Shown: positions 1 through 64,000 of the stretch, piece by piece
How positions within the stretch are numbered: position 1 is the stretch's first letter
Layout: each line of letters begins with the position of its first letter
Assembly: GCF_000758525.1 (NCBI RefSeq)
Contig: NZ_CP009241.1
Coordinates: 4,588,001-4,652,000 of the forward strand
DNA from: Paenibacillus sp. FSL H7-0357
Lineage (GTDB): Bacteria > Bacillota > Bacilli > Paenibacillales > Paenibacillaceae
Length of the DNA stretch: 64,000 nt
Direction: 5' to 3'
Made by a program: the position numbers and the translations under genes
The notes under the pieces: model-generated
The model's database searches: none
What the model was told of the DNA's origin: nothing
The model's input: only the letters and a program-made list of their open reading frames with translations

Positions 1-1340
1 CTCTTCACCTCAGCGGGTACATTATCCTCCATCGCAGCCGCAGGCGTACCCTCGCGCGGTGAATAAATGAAGGTATAAGCCATATCATATCCTACTTCAC
101 GCACCAGCGACAGTGTTTCTTCGAACTGTTCCTCGGTTTCACCGGGGAATCCCACGATGATATCCGTCGTCAGCACGGCAGCCGGCACACTGGCCTTAAT
201 CTTGCGGACAAGCTCCATGTACGCCTCACGTGTGTATTTGCGGCTCATCTTCTTCAGAACGGCAGTACTTCCGGACTGTACCGGCAGGTGAATATGCTCT
301 GCGAGATTTCCGCCTTTTCCCAGTACTTCAATCAATCTATCGTCAAAATCGCGGGGATGCGAAGTCATGAAGCGGATGCGTGGAATGTCGATCTTGCGCA
401 TATCGTCCATGAGGTCCCCGAATGTATAATCCAAATCCGTAAAATCCTTGCCGTATGCATTCACATTCTGCCCCAGCAAAGTCACTTCCTTAAAGCCCTG
501 ACGGGCCAGCTCCCGAACCTCGGCGATGACATCCTCCGGACGGCGGCTGCGCTCCTTACCCCGCGTAAACGGTACGATGCAGTAGGTACAGAACTTATCA
601 CAGCCGTACATGATATTCACCCAGGCACGCATCCCCTCCCGTTTCTTCGGCAGGTTCTCGATGATGTCGCCTTCCTTGGACCAGACTTCAACTACAAGCT
701 CCTTGCTATAAACCGCTTCCTTAACAAGCTGCGGCAGCCGGTGGATATTGTGCGTGCCAAAGATCATGTCAACGAAGCCGTATTTGGACATGATGCGGTT
801 AACCACGCCTTCCTCCTGTGACATGCAGCCACAGACCCCAAGCAGCAGACCCGGCTTCTCGAGCTTCAGCGTCTTGAGATGGCCCAGCTCCCCGAACACC
901 TTATCTTCGGCATTCTCGCGGATCGCACAAGTATTCAGCAGAATAATATCAGCCTCATTGCGGTCTTCGGCAGCGAGATAACCCATTTGCTCCAGCATGC
1001 CTTTCATCGTTTCCGTATCATGCTCGTTCATCTGGCAGCCGTAGGTGGCGATGAAATAATAATGCTGTTTGTGGCGGTTTATCTCCCGGAACTGCTCCAT
1101 GGCCTGATTTGTATCAGTATCTTCAAAGTTTATAACTTCTATTTCCTGCTTGCCCCTGCGCTTGCCCTCTTTGTAGTCCGGGTTGGAATTGATCTGTACG
1201 GTACGTCCTTTGATTCTATACGTAGTTTTGCCTTCTTCTTCACTGATGACTTTGGCATCAGAAAAATCAAAATACTTCGAGTAATCTTTCGAACCACCCT
1301 TGCCGAATTTTAAGTCCGGTGAGTTATTCCCCATTGTCAT
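1..1340 (-). CDS. miaB: tRNA-2-methylthio-N6-dimethylallyladenosine synthase MiaB (5' part, runs off the window)
   Basis: Radical-SAM methylthiotransferase that adds the 2-methylthio group to i6A37 in tRNAs reading UNN codons. About 446 residues from the N-terminus are visible; the C-terminus, with the TRAM domain, lies beyond the left edge. The UPF0004 domain has its three cluster cysteines at about residues 102 ([11 protein letters not shown]), 138 ([10 protein letters not shown]) and 172 (GCMSQEE). The radical-SAM cluster motif CDKFCTYC is at residues 247-254, followed by [11 protein letters not shown], which is typical of MiaB. Two ATGs lie 6 nt apart; the first (1340) is preceded by GGACGTGGAATA. 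An N-terminal extension of about 90 residues before the first domain is usual in Bacillales MiaB. Identification is secure; only the end is missing. Confidence 0.95.
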
Positions 1341-1407
1341 TATTCCACGTCCTTTATATTGAAGCTTTGTAAAATAAACTCTAGAATTTTATTCTTGCTA
1401 ATAAAAA

Positions 1408-1437
1408 ATTATAGCATAAGGATAAAATGCAATCCAA
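1408..1437 (-). promoter_or_regulatory. Probable sigma-A promoter of miaB
   Basis: On the minus strand, TTGGAT (1437-1432) and a perfect TATAAT (1413-1408) are separated by 18 nt, about 70 nt before the miaB start. This is sequence reading only; no transcript start is known. Confidence 0.55.
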
Positions 1438-1499
1438 GTTTTACAATTTTAAAAGGCAATCTGGTAGAATAAACTATATCCCCTGATACAATTAAAATT

Positions 1500-1661
1500 C
1501 TACATACTAATAAACCCTCCTACTTTAATAAGTAAGAAGGTTCGTCTAAAGTTATTATTTCGTACATTTATTATCTGCGGATATACATCCGTAAATAGAC
1601 CAAATCGAACTTGGAATCCTTGACGCAAATACAGTAAAACATCTTCATAGCTGCACATCAT
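1500..1661 (-). CDS. Possible 53-residue small protein
   Basis: An open frame starts at ATGATG, directly behind AGGGGAG, and ends in TAG before the miaB promoter. The spacing from the ribosome site to the first ATG is almost zero and to the second only 3 nt, so the start is doubtful. The peptide (MMCSYEDVLLYLRQGF...) has no recognisable domain or membrane segment. It lies between the miaB promoter and the divergent regulator gene, where no other coding signal is seen. It could be chance; low confidence. Confidence 0.25.
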   Translation of the reverse strand: MMCSYEDVLLYLRQGFQVRFGLFTDVYPQIINVRNNNFRRTFLLIKVGGFISM

Positions 1662-1810
1662 CTCCCCTGAAAAGTATTGCTTGTTCCAAGTTTAGCAAAC
1701 CACCGCTACACATACGTTACACATTTCTACAAAAAACCACATATTACGATAAAATATTATATTTTTTTCAGATATAATCATTATATAATGCAACGTAGAG
1801 GGGTACAGTA

Positions 1811-3388
1811 ATGGCTTATATTTCAAGACATGACATCGATATCCATTATGAATACGAGACGGCAAAAAACACCAGTGACCGCACAGAAACCTTGGTACTT
1901 ATCCATGGTCTGGGGTTTGATCTGAGAAGCTGGGACTTTATGGTTCCATATATGACTGACAACTACCATATTGTAAGATATGATCTCCGGGGTCATGGAT
2001 TAAGCGGAAGCTCCAAGACTACCCTTGATAAACTGGCCGCATTATTTGTCGAAAATTTGCGAATGCTGCTGGAAGATCTCCAGATTCAAACCTTCCATAT
2101 CATCGCCCATGGGGCAGGGAGCATTATTGCCCTGTATTTTGCCAAAGCGTATCCGGATCGAGTAAGAAGCACTGTTCTTTTGTCGCTTCCCTTGTTCAAT
2201 TCGTCGGGGACAGCCAATAAATATAAGGACTACCGCAAAAAGCTGATGACTTATCAATCCATGCTGGCGCTTGCAGACCACGTGATTCCTAACGCAACCC
2301 TTTATCCGCGCCATAGCGCAGAAACGGAAGCGCTGTACAGCGCTTTTGCCAAAGTCACCTTTGACGTTTATCTGGAACTGCTGGATTTCTTTGCTTATGC
2401 ACATAACGAGATTATGGATCTGTTCAAACAGCATACTCATCCGACATTAATGTTGACTGGGGAACAGGACCCGATGTATCCTCCCTATCTGTCCAGCCTG
2501 ATTGCATCCGCCAATCCGAATTGCCGGTTTATGACCTTATACAATGCATCCAACATGGTTTTTTATGATCAGCCGGAGGAAACCTTTAAACAAATTGAAG
2601 TCTTTCTGAACAGTAAGTGGATAAACAGGGCTCCTTTGGACCCTTTGCTGTTGAATTTGCATTCCGAATTTCTGGACATGGTTAACAATAATCCGGCCGG
2701 TAACGCCCCATCCGTACAATTGAAGATCAATTTACTCAACAGATTTACGGTTGCCGTAGATGATATTCCGATTATTAGTGGCTGGGGAAGGAGAAGCGCC
2801 AAGGATTTGCTGATTTATTTGCTGCTGAATCCCGTCGTCACCAGAGACCGGCTCTGTGAAGAATTATGGCGGGATATGGATCTTGTCAAAGCCAGAGGTC
2901 AGCTTCGGGTATGCCTCACCCATCTGAAGCAGTTGCTGAACAATGAGGTCACGAAACTGATCTACAGCGATAAACAGCAAATTTCCCTGCAGACTGCTGT
3001 GGACTCCGATGTGCTGACTCTGATGGCGGAGATTAACCGGGCTAATGAGGAAACTAATCCTGAACTGAAGGAACCACTGATTCATTCTGTTTTTGCGCAG
3101 ATCCAGCCTGACCTATTCAGAAATCTAAACCAGGAATGGAACCTGCACCTGAGAGTCAAAATGGAGATTCAACTGGTTACACTTGCCCATCAGCAATCAG
3201 ATTATCTCGCGTCTCAAGGCAAGTTCACTGCGGCTATAGCGTTTTTAAAATATGTACTTTTATTTAATGCGGAAGAGTTCGATGCCTACGAGCAAATCGC
3301 TAACCTGTATGAACAAAACCATCAAAAGCATGAAGCGAAGAAATGGCGGCTCAAGGCGGAACAATTGCAGCACACCAAAAGTATGTAA
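1811..3388 (+). CDS. Degenerate alpha/beta-hydrolase fused to a SARP-type (winged-helix plus BTAD) transcriptional regulator
   Basis: Two-module protein of 525 residues. Residues 1-270 have the alpha/beta-hydrolase fold signature: oxyanion HGLG at 32-35, the DLRGHGLS strand-turn at 58-65, and the acid in LTGEQD at 220. The nucleophile elbow, however, reads AHGAG (99-103), with Gly101 where serine is expected, and the catalytic histidine position appears to be Asn248 (ASNMVFYDQPEE). Residues 302-395 match the OmpR-like winged helix of SARP/AfsR regulators (LLNRFTVAVDD ... RLCEELWRD), and 400-520 match the BTAD helical domain. I infer a transcription factor in which a dead hydrolase fold senses a small molecule. 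The start is supported by GAGGGG 7 nt upstream. The gene converges on the ketoacyl-synthase gene with a 12-nt gap, suggesting one locus. Target genes are unknown. Confidence 0.8.
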   Translation: MAYISRHDIDIHYEYETAKNTSDRTETLVLIHGLGFDLRSWDFMVPYMTDNYHIVRYDLRGHGLSGSSKTTLDKLAALFVENLRMLLEDLQIQTFHIIAHGAGSIIALYFAKAYPDRVRSTVLLSLPLFNSSGTANKYKDYRKKLMTYQSMLALADHVIPNATLYPRHSAETEALYSAFAKVTFDVYLELLDFFAYAHNEIMDLFKQHTHPTLMLTGEQDPMYPPYLSSLIASANPNCRFMTLYNASNMVFYDQPEETFKQIEVFLNSKWINRAPLDPLLLNLHSEFLDMVNNNPAGNAPSVQLKINLLNRFTVAVDDIPIISGWGRRSAKDLLIYLLLNPVVTRDRLCEELWRDMDLVKARGQLRVCLTHLKQLLNNEVTKLIYSDKQQISLQTAVDSDVLTLMAEINRANEETNPELKEPLIHSVFAQIQPDLFRNLNQEWNLHLRVKMEIQLVTLAHQQSDYLASQGKFTAAIAFLKYVLLFNAEEFDAYEQIANLYEQNHQKHEAKKWRLKAEQLQHTKSM

Positions 3389-3400
3389 ATTGTTAAATCA

Positions 3401-4591
3401 TCATTGCTTCGTTAAATAGACACAGGCATTGTTGCCTCCGTATCCATGACTTGTAATCAGTACTTCGGATGTGGCTTTCGGGAGAGTCTTTGTGATTAAT
3501 GGAAGATGCTCATAGCCAAGTTGATCTGTCCGGATGGTTCCGGGAATAAAATGATGCTGAAAGCCGAGCAAGGAGGCAATAATCTGCGCCAGGCCGCTGA
3601 CGCTGAACGGATGGCCGATCAGCCCTTTGATCGAGGTCAGCGGTACTTCATGCTGAAAGATATCCCTGGAGACTATATCCTCGATTCTGTCATTAGCGTC
3701 GTAACCCAAGGCCTGGCTGTTAAAATAGTCAGGTCTTCTGTTGCCCAGCACATCATTTACCGCCCGCTTCATATTCCTTCCGGTTTTGTCCTGGCCATTC
3801 ACCGATTCAGCGTCATTATTCGTAGACACGGTGTCTACATAGCCATAAATAGTTGCATTGCGGCTAAGCGCATGTTCCTCGGTTTCCAGAACCAGGCTGG
3901 CAGCCCCCTCCGACAGTATGAAGCCTTTGCTTTTTTTGTTGAACGGCGATCCGGAATTCCTGATGTCTTGATTGAATGGCAGCGCTCTTATTTTTCCGAA
4001 CCCGTACACCGTCACTTTATTGTTGCTGCTATCCGCTGCACCTATAATCGCCGTGTTTATCTTTCCACTTTGCAGATACAGCATGGCGTCCTCCAGCGCT
4101 TCAAGTCCGGCAGTGCAGCCGGTCGTTACCGTCTTCGATATTCCTGTCAGATGAAAAAAGCTGGAGATGGAGGAAGCCAGACTGTGATAATGCACCAACC
4201 CGCAGCAGTAAACGGGCATTTCTCTGAACTTGCCGGCAGATGCGTAATGGACCATTTCCTCCAGCGGAGTTGTACCGCCCATGGTGGTTCCAAAGAACAC
4301 CCCCGTCTTATTGCCAGGGTCCGTCAGATCTAGTCCAGCCATCGCTAGTGCTTCAGCGCTTGTACTAATGGCCAGCTTGGAGATTCTCGGCAGAACCCGG
4401 TACTGCTTATCCTCCAGCGTCCCCAAATCCCCAAGAACTTCACCAACCCATAAAGGCTCCTGATTCGGTGTAATATCATTTCTGGCCGTGAAATCATACT
4501 CGCCGCTGATCAAATGATCCAACAAATCGTTATTGTTCTCTCCGTTAGGAACCTTCACGCCAAAACCGGTAATTGCTATTCGCTTATTCAT
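3401..4591 (-). CDS. Beta-ketoacyl-ACP synthase-like protein (FabF/KAS II fold) with a substituted catalytic histidine
   Basis: Thiolase-fold condensing enzyme of 396 residues, the usual KAS II length. The active-site cysteine is present in TTGCTAG (Cys159), as are Lys322 and His327 of the second half (SIKGLIGHPF). The first histidine of the Cys-His-His triad, normally in the NAHGT loop, is Gln293 (FNSQALGYD). In known KAS I/II enzymes this histidine supports malonyl-ACP decarboxylation, so a changed reaction, such as acyl transfer without decarboxylation, is possible (inference). Its start overlaps the end of a 42-codon ORF by 8 nt, implying translational coupling, and the OYE reductase gene lies upstream. 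No acyl carrier protein, acyltransferase or ketoreductase gene is present in the window, so it is not a complete polyketide or fatty-acid set. Confidence 0.82.
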   Translation of the reverse strand: MNKRIAITGFGVKVPNGENNNDLLDHLISGEYDFTARNDITPNQEPLWVGEVLGDLGTLEDKQYRVLPRISKLAISTSAEALAMAGLDLTDPGNKTGVFFGTTMGGTTPLEEMVHYASAGKFREMPVYCCGLVHYHSLASSISSFFHLTGISKTVTTGCTAGLEALEDAMLYLQSGKINTAIIGAADSSNNKVTVYGFGKIRALPFNQDIRNSGSPFNKKSKGFILSEGAASLVLETEEHALSRNATIYGYVDTVSTNNDAESVNGQDKTGRNMKRAVNDVLGNRRPDYFNSQALGYDANDRIEDIVSRDIFQHEVPLTSIKGLIGHPFSVSGLAQIIASLLGFQHHFIPGTIRTDQLGYEHLPLITKTLPKATSEVLITSHGYGGNNACVYLTKQ

Positions 4592-4712
4592 CGTTCCCCA
4601 CCCTTTTCCTGATAATTAATAAAAAGAAAACACAAAGAGGACTTCTCCCACCTGCGCGTTTTGGATGCTCCGTCCAAAACTCTCCAATGCGGTTGAAGCC
4701 CTCTCTGCTCAT
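4584..4712 (-). CDS. 42-residue peptide gene between OYE and KAS genes
   Basis: The ATG at 4712 is preceded by a strong TTAGGAGGAAGG ribosome site about 9 nt upstream. The frame stays open for 42 codons and ends (TAA) inside the first codons of the ketoacyl-synthase gene, an arrangement typical of translational coupling. The peptide begins MSREGFNRIGEFW, has a basic middle part (HPKRAGGRS) and a hydrophobic stretch, CVFFLLII, near the end. No family is recognised. Its coding sequence contains an 8-bp stem hairpin (4658-4680), so it could instead be a dispersed repeat that happens to be open, or a leader controlling the synthase. The start signal is better than that of many real genes nearby. 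Confidence 0.5.
   Translation of the reverse strand: MSREGFNRIGEFWTEHPKRAGGRSPLCVFFLLIIRKRVGNDE
4658..4680. repeat. Short hairpin inside the 42-codon ORF
   Basis: GTTTTGGA and TCCAAAAC are perfect inverted arms around a 7-nt loop. There is no U-tract next to it, so it is not a standard terminator. It may affect coupling to the synthase gene or mark a dispersed repeat. Confidence 0.6.
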
Positions 4713-4746
4713 AATTGCCTTCCTCCTAAAGTTAGCCGGCTGCCGT

Positions 4747-5841
4747 TCAGTTCAGTGTCTTTGTGGACTCGGACGTAAACGGAATGATCTCATCCATTCT
4801 GCCGCTTTGCACTTTGGCCGGCCACTGCGGATCACTGATCAGCGCTCTGCCGACCGCTACCAGATCAAATTCCGCTTGTTCCAGCTTTTCCAGCAGGCGT
4901 TCGATGTTATCTTCCTCATTTTCCTCCTTCACCGCACTGGTGAACTCGCTGTTGAGACCTACAGAACCTACCGTGATGGTTGGTTTGCCGGTGATTTTCT
5001 TCGTCCAGCCGGCCAGATTCAGCTCGGAGCCTTCGAACTCCGGCAGCCAGAAGCGGCGTGTGGAGCAGTGGAAGATATCGACTCCGGCATTGCTGAGCGG
5101 TGTCAGGAAACGGGACAGCTCTTCCGGTGTTTGGGCAAGCTTGGCAGAGTAATCTCCGCTCTTCCATTGCGAGAAGCGCAGCACAATCGGGAAATCCGGT
5201 CCAACCGCACGGCGGCAGGCATCAATAACCTCGACCGCAAAGGTAGTCCGCGCTTCAAGATCACCGCCATATTGATCGGTGCGCTGATTGGTCTTCTCCC
5301 AGAAGAACTGGTCGATCAGATAACCATGTGCCCCATGCAGCTCAATGCCGTCAAAACCGATCCGCTTGGCGTCTACGGCCGCCTGGGCAAAAGCAGCGAT
5401 GATACCGTCGATCTCCTGCTGCGTCATCGGCTCTGTAATCTGCTGGCCGGCCAAATTCAGCCCGGATGGACCAATCGGCAGCGCTTCGGCATTCGGCAGC
5501 TCGCCAATGTTGCGGGCCATGCCGACATGCCAGAGCTGCGGAATGATTTTGCCGCCGGCGGCGTGAACTTCTTCCACAACCTTAGCCCAGCCGGCCAAAG
5601 CAGCCTCCCCGTGAATATTCGGAATATTCGGATGGCTGACGGCTGACGGATGGTTGATCGCTGTGCCTTCGGTTACAATCAGGCCTACTCCACCCTCTGT
5701 CCGTTTGCGGTAATACTCGGCAACCGCTTCGGTTGCTACCCCGTTCGGTGAATATGCCCGGGTCATTGGCGCCATTACGATCCGGTTTTGAAGTGAAAGC
5801 GTTCCAACCTGAAAAGGTGTAAACAATTTATCGGTATTCAT
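4747..5841 (-). CDS. Old Yellow Enzyme family NADH:flavin oxidoreductase / alkene reductase
   Basis: FMN-dependent TIM-barrel ene-reductase of 364 residues, reducing activated C=C bonds (enals, enones, quinones or nitro-compounds) with NAD(P)H. Visible family features are LFTPFQVGTLSLQNRIVMAPMTR at the N-terminus (shown here as its first 23 residues in two parts: LFTPFQVGTL and SLQNRIVMAPMTR), the substrate-binding HGAHGYLIDQFFW with its paired residues, NQRTDQYGG, and the phosphate-binding VGRALISDP near the C-terminus. AAATGGAGGTAGTAT precedes the ATG. Its promoter contains a dyad suited to an HxlR/MarR-type electrophile sensor. It is followed after 34 nt by the 42-codon ORF and then the ketoacyl synthase, so a three-gene operon is likely. 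Substrate specificity cannot be told from sequence. Confidence 0.92.
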   Translation of the reverse strand: MNTDKLFTPFQVGTLSLQNRIVMAPMTRAYSPNGVATEAVAEYYRKRTEGGVGLIVTEGTAINHPSAVSHPNIPNIHGEAALAGWAKVVEEVHAAGGKIIPQLWHVGMARNIGELPNAEALPIGPSGLNLAGQQITEPMTQQEIDGIIAAFAQAAVDAKRIGFDGIELHGAHGYLIDQFFWEKTNQRTDQYGGDLEARTTFAVEVIDACRRAVGPDFPIVLRFSQWKSGDYSAKLAQTPEELSRFLTPLSNAGVDIFHCSTRRFWLPEFEGSELNLAGWTKKITGKPTITVGSVGLNSEFTSAVKEENEEDNIERLLEKLEQAEFDLVAVGRALISDPQWPAKVQSGRMDEIIPFTSESTKTLN

Positions 5842-5866
5842 ATACTACCTCCATTTAATAATATAA

Positions 5867-5912
5867 TTACTTTAAGTAAGGATATTATGACGCTAGTTGA
5901 AGGCAATTGCAA
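5867..5912 (-). promoter_or_regulatory. OYE operon promoter with overlapping dyad operator
   Basis: TTGCAA (5912-5907) and CATAAT (5889-5884) are 17 nt apart on the minus strand. Immediately downstream, over the expected transcript start, lies the perfect palindrome TTACTT-T-AAGTAA (5867-5879). A dyad there fits repression by an HxlR- or MarR-type regulator, as is common for OYE genes; the regulator is not identified. Confidence 0.55.
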
Positions 5913-5950
5913 ATCCTGGCAGCAGATCTTCAGGACAGCCGCTGCTGCGC

Positions 5951-5989
5951 AAAAAACCGGACAAAGGCAGATAATCTGCCCATGTCCGG
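5951..5989 (-). terminator. Rho-independent terminator of the rhamnose operon
   Basis: On the minus strand an outer CCGGACA/TGTCCGG stem encloses an inner GGCAGAT/ATCTGCC stem, followed directly by six T. It lies 24 nt beyond the rhaD stop codon. Confidence 0.9.
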
Positions 5990-6013
5990 TTGCCCTTCGC
6001 TATGATGTGTATT

Positions 6014-6859
6014 TTATAACTCCAGGATGCCGGCTTTGGGTGTAACATGGAAAGCCGCCGCCAGATCCGCCAGCTGGCGGTCGGTAATCTTCTGTTTGAT
6101 TTCTCTGCCACCGATCAGGTTATAGACAATCGCCGCCTTCTCAATCGTTTCCACCAGACCAAAGGTAGCATCCATCGTGCCGCCGGTCACAAAAATGCCA
6201 TGCTGCGGCCAGATAACTACCCGGTACTCCTTCATTTTATCGGCTGTGGCGCGGCCGATTTCACTGCTGCCGGGAACGATCCAAGGAATAACCCCCACGC
6301 CGTCTGGGAAAACCACCAGACATTCGGTGCACATTTCCCATAAGGTTTTGGTGAATTTCAGCTCATCCAGATCATGCGTGAAGGTCATGGCAATGACATT
6401 GGTAGCGTGGGTATGCAGTACGATCCGGTGGTTGGGGTCCACCTTCAGGCGCTCAATATGGCTCATGAAATGGGAAGCCAGCTCGCTCGTCGGCACGGCG
6501 TTGTTGCGCAGACCCCAGAGCACTTCTACGCTCTCGCCGCTGTCCGTGACACGCAGCACCCCGAGATTGGCTTCCGGGTCTTTGATTACATTCCGGAAAT
6601 ATTTGCCGGAGCCGGTGACGATGAAATATTTGCCGGCCAGCTCAGTGACCGGGAAGGTCAGGTTAATCGTCCGCAACGGTTCCCGTACGTTAATGTATTT
6701 AGCAACCTCATCCTCTTCCAGCAAATAGCTGACGTTACCGCCGTTCAGCTCATCCCAGCCGAGCGACCACATGTGATGGGTAATCTCCGACATTTCCTGA
6801 ATAAATGGCGCCTCGATGCCGGCAATGTATCCTTTGGACTTCATTACAGATGTACTCAT
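6014..6859 (-). CDS. rhaD: L-rhamnulose-1-phosphate aldolase
   Basis: Class II, zinc-dependent aldolase that splits L-rhamnulose 1-phosphate into dihydroxyacetone phosphate and L-lactaldehyde, the last rhamnose-specific step. The family core is seen in the N-terminal [20 protein letters not shown], the GSGKYFRN phosphate loop, the zinc-binding [13 protein letters not shown] and the [10 protein letters not shown] region. The start chosen ([10 protein letters not shown], 281 residues) has AAAGGAGA at a good distance; an in-frame ATG eight codons upstream has none. It is last in the operon, 58 nt after rhaA, and followed by a strong terminator. Confidence 0.95.
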
Positions 6860-6917
6860 ATGTCTTCTCTCCTTTATATACACTGCTTAATATAGTCAAG
6901 TCTTGGTTAGCCGTTGC

Positions 6918-8174
6918 CTATCTTGCCGCCAGCACTTCCTGCTCGTAGCTCTTGACCTCAGCCAGCCATTGTTCACGAACCGGTGTATTCTGCGAAGCGC
7001 AGTAATAATCCCAAACCGCGCCAAATGGATAGGACTTAAATTCTTCGACAAGTGCGAGCCGGGAAGTGTAATCACCGGCCAGTTCAACAGCCTTCAGCTC
7101 CGCTACTGGTTCCAGCATCGCACGCAGCAAGGCTTTGATCGTGTTGCGTGTGCCGATGACCCATGCCGCAATATGATTGATACTGCCGTCGAAGAAATCC
7201 AGACCGATATTCGTGCGCGGCAGCAAATCTCCGCGGACCAGCTCCCGGGCAATCTCCAGCAGTTCATCATCCATGGTCACCACATGGTCACTGTCCCAGC
7301 GGACCGGTCTGCTGACATGCAGCAGCAGCTGCTCGCTGAACATCAGAATGGAGGACAGCTTATTGGAAATCACTTCAGTCGGATGGAAGTGACCGGCATC
7401 GAGGCAAATCGCTTTCCCCCGGGTCAGCCCGTAGCCCATATAAAATTCATGCGATCCGACTACATAGCTCTCCGAACCGATGCCGAACAGCTTGCTCTCC
7501 ACGGCATCAATATTATACTGTGGATCAATCTCTTCGCTGAACACTTCATCCAGCGATTCTTTCAGCCGCATCCGCGGCGCCAGCCGGTCCACCGGGGTAT
7601 CCTTATAACCGTCAGGCACCCAGAAGTTGGTGACGCAGGGTTGTCCAAGCTCACGCCCGAAATGTTCGGCGATCCGCCGGGAAGCCTTGCAATGCTTAAT
7701 CCAGAAGCTGCGGATGGCTTCGTCTGCATGGCTCAAAGTGAACCCGTCTGCCGCATTCGGATGGGAGAAGCAGGTCGGATTAAAATCAAGTCCAAGCCCC
7801 TGCTCCTTGGCCCAGTCTACCCACGATGCAAAGTGGCGCGGTTCCAGTTCGTCCAGATCCACCTTTTCATCTGTGTCGGCATAAATCGCATGCAGGTTGA
7901 CCTTATGCTTGCCCGGAATCAGCGATAAGGCCTTCTCCAAATCCTGACGCAGCTCCTCTGGTGTGCCGGCGCGGCCGGGATAACTTCCGGTTACGGCAAT
8001 CCCGCCGCTAAGCTCCTTATCCTTAAACAGAAAACCTCTAACGTCATCTCCCTGCCAGCAGTGCAGTGAAATCTTGATCTGTGCCAGCTTCTCCAGTACT
8101 TCATCCACATTAATGCCATGAGCGGCGTACAGTTTCTTGGCTTCGTTATAGCTGTTCATGATGCTCTGATCCAT
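6918..8174 (-). CDS. rhaA: L-rhamnose isomerase
   Basis: Mn/Zn-dependent TIM-barrel isomerase converting L-rhamnose to L-rhamnulose in the cytoplasm. It has 418 residues, the usual length. Characteristic segments are [71 protein letters not shown] and [16 protein letters not shown], which supply the metal ligands and catalytic residues in this family. The start MDQSIMNSY is set by AGGAGG 7 nt upstream; an upstream in-frame start (8213) lies within repeat DNA. A 205-nt gap to rhaB is filled by three tandem 64-bp repeats, unusual within an operon. Confidence 0.96.
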
Positions 8175-8190
8175 GGCGCATCCTCCTAAA

Positions 8191-8381
8191 AGTTTTGTGA
8201 GCATCTGCTCCATCGGTTTACTTCGGGCAAAACTCGCTTCGAAAGCATAGGCTTAGTTTTGTGAGCGATACTTCCGGGAATATTCTTCGAGCAAAACTTG
8301 CTCCGGAAGCATACGCTTAGTTTTGTGAGCATCTGCTCCATCGGTTTACTTCGGGCAAAACCCGCTTCGAAAGCGGAGCTT
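8191..8381. repeat. Three tandem copies of a 64-bp repeat between rhaB and rhaA
   Basis: Copies occupy 8191-8254, 8255-8318 and 8319-8381; each begins AGTTTTGTGAGC. Copies 1 and 3 are nearly identical; copy 2 has diverged in the middle. Small hairpins are seen in each copy (for example GAGCA/TGCTC and a CGCTTTCGAAGCG palindrome). The third copy reaches the last codons and stop of rhaB. The 20-mer at 8233-8252 recurs exactly at 11480-11499 in the inverted-repeat element near the DeoR gene, so this is part of a dispersed family. Confidence 0.9.
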
Positions 8382-9858
8382 ATGCGCCTTCACTTGTAGC
8401 CGTTTCCGCTGCATTCAGCTCCTCCCAGCGGACCAGCAGCTCGCCAAGCTGCGGCATAGGCCGGGGTAGATAGGATTTGATCTCAAACGATTGCCCGATC
8501 AGTGTTCTGGCCTCGTGAATGTCCGCGACCTTGCCCGACTGAATCAGCTGCACCGCAATATTCCCCAGTGCGGTGGCTTCAGTGGGTCCTGCAAGGACCT
8601 CCTTGCCGATTACGTCTGCGGTCAGCTGGCACAGCAGCTCGTTGTTTGCTCCACCGCCGACGATTTGCAGCACTTCGATGGCTGTGCCAGTAAGCGCTTC
8701 GAGTTCTTCCAGATAGCTGCGATAGGACAACGCCAGACTGTCAAAGATGCAGCGTGCCAGTTCACCCGGCGACTGCGGAACAGGCTGGCCGCTCTCGGCA
8801 CAGAATAGGCGGATTTCTTCTATCATATTATCCGGATTCAAAAAACGCGGATCATTGCAGCCAATCAGGCTGCGGAAGCCTTCAGCGGCAGCGGCCTGTT
8901 CAGCCAGCTCAGCAAAGCTGTAGCGGCTGCCGTCCAGCCTGCGCACCTCCTGGATCAGCCACAGTCCCATAATGTTTTTGAGGAACCGGTAGGTGCCATA
9001 AGCACCCCATTCATTGGTATAGTTAGCTTCCCTTGCACTCCGGTTATTAATCGGCTGATCCAGTTGAGCGCCAAGCAGCGACCAGGTGCCGCTGCTGATA
9101 TATGCTGACGATCGCCCGCTTTGCGCCGGGATGCCAAGGACGGCGGAAGCCGTATCATGGGTTGCCACGCAAATGAGCCGGCATTCCGGCAGATCATACT
9201 GCAGCATCAGTGAATCACTGATGCTGCCTAGATCTTCACCGGGCTCGGTCAGCCCGGCGAACTGCGCTCTTTCAAGCTGAAGCAACGCAAGCAGCTCAGG
9301 ATCGAAATCACGGCTTGCGAGATTGAGCAGCTGAGTGGTCGAAGCATTGGTGACCTCGTTGATCTTCCGGCCGCACAATCTATAGTAGAGATAATCGGGC
9401 ACCAGCAAAATCTGATCCGCCTTAGCCAGCTCCTCACGGTCATGGACATACAGCTGATATAACGTATTAAATGTTAACTGCTGAATCCCCGTCTTGGCAT
9501 AAACAGCTTCCGGAGAAATGAGCTTCGCCACCTCTTCCATGACCCCATCCGTTCTGCGGTCCCGGTAAGCATATACCTCCTGGATTCGGTTTCCCTCAGC
9601 ATCCAGCAGGACGTAATCTACCGCCCAAGTGTCAATCCCGAGGGTGCATTTCGTCACACCCCCTGCTTTTGCTTTTTGCAGCCCGGTAATGATTTGCTCC
9701 AGTAAATAATCCACATCCCAGAAGCAGGAATCGTCGCGCTCGGTGAATCCATTGCTGAAGCGGTGAATCTCCTCCAGGGTGAGACTCCCGTCCACGATGG
9801 TTCCGAGCACTAGCCGCCCGCTGGAGGCGCCGATATCGACGGCGATATGATTGTTCAT
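8380..9858 (-). CDS. rhaB: L-rhamnulokinase
   Basis: FGGY-family sugar kinase phosphorylating L-rhamnulose at O-1 with ATP. It has 492 residues, close to the usual size. The N-terminal nucleotide-binding HIAVDIGASSGRLVLG, the middle CTLGIDTWAVDYVLLD, VATHDTASAVLGIP, the YISSGTWSLLG loop and the C-terminal IVGGGANNELLCQ are all diagnostic of RhaB. The start is supported by AAGGAG 8 nt upstream. It lies 26 nt after the fucO-like gene, in the same transcript. Its stop codon is inside the third 64-bp repeat, so the last residues (ATSEGA) may have been supplied by the repeat. Confidence 0.95.
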   Translation of the reverse strand: MNNHIAVDIGASSGRLVLGTIVDGSLTLEEIHRFSNGFTERDDSCFWDVDYLLEQIITGLQKAKAGGVTKCTLGIDTWAVDYVLLDAEGNRIQEVYAYRDRRTDGVMEEVAKLISPEAVYAKTGIQQLTFNTLYQLYVHDREELAKADQILLVPDYLYYRLCGRKINEVTNASTTQLLNLASRDFDPELLALLQLERAQFAGLTEPGEDLGSISDSLMLQYDLPECRLICVATHDTASAVLGIPAQSGRSSAYISSGTWSLLGAQLDQPINNRSAREANYTNEWGAYGTYRFLKNIMGLWLIQEVRRLDGSRYSFAELAEQAAAAEGFRSLIGCNDPRFLNPDNMIEEIRLFCAESGQPVPQSPGELARCIFDSLALSYRSYLEELEALTGTAIEVLQIVGGGANNELLCQLTADVIGKEVLAGPTEATALGNIAVQLIQSGKVADIHEARTLIGQSFEIKSYLPRPMPQLGELLVRWEELNAAETATSEGA

Positions 9859-9884
9859 AGGGAATCTCCTTATTAAAAGATGTT

Positions 9885-11036
9885 CTAGAGGATTTTGCGG
9901 AACAGGGCAATGACTTCTTCTTTGGTAGGAATGAATGGATTTCCTGGTGCACAGGCATCCTTCATCGCATTTTCAGCGAGCAGGTCAAGATCGACCTCAT
10001 CTACACCCAGCTCGGATAATTTGGCCGGTATGCCGACTTCCTTGGACAGCGCCTTAATTGATTTGATTACGAAATCGGCACATTCCTTGTCGCTTTTGCC
10101 GTTCACCTGCAGGCCGATCGCCTTGGCGATACTTCTGAATTTCTCCGGTACATATTTGGCGTTTTCTTCTTCTACATATGGCAGCAGCATCGCATTGCAC
10201 ACCCCATGCGGCAAATCATATACTCCGCCAAGCTGATGCGCCATGGCATGCACATATCCGAGTCCGGCATTGTTGAAAGCCAAGCCTCCAAGGAAAATTG
10301 CGTAAACCATCTGCTCACGCGCTTCAATATCATGGCCATCTTTCACCGTGCGGGCCAGATTGGCAAATATAAGCTCCACCGCAGCTAATGCCGTTGCATC
10401 GGTGACCGGATAAGCTCCGGGCGTCACTAATGCTTCAACGGCATGAGTCAGGGCATCCATTCCTGTTGCCGCAGTAAGCGCGGCCGGCTTGTCGACCATC
10501 AGCTCAGGGTCATTCACCGAGATGGTGGCAATGCTGTTCTTATCCACCATAACCATCTTCACCTTGCGTTTCTCATCCGTAATGACATAGTTGATCGTCA
10601 CTTCGCTTGAAGTTCCGGCGGTAGTGTTCACCGCAATAATAGGCAGCGATTTATGCTGTGACTTGTGTACACCTTCGTACTCTGCGATATGTCCGCCATT
10701 GGTAGCAACGATGCCGATGGCTTTGGCTGTATCCTGCGGCGAACCACCGCCGATGGACACCAGATAGTCGCATTCATGCTGCTTCAGAAAATCAACGCCG
10801 TCGTGGACATTTTTACAGGTCGGGTTAGGTTTGACTTCATCATATACGACATAATTAATTCCCGCTTCATCCAAAACAGCCAGCAGCTTACCGGCGATTC
10901 CGCTCTTGACCAGAAACTTATCGGTGACCACAAGCGCTTTCTGCAAATTCAGCTCTTGAATGTACGGCCCGATTTCCTTCAGACAGCCTTTTCCCATAAT
11001 GTTGATAGAAGGAACATAATAAACATGAGTACTCAT
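9885..11036 (-). CDS. fucO: Iron-containing alcohol dehydrogenase, probably lactaldehyde reductase
   Basis: Group III NAD-dependent alcohol dehydrogenase of 383 residues. The nucleotide-binding SIGGGSPQDTAKAIG, the NTTAGTSSEVT loop, GMDALTHAVEA and the metal-binding AMAHQLGGVYDLPHGVCNAMLLP are present with their Asp/His ligands. As first gene of the rhamnose operon, it most likely reduces the L-lactaldehyde released by RhaD to L-1,2-propanediol to re-oxidise NADH; the family also includes propanediol and butanol dehydrogenases, so the exact substrate is inference from position. GGGAGG lies 11-12 nt before the ATG. Confidence 0.88.
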   Translation of the reverse strand: MSTHVYYVPSINIMGKGCLKEIGPYIQELNLQKALVVTDKFLVKSGIAGKLLAVLDEAGINYVVYDEVKPNPTCKNVHDGVDFLKQHECDYLVSIGGGSPQDTAKAIGIVATNGGHIAEYEGVHKSQHKSLPIIAVNTTAGTSSEVTINYVITDEKRKVKMVMVDKNSIATISVNDPELMVDKPAALTAATGMDALTHAVEALVTPGAYPVTDATALAAVELIFANLARTVKDGHDIEAREQMVYAIFLGGLAFNNAGLGYVHAMAHQLGGVYDLPHGVCNAMLLPYVEEENAKYVPEKFRSIAKAIGLQVNGKSDKECADFVIKSIKALSKEVGIPAKLSELGVDEVDLDLLAENAMKDACAPGNPFIPTKEEVIALFRKIL

Positions 11037-11180
11037 TGATTGACCAGCCTCCCAGGCAATTTATATACAGCGTTTACAAGTTAACACTCTTTCCTCTGCA
11101 AGCTTGGTTTCATTCGGCTGTGGCACTTCAGGCTGGTCTCTGAAGATTCGCAGCGGACCGGCTCTGGCGCTCCTCTAAGA

Positions 11181-11194
11181 GGCATGCGCTTTCA
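11181..11194 (-). promoter_or_regulatory. Candidate CcpA cre site downstream of the rhamnose promoter
   Basis: TGAAAGCGCATGCC on the minus strand differs at one position from the cre consensus TGNAANCGNWNNCW. It lies about 20-30 nt past the -10 box, where CcpA would act as a roadblock, fitting glucose repression of rhamnose use. Confidence 0.5.
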
Positions 11195-11213
11195 AAGGAA
11201 TAATGATATCCTC

Positions 11214-11242
11214 ATCGTATCGCCTTGAATCTTTGTTGTCAA
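11214..11242 (-). promoter_or_regulatory. Strong sigma-A promoter of the rhamnose operon
   Basis: A perfect TTGACA (11242-11237) and TACGAT (11219-11214) are separated by 17 nt, about 180 nt before the first gene. Just upstream, CAACAT and ATGTTG form an inverted pair around an A/T-rich 14-nt centre (from 11241), a candidate operator for the divergent DeoR regulator. Confidence 0.75.
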
Positions 11243-11332
11243 CATTTAAAATAATAATTATGTTGTTTTTATTTGTTTATTGTTTGTTTCGCGAAGGTTA
11301 TAATAGAATTAATGTTGTTTCTCCTTAGTTTA

Positions 11333-11362
11333 TTGCAAAACACAGATCGTTAGGTCTATATT
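11333..11362 (+). promoter_or_regulatory. Possible promoter of the DeoR regulator gene
   Basis: TTGCAA and TATATT stand 18 nt apart on the plus strand. A perfect TATAAT also occurs at about 11300 without a good -35 box. The leader between this site and the gene would contain the whole inverted-repeat element at 11376-11624. Confidence 0.35.
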
Positions 11363-11375
11363 TATAAAATAGTTC

Positions 11376-11624
11376 TATATAGATTGAACTTGAGAAAATA
11401 CACTTAGGGAAAAGTGGCGGAGGAGAATTTTGGAACTGTAGGAGCGATAGCGTCCGCCTGAAAGCTTTCCGCAGGAAAGCTCGCTTCGAAAGCATAGGCA
11501 AGGTTTGGATTTCTACCGCGCGGTCTATTTCAAGAAATCCAAACCTAACAGCGGCTGGAAGTCCAATCATTCTCTGGAGTCACTGCCAACCCCAAAATAG
11601 AAAATCACAAGTTCAATCTATATA
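11376..11624. mobile_element. 249-bp element with 17-bp terminal inverted repeats (MITE-like)
   Basis: TATATAGATTGAACTTG at 11376-11392 is perfectly inverted at 11608-11624. The interior carries no credible gene but has a 13-bp perfect stem (GGTTTGGATTTCT paired with AGAAATCCAAACC, about 11502-11546) and a 20-mer shared with the rhaB-rhaA tandem repeat. No clear target-site duplication was found next to the arms. It sits directly before the DeoR ribosome site, so it is probably in that gene's leader. Confidence 0.65.
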
Positions 11625-11641
11625 ACTCCGGAAAGGTGATT

Positions 11642-12400
11642 ATGATGCTCGCAGCTGAAAGACGCAAAAAAATAATAGATTTAGTGCATCAGGATAAAAG
11701 AGTTCTGGTCTCTGATTTAAGCCGCATGTTTGAAGTAACGGAAGAAACGATCCGCAGGGATCTGGAGAAGCTGGAAAAGGACGGCATTTTAAGCCGCACA
11801 TACGGGGGGGCTATGCTGAATAGGCATACCAATGAGGATCTGCCGTTTGTCACCCGGGGTGCCATCAATACTGATATCAAACGCAACATCGCGCTTAAGG
11901 CGCTTGAGCTGATTAATGACGGTGACACGTTGATGGTCGATCCCAGCTCAACTTCCTTTGAATTTCTCAAGCTGCTGGGCAACAAAAACAATCTGACGGT
12001 CATTACGAATTCCATCAATATTTTGCATGAGTTCGCCAGCTCCGGTATGAATATCCTTTCCTCCGGCGGATCCTTGCGCCACCGTTCACTCTCTCTTGTG
12101 GGTCCTGTCGCCCATGACACGATCCAGCGGTACAACGTAGATACTGCCGTGATCAGCTGCAAGGGAATTGATATGGAACGCGGTATCACCGATTCCAACG
12201 AACCGGAGTGCGAGCTTAAGAAATACATGCTGCGCCAGGCCGAAAAGGTTGTGCTGCTCGCCGACCATACCAAATTCGACAAAACTGCCTTTACACAGCT
12301 GGTCCAGCTTAACCGAATCGACGTGCTGATCACGGACCGCAAACCGTCAGAAGCCTGGCTCAAGCGGCTCGCGAAGGAGAATGTTGAGGTGCTGTACTGA
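11642..12400 (+). CDS. DeoR-family transcriptional regulator, probably of the rhamnose operon
   Basis: 252-residue repressor-type protein. The N-terminal helix-turn-helix is classic DeoR (LVSDLSRMFEVTEETIRRDL, then EKDGILSRTYGGA), and the C-terminal DeoRC sensor domain has MVDPSSTSFEFLKLL, the VITNSINIL strand, SSGGSLRHRSLSLVGP and LLADHTKFDKTAF. DeoR sensors bind phosphorylated sugars; L-rhamnulose 1-phosphate or the released DHAP are plausible effectors (inference). Two adjacent ATGs (11642, 11645) follow GGAAAGGTG; an in-frame GTG six nt earlier is less likely. Divergent orientation to fucO-rhaB-rhaA-rhaD supports it as their local regulator. Confidence 0.85.
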   Translation: MMLAAERRKKIIDLVHQDKRVLVSDLSRMFEVTEETIRRDLEKLEKDGILSRTYGGAMLNRHTNEDLPFVTRGAINTDIKRNIALKALELINDGDTLMVDPSSTSFEFLKLLGNKNNLTVITNSINILHEFASSGMNILSSGGSLRHRSLSLVGPVAHDTIQRYNVDTAVISCKGIDMERGITDSNEPECELKKYMLRQAEKVVLLADHTKFDKTAFTQLVQLNRIDVLITDRKPSEAWLKRLAKENVEVLY

Positions 12401-12582
12401 CCTCTGCGGAAGGGCCTGGTCACTGAAAAAGATAGTTGTGGCAACAGGAAACGTATAAAAGCAATGGAAGGGCAAAAAGAGGCGATACGAGGATAATACT
12501 GGTGCAATTACAGAGCTGCAATAGGAGTGTTATAAAAAATAATTGCGGCACTTCCCTCCTTTAAGGATGAGAAAGGCTGCTC

Positions 12583-12909
12583 TTATTGGGATAGTTCATG
12601 CTTAGAGTCGGTAGTCTGTACACGGTAGGGTTTAGACACGACAGAGCGGAGCTTCATTTGCCGCATGTACACACTCACGGTGCGTTCAGTAACGGTATAG
12701 CCCTCTTTGTGCAGCAGACGAGTGATCTTCGGACTTCCATAACGCTTTTTATGATCGGCAAAATGATACTGGATTCGCTCCATGATCGCTGCTTTGCGGA
12801 GTTTCTGTGTGCTGGTTTCTCCCGTCCGCCACTTGTAGTAACCGCTCCTTGAAACGTGTAGGGTGTCGCACATCTTCTCCAAGCGAAACTCGGAGCGATG
12901 GTCCTCCAT
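12583..12909 (-). pseudogene. IS3-family transposase OrfB, N-terminal fragment
   Basis: 108 residues from the internal ATG. The HTH_21 domain (EKMCDTLHVSRSGYYKW ... RYGSPKITRLLHKEGYTVTERTV) is present, and then the protein ends after KPYRVQTTDSKHEL, just before the integrase domain. In the complete element OrfB would be made by a -1 frameshift from OrfA; the minus-strand frame is open back to the A-run at 12954-12960 (reading CAHLQQTKELRFQF before the first Met). Non-functional as a transposase. Confidence 0.85.
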
Positions 12910-12920
12910 AAACTGGAATC

Positions 12921-13238
12921 TTAGTTCCTTGGTTTGCTGAAGATGTGCACAGCTTTTTTTACAATCGCCAGTTCTTCTTCTGTATCGGCAAGTTTGAGTT
13001 CTTTCTCCTGGAGCTGACGGGTCGCCTCTTTCAACTGTGCTTCGAGTTCCCGTACCCGGTCCATACTCGCCGCCGGTTCATTCTTTAGCTCCCGATATTG
13101 ACCCATCCACTGATGCAGCGTACTTTTCGGGATGTTAAGCTCTTCCGCTAAGTCACCTAAGGTCTTCGTCTGTTCTTGAATGAACTTCACGGTTTGCTTT
13201 TTGAAATCTTCGTTATACCGTTGTCTTTGTTCTCCCAT
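12921..13238 (-). CDS. IS3-family transposase OrfA
   Basis: 105 residues, full length for the family. Helix-turn-helix (KQTVKFIQEQTKTLGDLAEELNIPKSTLHQWM; seen as two helices around residues 14-45), then a leucine-zipper-like coiled coil (about 58-95). It starts at ATG behind CGGAGGTG. A run of seven A (12954-12960) near the end is the probable slippery site for making the OrfAB fusion. The protein has no active partner here because OrfB is cut off. Confidence 0.85.
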   Translation of the reverse strand: MGEQRQRYNEDFKKQTVKFIQEQTKTLGDLAEELNIPKSTLHQWMGQYRELKNEPAASMDRVRELEAQLKEATRQLQEKELKLADTEEELAIVKKAVHIFSKPRN

Positions 13239-13349
13239 GTGAACACACCTCCGTTGCTATCATTATCGGTCCGTCCGTTAACGGGTGTCCACTATTTATT
13301 CTAATTGCAGCGCAATATGTGCATGGCGGCGGTTCTATACAATATGCAT

Positions 13350-13420
13350 CGGACTCCAGTGACGTTATTTCGGAAAATACCCTGTTTCCGGTCACAAAGC
13401 GGACTCCAGAGATGTTATTT
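13350..13420. repeat. Direct repeat pair of 21 bp
   Basis: CGGACTCCAGTGACGTTATTT at 13350-13370 (quoted to 21 only as two parts: CGGACTCCAG and TGACGTTATTT) recurs with two changes at 13400-13420, 50 bp away. A second related pair, built on GGCT(A/T)TACGGTCCGT, follows at about 13470 and 13513. The whole stretch 13295-13560 is non-coding and repeat-like. Confidence 0.6.
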
Positions 13421-13597
13421 TTCATTCCCAGCGCCATTTCGCCGTTTTTTCCGTGAATAACGGCTATACGGTCCGTAAGAAAGACATTACAGCCTATTAT
13501 TATAGAATAGCGGCTTTACGGTCCGTTAGCCGGTCTGGTAACGCAGAATGCTAAATCGTTTGAGCTTAGACAACAGTCGCATGTGTTGCATGTGTCG

Positions 13598-13815
13598 CGT
13601 CAGTCGCATCAATTCACGTCAGTCACGTCGGTCACATCAGTCTCATCAGTCACGTTGGTCGCATCATCCACGTCAGTCGCATCAATTCACGTCAATCACG
13701 CTTTCACATCAGTCTCATCAGTCACGTTGGTCGCATCATCCACGCCAGTCACGTCAATCGCATCAGTCGCATCAATCCACGTCAGTCACGGACGCCTTTC
13801 ACATCAGTCACATAT
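13598..13815. repeat. Minisatellite of degenerate 9-bp units with a 72-73-bp higher-order repeat
   Basis: Dozens of variants of CAGTCACGT / CAGTCGCAT follow one another. A 40-bp block at 13633-13672 is repeated exactly at 13705-13744, and the block at 13598-13621 recurs at 13671-13694, giving a 72-73-bp period (eight 9-bp units). It has no ribosome site or gene-like start. It lies just downstream of the minus-strand UPF0597 gene. Confidence 0.85.
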
Positions 13816-13870
13816 TCGCAGCATCCATAACATCAGACAGCAGCCTCGCTTCACTATCTAATCTGCCTGA

Positions 13871-15196
13871 TTACATTACCTCTCCCTTAGACAGCATGAT
13901 GTTAAGAATTGTCGTATCCGTTGCGGCAAGGCCTTCCTGGACTAGCCTCTCCATGTTGCGGATCGTATCTTCCACCTCTTCAAAAATCACCCCATCCCTA
14001 TCGGTGGGCGAAATATTGTTCATGGCCAGTGTAGCTGCCTGAATTGCTGCATTAGTAGCCGTGGAGATTTTCAGCGCGCAGGTGGATTTCGCACCGTCGC
14101 AGATCATGCCTGACAATGAGGCTATCGTATTCTGTATCCCGTGCTTAATCTGCTCCAGGCTCCCGCCCATCAGATAGATGATCCCGCTGTTGGCCCCTAC
14201 TCCGCCTGCGATGCCCGATCCGCATAGCGGGGACAGACGCCCGATATAATGTTTGACATGGACGGTGATCAGGTTGCTGAGGGCCAGTGCCCGCGCCAGC
14301 GTCTCCTCGTCTTTGTTCATGAGCCGGGCGAGCTCAATCACCGGCAGTGTACAGGCTATGCCCTGATTCCCGCTGCCTGCCGTTGTCATCACCGGCATTG
14401 CACTGCCGTCCATCCGCGCATCGGAGGCTGCAGCTGTAGCAGCGATAACCTTGTTGGCCACATCATTGCCAAACAGATTGACCGCCGATTGCTGCAACAT
14501 TTTTTTACCAACCTGCAGCCCGTAATCTCCCCGCAATCCCTCATCGGAGATGGCCTTGTTCATTACCGCACCTTCCAAAAGAAACTGAAGGCTGGAGAAA
14601 TCGACAGTCCGGACGAACTCAAAAATCCCGTCCAGGGAAACCGCATAAACCTCAGGGTCCATTTCCTCGGATCCCTCACAATCCGCCTTGTCTTTTGGCA
14701 GATCAAGTGCGATCCCATCCTTGGACAGAAAGATCACATGCGTATGCTCTTTGGCAATAATCGCTGTAGCTGTGTGGCTCTCACTGTGTACCCGCGCCTC
14801 AATATACAGTTTCTCGGGCGTGTTTTTCAGCTCCACTTCAAGCAGCTTCCGGTCAATGATCTCGTTGGCTTTACTAAGCTCTGCCTGGGACAGCCCTGAC
14901 AATATCTCGAGCTTCTTATGGGAACGGTGAATCACCGCCCCCAAGGCAGCTGCAATGGGCAGACCGTTTTGTCCGGTACCCGGAATGCCTACACCCATAG
15001 CATTTTTAATAATATTCCCGCTAAGAAACAGCTGAATCGACGTGATTTCTTCCTGAACCAGCTCCGCTGCTAAGGAGACTGCATAAGCGACGGCGATCGG
15101 CTCCGTACATCCCTCCGCCGGAACTACTTCCTTTTTCAAAACATCCAATAAATTAACCATGTTCGATATCACCATTTCCTCTTGTTGTCGGAGCAT
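13871..15196 (-). CDS. UPF0597 / L-cysteine desulfidase-like protein (CyuA family)
   Basis: 441-residue protein of the L-serine-dehydratase-alpha-like superfamily; characterised members are [4Fe-4S] enzymes that break L-cysteine into pyruvate, ammonia and sulfide. Family hallmarks are VVPAEGCTEPIAVAYA near the start, the MTTAGSGNQGIACTLP loop, SPLCGSGIAGGVGA and MICDGAKSTCALKI, containing the conserved cysteines expected to hold the cluster. The first Met (15196) has no good ribosome site; AAGAGG is placed for a GTG eight codons on, and an ATG (MVNLLDVLKKEVV) thirteen codons in matches homologue starts, so the true start is uncertain. It stands alone; the minisatellite is at its 3' side. Whether cysteine or another amino acid is the substrate is not settled by sequence. 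Confidence 0.85.
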   Translation of the reverse strand: MLRQQEEMVISNMVNLLDVLKKEVVPAEGCTEPIAVAYAVSLAAELVQEEITSIQLFLSGNIIKNAMGVGIPGTGQNGLPIAAALGAVIHRSHKKLEILSGLSQAELSKANEIIDRKLLEVELKNTPEKLYIEARVHSESHTATAIIAKEHTHVIFLSKDGIALDLPKDKADCEGSEEMDPEVYAVSLDGIFEFVRTVDFSSLQFLLEGAVMNKAISDEGLRGDYGLQVGKKMLQQSAVNLFGNDVANKVIAATAAASDARMDGSAMPVMTTAGSGNQGIACTLPVIELARLMNKDEETLARALALSNLITVHVKHYIGRLSPLCGSGIAGGVGANSGIIYLMGGSLEQIKHGIQNTIASLSGMICDGAKSTCALKISTATNAAIQAATLAMNNISPTDRDGVIFEEVEDTIRNMERLVQEGLAATDTTILNIMLSKGEVM

Positions 15197-15297
15197 TTCT
15201 TATATAGTACAGGAATATTGCCGAGAGATCGACCCTTCTTCTCTGGAAATTGTCCGTTCATGCCATTTCTCTGGCGGGTTTAACCTGTTTGGCATTA

Positions 15298-15346
15298 CAA
15301 AAAAGCAGCAAGCCCCAATACCACGATGGTATTAAGTCATGCTGCC
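15298..15346 (-). terminator. Terminator of gnd
   Basis: On the minus strand GGCAGCA pairs with TGCTGC(C), with an inner AATACCA/TGGTATT stem, followed by TTTTTT. It lies 30 nt beyond the gnd stop codon. Confidence 0.85.
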
Positions 15347-15376
15347 TATTGTTATCCTATGTGTTTCCAGAACTTC

Positions 15377-16270
15377 TTATTTGCTCTCCACTGCATGGCC
15401 GCCGAATTCGTTGCGCAATGCGGCGACCACCTTGCCGGTGAACGTATCGGTTTCAAGCGACCGGTAGCGCATCAGCAGCGCCATGGCGATGACCGGTGTC
15501 GCAGCCTGCAGGTCAAATGCCGTTTCCAGCGTCCATTTGCCCTCACCCGAGGAGTGCATAATCCCTTTGATCTCATCCAGCTTGGCGTCTTTGGAGAAGG
15601 CGCGTTCTATCAGCTCCATCAGCCATGAGCGGATGACGGAACCGTTGTTCCACACGCGGGCTACTTCTTCAAAGTTGAAGTCATAACCGCTTTTCTCCAG
15701 CACCTCAAAACCTTCGCCGATCGCAGCCATCATGCCATATTCAATCCCGTTGTGCACCATCTTCAGGAAGTGGCCGCTGCCAGACTTTCCGGCGTACAAA
15801 TACCCGTTCTCCACAGAGGTATCACGGAACAGCGGTTCGACCACTGCCCAGGCTTCCTCGTCTCCGCCAATCATATAACAAGCGCCATTGCGGGCGCCTT
15901 CCATTCCTCCGGAGGTTCCTGCATCCAGGAAATAGATCCCCTCCTTGCTCAACGCCTCATGGCGGCGGATCGATTCCTTGTAATGTGAATTTCCGGCCTC
16001 GATAATGATATCGCCTTTGGACAGCAGCGGTGTAAGCTCAGCAATAACAGAATCGACAAACTGATGCGGAACCATAATCCAGGCAACCCGCGGGGTTTCC
16101 AGCTTATTAACAAGCTCGGCGAGACTTTTCGCCATAGCCGCACCTTTAGAACCCATCTCCTCCACAGCAGCGGCATTCACATCAAACGCTACAACTTCAT
16201 GATCATGCTCCAGCAGGTTCTGGCCCAGATTGAAGCCCATTTTTCCTAAACCGACTAATCCTACTTTCAT
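15377..16270 (-). CDS. gnd: 6-phosphogluconate dehydrogenase, short (YqeC/GndA-like) type
   Basis: Oxidatively decarboxylates 6-phosphogluconate to ribulose 5-phosphate. 297 residues, the short prokaryotic type related to Bacillus YqeC, which lacks the long C-terminal extension of the classic enzyme. MKVGLVGLGKMGFNLGQNLL is the Rossmann nucleotide site; DAGTSGGMEGARNGACYMIGG and the catalytic KMVHNGIEYGMM (Lys and Asn) are present. GGAGGG lies 8 nt before the ATG. The gene follows zwf by 71 nt in the same direction, giving the oxidative pentose-phosphate step pair in one unit, ended by a terminator. Confidence 0.94.
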   Translation of the reverse strand: MKVGLVGLGKMGFNLGQNLLEHDHEVVAFDVNAAAVEEMGSKGAAMAKSLAELVNKLETPRVAWIMVPHQFVDSVIAELTPLLSKGDIIIEAGNSHYKESIRRHEALSKEGIYFLDAGTSGGMEGARNGACYMIGGDEEAWAVVEPLFRDTSVENGYLYAGKSGSGHFLKMVHNGIEYGMMAAIGEGFEVLEKSGYDFNFEEVARVWNNGSVIRSWLMELIERAFSKDAKLDEIKGIMHSSGEGKWTLETAFDLQAATPVIAMALLMRYRSLETDTFTGKVVAALRNEFGGHAVESK

Positions 16271-16341
16271 TAGATATCCCTCCGAAAATTATTAATTGGA
16301 TCTTATAAAACCAAGTGCGCTAGTAGTTACAAAGGGCTTAA

Positions 16342-17880
16342 TCAAGCACCCGGCCGGATGGCCACAGGATCGGTCTCATGAACATCATTCGGCTCATGCT
16401 GCTCCGCAGGGAGCTCTTCATCCAACCACCAATGATCCTCTCCAAGCAGCTCATCGGCCGCATCCGGTCCGTAGGAACCCGCAGCATACGAATGAAGCGG
16501 CAGAGTGCCTTCCTCAGTGGCTTCAATAATCGGCTGAACCCACTGCCAGGACAGCTCGACTTCCTCCCAATGGGCAAAGAAAGTAGCATCTCCAAGCAAA
16601 GCATCGTAAATCAGGTTCTCGTAAGCTTCCGGCAGATCCGGATTACCGGATTCATGCTTAATGCTGACCGGCTCCAGCTGCCCGTGCTGGCGCGGATTTT
16701 TGGTGTTCAGCTGCAGTGAGATACCTTCGCCGGGACCGATTTCGATCACCAGCAGGTTAGGATCAAGATCCAGCTTCCCTCTGTTTTTGTTATGCAAATC
16801 ATTAAACGGTTCTTTGAACTCTATAACGATTCTTGTTGATTTCTCTTTCATCCGTTTACCGGTACGGATATAAAACGGCACCTCACTCCATAATGGATCA
16901 TCAATCCAAAGGCGGGCCGCGATATAAGTCTCATTCTGCGAAGAAGCTTCAATTCCCGGCTCGGAAGTATAGCCGGCTACCTTGCTGCCCCGGATTTCAC
17001 CGGCGGCATATTGTCCACGGACCACATGCCGGGCCACGTCTTCTTTCAGCAAGGGGCGCACCGAGCGGATCACATGCCGCTTCTTGCTGCGGACATCTTC
17101 CGGCGTACTGCCCTTGGGAAGCTGCATCGCCATCATCATCAGCAGCTGCAGCATATGGTTCTGGAACATATCGCGCAGAGCACCGGCTTTGTCATAATAA
17201 CCTGCCCTTTCCTCTACCCCAACCGTCTCAGCGGCTGTAATCTGAACATTGGCGATATAGCGGTTCTGCCACAACGCTCTCAGCACCGGATTCGAATATT
17301 TCAGCACTTCAAGATTCTGGACCATCGGTTTACCCAGGAAGTGGTCGATCCGGAAGATTTCCTCTTCTGTAAAAGCTGCATTCAGGCTGTCATTCAGCTC
17401 CCGCGCCGATTTCAAATCTCTGCCGAACGGTTTCTCGATGATCAGGCGTTTCCAGCCTTTGGTGTCACCTAGTCCGCTTGTGTTAATGTTGCCGGCAATT
17501 GGCCCGAAAAATTCAGGACCTACAGACAAATAAAACATCCGGTTCTCCGGAATGTTCAGCAGTTCCTCACGGCGCTGCACATGCGCCAGCAATTTCTTAT
17601 AATCCTCCGGACGTCCAACGTCCAGCACGCTATATTCAAAAGCCAGCAGGAAATCCTGCAGCTCCGCCGATTCTTCTACCTTCCGCCGGGAAAAGGTGCG
17701 CAGCGAATCCAGCACTTGCGCCTGGAAGGTTTCGTTACTGAGCTCTCTTCTGCCGAGACCAATGACCGAGAGAGGACCGGAAAGCTTGCCATCTGCGAAC
17801 AAGTTATATAATGCAGGGTATATTTTACGTTTTGCCAAATCTCCTGTGGCGCCAAAAAGTACAAAGGTTGATGATTCCAC
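16342..17880 (-). CDS. zwf: Glucose-6-phosphate 1-dehydrogenase
   Basis: First enzyme of the oxidative pentose phosphate route, reducing NADP+. 512 residues from the proposed GTG start. FVLFGATGDLAKRKIYPALYNLF is the nucleotide-binding segment (seen as FVLFGATGDLAKRK plus IYPALYNLF), the active-site RIDHFLGKPMVQN includes the catalytic histidine, and GKRMKEKSTRIVIEFK and the C-terminal SYAAGSYGPDAADELL are typical. GGGAGG is 7 nt from GTG 17880; the ATG at 17886 is only 1 nt from it and a TTG at 17904 has none, so 17880 is preferred. Cotranscribed with gnd. Confidence 0.94.
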   Translation of the reverse strand: MESSTFVLFGATGDLAKRKIYPALYNLFADGKLSGPLSVIGLGRRELSNETFQAQVLDSLRTFSRRKVEESAELQDFLLAFEYSVLDVGRPEDYKKLLAHVQRREELLNIPENRMFYLSVGPEFFGPIAGNINTSGLGDTKGWKRLIIEKPFGRDLKSARELNDSLNAAFTEEEIFRIDHFLGKPMVQNLEVLKYSNPVLRALWQNRYIANVQITAAETVGVEERAGYYDKAGALRDMFQNHMLQLLMMMAMQLPKGSTPEDVRSKKRHVIRSVRPLLKEDVARHVVRGQYAAGEIRGSKVAGYTSEPGIEASSQNETYIAARLWIDDPLWSEVPFYIRTGKRMKEKSTRIVIEFKEPFNDLHNKNRGKLDLDPNLLVIEIGPGEGISLQLNTKNPRQHGQLEPVSIKHESGNPDLPEAYENLIYDALLGDATFFAHWEEVELSWQWVQPIIEATEEGTLPLHSYAAGSYGPDAADELLGEDHWWLDEELPAEQHEPNDVHETDPVAIRPGA

Positions 17881-17951
17881 TTTCATTCCTCCCGTTGTTG
17901 TCAAATGTTTATGAGGTTACTTATTATTACTCGCAAACTTTTATAACACCC

Positions 17952-17980
17952 ATCATACGACTGCAAAAAGTATTCGTCAA
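17952..17980 (-). promoter_or_regulatory. Sigma-A promoter of zwf-gnd
   Basis: TTGACG (17980-17975) and TATGAT (17957-17952) are separated by 17 nt, about 75 nt before the zwf start. An imperfect dyad, TTACGAAAA ... TTTTCACGAA, lies just upstream, between this promoter and the divergent HxlR gene. Confidence 0.7.
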
Positions 17981-18080
17981 CCTCATTCTGACATTTACGA
18001 AAAGTACTTATTTTCACGAACTCTTCACTATGCTATAGTAAGGAGGATATTAATAATAACTGTGAGGGGTGGGAAAGGCA

Positions 18081-18395
18081 ATGAAGCAGGATTTCAAACC
18101 GTTGCTCGCCAAGGTGGAACATGCCTATCATATCATCGGGAAGAAATGGGTTAATCTTATCATCCACGTTTTAATGGAAGGACCCAAGCGCTTCAGCGAG
18201 CTGCATGCCATCATCCCGGATTTAAGCAAACGAATGCTGAATGAACGCTTGAAGGAGCTTGAAGAGTGCGGGTTGCTAAATCGTGTGGTCATCCCGGACC
18301 GCCCCGTAAAAACGGAATATTCGTTAACGGAAAAAGGGCAGGAGCTTGGAGCAGCACTCTGCCATGTGGAGGTATGGGCGATGAAATGGTTATAG
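18081..18395 (+). CDS. HxlR-family winged-helix transcriptional regulator
   Basis: 104-residue DUF24/HxlR protein. The winged helix runs through almost the whole chain: HIIGKKWVNLIIHVLMEGPKRFSEL, then IIPDLSKRMLNERLKELEECGLL and the wing VVIPDRPVKTEYSLTEKG. Members sense electrophiles, quinones or oxidants through a conserved N-terminal cysteine in some cases; here the only cysteines are late (ECGLL, ALCHVE), so thiol sensing at the usual site is not supported. The ATG at 18081 is chosen over an in-frame GTG at 18069 because GAGGGGTGG fits it better. It is divergent from zwf-gnd and may regulate itself, zwf, or the OYE promoter elsewhere in the window (all inference). Confidence 0.85.
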   Translation: MKQDFKPLLAKVEHAYHIIGKKWVNLIIHVLMEGPKRFSELHAIIPDLSKRMLNERLKELEECGLLNRVVIPDRPVKTEYSLTEKGQELGAALCHVEVWAMKWL

Positions 18396-18410
18396 CTCCA
18401 GCCCCTTACC

Positions 18411-18462
18411 GTAAAAAAGAGGGAGTACCCAAGCCTTAACGGCTTCCGGTTCTCCCTCTTTT
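18411..18462. terminator. Bidirectional terminator
   Basis: GAGGGAG (18419-18425) pairs with CTCCCTC (18452-18458), with inner AAGCC/GGCTT pairing; A-run on the left and T-run on the right. It serves both the HxlR gene and the convergent GH43 gene. Confidence 0.88.
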
Positions 18463-18496
18463 CGGGTTACTATTGTTTGCAAATGTCTGTTTCTTT

Positions 18497-21400
18497 TTAA
18501 TTAATGTTCAGATTGTACTCTGCCAGCACGTCTTCCGCCGAAAGCGTATTGCTATAGACCTTCAGTTCGTCGATCAACCCTTTGAACGGTGGATTCCAGT
18601 AATTAATGCCCAGAGTGAATACGGCATTCTTATTGATAAACACATCCGGGAAGCCCGTGCCGGAGAATTTCTCCGATCCGTTGATGTACACTTTGACTTC
18701 ACCTTCACGTACTGTAAAAGCAACATGTGTCCACTCATTCAGCGGGATTAGCAGACCGGTTAAAGCATCATACCAGGCCGTTCCTGACCATAGCAGCGTC
18801 TGGCCGCCGGCATTTTGCAGAACCAGGCTGATCCAGCTGTCCATGGTGCTTGCACCGAAAAAGGTGGTCGTGAAATCCGTCAGCTGCGCTGGATTTAACC
18901 ACATGGAGACAGAGTAGGTGCTGCTGTTCAAAAGCCCGTCAGGCAGCCGGATACCGGATGTACCATCGAACACGGCCGCCTGTCCGGCAACACCTGTCCC
19001 ATAGGTAATACTGCCGACCGTCGCACTGTCCACTTTGTCACCGGTTGCCTTGCCCGCCGCAGACAGCTGCAGCGAATCCAGTAAATTGCCGTCAAACGCA
19101 TAATAAGCTATTTTCCCATCTGTAACCTTCACTTGATAGCTGGAAGTAACCGCGCTGCCATCTGTCGCCTTTGCAGTAATACTTGCATCCCCGACCTTCA
19201 GAGCCGTTACTACACCTGTCACAGCATCGACAACTGCGACCTCGGGAGTGCTTGAGCTCCACTCCAGCTGCTGGTTGCCGGCATTGGCAGGCAGTATGCT
19301 GACCACCGGGGTATAACTGTTGCCTGCAGCTACTTGTTGGACTGCTGTACCGAATGATATCGAAGTCACCTTCGTATCCGTTTCCGGCTCACCATTCACC
19401 AGCCAGCCCACGGCTTCCGGAGACAATGCTTTTTCATAGACCCGGAACTTGTCAACCAGGCCTTTGTACGGAATATCCCAATAGTTGACGCCGAGGGCAA
19501 ACACGCCGGAATCATCTGTAAATACGTTGGTAAATCCGCTTTTCGTTGATTTCAGCACACCATTCACATACATTTTGACTGTGCCGGCATCGTAGGTAAA
19601 AGCCACGTGAGACCATTCACCTGCCTTAATCTGCAGGCCCGTATCCGCATCCATCCAGGCCTCACTGCCAAACCACAAGCGGGTGGTTGCGACACCGTTG
19701 CCGTAAGGAAGCAGGCTGATCCAGTTCGTATCGGACTTTGCTCCGAAGAACGCAGTCGTAAAGGCGGTCAGTTCATCCGGATTCAGCCACATGCCCACGG
19801 AATAGGAGCTTCCGGAAATCAGGCCGTTTGGCAAACGGATGCCGGATCTGCCATCCAATTGCGCTGCCTGTCCGTCTTCACCGCTTACATAAGTGATCGT
19901 ACCGCCGGTGTTGTTCACCCGGTTCCCCGTTTCCGTCCCCGCTTCAAGCCGTCCGCCGCTTTCCTCGAGATTGCCCTCAAAGTCATAGGCGCCAACTAAA
20001 CCGTCCTCCAGTTGACTGCCGCTAAGTGCTACAACACCTACTGTGAAGGTTTTGGTAGCGCTCGCCTGGCCAAGCCGAATCGTAGCCGTCAGTTCCACAG
20101 ACGTGTCACCGCTGCCAACCTCCGGCCGTGTTACCTTCCCGTCATTTCCAACAATCGCTTCATTGGATGAAGACCAAGTTATCGCAATACCGCGTACGCC
20201 TTCGCTCGGCAGGGTTAGATCCTTATACACTTTACTTGTGTTGCCAAGTGTCAGGCCGCTTGTAGCATTGGCCACCAGCTGCTCATCGCTCAGCGTTTCC
20301 AGCGCGCTGCCCCAGACGGCAATCCCTTGATCCGACATGGCAGTGAAGGTCATGACATGATCTTGGCGCGTGGAATCCCACAGCTTGACGAAGACACCTT
20401 TGTACAGCCGTTCAACGGCAGTGCCATTTTGTGTCTCGTTGATGAGCAGGTCAGCATAATAATCGTCTTTCAGTTTCCAGGTCCCGGTCACCGATCCTGC
20501 AATGGTTCCGTCTGCCAGGAGTTCAATATCGGCGCTTGATTTGATTTTGGCGCTGATATCCTTGCCATGGTTGATGAACTGATAGGCACCGGCGATGTCT
20601 TCCGCCGCTACTTTGCCGATAGTTTCGCCGGAGTAACGGTGCGGCGCGACCACCGGCCAGCCGTCCTCGTTCATGAACATCTGGTGTACGCGAAGCTCAT
20701 GAGCTTCGCCCCGGTAAGGGAACCGGGTATGGAAGAAGTTGAACGTCTTCCCGCTGTCTTCATCGTAATATACCGAATTATGGCCGGATGAGACATAGCC
20801 ATAGACCGGGAACTCCGGATCGCCGTTCACGTTCGTGAACAGGAAGTTGCCCAGCAGCTTGTTGCCGTATGCCGAGTGGTCACCATCCGTGGTGAGCACC
20901 GCATCCTGCCCTGCTGCATCCTTGTAAGGACCGCTTGGGCTGCTCGAACGGAACTGCCGCATACTGTAGCCGCCATCTGCCGCAAGACCGCCATAGGTTA
21001 CATATAAATAGTAGTAGTCCGTATTTTTGTCGTACATTACATACGGGCCTTCACCGGATTTATAATTGCCTCCCGAGATTTTGGTTCCAAAATAGCGGTC
21101 GATGATTCTGCCGTCCGCTGTCGTCCCGTCTTCTCCGGGATACTTGGGCCCGCCGGTTGCAGGATCAACCTCCAGCACGAAAATCCCGCCCGACCATGAT
21201 CCGTAGGTCATCCACAGCTTGCCGTCCTTGTCATAGAACAGAGTAGGGTCAATTGCGTTTGTATACATTTTATTGTTATACGTACCATCGGTATTAAACC
21301 AGGCCGGATTCATTGCCTCCAGTGTTCCATCATCAATCAACGCCTGAATGTTGGTATTCGTCCATTTTTTGTTGACATCACTGTTCGCATCATAAGCTTC

Positions 21401-23260
21401 GCCTGCCGTGAAGCCGGAATACAGCACGGTTCCCCCGTAGGTGTAAGGTCCTTTAATATTTTGCGAAACGGCGTAGCCAATGGCTGAACGAATATAGGTG
21501 GAGGAAGTGGAATAATACATCATATAAGTGCCCTTGGTTCCATCCTCGTTAACATAGTCCTCATTCCAGAAAACATCCGGTGCCCAAACGGAGAAACCGC
21601 CTTTGCTGTCGGAATCGTTCTCCCCGGCCCAGGCGAAGGATTCCGCCAGATTCGCGGAAAGATCACCGTAGAGTGTATTATCCGGCGTTTTATAGCCGTT
21701 GGTGAAAGTGCTCCAATTCATCAAATCTTGCGACTCAGCCGCCTCGATATGCGAACCGAAGACATAATACGTATCGCCGTCCTTCACAACTGAGGGATCA
21801 TGCACAGATACATTGCTGAACACCGGCGCGGTCGCTTCCGGCGAAACCACCGGTGTCGCCGTTGGTGACGGCGTTGGTTTCGCACTTGGTGTCGCACTTG
21901 GCATCGTACTTGGTGTAGCTGTCGGTGATATCGGGGTCCCTCCCCCGATGCCCGCAGTCGCTGTAGCAGTAGCCGTTGCCGCTGGTGTTTCCAGCTTGAT
22001 CAGGGAGCTGTAGGCCGGGTCAAAAATCACCTTGCCGCTGCCTTGGACAGTAATCTGCTCCTTCACGCCGACCTTCAGATTTTTGATCTCCGTGCCCGCT
22101 TCCACACGCAGTCCCGTCTTACGGTTAAGCGTCATGTCAGTGATGCTGCCTCTGTTTAATACCAATGTCGGCTCACCCAGTGCATTCACGACTACCGAGT
22201 CGAAGCTGCCGCTAAGCTGTACCACCGAATTTTTGGACAATGTCTGTTCCAGTGTAATTTTACTGAAGCCCGTCCCGGTTGCAGCTGCATCCTCCTCAAG
22301 CTTGACGCCAGACTGAACAATGACGTCCGTTACAGCACTGCTGCCTTTGGCTATGACGCGCAGCTTCCCGTTCTTTTTGTTCACCACCAGCCTGGAAGCC
22401 GTCGAATTGCTCATGACAACGCTGTTTTCACCACCGCCAGTGACAACTATTTTGCCTGCAACCTTTACGTTGTCGAGGGTAATGTCCCCTTCAGCAATTC
22501 CTTCCGTGAGATACAAGTTGCCCGCGATGCTGGCGTTCTTGAGCTCCACTCCGGCGGTGCTGACAATAACGTTCCGGGCAGTCAAATCGCTGTAGGTTCC
22601 GCTCTTGAGGATGATTTGCCCGGACAGCTTGCTAATTAACCGCAGTGCCTCAGCTCTCGTTACCGCTCGTTTCCCCTTAATGCTGCCATCCTCGTACCCG
22701 CTGAGGAAACCGTCTCCCAGCAAAGTAAGTACAGCTTCCCTGCTCCACTCCGGCAGCTCCACGGCATCCTTCGGCGCGGCAGCGGCGGCTGAAGCATCAA
22801 GCTGGAACAACCGATACAGCATCACGGCCGCTTCCTGGCGGCTGACCGTTTGGGCGGGACGGAAGGTACCGTCGCCGTAACCCGACACAAAACCGGCTGA
22901 TACCGCTTTCATAACCTCGTTATAATAAACGCTTCCTTCCGCAACATCACTAAACCTGCTCTCGCTCAGAGTCTGCAGATTAAATACTCTGCCTACAAGT
23001 GAAACCCACTCTGCGCGGGTGATATTCTGCTCCGGTTTATAAACACCGTTCCCATAACCCGTGAGCAGACCATTATCTACCCATGTCTGAAAATCATCCT
23101 GTGCCCAGTGGCCTGTATAGTCAGGCACTGAGATTTTGGTGGTAAGCTGCCCCGCCTTGTCATTATCTTTCACAGTCCCGGAAGCCGCCATGATCGGCGA
23201 AAGCACAAGCAGCAGCAGCGCAAGAAACGAAGACGTTAGCTTGCCAGTCATCTTGTTCAA
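18497..23260 (-). CDS. S-layer-anchored modular GH43 arabinanase-like protein (3xSLH, beta-solenoid, GH43, 2xLamG, Big2)
   Basis: 1587-residue secreted protein. Order: signal peptide (1-26), SLH repeats at about 45-92, 102-152 and 166-212, a repetitive beta-strand region (220-415) of the sort found after SLH domains in Paenibacillus, a Thr/Pro/Ala linker (427-478), and a GH43 five-bladed propeller from 480. The catalytic trio is visible as Asp488 (HDPS), Asp671 (AIDPTLF) and Glu737 (SGEGPY). The GH43 resembles the long arabinan endo-1,5-alpha-L-arabinosidases of Bacillus. A C-terminal Ig-like segment, a LamG/ConA-like domain (DGLVGAYDFEGNL), a Big2 domain (VTSISFGTAVQ ...) and a second LamG domain follow. 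TTG start with GGAGG 9 nt upstream. SLH anchoring would keep the enzyme on the cell wall. The substrate (arabinan) is a family-level call. Confidence 0.88.
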   Translation of the reverse strand: MNKMTGKLTSSFLALLLLVLSPIMAASGTVKDNDKAGQLTTKISVPDYTGHWAQDDFQTWVDNGLLTGYGNGVYKPEQNITRAEWVSLVGRVFNLQTLSESRFSDVAEGSVYYNEVMKAVSAGFVSGYGDGTFRPAQTVSRQEAAVMLYRLFQLDASAAAAAPKDAVELPEWSREAVLTLLGDGFLSGYEDGSIKGKRAVTRAEALRLISKLSGQIILKSGTYSDLTARNVIVSTAGVELKNASIAGNLYLTEGIAEGDITLDNVKVAGKIVVTGGGENSVVMSNSTASRLVVNKKNGKLRVIAKGSSAVTDVIVQSGVKLEEDAAATGTGFSKITLEQTLSKNSVVQLSGSFDSVVVNALGEPTLVLNRGSITDMTLNRKTGLRVEAGTEIKNLKVGVKEQITVQGSGKVIFDPAYSSLIKLETPAATATATATAGIGGGTPISPTATPSTMPSATPSAKPTPSPTATPVVSPEATAPVFSNVSVHDPSVVKDGDTYYVFGSHIEAAESQDLMNWSTFTNGYKTPDNTLYGDLSANLAESFAWAGENDSDSKGGFSVWAPDVFWNEDYVNEDGTKGTYMMYYSTSSTYIRSAIGYAVSQNIKGPYTYGGTVLYSGFTAGEAYDANSDVNKKWTNTNIQALIDDGTLEAMNPAWFNTDGTYNNKMYTNAIDPTLFYDKDGKLWMTYGSWSGGIFVLEVDPATGGPKYPGEDGTTADGRIIDRYFGTKISGGNYKSGEGPYVMYDKNTDYYYLYVTYGGLAADGGYSMRQFRSSSPSGPYKDAAGQDAVLTTDGDHSAYGNKLLGNFLFTNVNGDPEFPVYGYVSSGHNSVYYDEDSGKTFNFFHTRFPYRGEAHELRVHQMFMNEDGWPVVAPHRYSGETIGKVAAEDIAGAYQFINHGKDISAKIKSSADIELLADGTIAGSVTGTWKLKDDYYADLLINETQNGTAVERLYKGVFVKLWDSTRQDHVMTFTAMSDQGIAVWGSALETLSDEQLVANATSGLTLGNTSKVYKDLTLPSEGVRGIAITWSSSNEAIVGNDGKVTRPEVGSGDTSVELTATIRLGQASATKTFTVGVVALSGSQLEDGLVGAYDFEGNLEESGGRLEAGTETGNRVNNTGGTITYVSGEDGQAAQLDGRSGIRLPNGLISGSSYSVGMWLNPDELTAFTTAFFGAKSDTNWISLLPYGNGVATTRLWFGSEAWMDADTGLQIKAGEWSHVAFTYDAGTVKMYVNGVLKSTKSGFTNVFTDDSGVFALGVNYWDIPYKGLVDKFRVYEKALSPEAVGWLVNGEPETDTKVTSISFGTAVQQVAAGNSYTPVVSILPANAGNQQLEWSSSTPEVAVVDAVTGVVTALKVGDASITAKATDGSAVTSSYQVKVTDGKIAYYAFDGNLLDSLQLSAAGKATGDKVDSATVGSITYGTGVAGQAAVFDGTSGIRLPDGLLNSSTYSVSMWLNPAQLTDFTTTFFGASTMDSWISLVLQNAGGQTLLWSGTAWYDALTGLLIPLNEWTHVAFTVREGEVKVYINGSEKFSGTGFPDVFINKNAVFTLGINYWNPPFKGLIDELKVYSNTLSAEDVLAEYNLNIN

Positions 23261-23708
23261 ATGTGAGATCCTCCGATTCTAAAAAATAGTCATGCCTGGT
23301 CTTGCGATTACAATATCAGGAAATTAGCGGACTTCTTTCTGGTATGCAGCACCTCCCCTTTTATCGCCCATAAATAAAACGCTTTCATGTAGTCATTAAA
23401 AAAATGTTCTGCCGTAAGGTTTTGTTTATTTCATATAAATAAAAACTAAACCATCATAAATCGGCTTGAACGGTTTTATTTTAACGGCACAATCGGCAAT
23501 TAGTCAATTAGAATTTTATATTAAAATAAATCGTTTTATATTTATGTTGATTATAAACTTCAGCAAAATAAAAAATTGAAATGAAACGCTGTGATCCGCT
23601 TCAGGCTAGCAAATGTATGTATATCACTGCTACAGGAGTCGTTGACGAGGGAGTGCCTATGATACAATAAGGACACTAACGAAAGCCAAAATGTGGAGGT
23701 GAAAGATC
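23261..23708. other. A/T-rich intergenic region between divergent genes
   Basis: No credible ORF. Besides the cre-like site it has an A/T-rich stretch (23450-23580) with repeated (A/T)CGGTTTTAT-like words that may hold promoters or operators; no firm box assignment is possible. Confidence 0.5.
23374..23387 (-). promoter_or_regulatory. Candidate cre site upstream of the SLH-GH43 gene
   Basis: TGAAAGCGTTTTAT on the minus strand matches the cre consensus except at position 13. It lies about 115 nt before the start codon. Confidence 0.5.
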
Positions 23709-23903
23709 GTGTCAAAGTTTGAAACAACCGGGGTCATCACGGCGAATGTGTACAAGGTAAGCCCGGAGCAGAAAGAACAGCTTGATCTTCTGGAAGAGGA
23801 ACGACTTCAAAAGGCATGTGAGGAGGCAATACCGAATATTCTCAAGCGGTACGAACAGCGGCAGGAAGAGATCCGGCAGTTAAAGGATTCATCGAAGAAA
23901 TAA
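23709..23903 (+). CDS. Small conserved-looking protein of unknown function (64 aa)
   Basis: GTG start with GGAGGTG 7-8 nt upstream, a convincing initiation site. The protein is highly charged and mostly helical in prediction by eye: an N-terminal strand-like FETTGVITANVYKVS, then an acidic/basic helix rich in Glu, Gln and Lys (EQKEQLDLLEEERLQKACEEA) of coiled-coil character. No membrane segment and no recognised domain. It is monocistronic, with a 17-bp stem structure downstream. Confidence 0.65.
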   Translation: MSKFETTGVITANVYKVSPEQKEQLDLLEEERLQKACEEAIPNILKRYEQRQEEIRQLKDSSKK

Positions 23904-23972
23904 GCAAAAACCGATGACTATTATAGATCGAGTCGGCATTAAATGATAACGGAAACATTTATTTCGTTGCTA

Positions 23973-24020
23973 TATCAAAGAAGCCTGCAGGCACAAATGC
24001 GCATGCAGGCTTCTTTGATA
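23973..24020. terminator. Long-stem terminator-like structure
   Basis: A perfect 17-bp stem (TATCAAAGAAGCCTGCA and its complement) closes a 14-nt loop. U-residues are contributed by the arm itself (TTCTTT) rather than a tail. It stands between the 64-aa gene and the convergent GH43 unit. Confidence 0.65.
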
Positions 24021-24095
24021 ACTATCCAGTACAGAATCAAAAAAACGCGATGATTGCACTCACCTTGCTTACCGCAAGCAATGGAAGTCCTTGAG

Positions 24096-24296
24096 CTAAT
24101 TCACTGCGGTGATCCGCAAGGCCATATACTGCTTATCGGGCAGCTCGATGCGGTAATCTCCTCTTACTAACTCCTGCACAGCAGTGATGGTCATATTCCA
24201 CGTATCGATAATTTCAATCCGGTAATCATGATCGGGTGGCAAAATCAGCTTCTTAAAAGCCGGCCGCTGATTGCCGTGCCCATTTCCTCTTATTGC
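24096..24296 (-). pseudogene. C-terminal remnant of a DUF5605-type glycosidase
   Basis: A 66-codon open segment has no usable start and an in-frame TAG at its upstream edge. It reads ... GNQRPAFKKLILPPDHDYRI, EIIDTWNMTI, then GDYRIELPDKQYMALRIT, which has the look of the C-terminal beta-sandwich of DUF4038/DUF5060-type glycoside hydrolases (pattern RVDVIDTW.MTI ... ISLPGKPYLALRI). It begins 8 nt after the GH43 beta-xylosidase stop. The catalytic part is gone, so I interpret it as what remained after a deletion. Confidence 0.6.
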
Positions 24297-24304
24297 CTAC
24301 GCCA

Positions 24305-25894
24305 TTATCCTTCCAGAGCTTTATATTCAAAAAAGTCAAAATACGCCTTTTTACTCTGCTGGTCCAGGTCCTGGGCGCAGACTCCTGCATAGGAGCCGGT
24401 AAACCCAAGTTTGCCGCCGAATTCATCGGACAGTGTGCCGAAATCAAGCGGTGTGCACATCGCTGTCCAGACCTCTCCATCCGGGGAAGCGTAAAACACG
24501 ATATCCCGCCCGTTGATCTCTGCCTTGAGAAAATAGCGCTCCCAATCCTTCACCGAGATTTGCATGGAGGAGATTTCATCGTATTTACCGGCTCTGCACA
24601 GCACAACGCCAAGGCTTACGCCACGGATCTCATCGGCAGTTACCCGCAAATAATAATAGTCACTGTCATCGTAATAAAGTACCAGTCCCGCCATTTCCAT
24701 CATGCTAACAGGCTTGAACTCCATACAAGTGGACACCCTGCAGGCAAAATGCTGGATCGGGCGGGCGATCATACTCTGATTATGCAGGGAAGCCAGCGAT
24801 TCTCTGCCAGTCAGACGCAGAAAACCCGGACGCTCCGTCAAGCTGACCCATGAAGGATCAAAAGGAATACGAAGTCCCTGATAGGGATATCCCAGCTCTT
24901 CGCTGTCGAACTCATCGTGTTCCGGCAACGCTTCAAAGGGATGCGGCGGCAGATCCGGCGCCTCTGTCACAAGAGCAGGCAGCTTCCCGCCATGCGCCAG
25001 CCGCAGCCAACCGTCTTCGGTCCATACACAGCGCTGGATCGCCGTCTCTCTGCCGAGCGGATTCATCGTCCCTGTCCCGGGAATCGGGCGTGTGCACAAA
25101 TGGGCCATATACCATTCGCCATTCTGTGTTTCCACCAGTGACCCATGACCAGCCTGCTGGAAGGGATAGTTCAAGTCATGGGCGGTCGTCATTATCGGAT
25201 AATCGGGATCTGTTTCATAAGGTCCGGTCAAGCTGCGGCTTCTCGCCATGGTGACCATATGGTTCACACCTGTACCGCCTTCAGCAACAAGCAGATAGTA
25301 ATAACCATTGCGTTTGTACAATTGCGGACCTTCCGTAACTCCGGTCGGCGTCCCTTTATAGATTTCGTGCACCGGACCGGTCAGCTTGCCGGTTGAGAGA
25401 TCATATTCCTGCATAATAATACCGGAGAAATTGCTGTGGCTCTTGCGGAAATCCCAGCGCATATTTAGCAGCCATTTCCGGCCGTCTGTATCATGGAACA
25501 GAAAGGGATCAAATCCGCTGCCGTTCAGCCGGACCGGCTCACTCCATGGCCCCCTAATATCGGGCGCAGTAATGAGGTAGTTATGCAGATCCTTATACAC
25601 ACTCTTGCGGGATTTCACATCCGTAAACAGTAAATAATACAACCCGTTATCAAATGAAAGCGCCGGTGCCCAAATGGAGCCGGAACTTACGTTGCCGCGC
25701 AGATCAACCTGCGAAGACTCCGTCAGTACACGGGTAAGCGAGTGCCAGTGAATCAGGTCGCGTGAATGGTGGATCTCGACACCCGGGAACCATTCAAAAG
25801 TAGATGTAGCAATATAATAATCATCCCCAACCCGTAAAAAAGACGGATCGGGATGAAAACCGGTCAATACCGGATTCACAATCGGTTGCGCCAT
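24305..25894 (-). CDS. GH43 beta-xylosidase (xylan 1,4-beta-xylosidase type)
   Basis: 529 residues, the usual length of the GH43 beta-xylosidase subgroup, with no signal peptide, so a cytoplasmic enzyme acting on imported xylo-oligosaccharides. N-terminal five-bladed propeller with Asp16 (FHPDPSFL) as base, Asp129 (GFDPFLFHD) as modulator and Glu188 (VTEGPQLYK) as acid. From about 330 on there is the C-terminal ConA-like GH43_C2 domain (EFKPVSMMEMAGLVLYYDD). GGAGG is 10 nt upstream of the ATG. It is divergent from an AraC regulator that starts 137 nt away. Dual arabinofuranosidase activity is possible in this subgroup. Confidence 0.92.
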   Translation of the reverse strand: MAQPIVNPVLTGFHPDPSFLRVGDDYYIATSTFEWFPGVEIHHSRDLIHWHSLTRVLTESSQVDLRGNVSSGSIWAPALSFDNGLYYLLFTDVKSRKSVYKDLHNYLITAPDIRGPWSEPVRLNGSGFDPFLFHDTDGRKWLLNMRWDFRKSHSNFSGIIMQEYDLSTGKLTGPVHEIYKGTPTGVTEGPQLYKRNGYYYLLVAEGGTGVNHMVTMARSRSLTGPYETDPDYPIMTTAHDLNYPFQQAGHGSLVETQNGEWYMAHLCTRPIPGTGTMNPLGRETAIQRCVWTEDGWLRLAHGGKLPALVTEAPDLPPHPFEALPEHDEFDSEELGYPYQGLRIPFDPSWVSLTERPGFLRLTGRESLASLHNQSMIARPIQHFACRVSTCMEFKPVSMMEMAGLVLYYDDSDYYYLRVTADEIRGVSLGVVLCRAGKYDEISSMQISVKDWERYFLKAEINGRDIVFYASPDGEVWTAMCTPLDFGTLSDEFGGKLGFTGSYAGVCAQDLDQQSKKAYFDFFEYKALEG

Positions 25895-26030
25895 AAATTC
25901 TAAACCTCCAGGGATGATTGGATTGTCTATTTAAATTTTGGATTTACAGTTAATATTCTAGCGCTTACAGCGGTTGAAAGTTATAATGAGTTATTATAAA
26001 ATGTTTGTATTTTGTCATGATGGAGGAACT

Positions 26031-26888
26031 ATGAAGCAACTGTTCGAACCTGTTATTTTCACGGACCACAAGTCGCTCATCTGGGACTATCAGCTATACA
26101 CTGATGACTATTACAAGGGCTACTACCACTGGCACCAGTGCTGCGAGATCATGTATATCCACAGCGGTCAGGGCAATGTTGTCGTCAATCAGCAAATGTA
26201 TGATATCCGCTCCGGCATGCTGTTTTTTTTCCAGCCTTATCAGCTGCACCGGATTTATTCGGAGGTCTCTGCGGAATGCCCGTTCGTGCGCAGCATTTTC
26301 TATGTGGATCCGCATACCGCCGAGAATCTGCTGAAGAACTTCCCCAAGCGCAAAGCGCTCTTCTCTGCCTTATGGCAGGGTAAGAACACCTATTGCGGGT
26401 TTGATCTCGGCAGTCAGAATGAGGCCATACAATGGATTTATAACCAGTATGATCAGTGCCGGACCCATTCCCCGGTGGAAGATTCCGAGGATATTACAAT
26501 GCTGCTTACGCAATTACTGAGCTGCCTGGGAACCGGCGGCAACATGTTGATCCAACCGGAGGAACGGCGGAATCTCCGCTATTCCGAGCAGATCATGAAC
26601 TGGATCGAGGAGCATTACCAGGAAGAGGTGAACCTCGAGCAGCTCGCAGTGGAGACCCATTTATCGAAGTCTTATGTCTCGCGGATCTTCCACCAGGAAA
26701 CGGGAAGCCGCCTGGTCGACTACCTGACCGCCCGGCGGATCAAGCAAGCCTGCCGCCTGCTCAGCACAACGGATATGCCTGTGGAGCAGATCGGTATCAC
26801 GGTTGGTTTCCCGAACGCCTCCTATTTCAACCAGCTGTTCAAAAGAGTCCTCGGCACCACTCCCCTAAAATACCGGAAGAGTAATTAA
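26031..26888 (+). CDS. AraC-family regulator with N-terminal cupin, xylan/pectin locus
   Basis: 285 residues from the ATG with GGAGGAACT upstream (an ORF extension to 25974 lacks a site). Residues 1-140 form an AraC-type cupin (YYKGYYHWHQCCEIMYIHSGQG, shown by its HWHQ and the RSGMLFFFQPYQLH strand). The C-terminal pair of helix-turn-helix motifs is clear: VNLEQLAVETHLSKSYVSRIF and MPVEQIGITVGFPNASYFNQLF, followed by GTTPLKYRK. It probably responds to an imported sugar and acts on the divergent GH43 gene or the convergent GH28-like gene, whose 3' ends overlap by 4 nt (inference). Confidence 0.88.
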   Translation: MKQLFEPVIFTDHKSLIWDYQLYTDDYYKGYYHWHQCCEIMYIHSGQGNVVVNQQMYDIRSGMLFFFQPYQLHRIYSEVSAECPFVRSIFYVDPHTAENLLKNFPKRKALFSALWQGKNTYCGFDLGSQNEAIQWIYNQYDQCRTHSPVEDSEDITMLLTQLLSCLGTGGNMLIQPEERRNLRYSEQIMNWIEEHYQEEVNLEQLAVETHLSKSYVSRIFHQETGSRLVDYLTARRIKQACRLLSTTDMPVEQIGITVGFPNASYFNQLFKRVLGTTPLKYRKSN

Positions 26889-28336
26889 CGGGAATCTTCA
26901 CTTACAAAAACAATATTGCGCGCATATTCATTGATCAGCATTCTGTCTGTGCGCGCCTCTCCTATCACTTCACCATTGATCTGCAAATTGATAAAAGATA
27001 CACCGTCTACGCCCCGTTTTCCATCGTATCCATAAATACGGGAAGGTTGGATGTCAGCTCCGTCATAACGGACATTGCGGAACGTAATATTTTCGATGCC
27101 CGAGCCCGGTTCCGGATTATAATCCTTGTTCATCACCACACGCAGATCCAGCAGCTGACCCTGCTCTATCCGTTCCACCCTGATATCGCTATACAAGATA
27201 TTCCGCACCATATTGCGGTCCCCGGCATTAATCGCCAGTGCTCCCCAATAATTCTCCTGAGGTTCATGATGCTCCAGAATATCGATATTCTCGAACACAA
27301 TGTTCTCGATCAAATCCCCGCTCCGTTGGTGATCTCCATGAGTGCCAATCATCAGCGGATGAGCCACATCGGCCCATAGTATGGAGTCCCGTACGGTAAT
27401 GTCCCGGCTGTCTCCATAGAAATCCCATCTGGAGCCGTAAATGGCGATGCAGTCGTCGGAATTCCGCATGAAGACATCACGGATGTCAATAACGCTGCTC
27501 GCCATAATGTCGATTCCATCGCTCCAGCCCCGTGTGCTGAATGATTTCAGGTTGTTGATCGAAATCTTAGCAGACTGCCCGATAAATACACTGTAATGTG
27601 GCGGGTCAATGACAGTAATTCCTTCCACATTCACCCGTTGCGAGAAGACAATTCGTACACCGCGAAAAGCCGAAAACCGGTGGAAATCCGCCAAATAAAT
27701 GACACCCCGCCCGTGGATGGTTACATCCTCTACTCCTTCACACACCAGTGAACCTACTAGGACTGACCCTCCGGCAAGATATACGGTCGTTCCTGAGGGC
27801 ACCGGAAATGCCGTTTCTTCGATGTAATGAGTGCCTGGTGCAAAATAGAGTGTTTGCGGTACTCCGCCTTCGGCCTCTCTGGTCGTTTCGAGCAGGTTTA
27901 ACAGATCGGGAGTCCGGTGAATGCCCGGCTGAATCAGGTGCACGCTGGCATACTCAGGCTGAGGCACATTTTTCTCCAGCTCATTCGCGAACAGATGCAG
28001 ATTACGGAAACGGTCGCCGTTTATTTCCACCGAAAGCTTTTGCGGGCCGTTCAACAGGAAAGAGAGTTTGCGGCCATCCTGCTCAAATTTGATATTTCTT
28101 GCTGCCGGAGCAATGTTCACATGAGTAATTTCTGTATAGAGGCATGTAATTTCCACTTCAGCCACACCCTGCAGATCAAAAAAAGCGAGCGATGCCGGGC
28201 GGACCTGATGCATGTCCACTTTGACCTCGTAAATCAAAAGCGGCTGCCATTCCCCTCCAACCGGACGAACCTTAACCCTGAAATCCTCCCTGAGCGGTAT
28301 GTTATTGGGAGCGTTATAAATTTGCACTTGGTTCAT
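26885..28336 (-). CDS. GH28/GH49-like right-handed beta-helix hydrolase
   Basis: 483 residues, no signal peptide, so intracellular. An N-terminal Ig-like domain (about 1-115) is followed by a parallel beta-helix. Motifs correspond to polygalacturonase-type active sites: RGWSDGIDIMAS, MRNSDDCIAIYGSR (the Asp-Asp pair) and LMIGTHGDH. The canonical RIK motif of true GH28 pectinases is not seen, and the domain order is also like dextranase-type GH49 relatives. It therefore probably attacks an alpha-linked sugar oligomer, such as a galacturonide, but the substrate is uncertain. It is adjacent to, and divergent from, a GH88 gene, which supports pectic or glucuronic oligosaccharides. Confidence 0.75.
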   Translation of the reverse strand: MNQVQIYNAPNNIPLREDFRVKVRPVGGEWQPLLIYEVKVDMHQVRPASLAFFDLQGVAEVEITCLYTEITHVNIAPAARNIKFEQDGRKLSFLLNGPQKLSVEINGDRFRNLHLFANELEKNVPQPEYASVHLIQPGIHRTPDLLNLLETTREAEGGVPQTLYFAPGTHYIEETAFPVPSGTTVYLAGGSVLVGSLVCEGVEDVTIHGRGVIYLADFHRFSAFRGVRIVFSQRVNVEGITVIDPPHYSVFIGQSAKISINNLKSFSTRGWSDGIDIMASSVIDIRDVFMRNSDDCIAIYGSRWDFYGDSRDITVRDSILWADVAHPLMIGTHGDHQRSGDLIENIVFENIDILEHHEPQENYWGALAINAGDRNMVRNILYSDIRVERIEQGQLLDLRVVMNKDYNPEPGSGIENITFRNVRYDGADIQPSRIYGYDGKRGVDGVSFINLQINGEVIGEARTDRMLINEYARNIVFVSEDSR

Positions 28337-28582
28337 TGACCTGAGTCCCCCCTGTAATTTTCCTATTCATATTATAAAGTTCAGGGGCCGCACAAAAGTT
28401 TGGCAACGTTATAAGGAAATGTTTATATTTTGTCGCGTTAGCAGTAGTTGTGGAATTCGCGAATGATCTTTATTCAGTTATTATCATGACAATATTTCGA
28501 TATTTTTGAATATCAAATCGCAACTTTGACAATACGGATAGCGATATACTGGGGACACATCTAAAGCATTGGAGGATTCGCG

Positions 28583-29689
28583 ATGAGTAAAACGTATTGG
28601 CAGGAAATCATGGACAGACTCGATACAAAGGTAACGCGCATGGTGGAGCAAATCGGCGGCAAATGTCCGCATTTCGCCGGAGCAGACGGCAAATTTGACG
28701 ATATCGGCTCAGACTGGTGGACGACGGGCTTTTGGCCGGGCCTCCTGTGGATTATGCATGATATGACCGGAAAGGACCTGTACAAGGAGGCCGCCTGGCA
28801 TTGGGATGGCACACTCGAGGAATGGTTTGTTAAACCGACCGTTGAATTTCATCATGATGTAGGTTTTCAATTTCTGCCGACAGCCGTAATTAAGAATACT
28901 TTGACCGGAGATGAGGATGGGCTGCGCAGAGGACTTGAAGCCGCCAATTTCCTCGCTGCACGCTACAATCCGGTGGGCAAATTCATCCGTGCGTGGAATG
29001 AGGATAAATACGGCTGGGTGATTATCGACTGCATGCTGAATATCTCTCTGCTGTTCTGGGCGAGCAAGGTCAGCGGCGATCCGCGGTACAAGCATATTGC
29101 TGTGAGCCATGCCGAAACGGCGATGAAATATGGCGTCAATGAAGACGGATCGACCAAACATATTCTCTCCTTCGACGCAGAGACCGGAGAATACATCGAG
29201 AACTTTGGCGGACAGGGTTATTCCGCCGAATCCTGCTGGAGCCGCGGGGCAGCCTGGGGACTTTATGGCTTCATCAACACTTACCGCCACACCGGGGATG
29301 AGCGTTTTCTGGATACGGCCAAGCGGATTGCCCATTATTTCATCGCGGCATTGCCTGAGGATCAGGTGCCATATTGGGATTTCCGTCTGGAGGATGACAA
29401 GCGGATGTTCAGAGACAGCTCGGCTGCATCCATCGCTGCCTCCGGATTGCTGGAACTCGCTGAAGTTGTTCCGCCCGGCGAGAAGAGCCTTTACGCAAAT
29501 GCTGCAGAACGGATCTTGCGCTCGCTGACAGAGAACTACGCCACCTGGGACCAGCCGGAGCATGAAGCCATTCTGCTGCACGGGACGGGCAGCGGAACCT
29601 CCTTCATCGACGTGTCACTGATTTACGGAGACTACTACTATGTGGAAGCTGTCTCGAAATTAAACGGATGGAAACATCGCATTTTCTAA
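28583..29689 (+). CDS. GH88 unsaturated glucuronyl hydrolase
   Basis: 368-residue (alpha/alpha)6-barrel enzyme that hydrates the enol ether of unsaturated uronic acids produced by polysaccharide lyases, releasing the sugar. The two catalytic aspartates known in Bacillus UGL correspond to Asp92 (FHHDVGFQF) and Asp149 (VIIDCMLN). Other family segments: DWWTTGFWPGLLW, GYSAESCWSRGAAWGLYG, YWDFRLED, RDSSAASIAASGLLEL. No signal peptide. GGAGG lies 7 nt before the ATG. No lyase is present in the window, so its unsaturated substrate must arise elsewhere. Confidence 0.93.
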   Translation: MSKTYWQEIMDRLDTKVTRMVEQIGGKCPHFAGADGKFDDIGSDWWTTGFWPGLLWIMHDMTGKDLYKEAAWHWDGTLEEWFVKPTVEFHHDVGFQFLPTAVIKNTLTGDEDGLRRGLEAANFLAARYNPVGKFIRAWNEDKYGWVIIDCMLNISLLFWASKVSGDPRYKHIAVSHAETAMKYGVNEDGSTKHILSFDAETGEYIENFGGQGYSAESCWSRGAAWGLYGFINTYRHTGDERFLDTAKRIAHYFIAALPEDQVPYWDFRLEDDKRMFRDSSAASIAASGLLELAEVVPPGEKSLYANAAERILRSLTENYATWDQPEHEAILLHGTGSGTSFIDVSLIYGDYYYVEAVSKLNGWKHRIF

Positions 29690-29716
29690 GCTTGAGAATG
29701 AAGCATGTGACCATAG

Positions 29717-29753
29717 AAAACGCCTTGCGCTCCCTAAGAGGACAAGGCGTTTT
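29717..29753. terminator. Bidirectional terminator between GH88 and the M56 gene
   Basis: AAAACGCCTTG and CAAGGCGTTTT are perfect arms; A-run and T-run belong to the stem ends, serving both convergent genes. Confidence 0.85.
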
Positions 29754-29770
29754 ATATTGATACGTACAGT

Positions 29771-31684
29771 TTATTTATGCTGAGTATTCGCTTCATTGAT
29801 CAGTTTTTCAGCTTCTATTGGAGTTAACTTTCCAGCTTTCACCTGTCTTTCGCAATAAAGCTTTATTGCAGCCAGCAATTCTTCTTTGGTGTCATAGGGC
29901 CCGATGTCTGATATATTTCCGTTGTCATCGGAAATTGTCATTCCGTGGGCTGAAGATACCTCTACTTCTCCAGGGTTATACGACAACATTACGTCATCTT
30001 TTCCATCCACCGATTTTGAGACCTTCACACCCTTTTTAATCTCTTCCAATATCCCTTCATACATGGCGATGGTCTCATTAACCTTCTCGGGTGTCCATTC
30101 ATACCAGCCGTCGGTCGGGTTCCAGCCTTTTCCGCCGATGATCGTTTGCAGCGATTTCTTTTCTTCCGCAAGCCATGTTTTATATTCTTCATAGGTCCAC
30201 CATACAACTTTTGGCTTCGGATTCGCTTGTTCATATGCTTCTTCACTCATCCACGTTTTCCCGTCATCGTTGCTGATTTGAACTGCGCCAGTTTCATCGC
30301 TATAGGAATACACAGTATCAGACGACTGACCCATTGTGCCAGACTGGCCCTCGGAATTATCCGAATAAGCGAAGTCTTCATTGTCCGCAATACCGAGTTC
30401 CTTTCTTTTCTCAGCGAACTCCTTCTGCAAAGCTTTCTTCTCGGCTGTTGTCTTGCTGAACTCTTCCGGGCTCCGCTTTTCGATTCCAGCCAGTTTGCCA
30501 TTCTTATAGACTGCATATACATCCACAGTTCCATCCATCATGGACTGGCCGACTCCGGCCTGTTCATCAAAGAAATCACGGACTTCTTCATTTTGATACA
30601 TTAATTCGTGGCTTTTTGCATCGTAGACCAGACCGTAGGGTTCATAAACCGCCAGCGAATTCTCTTCAAAACCACTGCCAGAAACCGGCTTAGCAGCACT
30701 GGTTGCAAAAGCAGTGACTGTACCCGCAATCAGCAGCAATGCCGCTGCAGATCCAAAAACTGTCGTTTTTTTCATTTTCATAATCGCAATGATCCTCTCT
30801 TCAATTGAATTTTTACTGAAGCTGTTGAATAACGGAGTCACCTTGCTTTTCTTCTCCTCCATCCCAATCAGCGTCATAGCATAAGCCGCTTTTACAGGTT
30901 CCCCAAATATCCGCACGACGGTTTCATCACAGGAGAGTTCAATATCACGATTGACCAGGATATACATCACCCAGACCATTGGATTGAACCAGTGCAGGCA
31001 CAGGCCAAATGTCAACACCAGCTTGGTCAAGGCATCAAACCGCCGGATATGCACAAATTCATGGGTGAAAATATACCGCAGCCTCGTTTCATCAGTCCAA
31101 TCCATATCTTTGGGCATGAGTATTACAGGGTGGAGAATGCCATACGTCAACGGCGCTTTGATTTGATCCGATTGCCTGATTTGTACCTGCCGGCGCAGGG
31201 GATGTTCCTGCAGCCAACGGGCGGTGAAATCATTCCCGACTGGCAGAGAGGTTTGAAACTCCCTGCGGCATTTAATATAAGTCACGATAAAAAACAGGGC
31301 AAAGACACACATCCCTAGCAGCCCAATGATCGCAAGAGGTGAGATGGATGCTGTTGCTGATGTCGATCCCGATGACGCGACATTTCCTATTGACTCCGCT
31401 GTCCCTGAAAAATTCACGGTATGTAAGATTCTTGATGCTTCCGCAGGAGGCGGAGTTGAGGATGTTGTCCTAAATACCCGCTCCAGCTTCTCTAAACCTG
31501 TGTAGAAGCTGAAGGGAGACGGGATCGAGAACGGAATAAGCAAGCGGCAGAGCACCACGCCCCAAAGTACGAGAAACGTTTTCTTCGGGAGCTTATGCAA
31601 GGTTAGCGCACGAACAACCACGATCGCAATAATGAGTACAGCCGCGGTCAGGCTCATTTGAAAAATATCCATCAGCCAGCTCAT
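29771..31684 (-). CDS. BlaR1/MecR1-like M56 metallopeptidase antirepressor with a novel extracellular domain
   Basis: 637-residue membrane protease. Transmembrane segments near 10-28, 35-52 and 117-136, then the cytosolic zinc protease motif HEFVH at 208-212 (YIFTHEFVHIRRFD), and a fourth segment near 305-325 (AAALLLIAGTVTAFATSA). BlaR1 proteins carry a penicillin-binding domain outside; here the external 310 residues have no such SxxK fold but a charged, repetitive region rich in Lys, Glu and Trp, so the signal is unlikely to be a beta-lactam. Its start overlaps the blaI-like stop by ATGA, the usual coupling for this pair. I infer that it cleaves that repressor on sensing an envelope signal. 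Confidence 0.85.
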   Translation of the reverse strand: MSWLMDIFQMSLTAAVLIIAIVVVRALTLHKLPKKTFLVLWGVVLCRLLIPFSIPSPFSFYTGLEKLERVFRTTSSTPPPAEASRILHTVNFSGTAESIGNVASSGSTSATASISPLAIIGLLGMCVFALFFIVTYIKCRREFQTSLPVGNDFTARWLQEHPLRRQVQIRQSDQIKAPLTYGILHPVILMPKDMDWTDETRLRYIFTHEFVHIRRFDALTKLVLTFGLCLHWFNPMVWVMYILVNRDIELSCDETVVRIFGEPVKAAYAMTLIGMEEKKSKVTPLFNSFSKNSIEERIIAIMKMKKTTVFGSAAALLLIAGTVTAFATSAAKPVSGSGFEENSLAVYEPYGLVYDAKSHELMYQNEEVRDFFDEQAGVGQSMMDGTVDVYAVYKNGKLAGIEKRSPEEFSKTTAEKKALQKEFAEKRKELGIADNEDFAYSDNSEGQSGTMGQSSDTVYSYSDETGAVQISNDDGKTWMSEEAYEQANPKPKVVWWTYEEYKTWLAEEKKSLQTIIGGKGWNPTDGWYEWTPEKVNETIAMYEGILEEIKKGVKVSKSVDGKDDVMLSYNPGEVEVSSAHGMTISDDNGNISDIGPYDTKEELLAAIKLYCERQVKAGKLTPIEAEKLINEANTQHK

Positions 31685-32049
31685 TTCAATTGCTCCACGA
31701 GCTGCTTGAGTCTTGCGATCTCCTTAGCGGATAGATTCTTCGTGTTCAAAAGAGAAGCAAACAGCATCTCGGTGGAGCCGTCAAAGACCTTGTTTATCAA
31801 TTCAGCCGTTTCTTGTTCCTGTACCTGCTCTTTAGAGAGAATAGCCCGGCAGAGAAAATTAGGTTCAAGCCGTTCTATGGCACCCTTGTCGATACATTTC
31901 TTGATCACAGTGTAGGTGGTGTTCTTGTTCCAGCCCACCTGCTCACTCAGGACTTCAGCAAGCTGCTTGGCGGTTATAGTCCCTTCCTTCCATAAGACAT
32001 CCATGACCTTGAGCTCAGAGTCAAAAAGTTTAATTTGAATGTGGATCAT
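31681..32049 (-). CDS. BlaI/MecI/CopY-family transcriptional repressor
   Basis: 122-residue winged-helix repressor: IKLFDSELKVMDVLWKEGTI, then the recognition segment NKNTTYTVIKKCIDKGAIE and a C-terminal dimerisation helix with the region cut by M56 proteases. The only ATG sits right against AAGGAG, with no spacer; a rare ATT codon at 32040 is at the ideal distance and would give a start like IQIKLFDSEL, so initiation is uncertain. Two 14-bp dyads flank its promoter, so autoregulation is expected. Cotranscribed with the M56 gene. Confidence 0.9.
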   Translation of the reverse strand: MIHIQIKLFDSELKVMDVLWKEGTITAKQLAEVLSEQVGWNKNTTYTVIKKCIDKGAIERLEPNFLCRAILSKEQVQEQETAELINKVFDGSTEMLFASLLNTKNLSAKEIARLKQLVEQLK

Positions 32050-32059
32050 CTCCTTTCAG

Positions 32060-32127
32060 ACTATTGCAATAGTTTGTAACACCATACTACTACGATCGTC
32101 TACACAAATCAAGACTATTACAGTAGT
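32060..32127 (-). promoter_or_regulatory. BlaI-type promoter with two operators
   Basis: TTGATT (32112-32107) and TAGTAT (32089-32084) are 17 nt apart. ACTATTGCAATAGT (32060-32073) is a perfect palindrome just downstream of the promoter; ACTATTACAGTAGT (32114-32127) is a near-palindrome just upstream. Their centres are 54 bp apart. This is a textbook arrangement for repression by a BlaI dimer on each side. Confidence 0.8.
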
Positions 32128-32175
32128 TTCTAAAAATTTTTTTCTCTTACAGGATTTCCGTATCTCAAAATGACT

Positions 32176-32218
32176 AAAAAGCGGTCCCCGGTCATGAGCT
32201 AACCGGAGGAACCGCTTA
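32176..32218 (-). terminator. Terminator of the GH52 gene
   Basis: On the minus strand AAGCGGT...ACCGCTT arms with an inner CCGG pairing end in TTTTT; it follows the GH52 stop by about 55 nt. Confidence 0.8.
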
Positions 32219-32273
32219 TTCTGGTATTCCCTATATCAAGTACTCGCCTTGCGCTTGTGCTGGAGCACTCTGC

Positions 32274-34385
32274 TTAGTGTTCATCCAGCCACAGGATAGC
32301 TGTTACCCCGCGAGGATAATATTTGCTGCCGGTAATTTCCCCGGAGATAATCTGGTCGCTCCAGCTCCAGATGGAAAGCTGCGGATGCGTGAGCCATTCC
32401 ACATGCGCCCGGTCCGCTTCCCGGCCGGCTTCATTCCATTCCAGCCCGAGAATTTGTCTGGCGATAAATTGGCAGAGATACACTTTGCTCAGCCAGCTGT
32501 TGTTGCTGGTAGAGGAGATTTTCCAGCCGCCGTTCTCGAACAGGCAGACACCCTGCACAAGAACCGCCTCCAGATGCCGCTCCAATGCCGCGATATAAGC
32601 GCCGAACCGGCCTCCGCGTTCCAGTGCTTCCTTGCAGCCTGTGAAATACGGGAAGACCAGACCTTCAATAGCCGGGATGATCTTCGAATCATTCCCTTCC
32701 CCAATCACTGCCGGGATATAACCATCTTCTGTCACGCTGGCAACAATCGTTGCTGCGCAGCGTTCCGCTTGAGCTCCGGCTGTTTCTGACAGTACTGTGT
32801 TTCCATTCTCCCGGAAAATCTTCTCCATGGCCAGATAAGCCGCCCAGCACTTCCCGGCAAGATAGATGTTGTTTCGGGCCTGGCCAAGCGAAACATCCAG
32901 GCTGTCATAGGTGGTAATTTCGGCACCGCCCATTGTGCGCGAGCTGTCGAGGCCCATAACTCCGTTTCTCTGCTCCGGGTCCGGATGATCGCGGTTCAGC
33001 ATACTTTGCAGGCAGCTCTCCAGCACGGTCAGATTCCGCTCCATCCAGGAAAGATCGCCTGTATGCTCCAGGTAAACGGCCGACGTAAGAACCCAGTTGA
33101 CCAGCTGTTCATGAGTCATATGCGAGAAGCAGCCGTCAATGCCGTACATCTCATAGGCGGAATAACCGGGACGTGATACAGCATTTGCCACCCCCATATC
33201 ATGGGTAAAGCTGAGGCCTCCAGGGTACTCCGTTTGGTCGCCAGGGAAGCGGACCGTATCGACGTAGCTGAATCTGTCTACGAACATATCCAGCTCGTTG
33301 CGCACCGTCCATGGATTCATCTTCAGTTCATAGAACAGCTGATCGACGGTAAGGTCGAAGGTGTTCATCATCCGGTATTCGCCTTCATTTACGATCCAGA
33401 ACGGCTTGCCCTTGTAGTCCAGCAGCTGCGTCGAGCCGTAATAGCTGCGGATAGCGTGAGCCAGCATAAAGGTCTGATCCCTGCTAAGGCCTGTATTTTC
33501 CAGCAGGCTGTTCGCCTGCAGCGCCTGCTGCTTCAATTCATCAAAATGCGACAACGCATATTCCGCCACGGACTCCACATTGCTGAAATAGCGGTTGTAG
33601 TAATAGGAAGCATCCATACCGGAGGTAACGTAACCTGACCGGTGGAAGCTGACAGCGAAACGGTAGGTCTTCCGGACGCCAGGGGGAACATCCATAACAA
33701 GCGCTCCTACCCGGCCAAGGCCAAAGGTCCAATTCTCCTCCAGCTCCGACAGCAGAATATCCTCCAATTTAAAATGCATGGCCGACCTTGCCGTTCCCTG
33801 CTCTGCGGCAATCGCCACAAATCTTCCTTGCCCGACACCGGCAAGCTCTGCAGAGCAATCATCCAGTCTTCTCATCGCACTATAGGGATCGTTGCCCTGG
33901 AAGCCAAAGAATGCACGCCGCTCAACTTCACCGGCAGTGTTATCTACTTCAAATTCCACCAGCAGTGCCGGCAGCAAAATCCCCTTCAACTCTTCTTCCG
34001 AAGCCGTCTCCGGGTCCGGCATGGACCGCACCGGCGAATAAATGCGGAAGGTCAAATCACCGGCCTGCCAGCTGTCTGTAGTCAGCTTGAAATCCCGGAC
34101 AATTTCCCCGTCTGCAAACGGAAAGAGGATCCGCGGCTTAGACGGTTTAGGATCCGGATTCTCGATATCGTAGCGCTTGCTCTCATCCTCTCCGTCATGC
34201 TCGTGAAACGGCAGCGTATCAAAGCCGCTGCCGTCCTTCCGCTGCAGTCCGATAAATATATTCTGTCTGGGCGGCTTCCCGGCTTCCAGATCAAAGCCGC
34301 CTCCAGCCCCCTTAAATCCTAATGTAAAGCTGGCAAAAGAGCCGATCGGTGAATGATGGGCGTTAAAAAACTGATTCTGCGGCAT
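32274..34385 (-). CDS. GH52 beta-xylosidase
   Basis: 703 residues from MPQNQFFNAHHSPIGSFASF, the standard GH52 N-terminus and length. The catalytic region is recognisable: the nucleophile Glu lies in NEGEY (334-336), followed by RMMNTFDLTVDQL, and the acid Asp is within ITTYDSLDVSLGQARNN, as in Geobacillus xylosidases. It lacks a signal peptide, so it cleaves imported xylo-oligosaccharides. The start follows GGAGGG by about 13 nt; an upstream ORF extension to 34700 has no start site and overlaps the divergent AraC gene, so it is rejected. Likely controlled by that AraC regulator. Confidence 0.95.
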   Translation of the reverse strand: MPQNQFFNAHHSPIGSFASFTLGFKGAGGGFDLEAGKPPRQNIFIGLQRKDGSGFDTLPFHEHDGEDESKRYDIENPDPKPSKPRILFPFADGEIVRDFKLTTDSWQAGDLTFRIYSPVRSMPDPETASEEELKGILLPALLVEFEVDNTAGEVERRAFFGFQGNDPYSAMRRLDDCSAELAGVGQGRFVAIAAEQGTARSAMHFKLEDILLSELEENWTFGLGRVGALVMDVPPGVRKTYRFAVSFHRSGYVTSGMDASYYYNRYFSNVESVAEYALSHFDELKQQALQANSLLENTGLSRDQTFMLAHAIRSYYGSTQLLDYKGKPFWIVNEGEYRMMNTFDLTVDQLFYELKMNPWTVRNELDMFVDRFSYVDTVRFPGDQTEYPGGLSFTHDMGVANAVSRPGYSAYEMYGIDGCFSHMTHEQLVNWVLTSAVYLEHTGDLSWMERNLTVLESCLQSMLNRDHPDPEQRNGVMGLDSSRTMGGAEITTYDSLDVSLGQARNNIYLAGKCWAAYLAMEKIFRENGNTVLSETAGAQAERCAATIVASVTEDGYIPAVIGEGNDSKIIPAIEGLVFPYFTGCKEALERGGRFGAYIAALERHLEAVLVQGVCLFENGGWKISSTSNNSWLSKVYLCQFIARQILGLEWNEAGREADRAHVEWLTHPQLSIWSWSDQIISGEITGSKYYPRGVTAILWLDEH

Positions 34386-34561
34386 ATCGTAAAAACACTC
34401 CCTCCAGGCTGATTCCCGGCGGCGGCCGGGCTCTATCTCTATGTTATCTATGCCGCCCTGGGTGCGACAGGGCCAAAGCCGCCTATTATTTGGGCAAATC
34501 AATCGCCTGGAGCAAGCTATGCTATAATAAACCCATATTCTATTCGAAAATGAGGATGGCA

Positions 34562-35500
34562 ATGAAGTCAAATGATCCCGGCATTCAGCATTCCCTGGAC
34601 GGCCGGATGTCACCGGACATCCAGGCAGCTTTTCATATTTTTGCCGCCCACTGGCGCAAAGTAAATACGCAGTGGCAGTATCCAGTACATACCCACCCAA
34701 TGTTTGAAATCAATGTAGTTCTGCAGGGCAGGCAGCAAATGACGGTCGGCGGCCGCGCTTACGTTCAGGAAAGCGGAGATATTCTATTCATCCGCCCCGG
34801 CGTGCAGCATTCCAGCCTCGGCGCGGATTCCGGCAATGAAATGACTTATTTCTGCCTGCATTTTGATATTGATGATCTGATTCTGCGGCGTTCCCTAATG
34901 ACGATGGATACGGTAAGTCTCAGCGGGAGCAGCCCGGAGCTGCGGTCTATCCGTTCCGCGCTGGACATTATCATCAGCAGGGTGATTCTCTCCGAAGCCA
35001 GCGATTCACAGTTGAACCGGTTAATGATACTGAACGCCTCATTGCAGCTATTCACCGCACTCAGCGGCTGGGTCTTGGCCGAAATGCCTGTTGTTTCTGG
35101 AAGCGCACTCCCGGGAGTCACGGAGAATACCGTTGCCCTGGCGAATGCCATCGAAGGCCTGCTGCAGGAATCCGTCTTCACGGCAGAAGCTACAGGCAGC
35201 CGTGGCGACGGTATTGAAGGCATTGCAGCGCAGCTGGGTTATAGCCCGAATCACTGCAACCGGGCCTTCCGTCAGATCTACGGGATGTCTCCGAGACAAT
35301 ATCTCTCCGATCTGATTATCCGCCATGCCAAGCTGCTGCTGCTTGACAACAGCCTGTCCGTCGAAGCGATTGCCCATCGGCTCGGTTACCGCGACGTCTC
35401 CCATTTCAGCAAACAATTTAAGCGCTGGACCGGACTGCCTCCAATGGGCTACCGCAGGCTTACAGCTGATCCAGAGCTGTCAGACGATAAATTAAGCTAA
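34562..35500 (+). CDS. AraC-family regulator beside the GH52 gene
   Basis: 312 residues. N-terminal cupin (YPVHTHPMFEINVVLQGRQQ around residue 44; QESGDILFIRPGVQH), a middle helical part, and the C-terminal two helix-turn-helix motifs (IEGIAAQLGYSPNHCNRAFRQIYG and VEAIAHRLGYRDVSHFSKQFKRW). The start (MKSNDPGIQHS) has GAGG 8-9 nt upstream. It is divergent from the GH52 beta-xylosidase, with 176 nt between, and 25 nt ahead of a cupin gene in the same direction. A sugar sensor for xylo-oligosaccharide genes is inferred from position only. Confidence 0.87.
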   Translation: MKSNDPGIQHSLDGRMSPDIQAAFHIFAAHWRKVNTQWQYPVHTHPMFEINVVLQGRQQMTVGGRAYVQESGDILFIRPGVQHSSLGADSGNEMTYFCLHFDIDDLILRRSLMTMDTVSLSGSSPELRSIRSALDIIISRVILSEASDSQLNRLMILNASLQLFTALSGWVLAEMPVVSGSALPGVTENTVALANAIEGLLQESVFTAEATGSRGDGIEGIAAQLGYSPNHCNRAFRQIYGMSPRQYLSDLIIRHAKLLLLDNSLSVEAIAHRLGYRDVSHFSKQFKRWTGLPPMGYRRLTADPELSDDKLS

Positions 35501-35525
35501 ACATCAGGGGAACCGGGAGGATCAT

Positions 35526-35894
35526 ATGAAGATATACAGCTTTGCCAAAGAGAGCGGTAAGTCCATTACGGCTTTCAATTCAAATTTTATAATGTCGCGT
35601 ATTGTACAAACCGAACAGGCTGCCCATATCGGATGTATGCATCTACCAGAGAATGGCGTAATCGGTTATCACCAAGCCGTTGTGCCGCAGCTGCTGCTGA
35701 TCATAGAAGGAGAAGGATATGTCCGGGGAGAAGCAGCAGAATATGTCCCGGTGCAGGCCTGGGATGCAGTATTCTGGGAGAAAGACGAATGGCATGAAAC
35801 CAGAACAGATTCCGGATTAACCGCGATTGTTATTGAAAGTGAGACGTTAAATCCGGAAGCATTTATGAAAATGCAGCAAGGCCGCCCCCTGTGA
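35526..35894 (+). CDS. Cupin-domain small protein
   Basis: 122-residue single cupin barrel: HLPENGVIGYHQAVVPQLLLII carries the first motif (with Gly-Tyr-His), and WDAVFWEKDEWHETRTD the second (His, Glu). GGGAGG is 5-6 nt before the ATG. It follows the AraC gene directly and is probably coexpressed with it. Function unknown; possible small-molecule binder or sugar epimerase/isomerase-like activity. Confidence 0.75.
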   Translation: MKIYSFAKESGKSITAFNSNFIMSRIVQTEQAAHIGCMHLPENGVIGYHQAVVPQLLLIIEGEGYVRGEAAEYVPVQAWDAVFWEKDEWHETRTDSGLTAIVIESETLNPEAFMKMQQGRPL

Positions 35895-35912
35895 TCTAGG
35901 GGCAGCCTCAGC
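35883..35912. terminator. Weak terminator-like hairpin between convergent genes
   Basis: GCCGCCCC and GGGGCAGC arms are nearly complementary around a 9-nt loop, at the end of the cupin gene. No T-tract; weak support. Confidence 0.35.
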
Positions 35913-35925
35913 AATATATTTATGC

Positions 35926-36762
35926 TTAACCTTTGGTAGCACCTGCGGCGATGCCTTTTACAAAATACTTTTGCAGCGATACAAAGACAATCAGCACAGG
36001 CACAACGGACATCGCTGTTCCGGCAAAAATCATATCCCAGCGGGAGGAAAATTCACCGATATAGCGGTAGATTTCCACGACCATCGTCTTGGCTTCGCCT
36101 GAAGGAAGCACGAGCATCGGCAGCAGGAAGTCATTCCAGATCCCCAGACCGTTAAGCACAACCATGCTTGCCGTAACCGGACCCATAAGCGGGAAGACAA
36201 TTTTCCAGAAGATTCCGTAACGGGAGCAGCCGTCAATCTCTGCCGCTTCCTCAATTTCCTGCGGAATGCCTTTGACAAAGCTGGTGTAGAGCAGGCAGCC
36301 AAAGCCGACAGCCCCGGCAACATAGACCAGAATCGGACCGGCAAGACTTCCATACAGTCCGAACATTCTCAGCTCTTTGAACAAAGGGATCATGTATGCC
36401 TGAAACGGAATCATCATCCCGGCCAGGAAATACAGGAACATAAATTTGGTCCAGCGTACATTTCTGCGTTCAATGGCGTAACCCGCCATAGGAATGATCA
36501 AGACCTGAGCTACAATCGAAACCAGTGTTAGAATCAGACTGTTCAGGATCGCCCGGGGAAATTCGGTTTCTGTGAGCAGGTATTTAAAGCTGTCCAGATA
36601 TAATCCCTTAGGGAACGCGATGGCGTCCCTCATAATTTCGGCGTTGCTTTTAAAGGCGGACATCAGGTTAAAGAAGATCGGGAAAAAGAAAATGATCGCC
36701 AGCAGCAGCGTTACAATAAACAGGGAAATCTCCCAGAGTCTTTTTTTCGTATGAATCGTCAT
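35926..36762 (-). CDS. ABC sugar transporter permease, MalG type
   Basis: 278 residues from ATG 36762. Six transmembrane segments by eye and the EAA loop near the C-terminal third (EEAAEIDGCSRYGIFWKIVFPLMGP), which couples to the ATPase. The C-terminus ends YFVKGIAAGATKG, typical of the MalG/CUT1 group. Coupled closely to the upstream permease gene (stop and start separated by only one nt, with GAGGTG across the end of that gene). No ATP-binding gene is near; the MsmX-type shared ATPase is probably used. Confidence 0.93.
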   Translation of the reverse strand: MTIHTKKRLWEISLFIVTLLLAIIFFFPIFFNLMSAFKSNAEIMRDAIAFPKGLYLDSFKYLLTETEFPRAILNSLILTLVSIVAQVLIIPMAGYAIERRNVRWTKFMFLYFLAGMMIPFQAYMIPLFKELRMFGLYGSLAGPILVYVAGAVGFGCLLYTSFVKGIPQEIEEAAEIDGCSRYGIFWKIVFPLMGPVTASMVVLNGLGIWNDFLLPMLVLPSGEAKTMVVEIYRYIGEFSSRWDMIFAGTAMSVVPVLIVFVSLQKYFVKGIAAGATKG

Positions 36763-36763
36763 A

Positions 36764-37696
36764 TTACATCTGCACCTCACGTTTCCGGAGGAATTTAACC
36801 TGGATGACCGTAATGATCATAATGATCAGGAACAGCACCATTGCCAGCGCCGTACCAAAGCCCTGCCTTAGTTCGCCAAAGCCGACTTTATAAATAATAT
36901 AGGTCAATGTCTCGGTATCAAAACCGGGGCCTCCATCGGTCATTACTGCAATCTGATCAAAAATCTTCAGCGCACTGATCATGGAAAGCACCATACATAC
37001 GGTCATCGATCCAGCTAACAGCGGGAAGGTAATGTGGCGGAATTGCTGCCAGCCGTTCGCACCGTCAATGCTCGCCGCTTCATTCAGCTCAGCAGGAATG
37101 CCCTGCAGCCCCGCCAGATAGATGATCATGTAATACCCCGCGCCTTTCCACACCGTGGACAAAATGATCGAAATCATCGCATACTTCGGATTCCCGAGCC
37201 AGTCTACCATCCAGCTTCCCAGCCCGACACTATCCAGAATCTGATTAAACACACCAAAGTTATAGTTCAAAATCATGGCCCAGACAAACCCCATTACAAT
37301 CCCGCTGAGCAGAGTTGGGAAATAAAAAATACTTCTGAACAGATTGCGGAACCAGCGTACTTTATCTACAAGAATGGCCAAGGCAATAGCGGCGATATTC
37401 TCCAGCACTACCAGGCTGACCGTCATAAGCAAAGTATTCTTCAGCGCGTTGTGAACGCGGGGGCTATGCCAGATTTCCACAAAGTTAGCGAACCCGATGT
37501 ACCTCACATCTTCGCTGATGCCATCCCATGAGGTGAAGCTTAAATATATACTTCCTACAGTAGGAACAATAACGAACAACGTATAAATCAAAAATGATGG
37601 CAAAATAAACATGAACGCGTAGGACTGCCACTTCTTCTTTTTCTTCGGAACGGCTGCCGCCAGCGGCTTGTCTGCTCTCTCTATTGCTGTAGCCAT
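36764..37696 (-). CDS. ABC sugar transporter permease, MalF/UgpA type
   Basis: 310 residues. N-terminal cytosolic KKKKK patch then six membrane segments; EAA loop at NEAASIDGANGWQQFRHITFPLL. ATG 37696 has GGGAGGGAG 8-10 nt upstream; an extension to 37756 is not supported. Lies between the binding-protein gene and the second permease in one operon. CUT1 family for di- and oligosaccharides. Confidence 0.93.
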   Translation of the reverse strand: MATAIERADKPLAAAVPKKKKKWQSYAFMFILPSFLIYTLFVIVPTVGSIYLSFTSWDGISEDVRYIGFANFVEIWHSPRVHNALKNTLLMTVSLVVLENIAAIALAILVDKVRWFRNLFRSIFYFPTLLSGIVMGFVWAMILNYNFGVFNQILDSVGLGSWMVDWLGNPKYAMISIILSTVWKGAGYYMIIYLAGLQGIPAELNEAASIDGANGWQQFRHITFPLLAGSMTVCMVLSMISALKIFDQIAVMTDGGPGFDTETLTYIIYKVGFGELRQGFGTALAMVLFLIIMIITVIQVKFLRKREVQM

Positions 37697-37778
37697 AGTT
37701 ACTCTCCCTCCCGGAGATCGCCGGTGAAGAGGAGGGTTCACCTTGAACGGAGGCACTCCTCTTCCGGACGCTCTTTCT

Positions 37779-39131
37779 TTACTGTTGGTTAGCCTTCACT
37801 TGCGCATCGTATTCGGTATCGGCTTGTTTCATATAACTAGCTACATCTTCATCATTCACAACCAAATCCTGCAGCAATTTATAGTACCAGTTGCGGAACT
37901 GCGGCGGAATCTGGTTATCCCCCCACCAGTTGTTGATCGCCAGGGATTTGGTAACGTTAGGATCAGCAATCAAATCCAGGGCTATCTTCATTTGCTCGCC
38001 CGTCTCGTAGGTTACCTTCTCTTTTGTGGATGGAATGGCATTAACGCTGGCCAGATACGGTGAATATTGTTCAGGTGCAAAGAAGTACCGGATAAAGTCT
38101 TTAATGGCTTGTGTTTTGTCGGCGTCTTTGGCGGCTTCAGCGGACAGAGACCAGCCGGCAGGTGACGGAAGGCCAATTACGTTCACTTTACCTTCGCGGT
38201 CAGGAATCGCATAGAACCCGAAATCGAAGTTTGGATCGGCCTCTTTAATTTGCGAGAACATCCATGTGCCGGAGTAGAGCTGAGCGGCTTTGCCGGAGAC
38301 CAGAATAGATGCCGTCTGGTTGTCACCGGTGCTTAGCCAGCCCTTGTCGACGTAATTCTTGAACAGGTCTTTAAAATCCGTCATGGCCTGAACCACATTG
38401 GCATCCGTAAAGCTGACTGTTTTGGCCGTACGTTTGGAGTTCCAATCCGGGTCCTTTGAATACACATCGTCAATCAGGAATTTATTCACCCAGAAGCCCA
38501 TGTGGAAAATATCCTTACCGCCAACCACCAGCGGGGTGATTCCGCCAGATTTCAGCTTCTCCTGGATCGCCAGGAACTCATCATAGGTTTTGGGGAGTTC
38601 AGTAATTCCGGCATCGGTATAAGCTTTTTTGCTGTAAATAATGCCTTGAGGCACGTTGACGGACAGCGGAGCGTTCCAGACCTTGCCTTCTACCTGCGGA
38701 GGATTATCGAATAAATCCAGCAGGTCGGTTGGCAGCTCAACAATTTTACCGGCATCGGCAAAAACCTCGGTATCACGCATTTCCACCAAATCCGGGAATT
38801 CGCCTACCGCATCTTTGGTTTTCAGCCAATCGAGATAAGCGGCGGATGTCGTTTCGCTGAGATCTTTAATCTTCACATTCGGATTAGCTGCCATAAAGGC
38901 TTTGACCGTATTGGCAATCGCCTGTTTCGTTGCAGGATCACCGGCGGCGTAACCGATGGTGAAACTAACCTCTTTCTTCGTATCCGCCGCTGCCGCGCTC
39001 GGAGCATTGGATGCCGCTGTCTTATCACCGGTATTGGCATTTCCGTTATTATTGTTGTTGCCGCAAGCCGACAGGATAGCCGTAGCAGCAAGCAGCGTCA
39101 CAGACAGCTTTGTCATCGTTTTTGTAATCAT
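37779..39131 (-). CDS. Extracellular sugar-binding lipoprotein (family 1), copy A
   Basis: 450 residues with a lipobox: ATAILSAC and the lipidated Cys at about 22, followed by an Asn-rich spacer. The fold is that of the family-1 sugar ABC-binding protein: GYAAGDPATKQAI, DLVEMRDTEVFAD, YSKKAYTDAGITELPKTYDEF, WNNWWG-like C-terminal part (INNWWGDNQIPPQFRNWYYKL). It is first in the operon with the two permeases. Copy B at 39499 is very similar over the mature part. GGGGG lies about 12 nt before the start. Confidence 0.92.
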   Translation of the reverse strand: MITKTMTKLSVTLLAATAILSACGNNNNNGNANTGDKTAASNAPSAAAADTKKEVSFTIGYAAGDPATKQAIANTVKAFMAANPNVKIKDLSETTSAAYLDWLKTKDAVGEFPDLVEMRDTEVFADAGKIVELPTDLLDLFDNPPQVEGKVWNAPLSVNVPQGIIYSKKAYTDAGITELPKTYDEFLAIQEKLKSGGITPLVVGGKDIFHMGFWVNKFLIDDVYSKDPDWNSKRTAKTVSFTDANVVQAMTDFKDLFKNYVDKGWLSTGDNQTASILVSGKAAQLYSGTWMFSQIKEADPNFDFGFYAIPDREGKVNVIGLPSPAGWSLSAEAAKDADKTQAIKDFIRYFFAPEQYSPYLASVNAIPSTKEKVTYETGEQMKIALDLIADPNVTKSLAINNWWGDNQIPPQFRNWYYKLLQDLVVNDEDVASYMKQADTEYDAQVKANQQ

Positions 39132-39284
39132 CTGTAGAACAACCCCCTAAAATTTTGTTAGTATCACTACGGGAAAACACTTCGTACCTTAGTACAAAAC
39201 GGAGTATGAATTTTGGAACACTGCTGTGGAACCGTAGGTTGGTGGCAGACTGGAAACTGGGGTTTGATGTGCGCATCATCTTTT

Positions 39285-39298
39285 CGAAAGCGTTTCCT
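39285..39298. promoter_or_regulatory. Candidate cre site upstream of the copy-A transport operon
   Basis: CGAAAGCGTTTCCT matches the cre consensus (TGNAANCGNWNNCW) at all but the first position. It lies about 155 nt before the copy-A start, consistent with catabolite repression of the importer. Confidence 0.5.
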
Positions 39299-39412
39299 TG
39301 CTACTAGCATAGCACCCGCCGATTCGGGTTAGAATGAAGTTTCTTAAGGCTCATGTGCGGTAAATTTAAGAGGAAACCCAAGCAGAAGTGGTTGGGCATT
39401 CCCAAAAAGTAC

Positions 39413-39440
39413 AAAAAAACGGAGGTCCGGGGACCTCCGT
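39413..39440 (-). terminator. Terminator after copy-B binding protein
   Basis: On the minus strand ACGGAGGT...ACCTCCGT forms a strong stem followed by seven T. It separates copy B, with its two-component genes, from the copy-A operon. Confidence 0.85.
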
Positions 39441-39498
39441 CTGTATAAAAAGGCTACTTTATCATCAAGTTTCTTCAAGAGACTTACCCTTACTAAGG

Positions 39499-40845
39499 CT
39501 AGTTTTCCTTTACCTGCCTGTCGTATTCTGCATCCACTAGCTTCATGTAATCTCTTACGCTACCACGCTTCACTACCATCTCCTGCAGCAGCTTGTAGTA
39601 CCAGTTGCGGAACTGCTGAGGAATAAGATTGCTGCCCCACCAGTTGTTGATCTTCAGTGACTTGGTCACCTTCGGATCCTTGATCAGGTCCAGAGCTGCC
39701 TTCATTTGTTCACTCGTATTATAGGTAATCTTGTCTGTGGTAGAGGGAATCACGTTCAGCCGGGCCAGGAAGCTGGAATATTGTTCCGGGGCAAAGAAAA
39801 ACCTGATAAAGTCTTTAATTGCTTCTCTTTTGTCAGGGTCACCCGCGGCTTCCGCCGACAAGGACCAGCCTGAGGGAGACGGCAGTCCCACAACATTTAT
39901 GTTGCCTTCACGGTCAGGCACAGCATAAAATCCGTATTCGAAGCTTGGATCGGCTTCCTCTATCTGCGAGAACATCCAGGTTCCCGAGAAAAGCTGCGCT
40001 GCCTTGCCGGATACGAGAATGGAAGCCGTCTGGTTATCTCCGGTGCTGAGCCAGTCTTTATTCACATAATTAGTGAACAGACCCTTAAAATCACTCATTG
40101 CCTGAATCACATTATCATCCGTGAAGCTGACGATTCCCGCAGTACGCTTGGAGTTCCAGTCCGGGTCCTTGGCGTACACCTCATCAATCAGAAATTTATT
40201 CACCCAGAAGCCCATGTGGAATATATCCTTACCGCCGACAACCAGTGGAGTAATGCCGCTCGATTTCAGCTTTTCCTGGATGTCCAGAAATTCATCGTAA
40301 GTTGTCGGCAGCTCGGTAATCCTGGCAGCGGCATAGGCTTTTTTACTATAGATAATCCCTTCTGGCACGTTTATGAAAAGCGGTGCGTTCCAGACCTTGC
40401 CGTCTATCAGCGGCGGGTGATCGAACAGTTCCACTAAATCGGACGGCAGCGGGACAATTTTATCGGCAGCAGCAAAGGCTTCGGTATCGCGCATTTCAAC
40501 CAAATCCGGAAACTCGCCCACCGCATCCTTGATTTTCAGCCAATCCAGGTAAGCGTTTGAGGACATCTCAGCCACATCATTGATCATCACATCGGGATGG
40601 AGCTGCATGTAGCTTTTGATCGCCGCCGCAATGGCCTGTCTGGTTGCCGGGTCGCCGGCTGCATAAGCGATACTGAATTGAACCTTTTTCCCGCTGTCTG
40701 CTTCAACATCGTCAGCTCCTGTAACGTCAGCACCATGATTTGCAGAATTACCGTTATAGCCACGATTACTTTCACAAGCTGTTAGTATGCCGGTGGTCAT
40801 TAGCAGCAGAAGAGACAGCAGGGTAAACACTTTTTTGCAGAACAT
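39499..40845 (-). CDS. Extracellular sugar-binding lipoprotein (family 1), copy B, in the two-component operon
   Basis: 448 residues, lipobox ILTAC. Long identical stretches with copy A (for example KDAVGEFPDLVEMRDTE, FHMGFWVNKFLID, DNQTASILVSGKAAQL) show recent duplication; differences are scattered. GGGAGG is 9 nt from the ATG. It begins 30 nt after the histidine-kinase gene stop, so it is in the operon with RR and HK and is ended by its own terminator. I infer a sensor partner: a binding protein that presents the sugar to the YesM-type kinase rather than to the permeases. Confidence 0.9.
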   Translation of the reverse strand: MFCKKVFTLLSLLLLMTTGILTACESNRGYNGNSANHGADVTGADDVEADSGKKVQFSIAYAAGDPATRQAIAAAIKSYMQLHPDVMINDVAEMSSNAYLDWLKIKDAVGEFPDLVEMRDTEAFAAADKIVPLPSDLVELFDHPPLIDGKVWNAPLFINVPEGIIYSKKAYAAARITELPTTYDEFLDIQEKLKSSGITPLVVGGKDIFHMGFWVNKFLIDEVYAKDPDWNSKRTAGIVSFTDDNVIQAMSDFKGLFTNYVNKDWLSTGDNQTASILVSGKAAQLFSGTWMFSQIEEADPSFEYGFYAVPDREGNINVVGLPSPSGWSLSAEAAGDPDKREAIKDFIRFFFAPEQYSSFLARLNVIPSTTDKITYNTSEQMKAALDLIKDPKVTKSLKINNWWGSNLIPQQFRNWYYKLLQEMVVKRGSVRDYMKLVDAEYDRQVKEN

Positions 40846-40875
40846 AAGCAGTGACCTCCCGGGTATAATGTGGGA

Positions 40876-42624
40876 TTATTCGCTAATCGGAAACAGCAGT
40901 GTAATGGAGGTTCCGATATGCTCGCGGCTGCTGACGGACAACCCGTACGCCTCACCGAAGCTGGAACGGATCCGCTCATGCACATTTTTCAAGCCAACAT
41001 TTTTGCTGGGAGCCTCAGCGTCATTCAATGATTGGGTAATACGCGCCAGTTCTTCCCTGTTCATGCCGATGCCATCATCGTACACGGTGACCGCAAGGAC
41101 ATTCTCCCGACGTTCCACCGTGATGCCTACCGTACCTTTCCCTTTAAGCCGCAGGCCATGCTGGACCGCATTCTCTACAATGGGCTGCAGCGAAAGTTTC
41201 AGTATCGGCCAATCCATCTGAATGTCAGCAGCGATGTCCAGATGAAGCTCATACCGGTTCTCAAAACGTACGGAAATAATATAAAAGTAATTCTGCAAAT
41301 GCTCCAGCTCACTGCCAAGACTTACACGGTCTTCCCCGTAATCAATGACATATTTCAGCTGGTTGGAGAGGGCAAGAATCATATCGGCCACTTCTCCGGC
41401 TTCCTTGTCCACCGCATTCATACGGATAACTTCAAGCGTGTTATATAAATAATGAGGGCGGATTTGGCTTTTCAGCGCATTCAGCTCTGTTTGCTTCTGC
41501 TTGATCTGAGCCACGTACGCCTCATCAATATAGACCTGAAGCCGCTCCACCATCCGGTTGAATCCATGCGCCAGCCGGCCCATTTCATCATTGGTATTCA
41601 CGCTGACCTGAATGTCCAGCTTGCCCGATTCCACCACCGTCATCTGTTTTATGAGCTCACGGATCGGAGCGGCAAGCCTGCGGGAAAACCAGACCCCCAT
41701 AATAATCATTACAAAGGCACAGATCAGAATGGCGATGTATACGGTGGTTCTGGCAGACAGAAGCTGTTCGAACAAGCTGCCCCGGTGGATCTTGGCGATA
41801 AGCTTCCCCTGCAAAAAAGGGATATCCTCGCTGAGGATAATCATTTCATTGTTCTGCTTGTCTGGCTGTGCGATGATGCCTGAAGTCTCTTTTTGATTGC
41901 TGAAATAGATTCTGCCTTCACCGTCCAGCAAATACAGTTCATCCTTCTCCCCAAGATTCAGCTCTCTGAAGAACTGCTGGAACAAAGTGGTATCGATATC
42001 GAGAAAAAGCGTTCCTACAACCTTCGGTTCTTTGGTCACACGCCCTGAGGTATCAATCAGACTGCGCCCGACGGTGAACACCTGTCTTTGCGACTGGAAG
42101 AAATAATTATCTATATGTGTGGGGAAGATTTCCACCTTCGAGGGGTTCTCTTCCATCTTCGCCAGCCAAGCCGGGATTGGGACCGGTTCACCGGACAACG
42201 AGCGGTTCTCTTTCTCCTGGGAATAAATCTTGCCGTCAGACTGGCGGACAAATTGTACTCCTGTAATATAAGGATCGCTGAATAACAGCGTCTTCAGAAA
42301 GGAGTCGATCGGAATGGTGTTGATCTGCTCCCGCTCATTGACATTGGTTGCCTGGTTCTGTGTATAGCTCTCAATAAAACCTTCATAACGGCCGGTATAC
42401 ATCAGCTTGGAGGTTTCATTATATTGATTAAATGCGGTATTCAGATTGTAGCTCATATACAGAACCATCTGCTGCAAATTACTGGTAGTATAGCGCTCCA
42501 CATAGCCGGAGAAGGTCTTCACGGAGAAGAAGCTGAGTGCAAGCAGCGGTATCAGCCCGACCAATAAAAAGGAAGCGGAAAATTTCACGAAAATGCTCTT
42601 GGATCTGCGTCCCCAGATCAGCAC
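40876..42624 (-). CDS. YesM-type sensor histidine kinase
   Basis: 582 residues. Two membrane segments (about 13-35 and 285-307) bound a large extracellular sensor domain of the dCache kind; then HAMP, then the HisK_4 domain with the phosphoacceptor His in RPHYLYNTLEV, and the ATPase lid with PIVENAVQHG and DDGIGMN. GTG 42624 (MLIWGRRSK) is preferred, 5 nt after AGAGGGG; a GTG at 42630 is too close. Partner of the response regulator just upstream (33 nt gap). This kinase probably senses a sugar-bound lipoprotein, perhaps copy B. Confidence 0.9.
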   Translation of the reverse strand: MLIWGRRSKSIFVKFSASFLLVGLIPLLALSFFSVKTFSGYVERYTTSNLQQMVLYMSYNLNTAFNQYNETSKLMYTGRYEGFIESYTQNQATNVNEREQINTIPIDSFLKTLLFSDPYITGVQFVRQSDGKIYSQEKENRSLSGEPVPIPAWLAKMEENPSKVEIFPTHIDNYFFQSQRQVFTVGRSLIDTSGRVTKEPKVVGTLFLDIDTTLFQQFFRELNLGEKDELYLLDGEGRIYFSNQKETSGIIAQPDKQNNEMIILSEDIPFLQGKLIAKIHRGSLFEQLLSARTTVYIAILICAFVMIIMGVWFSRRLAAPIRELIKQMTVVESGKLDIQVSVNTNDEMGRLAHGFNRMVERLQVYIDEAYVAQIKQKQTELNALKSQIRPHYLYNTLEVIRMNAVDKEAGEVADMILALSNQLKYVIDYGEDRVSLGSELEHLQNYFYIISVRFENRYELHLDIAADIQMDWPILKLSLQPIVENAVQHGLRLKGKGTVGITVERRENVLAVTVYDDGIGMNREELARITQSLNDAEAPSKNVGLKNVHERIRSSFGEAYGLSVSSREHIGTSITLLFPISE

Positions 42625-42657
42625 GAACACCCCTCTTTTCTCTAAGAAAAATGTCTG

Positions 42658-44256
42658 TTAATTTCTGAGCGAATGTTTATATTCCTGCGGCAGCTTGCCG
42701 TATTTCTTCTTGAACATATCACTGAAATGCCGGGCATTATTATAGCCCACCAGCTCGGAAATTTCATACACCATCAGGTCACTCTGCAGCAGCAGACGCA
42801 GCGCATGGCCCATTCTGACTTCTGTGAGATAGGATTTGAAATTTTGCCCGGTATGCTTTTTGAAGAAACTGCTGAAATAATACGGATTCATATAAACCAG
42901 TGACGCTGTTGACTCCAGAGTGATGTTCTCCGCATAATGCTCTTCCACATAAGCCTTCACCTGCATCAGCTGGGGCATCTCTTTCCCGCCAGCCTTACAG
43001 GCCAGCTGGTCATACATTTTATTGACGACATCCTCAAATGCCTGCTGCAGCTCAGCATAGGTTGGCACATCGGTCAATTTCTCCAGCAGCGGCTTGTCGT
43101 CCTGAACCAGCAGCCCGGCGTCCACACCATAGTCGGCAAGCTCCTGCTCCAGCTGAATAATGGCATTGTAGATATGGGAAACCGCCTGATTCCGGCTGTC
43201 TCCCGACAGAAGCTGTACCGCTTCCTGCAGTTTCCCGGAGCTCGCAGCGAGCTGCTCCTTATCCAGCGATTTAAGCGCTTCCGAAACTGAAGCTTGAAGG
43301 GAGGTCAATGCGGATAATGGGAACGAGGTTTCCTGGCGCTCCGCAATATCCGGGATAACCCGGTTTAATCCGGCAAAATATCGGGCCTTGAGGCCTTTGA
43401 GCGCACTGCGGTAAGATTCCACCGCCTCTTCGATGCCACTCACGGACTTGCCGACACCGATAGACACCTGCAGCTTCAGAAAGCTGTTGATCTTGTGGTG
43501 AAGATCTTCCATCAACCGCTGCGGCTCCCCTTCATGCTCGTGTTGAAGCAGAATCCCGAAGCGTTCTCCTTTGCGGAACACATAATCACTGCCCGCCTCT
43601 TCTACGGTTTCCTTAATAATGTTGGACAACGCGAATTCTACCAGCTTGCGTTCGCGTTCCTCCCAGCGGGTGGGCATCCCGCTGTATTCGTCAATCTCCA
43701 CGACACATACGGTGGCATAACGGCTGATGGCTATATTACCCATGCGGGCCAGTGCCGCCGCCGCTCCTTTGCTGCCGTCGGTAATCTGTTCGAGTAATTC
43801 TTCAATGGTCACGGAATGATTCTTCCGTTCATAGGATTTGAGCATTTCCTTGTTCCGCTCTTCTTCCGTTTCCTGGCGGATTACAGCGACGGCTCTGCTC
43901 ACGACCTGCTCCAGCTGGCCGGTGTTCACCGGCTTCACCAGATAATCAAGAGCCCCGTACTGCAGGGCTTGCCGCGCATACGAAAACTCCTGATAGGCGC
44001 TGATAAACACCACCTTGATCGGAAGCCCGGACTCATGAATATCGCGTATAATATCAATTCCGGTAAATCCCGGCATGCTGATGTCGCTAATTACAAGATC
44101 GGGGTTGCAGGCAGCTATCATTGATTTCAGCTCAATGCCGTCACGCGCTTCTCCGACAATATCCAGACCAAGCGCATCCCAGGAAATAAGCTTCTTGAGC
44201 CCGCGCAGGATTACCGGTTCATCATCCGCCAGCAGCACCCGAATATTTCTGTTCAT
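42658..44256 (-). CDS. YesN-type response regulator with AraC DNA-binding domain
   Basis: 532 residues. CheY receiver domain with phospho-Asp58 (LVISDISMPG), a long middle linker region (about 130-420), and AraC double helix-turn-helix at the C-terminus (ITLESTASLVYMNPYYFSSFFKKHTG; YEISELVGYNNARHFSDMFKKKYG). GGAGGG is 7 nt upstream. It heads the RR-HK-copy-B operon and is the likely activator of the sugar importer genes. Confidence 0.92.
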   Translation of the reverse strand: MNRNIRVLLADDEPVILRGLKKLISWDALGLDIVGEARDGIELKSMIAACNPDLVISDISMPGFTGIDIIRDIHESGLPIKVVFISAYQEFSYARQALQYGALDYLVKPVNTGQLEQVVSRAVAVIRQETEEERNKEMLKSYERKNHSVTIEELLEQITDGSKGAAAALARMGNIAISRYATVCVVEIDEYSGMPTRWEERERKLVEFALSNIIKETVEEAGSDYVFRKGERFGILLQHEHEGEPQRLMEDLHHKINSFLKLQVSIGVGKSVSGIEEAVESYRSALKGLKARYFAGLNRVIPDIAERQETSFPLSALTSLQASVSEALKSLDKEQLAASSGKLQEAVQLLSGDSRNQAVSHIYNAIIQLEQELADYGVDAGLLVQDDKPLLEKLTDVPTYAELQQAFEDVVNKMYDQLACKAGGKEMPQLMQVKAYVEEHYAENITLESTASLVYMNPYYFSSFFKKHTGQNFKSYLTEVRMGHALRLLLQSDLMVYEISELVGYNNARHFSDMFKKKYGKLPQEYKHSLRN

Positions 44257-44619
44257 CGCTGTCCCTCCGCTTGTATGTTCGTTCGTTAGTTCCCATCTTA
44301 GCAGACTAGCTTCCCCTATTATACAGTGTCATTATAACCAGATTGATCCACCTATACTTTACCACGGAAGGAAGGAATGCCGGGTGCCGCTTTTTTAACA
44401 GATAAGCGCAGTTTTTTAAGAAATATGTGTATGTGCACTTCAAAATCTGCCTATTGCAAATGCCTGTTCGAACATGGGATTATAGGGGAACCTTTATCAT
44501 CTTAGTCACATATTCAAAAAGGGGCTCGGCGAGGCATCATCCTTCTGCCTTAAGCATCTATATGGAGAGCTTACGTGGTACAATACGGCTATAGAGTATA
44601 CATATAAAGGGAACGGAGG
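44257..44619. other. Non-coding gap between divergent genes
   Basis: No convincing ORF. Two TATAAT-like words (near 44320 and 44335, minus strand) may serve the response-regulator gene and a TATACA word near 44598 the plus-strand gene. No other structure stands out. Confidence 0.4.
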
Positions 44620-45375
44620 TTGATCCTGCTGATCTATATTATTAAATTCGTCTACAGCTTCATTCTGCCGCCGGGTCTGTTTGTACTGTTGTTCGCCGCG
44701 GTAGCCGTGTGGTTATGGCGAAAAAACCGCCGCCCCGCCCTGGTGCTGCTGGGCATCACGCTGCTGCTCTATCTGTCCATGACCAGCCTGGTTGCCGATC
44801 CGTTAATCGGCAGTCTGGAGCGGAAATATGACCAGCCAAACACCGTTGACGGCGATGTTATTGTGGTGCTGGGCGGCGGCGCTTCCTCCGGCAACCGGGA
44901 TCTTGACGGTGAAGGCAACCTGCTGGGACCGGCGGCGAACCGGCTGCTGACCGCCGCGCGGCTGTACCGCGAGACCGGGCTGCCGATTCTATTCTCCGGC
45001 GGACAGGTCTATACCGATAGCGGAAATGAAGCTGACATCGCCAAACGCCAGTTAATCGGGTTAGGAATCCCCGAGGCTGATGTACTGGCGGAGAACCAGT
45101 CGCTGAACACAGAGCAAAATGCTGTAAATACGGCTGCGCTGATGAAGGCTCACGGCTTTAGCCGTCCCGTGCTTGTAACCTCAGACTTTCATATGCCACG
45201 TGCCATGCTGGAGTTTGAACATGCCGGGCTGTCTCCGCTGGCCTTTCCCACTGATTACATTGCCAGCCGGGAATCTTCCTTCTATCTCGGCAAGTTCTCC
45301 CCTTCCCCCGGTTCAGCGGAGAACACCGGAATTGCGCTGAAGGAATACTTGGGGATACTGGCAGCGCATTTTTAA
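44620..45375 (+). CDS. YdcF/SanA-family (DUF218) membrane-anchored protein
   Basis: 251 residues. Two N-terminal membrane helices (about 5-25 and 38-58), then the DUF218 Rossmann-like domain: DVIVVLGGGASSG, NRLLTAARLYRETGLPILFSGGQ, AENQSLNTEQNAVNTAALM, VLVTSDFHMPRAMLEFE. The family includes ElyC and SanA, linked to cell-envelope carrier-lipid metabolism. No ATG is present at the start: a TTG touches GGAGG and CTGs at 44626 and 44629 have better spacing, so the precise start is open. Monocistronic with a strong terminator. Confidence 0.85.
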   Translation: MILLIYIIKFVYSFILPPGLFVLLFAAVAVWLWRKNRRPALVLLGITLLLYLSMTSLVADPLIGSLERKYDQPNTVDGDVIVVLGGGASSGNRDLDGEGNLLGPAANRLLTAARLYRETGLPILFSGGQVYTDSGNEADIAKRQLIGLGIPEADVLAENQSLNTEQNAVNTAALMKAHGFSRPVLVTSDFHMPRAMLEFEHAGLSPLAFPTDYIASRESSFYLGKFSPSPGSAENTGIALKEYLGILAAHF

Positions 45376-45385
45376 GAGCAGACAC

Positions 45386-45426
45386 AAAAAAGCAGCGGCC
45401 CAAACTCCCCCGGGCCGCTGCTTTTT
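45386..45426. terminator. Bidirectional terminator between ydcF-like and ybaK-like genes
   Basis: AGCAGCGGCCC and GGGCCGCTGCT arms with A-run and T-run tails serve both convergent genes. Confidence 0.9.
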
Positions 45427-45436
45427 CTGCTTCATT

Positions 45437-45910
45437 CTATTTAATCAAATCGCCATACTTCGCATTGACCATTCCGGCGAGTTCATCCGGTGCAAGCTCA
45501 ATCTGCATGCCGATCTTGCCGCCACTAACCGCTATGCTCTCCAGTTCCTCCGCACTTTGCTCGATATAGGTCGGATACAGCTTTTTCATCCCGACCGGCG
45601 AACAGCCGCCCCGGACATAACCGGTCCATTTCAGCAGATCCTTCAGCGGAAGCATTTCAATCTTCTTCTCACCCGCAGCTCTTGCGGCTTTCTTCAGATC
45701 GAGCTCTTCGGCAACCGGAATGACAAACACATACAGGTTTGCTCCGCTATGCGAGACCAGTGTCTTAAAGACGGTTTCCGGCGGTCTGCCAATCTTCTCC
45801 GCTACCGCAGTTCCGTGGATAGCCCCGTCCTCATTATCATAGGTATGTATTTCATAGCCAATTCCCTTGGCATCCAGCATCCGCATGGCATTCGTTTTGG
45901 TTATTTGCAT
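45437..45910 (-). CDS. YbaK/EbsC-family Cys-tRNA(Pro) or mis-acyl-tRNA deacylase
   Basis: 157 residues, the normal size. Trans-editing domain: KTNAMRMLDAKGIGYEIHTYD, VFKTLVSHSGANLYVFVIPV (with the conserved Lys), AARAAGEKKIEMLPLKDL, GYVRGGCSPVGMKKLYPTYI. These are characteristic of YbaK, which hydrolyses Cys-tRNA(Pro). AAAGG at 9 nt, a plausible start. Monocistronic. Confidence 0.93.
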   Translation of the reverse strand: MQITKTNAMRMLDAKGIGYEIHTYDNEDGAIHGTAVAEKIGRPPETVFKTLVSHSGANLYVFVIPVAEELDLKKAARAAGEKKIEMLPLKDLLKWTGYVRGGCSPVGMKKLYPTYIEQSAEELESIAVSGGKIGMQIELAPDELAGMVNAKYGDLIK

Positions 45911-45994
45911 CCTTCATCAGCCTTTCTGGCAGCCCCTCTTAGCTACCGAGTTTTTGCAGCGTAATTGCTTCTATTTATTATATCACGGACATTT

Positions 45995-46045
45995 ACTTCA
46001 TCAACTTCATCAACCTATTAACTTCATCAACTTCATCAATGACTT
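45995..46045. repeat. Short tandem repeats of TTCATCAAC
   Basis: Five or six 9-bp units with one interruption (CCTATTAAC), just upstream of the ybaK-like gene. No coding function. Confidence 0.75.
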
Positions 46046-46139
46046 CGAACATTAACAACAACAATTGTCAAAAACACCAAAACAGATAAGGTCCAACCTG
46101 TAAAAATCATCCACCACCCAATCAAAACTGCTTAAACAT

Positions 46140-46285
46140 TTGTAGCGGGAATACCTTCCGCTAATTATGTATATATCCTTCTTCTGAACAATGTAGCGGG
46201 AATCCGTACCGCTAATATTGATGAATATTCGAATTCCATTGTTATAAGAATTATTAGCAGGCAAAATTCCCGCTAGTCACTCAAT
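46140..46285. repeat. Two or three copies of a small palindromic element with TAGCGGGAAT and CCGCTAAT
   Basis: TGTAGCGGGAAT ... CCGCTAAT occurs near 46140 and 46192, and the third half-inverted copy (TTATTAGCAGG ... CCCGCTAGT) near 46252. Each can form a hairpin. The region 46046-46500 is otherwise non-coding; an ORF on the minus strand across it looks like a by-product. Confidence 0.65.
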
Positions 46286-46533
46286 TCAGCTTGTTCGGTT
46301 TTACCTAGCGTTAACTTTTCCCGTTAAAAAGATCGGTAGCGATACCCGAGCAGTATGTATGAAGCGATAAAGTCTGTGCCTGAAGGCCAATACGGGCTCT
46401 TCGAAAGCTATCTATTGTACAGATATACAAACCATAGACATCATAACTCAATGCTTAAATGTGTTATGAGACAGTAGTTTGATGTTATACAACCGCACAT
46501 CGCATGCCTGCCTCCCAACCGCCTCCGTATAAC

Positions 46534-46572
46534 AAAAAACCGCTGCCCAGCTACAAAGGGCTGTGCCAGCGG
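46534..46572 (-). terminator. Terminator of the GH36 gene
   Basis: On the minus strand CCGCTG ... CAGCGG with inner CAGC/GCTG pairing is followed by TTTTTT. The 37-bp repeat array lies between it and the gene. Confidence 0.85.
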
Positions 46573-46580
46573 CTTCTACA

Positions 46581-46870
46581 CTCTTTCCACTACATCGGTT
46601 GGATCAAGGCAACCACACTCATTCCACCACTCCAGCTGGATCACAGCATCCACGCTCATTCCACCACTCCAGCTGGATCACAGCATCCGCGCTCATTCCA
46701 CCACTCCAGCTGGATCACAGCAACCACGCTCATTCCACCACTCCAGCTGGATCACAGCATCCACGCTCATTCCACCACTCCAGCTGGATCACAGCATCCG
46801 CGCTCATTCCACCACATCGACTGGATCGGCAGCATCTATGCTCATTCCACCGCATTGATTCGATCAGCGG
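46581..46870. repeat. 37-bp tandem repeat array (about eight units) in the GH36 3' region
   Basis: Units start at 46581, 46618, 46655, 46692, 46729, 46766, 46803 and 46841. The five central units are nearly identical, differing at two or three positions (AACCACG, ATCCACG or ATCCGCG endings); the outer ones are diverged. Each contains TCCAGCTGGA, a perfect palindrome. No ribosome site. It is downstream of the stop of the minus-strand GH36 gene and before that gene's terminator, so it should be transcribed. Confidence 0.92.
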
Positions 46871-46917
46871 TTATAATACGATTTTGTCCCTATGGACTGT
46901 ACCGGTGTACTTGCTCG

Positions 46918-48705
46918 TCATTCCGCCAGAACAGCACGAATCGTGATAACTCCTGCCGCCGGAACCTCCATGGCGTAAACCCCGCTGTTCCAAGCCATTG
47001 ATTGTATCGAAACCACGTTTCCCTGACAATCCCGGACAATGACCTCACGCTGACCGGATTCCCGGTCCAGTTCCACTACGATACGGGAGAGCAAGGTACC
47101 GTTTATAATCAAGACCAGATCTGGCAGGTCCCCGCTCAAGGGAATAACCGTATCCTGATAGGCAGCCATTGCCCACTTCTGAGGCGTGCGGGCAATGACC
47201 AGCGGATACAGCAGTTCGGGATGATACGGTTCAATAGATCCGTCTAACAGCACATCCCGATGCTCGCGCCAGAAGGACAGCCAAAAGGCCAGCATCTCCA
47301 AATGCGGCTGCGGGAGCCGGTCCAGCCGGACAGAAATCTGCGGAACGGAAAACAGCACATTGATAAACTGCAGCGCGGCATTTGCCGCAGACTCCTGCGG
47401 ATGCCACATCAGCATATCGGCATGAGCCGCAGTGCCGCCGCAGATCAGGCGGATATCCAGTGTTTTGATCCGGTTCTGCAGAGCATCATTCGGGCAATCG
47501 CCGGCACGGAACATATTGCCGTATTTGCGCATCAGCGGTCCGATATAATTTTGGCGGAATTCAATCATAATCTCCGGTTTCAGCTGCCTCAGGCGGGAGA
47601 TCACGCCGCTGAGCAGCATATCAACGGCTTCCGGCACAGAATGGGTGTCCCGTCCGCCCCCGTTCTGCGCTTGAGCATCCAGGGTCTGTACCGCATAAAA
47701 GCTATCTACAAAGTCGAGCTTAAAGCCATCAAGATCCCAGTCCAGCAGAGCCTGTTCATAGATGGAGGTCAGGTAAGCCCGCACTTCCGGATAGCGCGGA
47801 TCGACAACTCCAGCGCCAAAGCCATCGTCGTAATACAGCAGCTTGTCACCGAAGGTCTGCCAAGCCTCACTATGCTTGCCGATGAATGGCACGGCATACC
47901 ACAGCATGTATTTCATTCCCAGCTCATGGACCACGGCCACATGGGCTTTCATATCCGGTATTTTGCCGGAACTAATTCGCCAGTCTCCGCAGTAGGCATA
48001 ACCTCTTGCCTCATCTGCGGTCTGCCATCCGTCGTCTACGATAACCGCCTTGCAGCCCAGTTCTGCCGCAATTCTACACTCGGCTTCTATCTCTGCTGCC
48101 GTCAGCTGCTGATGAAAGCTGTACCAGGTAGAGTACATCGGCTCTTTGGCAACATCCGGCACCGATGACGGCTTGTTTCCTTGAAGGCTAGCCCACCACT
48201 CTGCCACCCCTGCCAGCGCTTCATAATAAGGGATGCTGCGGGAATCCAGACGCAGGACAGCCTCATAATCTGTAAACGGAGAGCATGGCTCCGTGAACAG
48301 CGTCACAGCGCAATGGAAGCTGGCCGTCTCCTCATGTAGACCCGCATGCAGCCGCAGCGGATGCAGGACATCTGAGCAGGCGAAGCTCAGGACATTGTTA
48401 CTCCTGTTGCCGTACAGACATGCAACTGGTGCAGAAGAGGTGGACCTCGAAGCGAAACCTTCGAGCCAGTCGGGAATCAGTTCTCTGCTGCGTCCGGCTG
48501 CCGGATGCCATAAGCCTTGAACATCCAGCGCGGGACAGCTCCAGCGCAGTGAAAGAGCAGCGGGAACTGCCGGAACGGGAGATTGCAGCGTTAGTCGGAC
48601 ATATTGCAGGCCGTCTTCCCCGCTCTCAAGAGCAAGCGAAGTATGGAAACCGTCAGCATAGCCATCCAGTGTAATTTCATAACAATCCGTGGTTATGATC
48701 TTCAA
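46918..48705 (-). CDS. GH36 alpha-galactosidase
   Basis: 595 residues, no signal peptide, so cytoplasmic. TIM barrel with the nucleophile Asp331 in GFKLDFVDSF and the acid/base Asp403 in RAGDCPND; also YSTWYSFHQQ, VIVDDGWQT and MLWYAVPFIGK at the sugar-binding face. TTG start with AAGGAG 10-12 nt upstream. It follows the second YesM gene by 42 nt in one direction. Expected to remove alpha-galactose branches from imported galactomannan or raffinose-type oligosaccharides, consistent with the GH26 gene nearby. Smaller than the 720-residue GH36 AgaA type, closer to the compact bacterial subgroup. Confidence 0.9.
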   Translation of the reverse strand: MKIITTDCYEITLDGYADGFHTSLALESGEDGLQYVRLTLQSPVPAVPAALSLRWSCPALDVQGLWHPAAGRSRELIPDWLEGFASRSTSSAPVACLYGNRSNNVLSFACSDVLHPLRLHAGLHEETASFHCAVTLFTEPCSPFTDYEAVLRLDSRSIPYYEALAGVAEWWASLQGNKPSSVPDVAKEPMYSTWYSFHQQLTAAEIEAECRIAAELGCKAVIVDDGWQTADEARGYAYCGDWRISSGKIPDMKAHVAVVHELGMKYMLWYAVPFIGKHSEAWQTFGDKLLYYDDGFGAGVVDPRYPEVRAYLTSIYEQALLDWDLDGFKLDFVDSFYAVQTLDAQAQNGGGRDTHSVPEAVDMLLSGVISRLRQLKPEIMIEFRQNYIGPLMRKYGNMFRAGDCPNDALQNRIKTLDIRLICGGTAAHADMLMWHPQESAANAALQFINVLFSVPQISVRLDRLPQPHLEMLAFWLSFWREHRDVLLDGSIEPYHPELLYPLVIARTPQKWAMAAYQDTVIPLSGDLPDLVLIINGTLLSRIVVELDRESGQREVIVRDCQGNVVSIQSMAWNSGVYAMEVPAAGVITIRAVLAE

Positions 48706-48747
48706 TGAAATCCGAACTCCTTCATAGCGGATGAAGCCATCAGGAGG

Positions 48748-50463
48748 CTACATCCGGCAGGGAATGGTGATCTGTATACAGGTGCCGATTCCAGATCGGC
48801 TGGCGATGGCTACGCCATACCCGTTCCCTCCATGCAGCTTGATCCGGGAATCGACATTGCGGATGCCGTAGCCGATCCGGGGTCCTTCCGTTGCCAGAAT
48901 CTGCTCTATGGTGTCAGCGTTCATGCCCACACCATTATCAATAATTTTGAATACAATGTCCGTTTCCCGCTTCTCCACGACAAGCCGGATTCCGATCGTA
49001 CTTCCGAACCAGGCATGCTCTAGCGCATTCTCAAGCATCGGCTGCAAAATCAGCTTGACGGTCATATAATCCAGCGCCGCAGGATCAATATCGTAATAGA
49101 CGGACAGCCGGTTTCCGTATTTGATGCACTGAATGGCAATATAGGCTTTGGCATGTTCAATTTCCTTGCCGACCGTAGTGAGAATTTCCCCGCGGTTCAA
49201 GGAGAGCCGGTAGAATTTCGCCAATTCCTGAACGAGAATATGCAGTTTCTGAATATCTCCGAATTGTGCCAGACGGTTGATCGAGGACAGGGTATTATAT
49301 AGAAAATGGGGATTGATCTGCGCCTGGAGCGATTCCAGCTCCGCTTCTTTTTTCTGGAGACCGGCAACATAATTTTTGTGGATCAGCTCTTCGATATTGC
49401 TGCCCATCCGGTTAAACGCTGCAGCAATCTGTGCCAGTTCATCGTTGCCTTTATAATGGATTCTTTTCTGGAAGTCGCCATCGCGAAAAGCATTCAGTGA
49501 ACCTACAATTTTTTGGATTCGCCGCGAAAAATAACTGGAAACACCAATACCCAGGAAAGCCAGCACAAAAGCGCTAATCAGGCAAACGATCAATGTCATC
49601 CTCCGCACGTTATTTGCACTTTCGTCGAACAGGCTGTTCGGAATGTAGGCCCGCAGCTCCCAGCCCAGGCCGTCCAGCGGTTCACTCAGCAGCAGCCGGT
49701 TTCCGGTCCGGGAACCCTTCAATCCCTCCGCTTCCGGGGCTGATTCCAGCACCACGTTTCCGCTGCCGTCCAGCACCTCAAGAGTCGTGTGCTCTCCAAT
49801 CTTGTGGTAATCCACGGAGTCCAGCAGGTCGCTTATTTGGACGGTCACGCGAACCAGCCCGATGTTCTGCCTCCGATGGACATCGTCCAGCCGCTGCAGC
49901 AGCGAAATATTGCCATAGCTCTCATCGCGCAGAATCTGGCGCCAGAGCCTTTGGTCCGCCATGCTACCGGAGAACTCCAATCCACGGTACCAGTCTGTCT
50001 CCTGTATCCGTTTCAGATGATAAATCTCATAACGTTTAATCGAAAGCAGCGGATTCTGATCAATATCTGTGTAGTATAATTCCGGAAGGGTATCGTTCTG
50101 GAGGTAAAGGGACAAGCCGATATTGCTGGCTGTGTAATTCAGAAGATTTTCAAGCGCCGGCATCAGTGTCTTCGTCATCGTCTCATAGCTGTACCATCCC
50201 TGCTCGTAACGGCGCAGAGCGCTCTGCAGACTGTAATTGTAATACAGCATTTTGGAAATCCGTTCAACATCATCCGTACGGTAACGAATATTGTCCCGTA
50301 TCTGCTGCAGCGTGCCTTGTATATTTTCCCGTGTCTTCTCTCTAAGTGAGTTCACGGAATGCGCATAGGCGAACATCCCGACGGTAAGGACGGCAACCAG
50401 CAGACAGAGTACATAAGGTACAATCAGCTTATATCCAAAAGGCACATTCAGCATACGGCGCAT
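48748..50463 (-). CDS. YesM-type sensor histidine kinase (second pair)
   Basis: 571 residues from ATG 50463, 2 nt after the response-regulator stop, with GGAGG upstream; an extension to 50568 overlaps that gene and is rejected. Membrane segment at about 10-30, an extracellular sensor domain, a second membrane helix (TLIVCLISAFVLAFLGIGVSSYF), HAMP, the HisK_4 motif with His in INPHFLYNTLS, and the ATP-binding PMLENALEHAW and DNGVGMN. Tight coupling to the response regulator and upstream position to GH36 suggest it senses mannan-type oligosaccharides. Confidence 0.92.
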   Translation of the reverse strand: MRRMLNVPFGYKLIVPYVLCLLVAVLTVGMFAYAHSVNSLREKTRENIQGTLQQIRDNIRYRTDDVERISKMLYYNYSLQSALRRYEQGWYSYETMTKTLMPALENLLNYTASNIGLSLYLQNDTLPELYYTDIDQNPLLSIKRYEIYHLKRIQETDWYRGLEFSGSMADQRLWRQILRDESYGNISLLQRLDDVHRRQNIGLVRVTVQISDLLDSVDYHKIGEHTTLEVLDGSGNVVLESAPEAEGLKGSRTGNRLLLSEPLDGLGWELRAYIPNSLFDESANNVRRMTLIVCLISAFVLAFLGIGVSSYFSRRIQKIVGSLNAFRDGDFQKRIHYKGNDELAQIAAAFNRMGSNIEELIHKNYVAGLQKKEAELESLQAQINPHFLYNTLSSINRLAQFGDIQKLHILVQELAKFYRLSLNRGEILTTVGKEIEHAKAYIAIQCIKYGNRLSVYYDIDPAALDYMTVKLILQPMLENALEHAWFGSTIGIRLVVEKRETDIVFKIIDNGVGMNADTIEQILATEGPRIGYGIRNVDSRIKLHGGNGYGVAIASRSGIGTCIQITIPCRM

Positions 50464-50464
50464 G

Positions 50465-52039
50465 TTATAGATGCCTCCGGTAATCGCCCGGACTGACGCC
50501 ATAATAATCCTTGAACTGCTTGCTGAAATGGGACAGATTCTTATAGCCGACCTGGTGTGCAGCTTCATAGACCTTCAGCTTCGGATCACCGAGCAGCAGC
50601 TTGACGCGTTCCAGCCGCCTAATGGAGACATAATCGGAGAAATAAATGCCTGTCTCATCGTAGAAGATTTGACCCAGGTGATTGGGGGAGAACGAGAAGT
50701 GGATCGCCGCATCCCGCAGCATGACGTTATTTTCCAGCTCCACCTCAATGTAGGCTTTAATTTCTTCGATAAGCTTGTATTTCTTGCCCTGCCGTTTCCG
50801 CTGAAGCCGTTCAGAGAGCTCGAACATCCGGCGGCGGAGCCAGGATTTCATATCCTGGGTTGTCTCAAATTGATATAAAATGCTGAGATGTTTTCTGTCC
50901 AGCCCCAGCAGAATATAAAAGTCCTCGTTAATCGTATGCAAAAAAGCATCCAGTTTGGAGACAATGTGCAGAAACAGCTGGTAGATTTCCAGCTTGGTTT
51001 CCATTTTGCCGACCCATACGAACAGTTCCTCATTGCAATCGTCGACAGCGACCAGACGGTAAGAAGATACCGCCAGAAATAAAGACTGCAGAATATCATC
51101 CAGATCCTTCGCCGTGGCCGAGATCGGACCTTTGGCATCGGTATGGAGAATCAGCTTGCCCTTGCCCAGAAACAGCTTCAGTCCCAGCGCCTCTTTGGCC
51201 CGCCGGAAGGAGAGATGCAGCTTGGTAAGACTTGTCACAGGCGGACCAACCCCAATAGTCACTGTAAGCGGTGTCCCGCTGACCGCCATAGCAATCAGTC
51301 CCTGCAGCCGGCTGCTGTCCACCCGTTCTTCCACGATGAGGGCAAACCGGAACCGGTCCAGCCGGCAGAACTGAATCCGTTCCTGAGCACAAAATTGCTC
51401 GACCGCTGTCTCCAGCCTTCTCTCCATCTCCGCCTTGGCTTCTTCCCCAAAGCCGTTCAGTTTCCAGGATAAATCATCCGGTTCAAGCAGCGCGGTGTAC
51501 AGCACGGTCCGATGCCAGGTAATCCCAACCTGCTGCAGCAAGGGCAGCATCTTGTCTGCAGCCGCCATGCCGTCATCCAGCAGCTGCATGAACAGCTCCC
51601 GCTTCAACAGGGGCTCCGAATCTGAGAAGCAGCGCTGCAAATGGGATTGCGCCTGTTCCCGGTCCAGAATGCCCCGCACCTCTTCAAGCGTCCTGCGCAT
51701 ATCTGCATCATCTACAGGCTTCAGGACATAGCCGGAGGCACTCATCGAAATCGCTTGCTTGGCATACTGAAAATCCTCATGGCCGCTGACAAAAATGATC
51801 TTCGGCTTTGGGTTAAGCTCCAGGGCAAGTGCTCTGCGGGCCAGCTCCATCCCCGACATGATCGGCATTCTGATATCAGTGACGATAATATCCACGGTTT
51901 GTGACCTCAACACCTCCAGTGCTTCAAATCCGCTGCTTGCGGCTGCGCAAACGTCCATGCCCAGGCTCTCCCAGTTCATGAAGCGCTGCAGTCCTTCCAA
52001 ATCCAGCAGTTCATCGTCAACCAGCAGCACCTTGTACAT
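50465..52039 (-). CDS. YesN-type response regulator with AraC domain (second pair)
   Basis: 524 residues. Receiver domain with phospho-Asp55 (IIVTDIRMPI) and the acidic pocket DDE; central region without assigned domain; C-terminal AraC helices (VMLRDAAIHFSFSPNHLGQIFYDETG and VYEAAHQVGYKNLSHFSKQFKDYYG). The gene lies after the terminator of the binding-protein gene, so it opens the RR-HK-GH36 transcript. GGATGGGATG-like site ahead of the ATG. Confidence 0.92.
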   Translation of the reverse strand: MYKVLLVDDELLDLEGLQRFMNWESLGMDVCAAASSGFEALEVLRSQTVDIIVTDIRMPIMSGMELARRALALELNPKPKIIFVSGHEDFQYAKQAISMSASGYVLKPVDDADMRRTLEEVRGILDREQAQSHLQRCFSDSEPLLKRELFMQLLDDGMAAADKMLPLLQQVGITWHRTVLYTALLEPDDLSWKLNGFGEEAKAEMERRLETAVEQFCAQERIQFCRLDRFRFALIVEERVDSSRLQGLIAMAVSGTPLTVTIGVGPPVTSLTKLHLSFRRAKEALGLKLFLGKGKLILHTDAKGPISATAKDLDDILQSLFLAVSSYRLVAVDDCNEELFVWVGKMETKLEIYQLFLHIVSKLDAFLHTINEDFYILLGLDRKHLSILYQFETTQDMKSWLRRRMFELSERLQRKRQGKKYKLIEEIKAYIEVELENNVMLRDAAIHFSFSPNHLGQIFYDETGIYFSDYVSIRRLERVKLLLGDPKLKVYEAAHQVGYKNLSHFSKQFKDYYGVSPGDYRRHL

Positions 52040-52123
52040 ATCATCCCATCCTTCAAATCTGTATAGATGAGCTTAACCCATACTTCTGCCCGCAGTTCCT
52101 TATCCAGCCTTACATTTTTTAGC

Positions 52124-52153
52124 AAAAAGGGTATACTTGGTTACAGTATACCC
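52124..52153 (-). terminator. Terminator of the binding-protein gene
   Basis: GGGTATACT...AGTATACCC on the minus strand followed by five T, just beyond the lipoprotein gene; it separates the importer transcript from the two-component operon. Confidence 0.85.
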
Positions 52154-52180
52154 CACAGGTACAGCAGACTCTAGCGTTAT

Positions 52181-53836
52181 TTATTTCATCTTGCTGAGGT
52201 TGTTTTGCCATCTTTCCGTCTGGAATTTAAGCAGCTTGCCGTAGCCGGCACGTTTAGCATCCTCATTGGCTTTGCTTAAGAGGGAGCGCACCTCGTCATC
52301 GCTTTTGGCATACAGCGCTTTAGCAAAAACCTCCTGATAGATATCGTTGACAGCCGTCGCAATCGTTCCCTCTTCGGAATCCGGCAGCGGGTCCAGATTC
52401 GCAAACTCCGTAAAGTTCTTCGAAGTATTCCATGTGACTTTTTTCTGGGACAATGTCGTCCAATTTTGTTTCTCTTCCGGCAGCTGCGCATCCATCAAAG
52501 CCTTGGTCTGATCGATGAAGGTGGTGTTGCCCACCCAATTGAAACGGCCGATTCTTTCCTTGTCTTTATCAGCCTGTGGAGTGTTCAGCCCGGCCTCATT
52601 CTGAATCGGCACCCCATCAGCATCCGATTCATCCCAGTACAGGCCCTGGCGTCCAAAATTCAGGATACGCTGTCCCTCTTCACCCGTTGCCCAGTCCAAA
52701 TAGGAGAAGATCGCTTCCGGGTCCTTCGCTTTCTTCGTAATCACAAGCACATTCCAGCCGAGCGAGCTGTAATTGTTCGGAGTGATCTTCTTCGCGTCAA
52801 GCCCTGCCTTATGAATCGGCCAGATGATGTCGTACCCGGACTCCGGATCAAGGGTCCGCAGCGCGTTGTTCGCATCCCGGCCCGGATTGACCACATCACC
52901 CTCCACGAATACAGCAACCCGGCCCGTCGCAAGCTTCTCTGTCACTTGATTGCCCGTTTGTGTGAACGCATCCTGGGTGATCAGCTTCTCGCGGAACAGC
53001 TTGCTGGCGTACAGCATGTTCTCGGTGAATATCGGATCCTCAAAAATTGACTCCAGCGCATTTCCCACCGGATTCGCTTTAGGCAGATAAGGCTTATTCT
53101 CGGCAAAGCCGCCATACATCGTATCAATGCCCCGGCCCTTAGCCCCAATCTCCAGCGGGATCACATCACTGTATTTCTCCTTGACCTGCTTCAGGTAGGC
53201 ATACAGGTCATCATAGGTTTCCAGCTTCGGGGAACCCAGCTCTTTATAAATCTTCCGGTTAATAATCCACCCGCCATTGCCATTGGGACTTGAGGTATAC
53301 CAGTTCGGGAACTGGTAAAGCTTGCCGTCGTCGGAGCGGAGCATGCCCAGCGTGGCTTCACCGGCATTATTTTTCAGATTCGGATATTGATCAAGGTATT
53401 CATCCAGCGCCACAAGCATTCCTGCCTGCCGCAAACGCTCCACATTGGCACCACGATCCATCATAATAACATCCGGCAGACTGCCCGAGGCAATCATCGT
53501 GCTGAACTTGGTTTCTGCGGCACCGCTGGACTGGATGGGTGTCATATTTACCTTAAGGGTATCTCTAATCCAGGCGGTTGTGGAATCCTTGCCCCACGGC
53601 TCTGTAGTGTCCCAATCGTAATTGCTGTAGTAACTGAAAGTGACCGGCTTTACGGTGCTTCCTACCGCTACGGCAGGCGTTGTCTCAGTAGCTTTGGCAG
53701 TTTCCGCAGCAACAGGTTCTTTTGTCGGTTCAACGGTGCTTTGAACGGTTGCATTGTTCCCTCCCCCACAACCCGACATCAGCAGCACCGAACACAACAC
53801 AGCCGTCATTACCGGCAAGCTCTTGTTACGCTTCAA
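52181..53836 (-). CDS. Extracellular binding lipoprotein of the LplA/YtcQ type
   Basis: 551 residues. Signal peptide with lipobox MSGC, then a Gly/Asn- and Thr/Pro-rich spacer and the periplasmic-binding fold (VKPVTFSYYSNYDWDTTEPW, MIASGSLPDVIMMDRG, WIINRKIYKELG, NYSSLGWNVLVITKKAKDP). It is longer than the family-1 proteins above and belongs with the LplA group. TTG start behind GAGGGG. It follows two LplC/LplB-type permeases in the same orientation and is likely the binding component of that transporter. Confidence 0.92.
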   Translation of the reverse strand: MKRNKSLPVMTAVLCSVLLMSGCGGGNNATVQSTVEPTKEPVAAETAKATETTPAVAVGSTVKPVTFSYYSNYDWDTTEPWGKDSTTAWIRDTLKVNMTPIQSSGAAETKFSTMIASGSLPDVIMMDRGANVERLRQAGMLVALDEYLDQYPNLKNNAGEATLGMLRSDDGKLYQFPNWYTSSPNGNGGWIINRKIYKELGSPKLETYDDLYAYLKQVKEKYSDVIPLEIGAKGRGIDTMYGGFAENKPYLPKANPVGNALESIFEDPIFTENMLYASKLFREKLITQDAFTQTGNQVTEKLATGRVAVFVEGDVVNPGRDANNALRTLDPESGYDIIWPIHKAGLDAKKITPNNYSSLGWNVLVITKKAKDPEAIFSYLDWATGEEGQRILNFGRQGLYWDESDADGVPIQNEAGLNTPQADKDKERIGRFNWVGNTTFIDQTKALMDAQLPEEKQNWTTLSQKKVTWNTSKNFTEFANLDPLPDSEEGTIATAVNDIYQEVFAKALYAKSDDEVRSLLSKANEDAKRAGYGKLLKFQTERWQNNLSKMK

Positions 53837-53917
53837 ATGAGTAACCCCTCTCTAATGCTTACTATACGCACGCAAACTCTGAATCATAAGCAAACCATTC
53901 ACTTCATATGAAGCCGC

Positions 53918-54820
53918 CTATTCCTTTAATGAACCGATCAGCACACCTTTGACAAAATATTTCTGCAGGAACGGATAGACCATAATAATCGGCAAGGTTG
54001 CCACCATGGTTGTGGCCATGATCAGTGATTTGGATGTGACCGATTTCATCAGCGCCAGCCGGTCCTGAGCCGCCGCATTGGCACCGATGGACTGCAGCTG
54101 ATCCGTCACGATATTGGAATTCAAAATTTGCTTAAGCAGGGTCTGGATCGGAATGAGATTCGGATTATTGATATAAATACTGGCGGAGAACCAGTCATTC
54201 CAATGCCATACCGCCGTAAACAGTGACAGAGTCGCCACAACAGGTCCGGAAATCGGTAAAATAATCCGGATCAGCACTCCCATGTGATTGCAGCCGTCAA
54301 TCCGTGCCGACTCGGCCAGACCTGCGGGCAGCCCCAGAAAAAACGTCCGGAAAATAATCATGTTATATACGCTGATTAATCCGGGAATCACCAGCACCCA
54401 GAAGGTGTCCATCATGCCAAACTCGCGCAGCAGCAAGTAAGTTGGAATCAGTCCGCCGCTGAAATACATTGTAATGACGCAGAACACCATGAAAAATTTC
54501 CGGCCCATCAGCTCCTGCCTGGATAACCCGTAAGCCAGAATGGCTGTGAACAGCACCGACAGAATCGTCCCGACTATTGTCCGCAGAACGGAGACCAGGA
54601 ACGCCTGACTGATCCGGCTGTCATGGAACACCACTTCATAATTGTCGAGCGTCGGGCTGCGGGGCCAGAACGTAATGCCGCCAAACGCCGTATCCGCGCC
54701 CGTATTGAAGGAGATCACCAGTGAATTCCAGAAGGGATACAGGGTGACGAAACCCAGCAGGATCAGCAGGAAATAGATGATCACTTGCAGCACTTTATCT
54801 CCCCGCGACAGCTTCATCAT
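53918..54820 (-). CDS. ABC permease, LplC/YtcP type
   Basis: 300 residues, six membrane segments, EAA loop at AESARIDGCNHMGVLIRIILPISGP. C-terminal YFVKGVLIGSLKE is the family ending. Second permease of the pair. Two adjacent Met codons at the start; GGGGAACAGG upstream. Confidence 0.93.
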   Translation of the reverse strand: MMKLSRGDKVLQVIIYFLLILLGFVTLYPFWNSLVISFNTGADTAFGGITFWPRSPTLDNYEVVFHDSRISQAFLVSVLRTIVGTILSVLFTAILAYGLSRQELMGRKFFMVFCVITMYFSGGLIPTYLLLREFGMMDTFWVLVIPGLISVYNMIIFRTFFLGLPAGLAESARIDGCNHMGVLIRIILPISGPVVATLSLFTAVWHWNDWFSASIYINNPNLIPIQTLLKQILNSNIVTDQLQSIGANAAAQDRLALMKSVTSKSLIMATTMVATLPIIMVYPFLQKYFVKGVLIGSLKE

Positions 54821-54896
54821 AACCTGTTCCCCGCTTTCCGATAGACTGTACCGACACTAGACCAAGTTTCCAAAAAACCATTCGCCGTCCCTTTGC

Positions 54897-55859
54897 TTAC
54901 CATAGGCTTGAGCCCATTTTCCTGGCCGCTTTGTTGGCAATAGCCAGCAAGCTGACGCTGACAACCGCTTTGAACAATCCTGCTGCCGCCGCATAAGAGA
55001 AACGGCTGTTCAGAATCCCCATGCGGTAGACATAGGTGTCGATGACATCCGAGACGTCCCGCAGGATCGGATTGGTAGCCAGAATCAGAATGTCCTCAAA
55101 ACCGGCATTCAGAATGTTGCCCACTGCCAGAATCATAAAGATGATAATAACCGGCCGGATACAGGGCAGCGTGATCAGTTGAATCTGCTTGAAGCGGCCT
55201 GCCCCGTCAATGGAAGCGGCTTCATACAAATGCGGGTCAATGCCGGCAATGGCTGCCAGATAGACAATCGCCGCAAAACCGATTTCTTTCCACACCCCCG
55301 TTCCAACGAGTATGCCCCAGAAGTATTCCGGCACTGACAGAAAGCTGATCGGCTCTGAGGTAAGATCCAGGCTCATCAGCAGCATGTTTACGCTTCCATT
55401 ATCCGTCGAAAGCATCGACCCTACGAACCCGCCGACTATGACCCAGGAGAGAAAATGCGGCAAATAGCTGACAGTCTGAATGATCCGCTTGAACGCCATC
55501 CTCCGCACCTCATTCAGCATCAGTGCCAGCAGGATAGGTGCCGGGAATCCGAAGCATAGCTTCAGCAGGCTGATGACAATCGTGTTGCGCATCACCGTCC
55601 AGAAGTCGGGCGAATTGAAGAATGCTTCTAAGTGCTTCAGCCCGACCCAAGGACTTTGAAAAAAACCGCCGAACAGCTGATAATCCTGAAAGGCCATCAG
55701 CACCCCATACATCGGCAGATAGCTGAATACGAAGATAAAGATCATTGCCGGTACAACCATCAGCTGAAGATCCCACTGCCTGACCCATCTGGACCAGGAA
55801 GAAACAGAATTCCCTTTCTTGTAAGATAAGGCCCTTGGTTCGATTTCCACATTTGTCAT
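54897..55859 (-). CDS. ABC permease, LplB/YteP type
   Basis: 320 residues, six membrane segments, EAA loop at YEAASIDGAGRFKQIQLITLPCI. The ribosome site AGGAAGG touches the first ATG; a GTG three codons later would have ideal spacing, so the start may be there. It lies after the GH26 gene with about 125 nt between and ahead of the LplC-type gene. No ATPase gene nearby; a shared MsmX-type ATPase is presumed. Confidence 0.92.
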   Translation of the reverse strand: MTNVEIEPRALSYKKGNSVSSWSRWVRQWDLQLMVVPAMIFIFVFSYLPMYGVLMAFQDYQLFGGFFQSPWVGLKHLEAFFNSPDFWTVMRNTIVISLLKLCFGFPAPILLALMLNEVRRMAFKRIIQTVSYLPHFLSWVIVGGFVGSMLSTDNGSVNMLLMSLDLTSEPISFLSVPEYFWGILVGTGVWKEIGFAAIVYLAAIAGIDPHLYEAASIDGAGRFKQIQLITLPCIRPVIIIFMILAVGNILNAGFEDILILATNPILRDVSDVIDTYVYRMGILNSRFSYAAAAGLFKAVVSVSLLAIANKAARKMGSSLW

Positions 55860-55985
55860 CCTTCCTGTGTCTTTGCTTTACACCTTAATCTTATGTCGCA
55901 CAGGAAGGACGTACCAGTACCGTGGTCAACGAAAAATGTGGTCTGGCAATGATGACAATCAGCAGCTTGTATGCGGACCAATCAT

Positions 55986-58900
55986 CTATTCCTCTTCCTC
56001 CGGCAGCTTGATGGCCTTCACGTTGTCAATGTACAACGTACCACTGCCTTGGGTTCCGCTACCTTGGGCCACATAGAAAGCAAATTCCTTGATAGAGCCC
56101 AGATCAATCACGCCGTTGCCGCTGGTGGCCCACCCCGGTTTGGCAAAACCGGTAAATGGAAGAGTGACCAGCACCGGTGCAGTACCCTGGATCTTGAAGC
56201 TGGTTTCCCACACTTCACCGTTCGTCTCATGGAACTGGACAGCCAGCTGACGGTTCGAGCCATCCGGCTGCAGCCAGAAGGATATCGCTTCCATCCCCGG
56301 CCATTCCTTGCCCATGCTGCGGTAGACCCCCGCGTAACCGGGATTCCCGATCGTATAATCCAGCTTCAGGCCGTAGGTGCCGCTGTTCGTATGGTAGGTG
56401 TCGAGTGTTACCGTCGCTGCGTTGCCTGAGACGTTGCGCTGCCATTTCGCACGCAGACTGCTGTTTGAACCGCCGTACTCCTCGAAATCATCAATCACAT
56501 AGCTGTCCACCGGCGGAGGAACAAACGGACCGTTGCCGGTTTCACCGTTGTTTAATGCGCGGGGATGGCTGTAAAGTGATTGAATGCCGCTGAGAGAATT
56601 TTTATCGGTCAAATATCCGGACCAGGTCATGAAATATACGTACCGCGGCTGTTTCTCTTGCAGCATCTCCATATCCGGCAGCTCCCCGTTCTCCCCGATC
56701 GCAATGGGTCTGCCGCCGCTCAGCTGCACCAGCTTGTTGTAATACGTATCACGGTAATCGTTGTTGTAAATATCCATCGCCAGCACATCCACCTCATCAT
56801 GTCCGGGATAATAAGGGGCGGAATCATAGGCCCAGGAGCTTTCCGCATTCGGGCTCCACACCCAGATTAAATTGTCCAGCCCATGCAGATTAGTGAAACG
56901 GTCGTACATATTGTGCCACAGCTGCCGGAACAGCTCGGGACGCGCCCCCCACCAGAAGAATTCAGCGTTCATCTCGTGATAAGGCCGCCACAGCACCGGG
57001 ATCCCTTCATCCCTTAGCTGCTGCAGATAACAGGCTACTTCGTCCATTTGTGCCGCCCACTGGTCATACAAGGCTGTACCGGGAGTTACGATATCCGTCA
57101 TCTGGGCAACCGTAACATCGCCCGTGACACTTTCCCAGCCAGCCGTCGGCGCATCCATCGGCCTAGGCTCATGATAGGTCAGCGTCACCATGGCTCCCGA
57201 TTCGCTTTTCACAATGGCCTCATCGATCATTGCCTGGCGCAATGCGCTGAAGTCCCCGCCGGTGTAATAGGCGAAATCCGAGCCCCACAATGCCGGGTAA
57301 TATCCGGTCAGCTCTGCTGCCGTGTCATACCACAGGCTGGGTTGTTCGTAATAATTATGCTGCCCTGTATAAACGGCATTGCCCACCGTGGCATACAGTC
57401 GGTCCAGCAGCTCCACCGCCTCTTCCGAAGCATTCGGATTCACCGGATACATCTTCTCCGTGGTCACCTGGAGCACACTCGCAGCTGACACCGCAGTGCC
57501 TTCGCTGACCGCCTTCACCTCGATGTCATACAAACCTTCCGGCGACAAGCCCTCCAGTTTGTATGCATACAATGCTTGACCGGGAACATACGGCACCGTT
57601 ACATTTTTCCACTCGGTATCGGCTGCTTTTTTATACGAAATCTTGTAAGACTTTACGCCAAAAGGACCTGAAGAAGCTTCCCATTCCAGATTGGCGGATA
57701 CACCATCCTTACCGGTCACTGAGAATCCCGCGGGTGCCCCGGGTGCAAGCTCCAGCGGAAGCTGCGGAAGTTTGCTGACAACAACCTGATCAAGAAAGAG
57801 CTCCGCACCAGTAGTGTTACTCACCGCAAACCGCATGGACTGGGCTGCTGCGCCGGTGATTACCTGCTGCTCCAGCCGTTTCCAGCCTAAAGACGCCTCC
57901 GCTGGAAGCGGGTGCGTAATTGTGTCATTGTCCTGATAGACGGCAAGACTTACCGTAGCAGGCGGGACTGCCGCCTCCGCTGAAGATCTGCTCCAGTACG
58001 AAACCAGATAAGAGGTATCGCCTTCGGCGGCCATCTCAGCGGTCTTAATTCCTGATTGGTTCAGGAGCTTTAGTGCGTACCCTCCCGAGTACGTGTCATA
58101 AGTTACCGTCTGCACGGTCCCCGTGGTTTCCCAAGGTTCTGTACTTCCGCTCTCGAAACCGCTATTAGAGACAAGGTTCGTCCCCGGAGTTGCTTCGAGT
58201 CCCATCACCGCATCTGAAATGTTGCCTGCCGCATCCTTGGAGCGCAGCATAATAGCGTACACTGAAAATGGATCCAGCTGACTTAGCGTATAAGTGTGCA
58301 TTGTGACTGTCTCCTGATGGGGTACGGTCACTGTGCTCCAGTCCGGGGCGTCTGTTTTTTTGTACGACAGCTGGTAGGATGCTACGCCCATATCATCCGT
58401 CGATCCCGCCCAAGTCAGCTTTAACGCTTCCGGCTCATGCTCGGCCTGCCAGACACCGGGCGTTGTCGGCCGTTCGATATCCACATTTTCACGAATGACT
58501 GCATCGTCAATATAGTAATCCTTGCTGGTGCTGTTCCAGAACGATAGACGGACATGCTGATCCCCGGGAGCGGGGGTATACAGCAGCTGACGGTATTCCC
58601 AGCTCGTCGAACCCGAGAACTGAAGACTTTGTTTGCCCTGCTGCGTGCCGAATGAATCCATATCAATTACAGCATGGGTCACTCCTGCTCCGGCGAATTT
58701 GACCCATAAACCGACACGATAGGTTTTGCCTTGCTGCACCGCCACAGACGCCGAGGCTCCCCCGGTATTCCGTTTCACCTGAAGACTTTTATCCCCTCCA
58801 TGCTTTTCACTGGCAGTCACTACAGGGCTACCCCACTTCTCCCACCCGACATCACCTGACTCAAAACCCGGATTACCGAGCAGATTCTCTCCTGCCGCAC

Positions 58901-58991
58901 GCGATGGAGCAGGAAACACAGCGATCGATGCAATAAACAGAGCGACGGCCAGCCAACCATGGAACCATTTTTTGCCTGTTTGTGCAACCAC
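55986..58991 (-). CDS. Secreted modular GH26 beta-mannanase (CBM, FN3, CBM, FN3, GH26, CBM)
   Basis: 1001 residues from GTG 58991, which has GGAGG 10 nt upstream and gives a good signal peptide (KKWFHGWLAVALFIASIAV, cut after SRAA). An ATG 27 codons upstream (59072) has no ribosome site. Order: family-4/9-like carbohydrate-binding module (about 35-170), FN3 (175-265), second binding module (270-405), FN3 (415-510), GH26 TIM barrel (520-830) with acid/base Glu673 (RPYHEMNAEFF) and nucleophile Glu767 (AIGENGELP), and a C-terminal beta-sandwich module (850-1000). No SLH or sortase anchor, so likely released. Expected to hydrolyse beta-1,4-mannan backbones, feeding the adjacent importer. Confidence 0.92.
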   Translation of the reverse strand: MVAQTGKKWFHGWLAVALFIASIAVFPAPSRAAGENLLGNPGFESGDVGWEKWGSPVVTASEKHGGDKSLQVKRNTGGASASVAVQQGKTYRVGLWVKFAGAGVTHAVIDMDSFGTQQGKQSLQFSGSTSWEYRQLLYTPAPGDQHVRLSFWNSTSKDYYIDDAVIRENVDIERPTTPGVWQAEHEPEALKLTWAGSTDDMGVASYQLSYKKTDAPDWSTVTVPHQETVTMHTYTLSQLDPFSVYAIMLRSKDAAGNISDAVMGLEATPGTNLVSNSGFESGSTEPWETTGTVQTVTYDTYSGGYALKLLNQSGIKTAEMAAEGDTSYLVSYWSRSSAEAAVPPATVSLAVYQDNDTITHPLPAEASLGWKRLEQQVITGAAAQSMRFAVSNTTGAELFLDQVVVSKLPQLPLELAPGAPAGFSVTGKDGVSANLEWEASSGPFGVKSYKISYKKAADTEWKNVTVPYVPGQALYAYKLEGLSPEGLYDIEVKAVSEGTAVSAASVLQVTTEKMYPVNPNASEEAVELLDRLYATVGNAVYTGQHNYYEQPSLWYDTAAELTGYYPALWGSDFAYYTGGDFSALRQAMIDEAIVKSESGAMVTLTYHEPRPMDAPTAGWESVTGDVTVAQMTDIVTPGTALYDQWAAQMDEVACYLQQLRDEGIPVLWRPYHEMNAEFFWWGARPELFRQLWHNMYDRFTNLHGLDNLIWVWSPNAESSWAYDSAPYYPGHDEVDVLAMDIYNNDYRDTYYNKLVQLSGGRPIAIGENGELPDMEMLQEKQPRYVYFMTWSGYLTDKNSLSGIQSLYSHPRALNNGETGNGPFVPPPVDSYVIDDFEEYGGSNSSLRAKWQRNVSGNAATVTLDTYHTNSGTYGLKLDYTIGNPGYAGVYRSMGKEWPGMEAISFWLQPDGSNRQLAVQFHETNGEVWETSFKIQGTAPVLVTLPFTGFAKPGWATSGNGVIDLGSIKEFAFYVAQGSGTQGSGTLYIDNVKAIKLPEEEE

Positions 58992-59134
58992 TTTGTTCAG
59001 GCCTCCATTTGAAAAAGCCGGTTTATATTCGATGTTGGCATCGTCCGGCCCCTTCAATGTAAGCGTTACCATTTAACTGAACAAGAATCATTTGCAACGA
59101 AAAGTTTGTTTTAGCAACGACTAATTTGAAAAGT

Positions 59135-61411
59135 TCACCTACGCTGCTGTTTATCCCTGTCCGTAACTGCCGATGTACGAAAAGCACCGTTGCCGCAGGA
59201 GACAGCGAGTACCTGTCCACCTGCGCAATCGACAGCAATTCCCTTCCAGCGGGGGGCGCCAAGAGATTGATTCTCCCACTCCTCCCAGGACAAACCTCCA
59301 TCCCGGCTGCAAACGACCCGGGCCTCCGTTCCGGTACGAACCATCGGCTCACACGCCAGAATCAGCAGGTCTTTGCCTGAGTTCCCCTTACCCACAGCAA
59401 GCGCCGACACATTGAACCTTTCTCCCTCCCCGGCCGGGTACAGCTTGCTCCAGCTTTGCCCGTTATCTTCGCTGCGCCATAACCCTTCCGAGATAAATCC
59501 CGCATACAGGGTGCCTGCATGGGTGGGCGAAAACGCCACTGCATTTAATACAGAGGACGGGCTGCTGTACTGGAAAGGAAGTCCCGCACCGATGGATTGC
59601 CAAGTGTCCCCGCTATCCTTCGAGCTCCAGATTCCCTCCGTCCATTCCCCAAGCATAAGATGTCCTGCCTGATGGTAATCCGTGTCCAGCAGTTGATTGG
59701 CTCCACAGGCATTTTTGACCTGATAGACAACTACCGGCAGCAGTTCGGCTTCAATCCACTTCTTCTGATGCGGCAAAGTTGCTAGATGCGCCGGAGGACG
59801 GAATGACGTCCGTTCCCAGGAATCTCCCCCATCTCTGGAGCGGTAGATTCCAGCTCCTAAGGCCATCTCACCGTCCACATAAGCATAGAAAGTTCCTGGG
59901 TTGCCCCTATCTTCCCGCAATGCCTGGACGAACAGCCCCCGACCAAGGGAAAGTACGGCTACCGCGCTGTCGCCTCCGTCACGGCTCCGTGCAATGCAGG
60001 CCGTTCGCCCATGCCCGACAAGACCGTACAGATAATGCTTGGAGTCTGTTCCGGACATGACGGCAGCAGTACTGCCTGAGTAGCCATCCAGACCCGGTAA
60101 ATTGCGGAAGGTCTGCCCGCCATCCTCCGTGATCTTGGGCGGATGGTCTGCCATCGTGACGCAGAACTTCCCCGGCTGCACCGTGTCAGCGATCACCGCT
60201 TCCATGCAGGTCGTTTCCAGCCCCCGGAAATGATTCGCCCGCCAGCTCTTCCCCCCATCCTCGCTGATTGCAACTCCATACCAGTTGCATAGATAGAGGC
60301 GGTCCTTGCTGAAGCGGTCTACGATGATTTTGGAGATCGCCCAGCCTGTTGCCGCCGCCCGGGATGCTCCGCTGAAATGATCCATATACGCCGGAAAGCC
60401 GCTGAGGTCTTCATCGGAATGAGGATGGAGCAGTTGCCAATGTCCACCCCCGTCAGAGGAAACATACAGTGGAATCGGTGGACACTCCTTCATATGCGGC
60501 CGCAGATCCGAGGCCGTGTACCATCTTTCCGTACGAAGGCAGTCCTGCACAACGGTCCCGTATCTCTGTCTGCCGGGCAGCAGACCTTCTTCCGTGGAAG
60601 CCCAAGTCCTGCCGCCATCAGTGCTGCTCCGGATTCCGCCCCAGATCGTAGCCGCCAGCAGATGCTGGTTATCAAGGCTGTCGAATGACAGCTCGGCAAA
60701 GCTGGGCCCTTCCTGCAGCAGCTCCCAGGATTCTCCCAGATCAGAGCTGACATACAGCTTGCCTGACCTGCCCCGGGGCTGATCCTGAAGCAGCCCCAAT
60801 ACGCCGCCTTCGCCAACTTCAACATAATCCATGTTTAAATCGTCATCGCTTATTGTTCCGGCATACAAGACACCGGGAACAGACGGGTGAAACGCAACGC
60901 AGCCAAACCGTTCCTCTGGAAGCCCCGTGCGTCTCCAGGTCTCGCCTTCATCCCGGCTGATCCAGAAGCCGCCGGTATACCCTCCTGCGGCGATTATGTC
61001 AGGGTGGTGAGGGTCTGCCGCGATCACCTCACCGTACATCCTGGTGGGACCATTTCCATAGAATCCCATACCCGTGCAGACTTCCCGCCAGCTGTGCCCG
61101 CCATCAGCAGATTTGTGGACTGAACCATAAAACTTCCGGCTCCTGACCTCCCCGGAGCAGCGAAACAGCACCTCCGGGTGATGCGGACTGATCGCAAAGC
61201 TCTGCACCTGATGGTGATACGCCTTCGTCAGCCCACCATTCAGCGTTTCCCAAGTCTCCCCGCCATCAGAGCTGCGGAAGACACCCGCGACATCGCAGCG
61301 GGCATACACAATCCCGCTTATAGCCGGGTGCTGAATAAGCCCCGTGATATACCCGCCTCCACACAGTGAAGCCGGTGTCCAGACATGCGCAGTATTTTCG
61401 ATATTATTCAT
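59135..61411 (-). CDS. Multi-Asp-box beta-propeller protein, GH74/sialidase-like, without signal peptide
   Basis: 758 residues. At least 13 Asp-box or BNR-like turns occur (SSDGGETW, SADGGHSW, SRDEGETW, SSDLGESW, STDGGRTW, SSDGGGHW, SEDGGKSW, TEDGGQTF, SRDGGDS, SRDGGDSW, SKDSGDTW, SEDNGQSW, SRDGGLSW), an arrangement found in two-propeller GH74 xyloglucanases and in sortilin-type folds. The two Asp residues that catalyse in GH74 are not firmly placed by eye, so enzyme activity is not proved. No secretion signal, so a cytoplasmic oligosaccharide-acting role is plausible. GAGGAGG is 11 nt upstream of the ATG. First gene of the mannan cluster; 143 nt from its stop to the GH26 start. Confidence 0.75.
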   Translation of the reverse strand: MNNIENTAHVWTPASLCGGGYITGLIQHPAISGIVYARCDVAGVFRSSDGGETWETLNGGLTKAYHHQVQSFAISPHHPEVLFRCSGEVRSRKFYGSVHKSADGGHSWREVCTGMGFYGNGPTRMYGEVIAADPHHPDIIAAGGYTGGFWISRDEGETWRRTGLPEERFGCVAFHPSVPGVLYAGTISDDDLNMDYVEVGEGGVLGLLQDQPRGRSGKLYVSSDLGESWELLQEGPSFAELSFDSLDNQHLLAATIWGGIRSSTDGGRTWASTEEGLLPGRQRYGTVVQDCLRTERWYTASDLRPHMKECPPIPLYVSSDGGGHWQLLHPHSDEDLSGFPAYMDHFSGASRAAATGWAISKIIVDRFSKDRLYLCNWYGVAISEDGGKSWRANHFRGLETTCMEAVIADTVQPGKFCVTMADHPPKITEDGGQTFRNLPGLDGYSGSTAAVMSGTDSKHYLYGLVGHGRTACIARSRDGGDSAVAVLSLGRGLFVQALREDRGNPGTFYAYVDGEMALGAGIYRSRDGGDSWERTSFRPPAHLATLPHQKKWIEAELLPVVVYQVKNACGANQLLDTDYHQAGHLMLGEWTEGIWSSKDSGDTWQSIGAGLPFQYSSPSSVLNAVAFSPTHAGTLYAGFISEGLWRSEDNGQSWSKLYPAGEGERFNVSALAVGKGNSGKDLLILACEPMVRTGTEARVVCSRDGGLSWEEWENQSLGAPRWKGIAVDCAGGQVLAVSCGNGAFRTSAVTDRDKQQRR

Positions 61412-61606
61412 AATGCTTAATACCTCCTCTACGTCTCTTCAAGCTTACACCCGGGCTTCAGTTACGGGCATCCCTGCGAACAACGAATTGTACCGCTGGG
61501 CAAGGAAGATACTTTTATCAAAAAGTTATAAAACTACCCATTCACACAAACAGAAATGATAGTCATTGCATCTCTTATACTATCCAACCGGAAAGAGGTG
61601 TTAACT

Positions 61607-61819
61607 ATGACAGAACGTGCAAGAATTCGCAGGGCCATTGCTGCACTGCGTACGCAAAGAGCCATTCTGCGCGAACAGCTGGAAGAAATTAATGAGAATT
61701 TACGCAGAGTGCCTAATCCCAGCCGGGCCAGACGGGAACTTTTGGCAGCGAGGGTTGCTATCAGAGAAGCATTGCGTTTAAATGCCATCGCCATTCGGCT
61801 TTTGCGCAGTGTGCTGTAA
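61607..61819 (+). CDS. Arginine-rich 70-residue protein of unknown function
   Basis: The ATG at 61607 follows AAAGAGGTG by about 7 nt, a good start; an extension to 61556 lacks a site. Of 70 residues, about a fifth are Arg (for example RARIRRAIAALRTQRAILREQL), alternating with Leu, Ala and Glu in a coiled-coil-like heptad pattern. No membrane segment or known domain. A strong terminator follows 60 nt after the stop. It could bind nucleic acid or be a structural spore-type small protein (both speculation). Confidence 0.65.
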   Translation: MTERARIRRAIAALRTQRAILREQLEEINENLRRVPNPSRARRELLAARVAIREALRLNAIAIRLLRSVL

Positions 61820-61880
61820 CCGGATTATGCTGAAGCTAGTGCAGTAACAGGTATCCTGTGAGGCAGATCCTATATATCCG

Positions 61881-61920
61881 AAAAAAAAGAGCACCGGGGC
61901 TCTCCCCGAATGCTCTTTTC
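61881..61920. terminator. Bidirectional terminator after the Arg-rich gene
   Basis: AGAGCA and TGCTCT arms with inner CGGGG/CCCCG, A-run on the left and TTTTC on the right. It may also end the convergent small gene. Confidence 0.88.
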
Positions 61921-62007
61921 TCTGTTGCCAAGACGGCTTAAGCACGGCTTTCCTGCTCTTCCGGCTGTAGCCGGAGTGCCAGTTCTGGAAATCTATCTTC
62001 GCATGCT

Positions 62008-62259
62008 TTAATCTCTTGGATAATCCATTGCCATTATATCCATAAAAGGCACCTTGACCAGCTCTTCCTTACAGCTGAGATGCACCTTGCCCGTACGCGA
62101 GTCCATGCCGACAATCTGCCCCCGGACCTGATCTTCCTTGCCCCAAACCGTCAATAGCACTTCAGAGGCCTCTTGCATCGCTTCCGTCAGTTGATTGCCG
62201 ATTTCCTCCAGCACAAATTCATCTCTTGTCGGCCGTTTGGCCACCTTCGCTTTTGCCAC
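62008..62259 (-). CDS. YolD-like family protein
   Basis: 83 residues. Family pattern: a charged start (AKVAKRPTRDEF), then the small beta-barrel-like core VLLTVWGKEDQVRGQIVGMDS, KVHLSC, VKVPFMDIMAMD. YolD proteins in Bacillus sit with the UmuC-like polymerase YqjW/UvrX and their role is unclear; no such polymerase is next to this copy. GTG start with GGAGG 6 nt upstream. Confidence 0.8.
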   Translation of the reverse strand: MAKAKVAKRPTRDEFVLEEIGNQLTEAMQEASEVLLTVWGKEDQVRGQIVGMDSRTGKVHLSCKEELVKVPFMDIMAMDYPRD

Positions 62260-62611
62260 ACTATTCCTCCGTTAAATTAAGACTGTTTCCATGTGTTATT
62301 CCATATAAAATAAATGTCATGTTTACTCGCTCATGGATGTTATCGAGTTAATTATAGCAATTACTCTTAAGCGGTGAAAAGAGCGTAGTGATTATGTTCC
62401 TCCAACTGAACTTCAGCTGTTTTGCATAAGGAGCTATTCTAACAACTACTCTACGTAGCTTAACATTTCCAGCAGGTCTGAACAAGGTTATCGTGATTTG
62501 CGTCACGAATCTCAGAATCGACCTGGGAAGCTGATCGGCGCAACTCATCAGCTCCAGTTCGCGCTCTAAGAAAAGGAGTCGCTGGCGCTTCCCTGCCAAC
62601 AACTCCTTTTG
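62260..62611. other. Intergenic region with possible dispersed repeat
   Basis: The minus-strand open frame at 62348-62602 has no ribosome site and an unusual composition (rich in Arg, Leu and Ile, repetitive). I treat it as non-coding repeat-like DNA, not a gene. The stretch 62260-62347 shows nothing. Confidence 0.45.
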
Positions 62612-62890
62612 TTATTTTCTTTTATAGCTCTTAGCCCAATTTAATGTCATTTCTTGAAAACTCACCTGTCTGCGCCAAGTTCTATGAGTGGTTTCCCATT
62701 CGTTAACAGCTTGCTTATAAGGTGTGTAAAATCGCCAATCACTAATATCCCAAGAACAATAAATTTTTCGATAAAATTTTCCGAATGGAATGTCTTGAGA
62801 GTATCTTCGTACGGCCTTACTTGCCTGTCGTTTTATCCAACGACTTGCCTGGTCTTTACTTACGGGTGTTTTCTTAATGCTTCTACTCAA
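62612..62890 (-). CDS. Small basic protein of unknown function (92 aa)
   Basis: TTG start with AGGAGG 11 nt upstream (the spacing is a little long). A basic, tryptophan- and tyrosine-rich protein: SRSIKKTPVSKDQASRWIKRQ at the start, then KAVRRYSQ, CSWDISDWRFYTPYKQAVNEWE. The RSIKKTPV beginning is seen in small uncharacterised proteins of other Bacillales, in my memory; no function is known. No membrane segment. Confidence 0.6.
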   Translation of the reverse strand: MSRSIKKTPVSKDQASRWIKRQASKAVRRYSQDIPFGKFYRKIYCSWDISDWRFYTPYKQAVNEWETTHRTWRRQVSFQEMTLNWAKSYKRK

Positions 62891-63227
62891 ATCAGCTCTA
62901 ACCTCCTTCAGGGAAGCTAGAGTCCGTCTAGTAATTTCATTGATTCACCCCTTATTTTTCCATATTCAGATAATAAACCGATTAACTCACTGAAGCAACT
63001 TTTCTTTTAGCATGTAATCCGGAAACTGCTCGATGAAATCAAAATCATTTACGGATCTTTAATTCGCTCTGATTCTGCATGCTGATTCCTCCAAAGAAAA
63101 AAGCCGTTAAATTAATCAGCGACCTCCTCTCAAAACATTAAAATATATTTGCGGAACTGCAAAAGAGTTGCTATACCTGGAAAGTATGAAGAACGGATCC
63201 AATGGCGAATGGGAAAACGTGTTGGAC
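62891..63227. other. Gap without recognised genes
   Basis: No credible ORF of useful length. A tiny minus-strand ATG with a good GGAGGAATCAGC site (63080) stops after 11 codons; see rejected items. Nothing else seen. Confidence 0.4.
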
Positions 63228-63707
63228 TCAATTCCGGAACTTGTCCACAAGCGCGCTATACACCTCATATCTGTTCTCCCATACCTGTTTCCGGTTATCA
63301 AATGGCTTACCGTCCAGCAACGCTGCGATCACTTCCAGACAGACATGCCACCCGGAGAGGTCTTTGGCTGTATGGCCCGTAATTTTGCCTATGGTTTCGA
63401 TTAATTGCAGGCGGCAGCCTTCCCGCTCCGGAAGCAGCTCAAAACGAACCTTGTCCTCTCCCCAAATAAATTCCAATACGGAGTTCCGCTCAAAATCAGT
63501 AATTTCCAATTCCAAAAAGGTACCGTCCCGCATATCAAATTCGATGATCCCGCCGGTTCGCAAATCCTTTACCCTTAGCTCGGAGAACCATTCCTTCAGC
63601 AGTTCATTTTGAGTCAACATCGCCCAAACGGTATCCACTGAATGCTTGTAATGGAATTCAAAGGTGGCTGTGAAGCCTTCCGGGACCGCTACAATCTCAG
63701 CAATCAT
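63228..63707 (-). CDS. SRPBCC / AHSA1-like START-fold protein
   Basis: 159 residues. The ligand-cavity fold is recognised from FEFHYKHSVDTVWAMLTQNELLKEWF (a start with a W.M.T-type motif), then MRDGTFLELEITDFERNSVLEFIWG, and a C-terminal helix WHVCLEVIAALLDGK. Common as a stress or lipid-binding protein in Bacillales; precise role unknown. AAAAGGGGAAC is upstream of the ATG. Monocistronic as far as visible. Confidence 0.85.
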   Translation of the reverse strand: MIAEIVAVPEGFTATFEFHYKHSVDTVWAMLTQNELLKEWFSELRVKDLRTGGIIEFDMRDGTFLELEITDFERNSVLEFIWGEDKVRFELLPEREGCRLQLIETIGKITGHTAKDLSGWHVCLEVIAALLDGKPFDNRKQVWENRYEVYSALVDKFRN

Positions 63708-63795
63708 TAATAGTTCCCCTTTTCTGTGATTATTAGTATGCTTATCCTTTAAACTGTAAAGTATTTACAACCAAATCGCAAATGGAGTGATACTT

Positions 63796-64000
63796 ATGAG
63801 AAAACTGCCTTTTATCTGCCTATTATTAGTCCTGCTGTCATTAAGCATTGCCGGTTGTGAACGCGATACCGGATATTCAATTCAAAAAGCGATTGATAAA
63901 GGCGATCCGATCTTTAAAGATTTGAATTACGATGGGCAAGTGATCAGGTATAGTGTGGACAACTCCAACGATGAATATGGGGGAGCCGGCAAAGGTATTA
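63796..64000 (+). CDS. Lipoprotein, N-terminal part (runs off the window)
   Basis: ATG with GGAGTG 7-8 nt upstream. The N-terminus MRKLPFICLLLVLLSLSIAG is a signal peptide ending in a lipobox (SIAGC, Cys21), followed by ERDTGYSIQKAIDKGD and a beta-rich part. 68 residues visible; no family recognised. Confidence 0.75.
   Translation, partial: MRKLPFICLLLVLLSLSIAGCERDTGYSIQKAIDKGDPIFKDLNYDGQVIRYSVDNSNDEYGGAGKGI

Follow-up and report, generated by a model that had tools for sequence, protein, structure and literature searches.

A conserved regulator family joining a catalytically dead alpha/beta-hydrolase fold to a SARP-type DNA-binding module in Paenibacillus and its relatives

Regulators in which a catalytically dead alpha/beta-hydrolase fold is joined to a SARP module are a real and conserved family, one member of which (REG, the regulator gene of Table 1) was analysed here in a 64,000-nucleotide stretch, hereafter the window, of the 7.69 Mb single-contig genome of Paenibacillus sp. 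FSL H7-0357. The fold, the family-wide loss of the nucleophile and the catalytic His, the SARP module, the purifying selection and the conserved upstream repeat were all computed. We give slightly better than even chances to an account in which REG is a one-protein SARP-type regulator with the dead hydrolase as its input: the hydrolase pocket would bind an ester-, lactone- or acyl-like small metabolite without turning it over, binding would change how the SARP modules sit on the 11-bp tandem repeats, and REG would act on its own gene and a few others, the convergent KAS-like gene being the best local candidate and the neighbouring OYE gene a bystander.

Table 1. Coordinates of the features discussed, numbered from the first nucleotide of the window
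Feature	Position	Strand	Basis or remark
REG (regulator gene), 525 aa	1811..3388	+	ORF; genus orthologues; dN/dS
Alpha/beta-hydrolase fold, residues 1-270, catalytically dead	1811..2620	+	
SARP module (winged helix + BTAD)	2705..3385	+	model, AfsR/EmbR alignments, hhalign
Gly101 codon, nucleophile position	2111..2113	+	alignments
Asp220 codon	2468..2470	+	alignment
Asn248 codon, catalytic-His position	2552..2554	+	alignments
Tandem heptamer CGCTACA-CATA-CGTTACA, candidate operator	1704..1721	+	kept upstream of REG
Promoter-like -35 TCTACA / -10 TAAAAT, predicted	1726..1755	+	scan near chance: 10 sites vs 6.5 expected
KAS-like gene, convergent with REG	3401..4591	-	first catalytic His = Gln293
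Hairpin in the OYE-KAS gap, T-rich tail	4592..4720	-	folding, z -4.32
OYE-family oxidoreductase, judged bystander	4747..5841	-	sequence match; occurrence without REG

Active site and output module of REG

REG matched the Pfam model Abhydrolase_1 over residues 27-253 (E 3.4e-20), with a sub-threshold match to Trans_reg_C at residues 332-379. In alignments with solved hydrolases, AHGAG fell on the nucleophile elbow and NASNM on the catalytic His, in exact agreement with the residues that an earlier note on this DNA had named (Gly101, Asp220 and Asn248). The nucleophile column, read in 42 fused homologues or N-terminal parts of such homologues, held Gly in 35, Asp in 3 and Thr, Ser, Gln and Glu in 1 each, and the His column held Asn in 34, Tyr in 3, Ser in 3, His in 1 and Phe in 1; four stand-alone relatives had Gly and Asn in these columns, as did all genus orthologue rows (18/18). 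There were two exceptions: L056 has Ser in the nucleophile column (101) together with Asn at 248, and L103 has His in column 248 together with Gly at 101. The Ser/Cys/Asp-His-acid arrangement of catalytic alpha/beta-hydrolases was therefore absent, nucleophile and His occurring together in none of the 46 aligned rows, a count made after setting aside L089, which is broken, and the C-terminal fragments of L048 and L086, and the idea that a Ser and a His lie hidden elsewhere in the fold was ruled out on the same basis. The earlier note had read REG as a dead hydrolase fused to a SARP/BTAD module and had proposed aligning the elbow as a check; its reading was borne out, with the site dead in all aligned homologues and no Ser nucleophile or His found elsewhere in the fold.

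Between close REG pairs, dN/dS was 0.10-0.20 over the whole gene and 0.07-0.25 over the hydrolase part, purifying selection that rules out a decaying pseudo-domain. As far as sequence can tell, the hydrolase domain is retained for a role other than Ser-His hydrolysis. Because the site is dead in every aligned homologue and the domain is under purifying selection, a sensor or a scaffold is the most probable function, and we consider the hydrolase domain of REG likely to be a sensor. It is unlikely, if by no means negligible, that the fold is instead a scaffold for dimerisation or protein binding and senses no ligand, or that it keeps an unusual chemistry independent of Ser and His. Of the 46 rows, 44 keep Asp220 and 38 carry Asn at column 248, so that the site cannot be drifting freely; however, we know of no chemistry for a Gly-Asn-Asp arrangement, which speaks against the second version.

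Relative to 3-oxoadipate enol-lactonase and related esterases, REG has lost both nucleophile and His, and it scored 94 bits against the 3-oxoadipate enol-lactonase model, for which the cut-off is 255.85. Among the plant receptors with this fold, D14 and KAI2 keep the catalytic triad and GID1 acts via partner proteins; unlike any of them, REG bears its own DNA-binding module. A bolder version of the sensor reading, to our minds rather doubtful, would make REG a bacterial counterpart of the GID1 principle, with the retired hydrolase as a metabolite receptor wired directly to a SARP output, the ligand being a metabolite of acyl or lactone type on which the convergent KAS-like protein, itself short of a catalytic His, perhaps acts, and the repeat grammar common with the WalR cell-wall system.

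The C-terminal half of REG consists of a winged helix followed by a BTAD, the arrangement by which SARP/BTAD proteins are recognised, and its SARP module aligned with AfsR over 217 of 227 residues. The likeness to AfsR and EmbR lies in this module and in tandem repeats at an 11-bp period upstream; REG differs in carrying the module at its C-terminal end, joined to a dead hydrolase. SARP regulators are familiar chiefly from the antibiotic clusters of Actinobacteria, and the partners named for the Streptomyces classes in the relevant part of a review are of NB-ARC, TPR and LAL type (PMC10972967). Three BTAD proteins are encoded in the same genome, built as receiver-wHTH-BTAD, and hhalign matched the output module of REG to these regulators over 209 columns (E 2.4e-18); output module and domain order are the same, but their input is a receiver (Response_reg) and that of REG a hydrolase fold. 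The earlier remark that such an architecture is unusual in a Firmicute thus holds for the hydrolase input domain but not for the BTAD itself. An open-licence literature search found no paper on a hydrolase-SARP fusion; if REG and its family are sensors, the fusion would add to the bacterial sensor modules a new type, one whose input domain is a retired hydrolase, in a phylum other than Actinobacteria.

Distribution of the family and its stand-alone relatives

Within the genus, 20 of 100 genomes matched REG at E 1e-60 or better, 17 with orthologues at 52-65% identity (the window's own gene included) and 3 with distant copies at 33-39%. REG was interrupted in 2 of the 16 other orthologue genomes, being split in G012 and lying across contigs in G104; the two pieces in G012 are about 1.4 kb apart (L048:8299-11431). 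A tandem pair of REG copies was seen in G056 (L045:9118-12620), the upstream copy of which has no tandem repeat. At the level of the order, 58 of 296 genomes matched at E 1e-40 or better, own genome included, with the match spanning only the hydrolase part in G264, G319 and G320; across the phylum, 2 of 398 genomes matched, namely the own genome and one of the genus. Absences in the order and phylum scans are soft, as scoring in each genome was limited to the top 5 or 3 candidates. A genome-contig scan gave a single match, L034, confined to the hydrolase part.

The surroundings of distant homologues varied. No KAS match was found in the loci L049-L060 or L088-L104. A large SLH surface protein was encoded divergently to the REG homologue in L057 (1578-9077) and L100 (1854-8699) and two genes on from it in L094, and a sensor kinase and an AraC-type response regulator were encoded nearby in L056, as they are, judging by clustering, in further loci of that genus.

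Dead hydrolases without a SARP module were encoded at L088:9511-10473, L095:9535-10431, L096:9537-10433 and L097:9573-10469, and one of them had 33% identity to the domain in the window. All four have a divergent neighbour from a single gene cluster, which carried HTH_3 in the one tested (L095); regulators of more than one type may thus make use of the dead fold, and a stand-alone dead hydrolase with its divergent neighbour is possibly a two-protein version of REG. Since catalytic, stand-alone dead and fused dead relatives all occur in one order, the passage from enzyme to receptor is open to testing.

The upstream repeat and its candidate owners

In 16 genus upstream regions, CGTTACA occurs twice at an 11-bp period within a conserved block. 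Twenty of the 100 genus genomes contain the exact form CGYTACA-n4-CGTTACA. In 16 of the 17 REG genomes it precedes REG, while G012, the seventeenth, has it at another place; the remaining 3 genomes come from the 83 others, two of their sites lying in coding frames and one being intergenic. G012, in which REG is broken, carries upstream of REG a version with one mismatch; a second repeat-like site in this genome (L048) lies between the C-terminal piece of REG and OYE, in the place where KAS would be. More broadly, of 42 regions upstream of REG, 27 had TTACA recurring with a period of 11 bp, including those of homologues with about 27% identity in another family, against a mean of 0.08 and a maximum of 1 in shuffles, 0 on the other strand and 0 or 1 at other spacings. 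The strict TTACA form was absent from 15 of the 42, among them the window, whose first repeat reads CTACA, and from all four stand-alone dead hydrolases (0/4). One-mismatch sites beyond REG numbered 34 versus 45 in the control, and no second target rose above control. The repeat offers a ready target for binding experiments.

For SARP sites, the review describes direct repeats of heptamers that are 4-15 bases apart and overlie the -35 region, and an AfsR site, CGTT(T/C)ATCGNN, that is also bound by PhoP (PMC10972967). At the same time, GTTACA-n5-GTTACA is the reverse complement of the WalR consensus TGTWAH-N5-TGTWAH, and candidate sites of this form, in reverse orientation, were present in 27 of 46 upstream regions, the window copy having one mismatch (GCTACA). 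The repeat fits both SARP spacing and the WalR consensus, so that autoregulation and WalR-type control are both in play, and from sequence we judge the two owners about equal. Autoregulation, the initial reading, is weakened by the WalR fit and by sites in front of wall genes.

Those sites came from a search for GTTACA-n5-GTTACA in 40 REG genomes, for which 40 further stretches were fetched. The repeat lay upstream of a gene read as ftsE, of an ftsEX pair, in all eight stretches fetched (L169-L176) of 11 matches (Pfam ABC_tran in one tested), and upstream of PdaC-like genes in four of four (Pfam on one). In seven more stretches it lay in a long gap before a gene, which was of GH3 type in the one tested, the repeat there being 385 bp from the called start. 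Twenty stretches taken at guessed positions, from the own genome and from two REG-less ones, were scanned for ftsE and gave no match.

That a WalR- or PhoP-type regulator owns the repeat, with REG as its target and REG's own targets elsewhere, perhaps in the cell envelope, is a possibility that we place somewhat short of even. It draws on the consensus match and on the sites before ftsE and the PdaC-like genes; it also draws on the distance of 28 bp between the 3' repeat and the predicted -10, itself a near-chance prediction, as compared with 8 bp in SARP promoters in the part of the source that covers them (PMC10936776). Against it, the WalR form in the 29 distant-homologue loci was found in only 15 of 319 upstream regions, 13 of them REG's own; the stand-alone dead hydrolases do not have the repeat; and many of the other matches look like chance, because 9 of the 40 fetched sites were called within an ORF and those of L192, L207 and L208 do not precede a gene start.

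The KAS-like gene and the OYE-family oxidoreductase

KAS and REG are convergent and have no common promoter. KAS keeps Cys159 and His327 and has Gln293 at the first His, a Gln found there in all sequences compared (11/11), so that the Cys-His-His active site of FabF-type enzymes is incomplete. By analogy with the known roles of the FabF-type residues, Gln at this position suggests acyl transfer rather than condensation.

KAS orthologues were found in 15 of 100 genus genomes, all within the 17 REG genomes and none among the 83 others (Fisher p 5.4e-16). On a tree built from miaB, rhaA and rhaB of 30 genomes, however, REG and KAS show just four changes each, few events on which to base the association, and a paired test, with two pairs on supported branches, was not significant (p 1). 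REG, KAS and OYE lie side by side in 12 of the 17; KAS is present and OYE absent at the locus in G054 and G056, OYE is present and KAS absent in G022 and G012, and in G039 OYE is at the REG locus with KAS elsewhere in the genome. A stop at codon 64 in G050 and a frameshift in G039, either of which may be an assembly error, break 2 of the 15 KAS copies; REG is intact in both of these genomes and in G022. OYE at 74% identity or more was present in 17 of 46 REG-less genomes (61 genomes searched), and at the 13 REG-less loci fetched OYE was intact between miaB and rhaD in 10 and KAS was present in none. As KAS is present with REG and absent at REG-less loci, REG and KAS were mostly gained or lost jointly and OYE independently. 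Homologues unconnected with KAS or OYE, which the earlier note had held would count against its reading, are the situation in the wider family, to judge by the lack of KAS matches in L049-L060 and L088-L104, whereas within the genus KAS tracks REG, and a partnership there between the two is plausible from this co-occurrence.

The earlier note had placed an OYE-peptide-KAS operon under the control of REG. We consider such an operon under a ligand-responsive REG switch very improbable: the 12 three-gene loci and the tracking of REG by KAS are in its favour, but OYE is kept without REG, no repeat was detected in the OYE-KAS gaps of the loci scanned even with 3 mismatches, and a terminator-like hairpin (-43.8 kcal/mol) separates OYE from KAS, with z values of -4.8 and -1.8 in the two relatives folded. 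The reading frame of the proposed peptide runs through the hairpin, and its start was absent from the relatives' OYE-KAS gaps inspected, so we do not regard it as a gene; an Rfam search of positions 1300-6100 gave no match. OYE as a REG target was likewise rejected, since it occurs without REG and no OYE lies beside the intact REG of L044 and L045. The account in which REG acts on its own gene and a few others draws on the dead site, the purifying selection, the SARP module, the upstream repeat, the confinement of KAS to REG genomes and the regulator-cluster neighbours of the stand-alone dead relatives. Against it stand the fit of the repeat to the WalR consensus, the 15 upstream regions that lack the strict form, the few tree changes behind the KAS association, the intact REG genes of G022, G039 and G050, the OYE-KAS gaps devoid of the repeat and the lack of a second target above control. 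OYE, from its distribution, is judged a bystander independent of REG and KAS. In the REG-less genomes (L072-L084), the interval between miaB and OYE ranges from about 0.2 kb to several kb.
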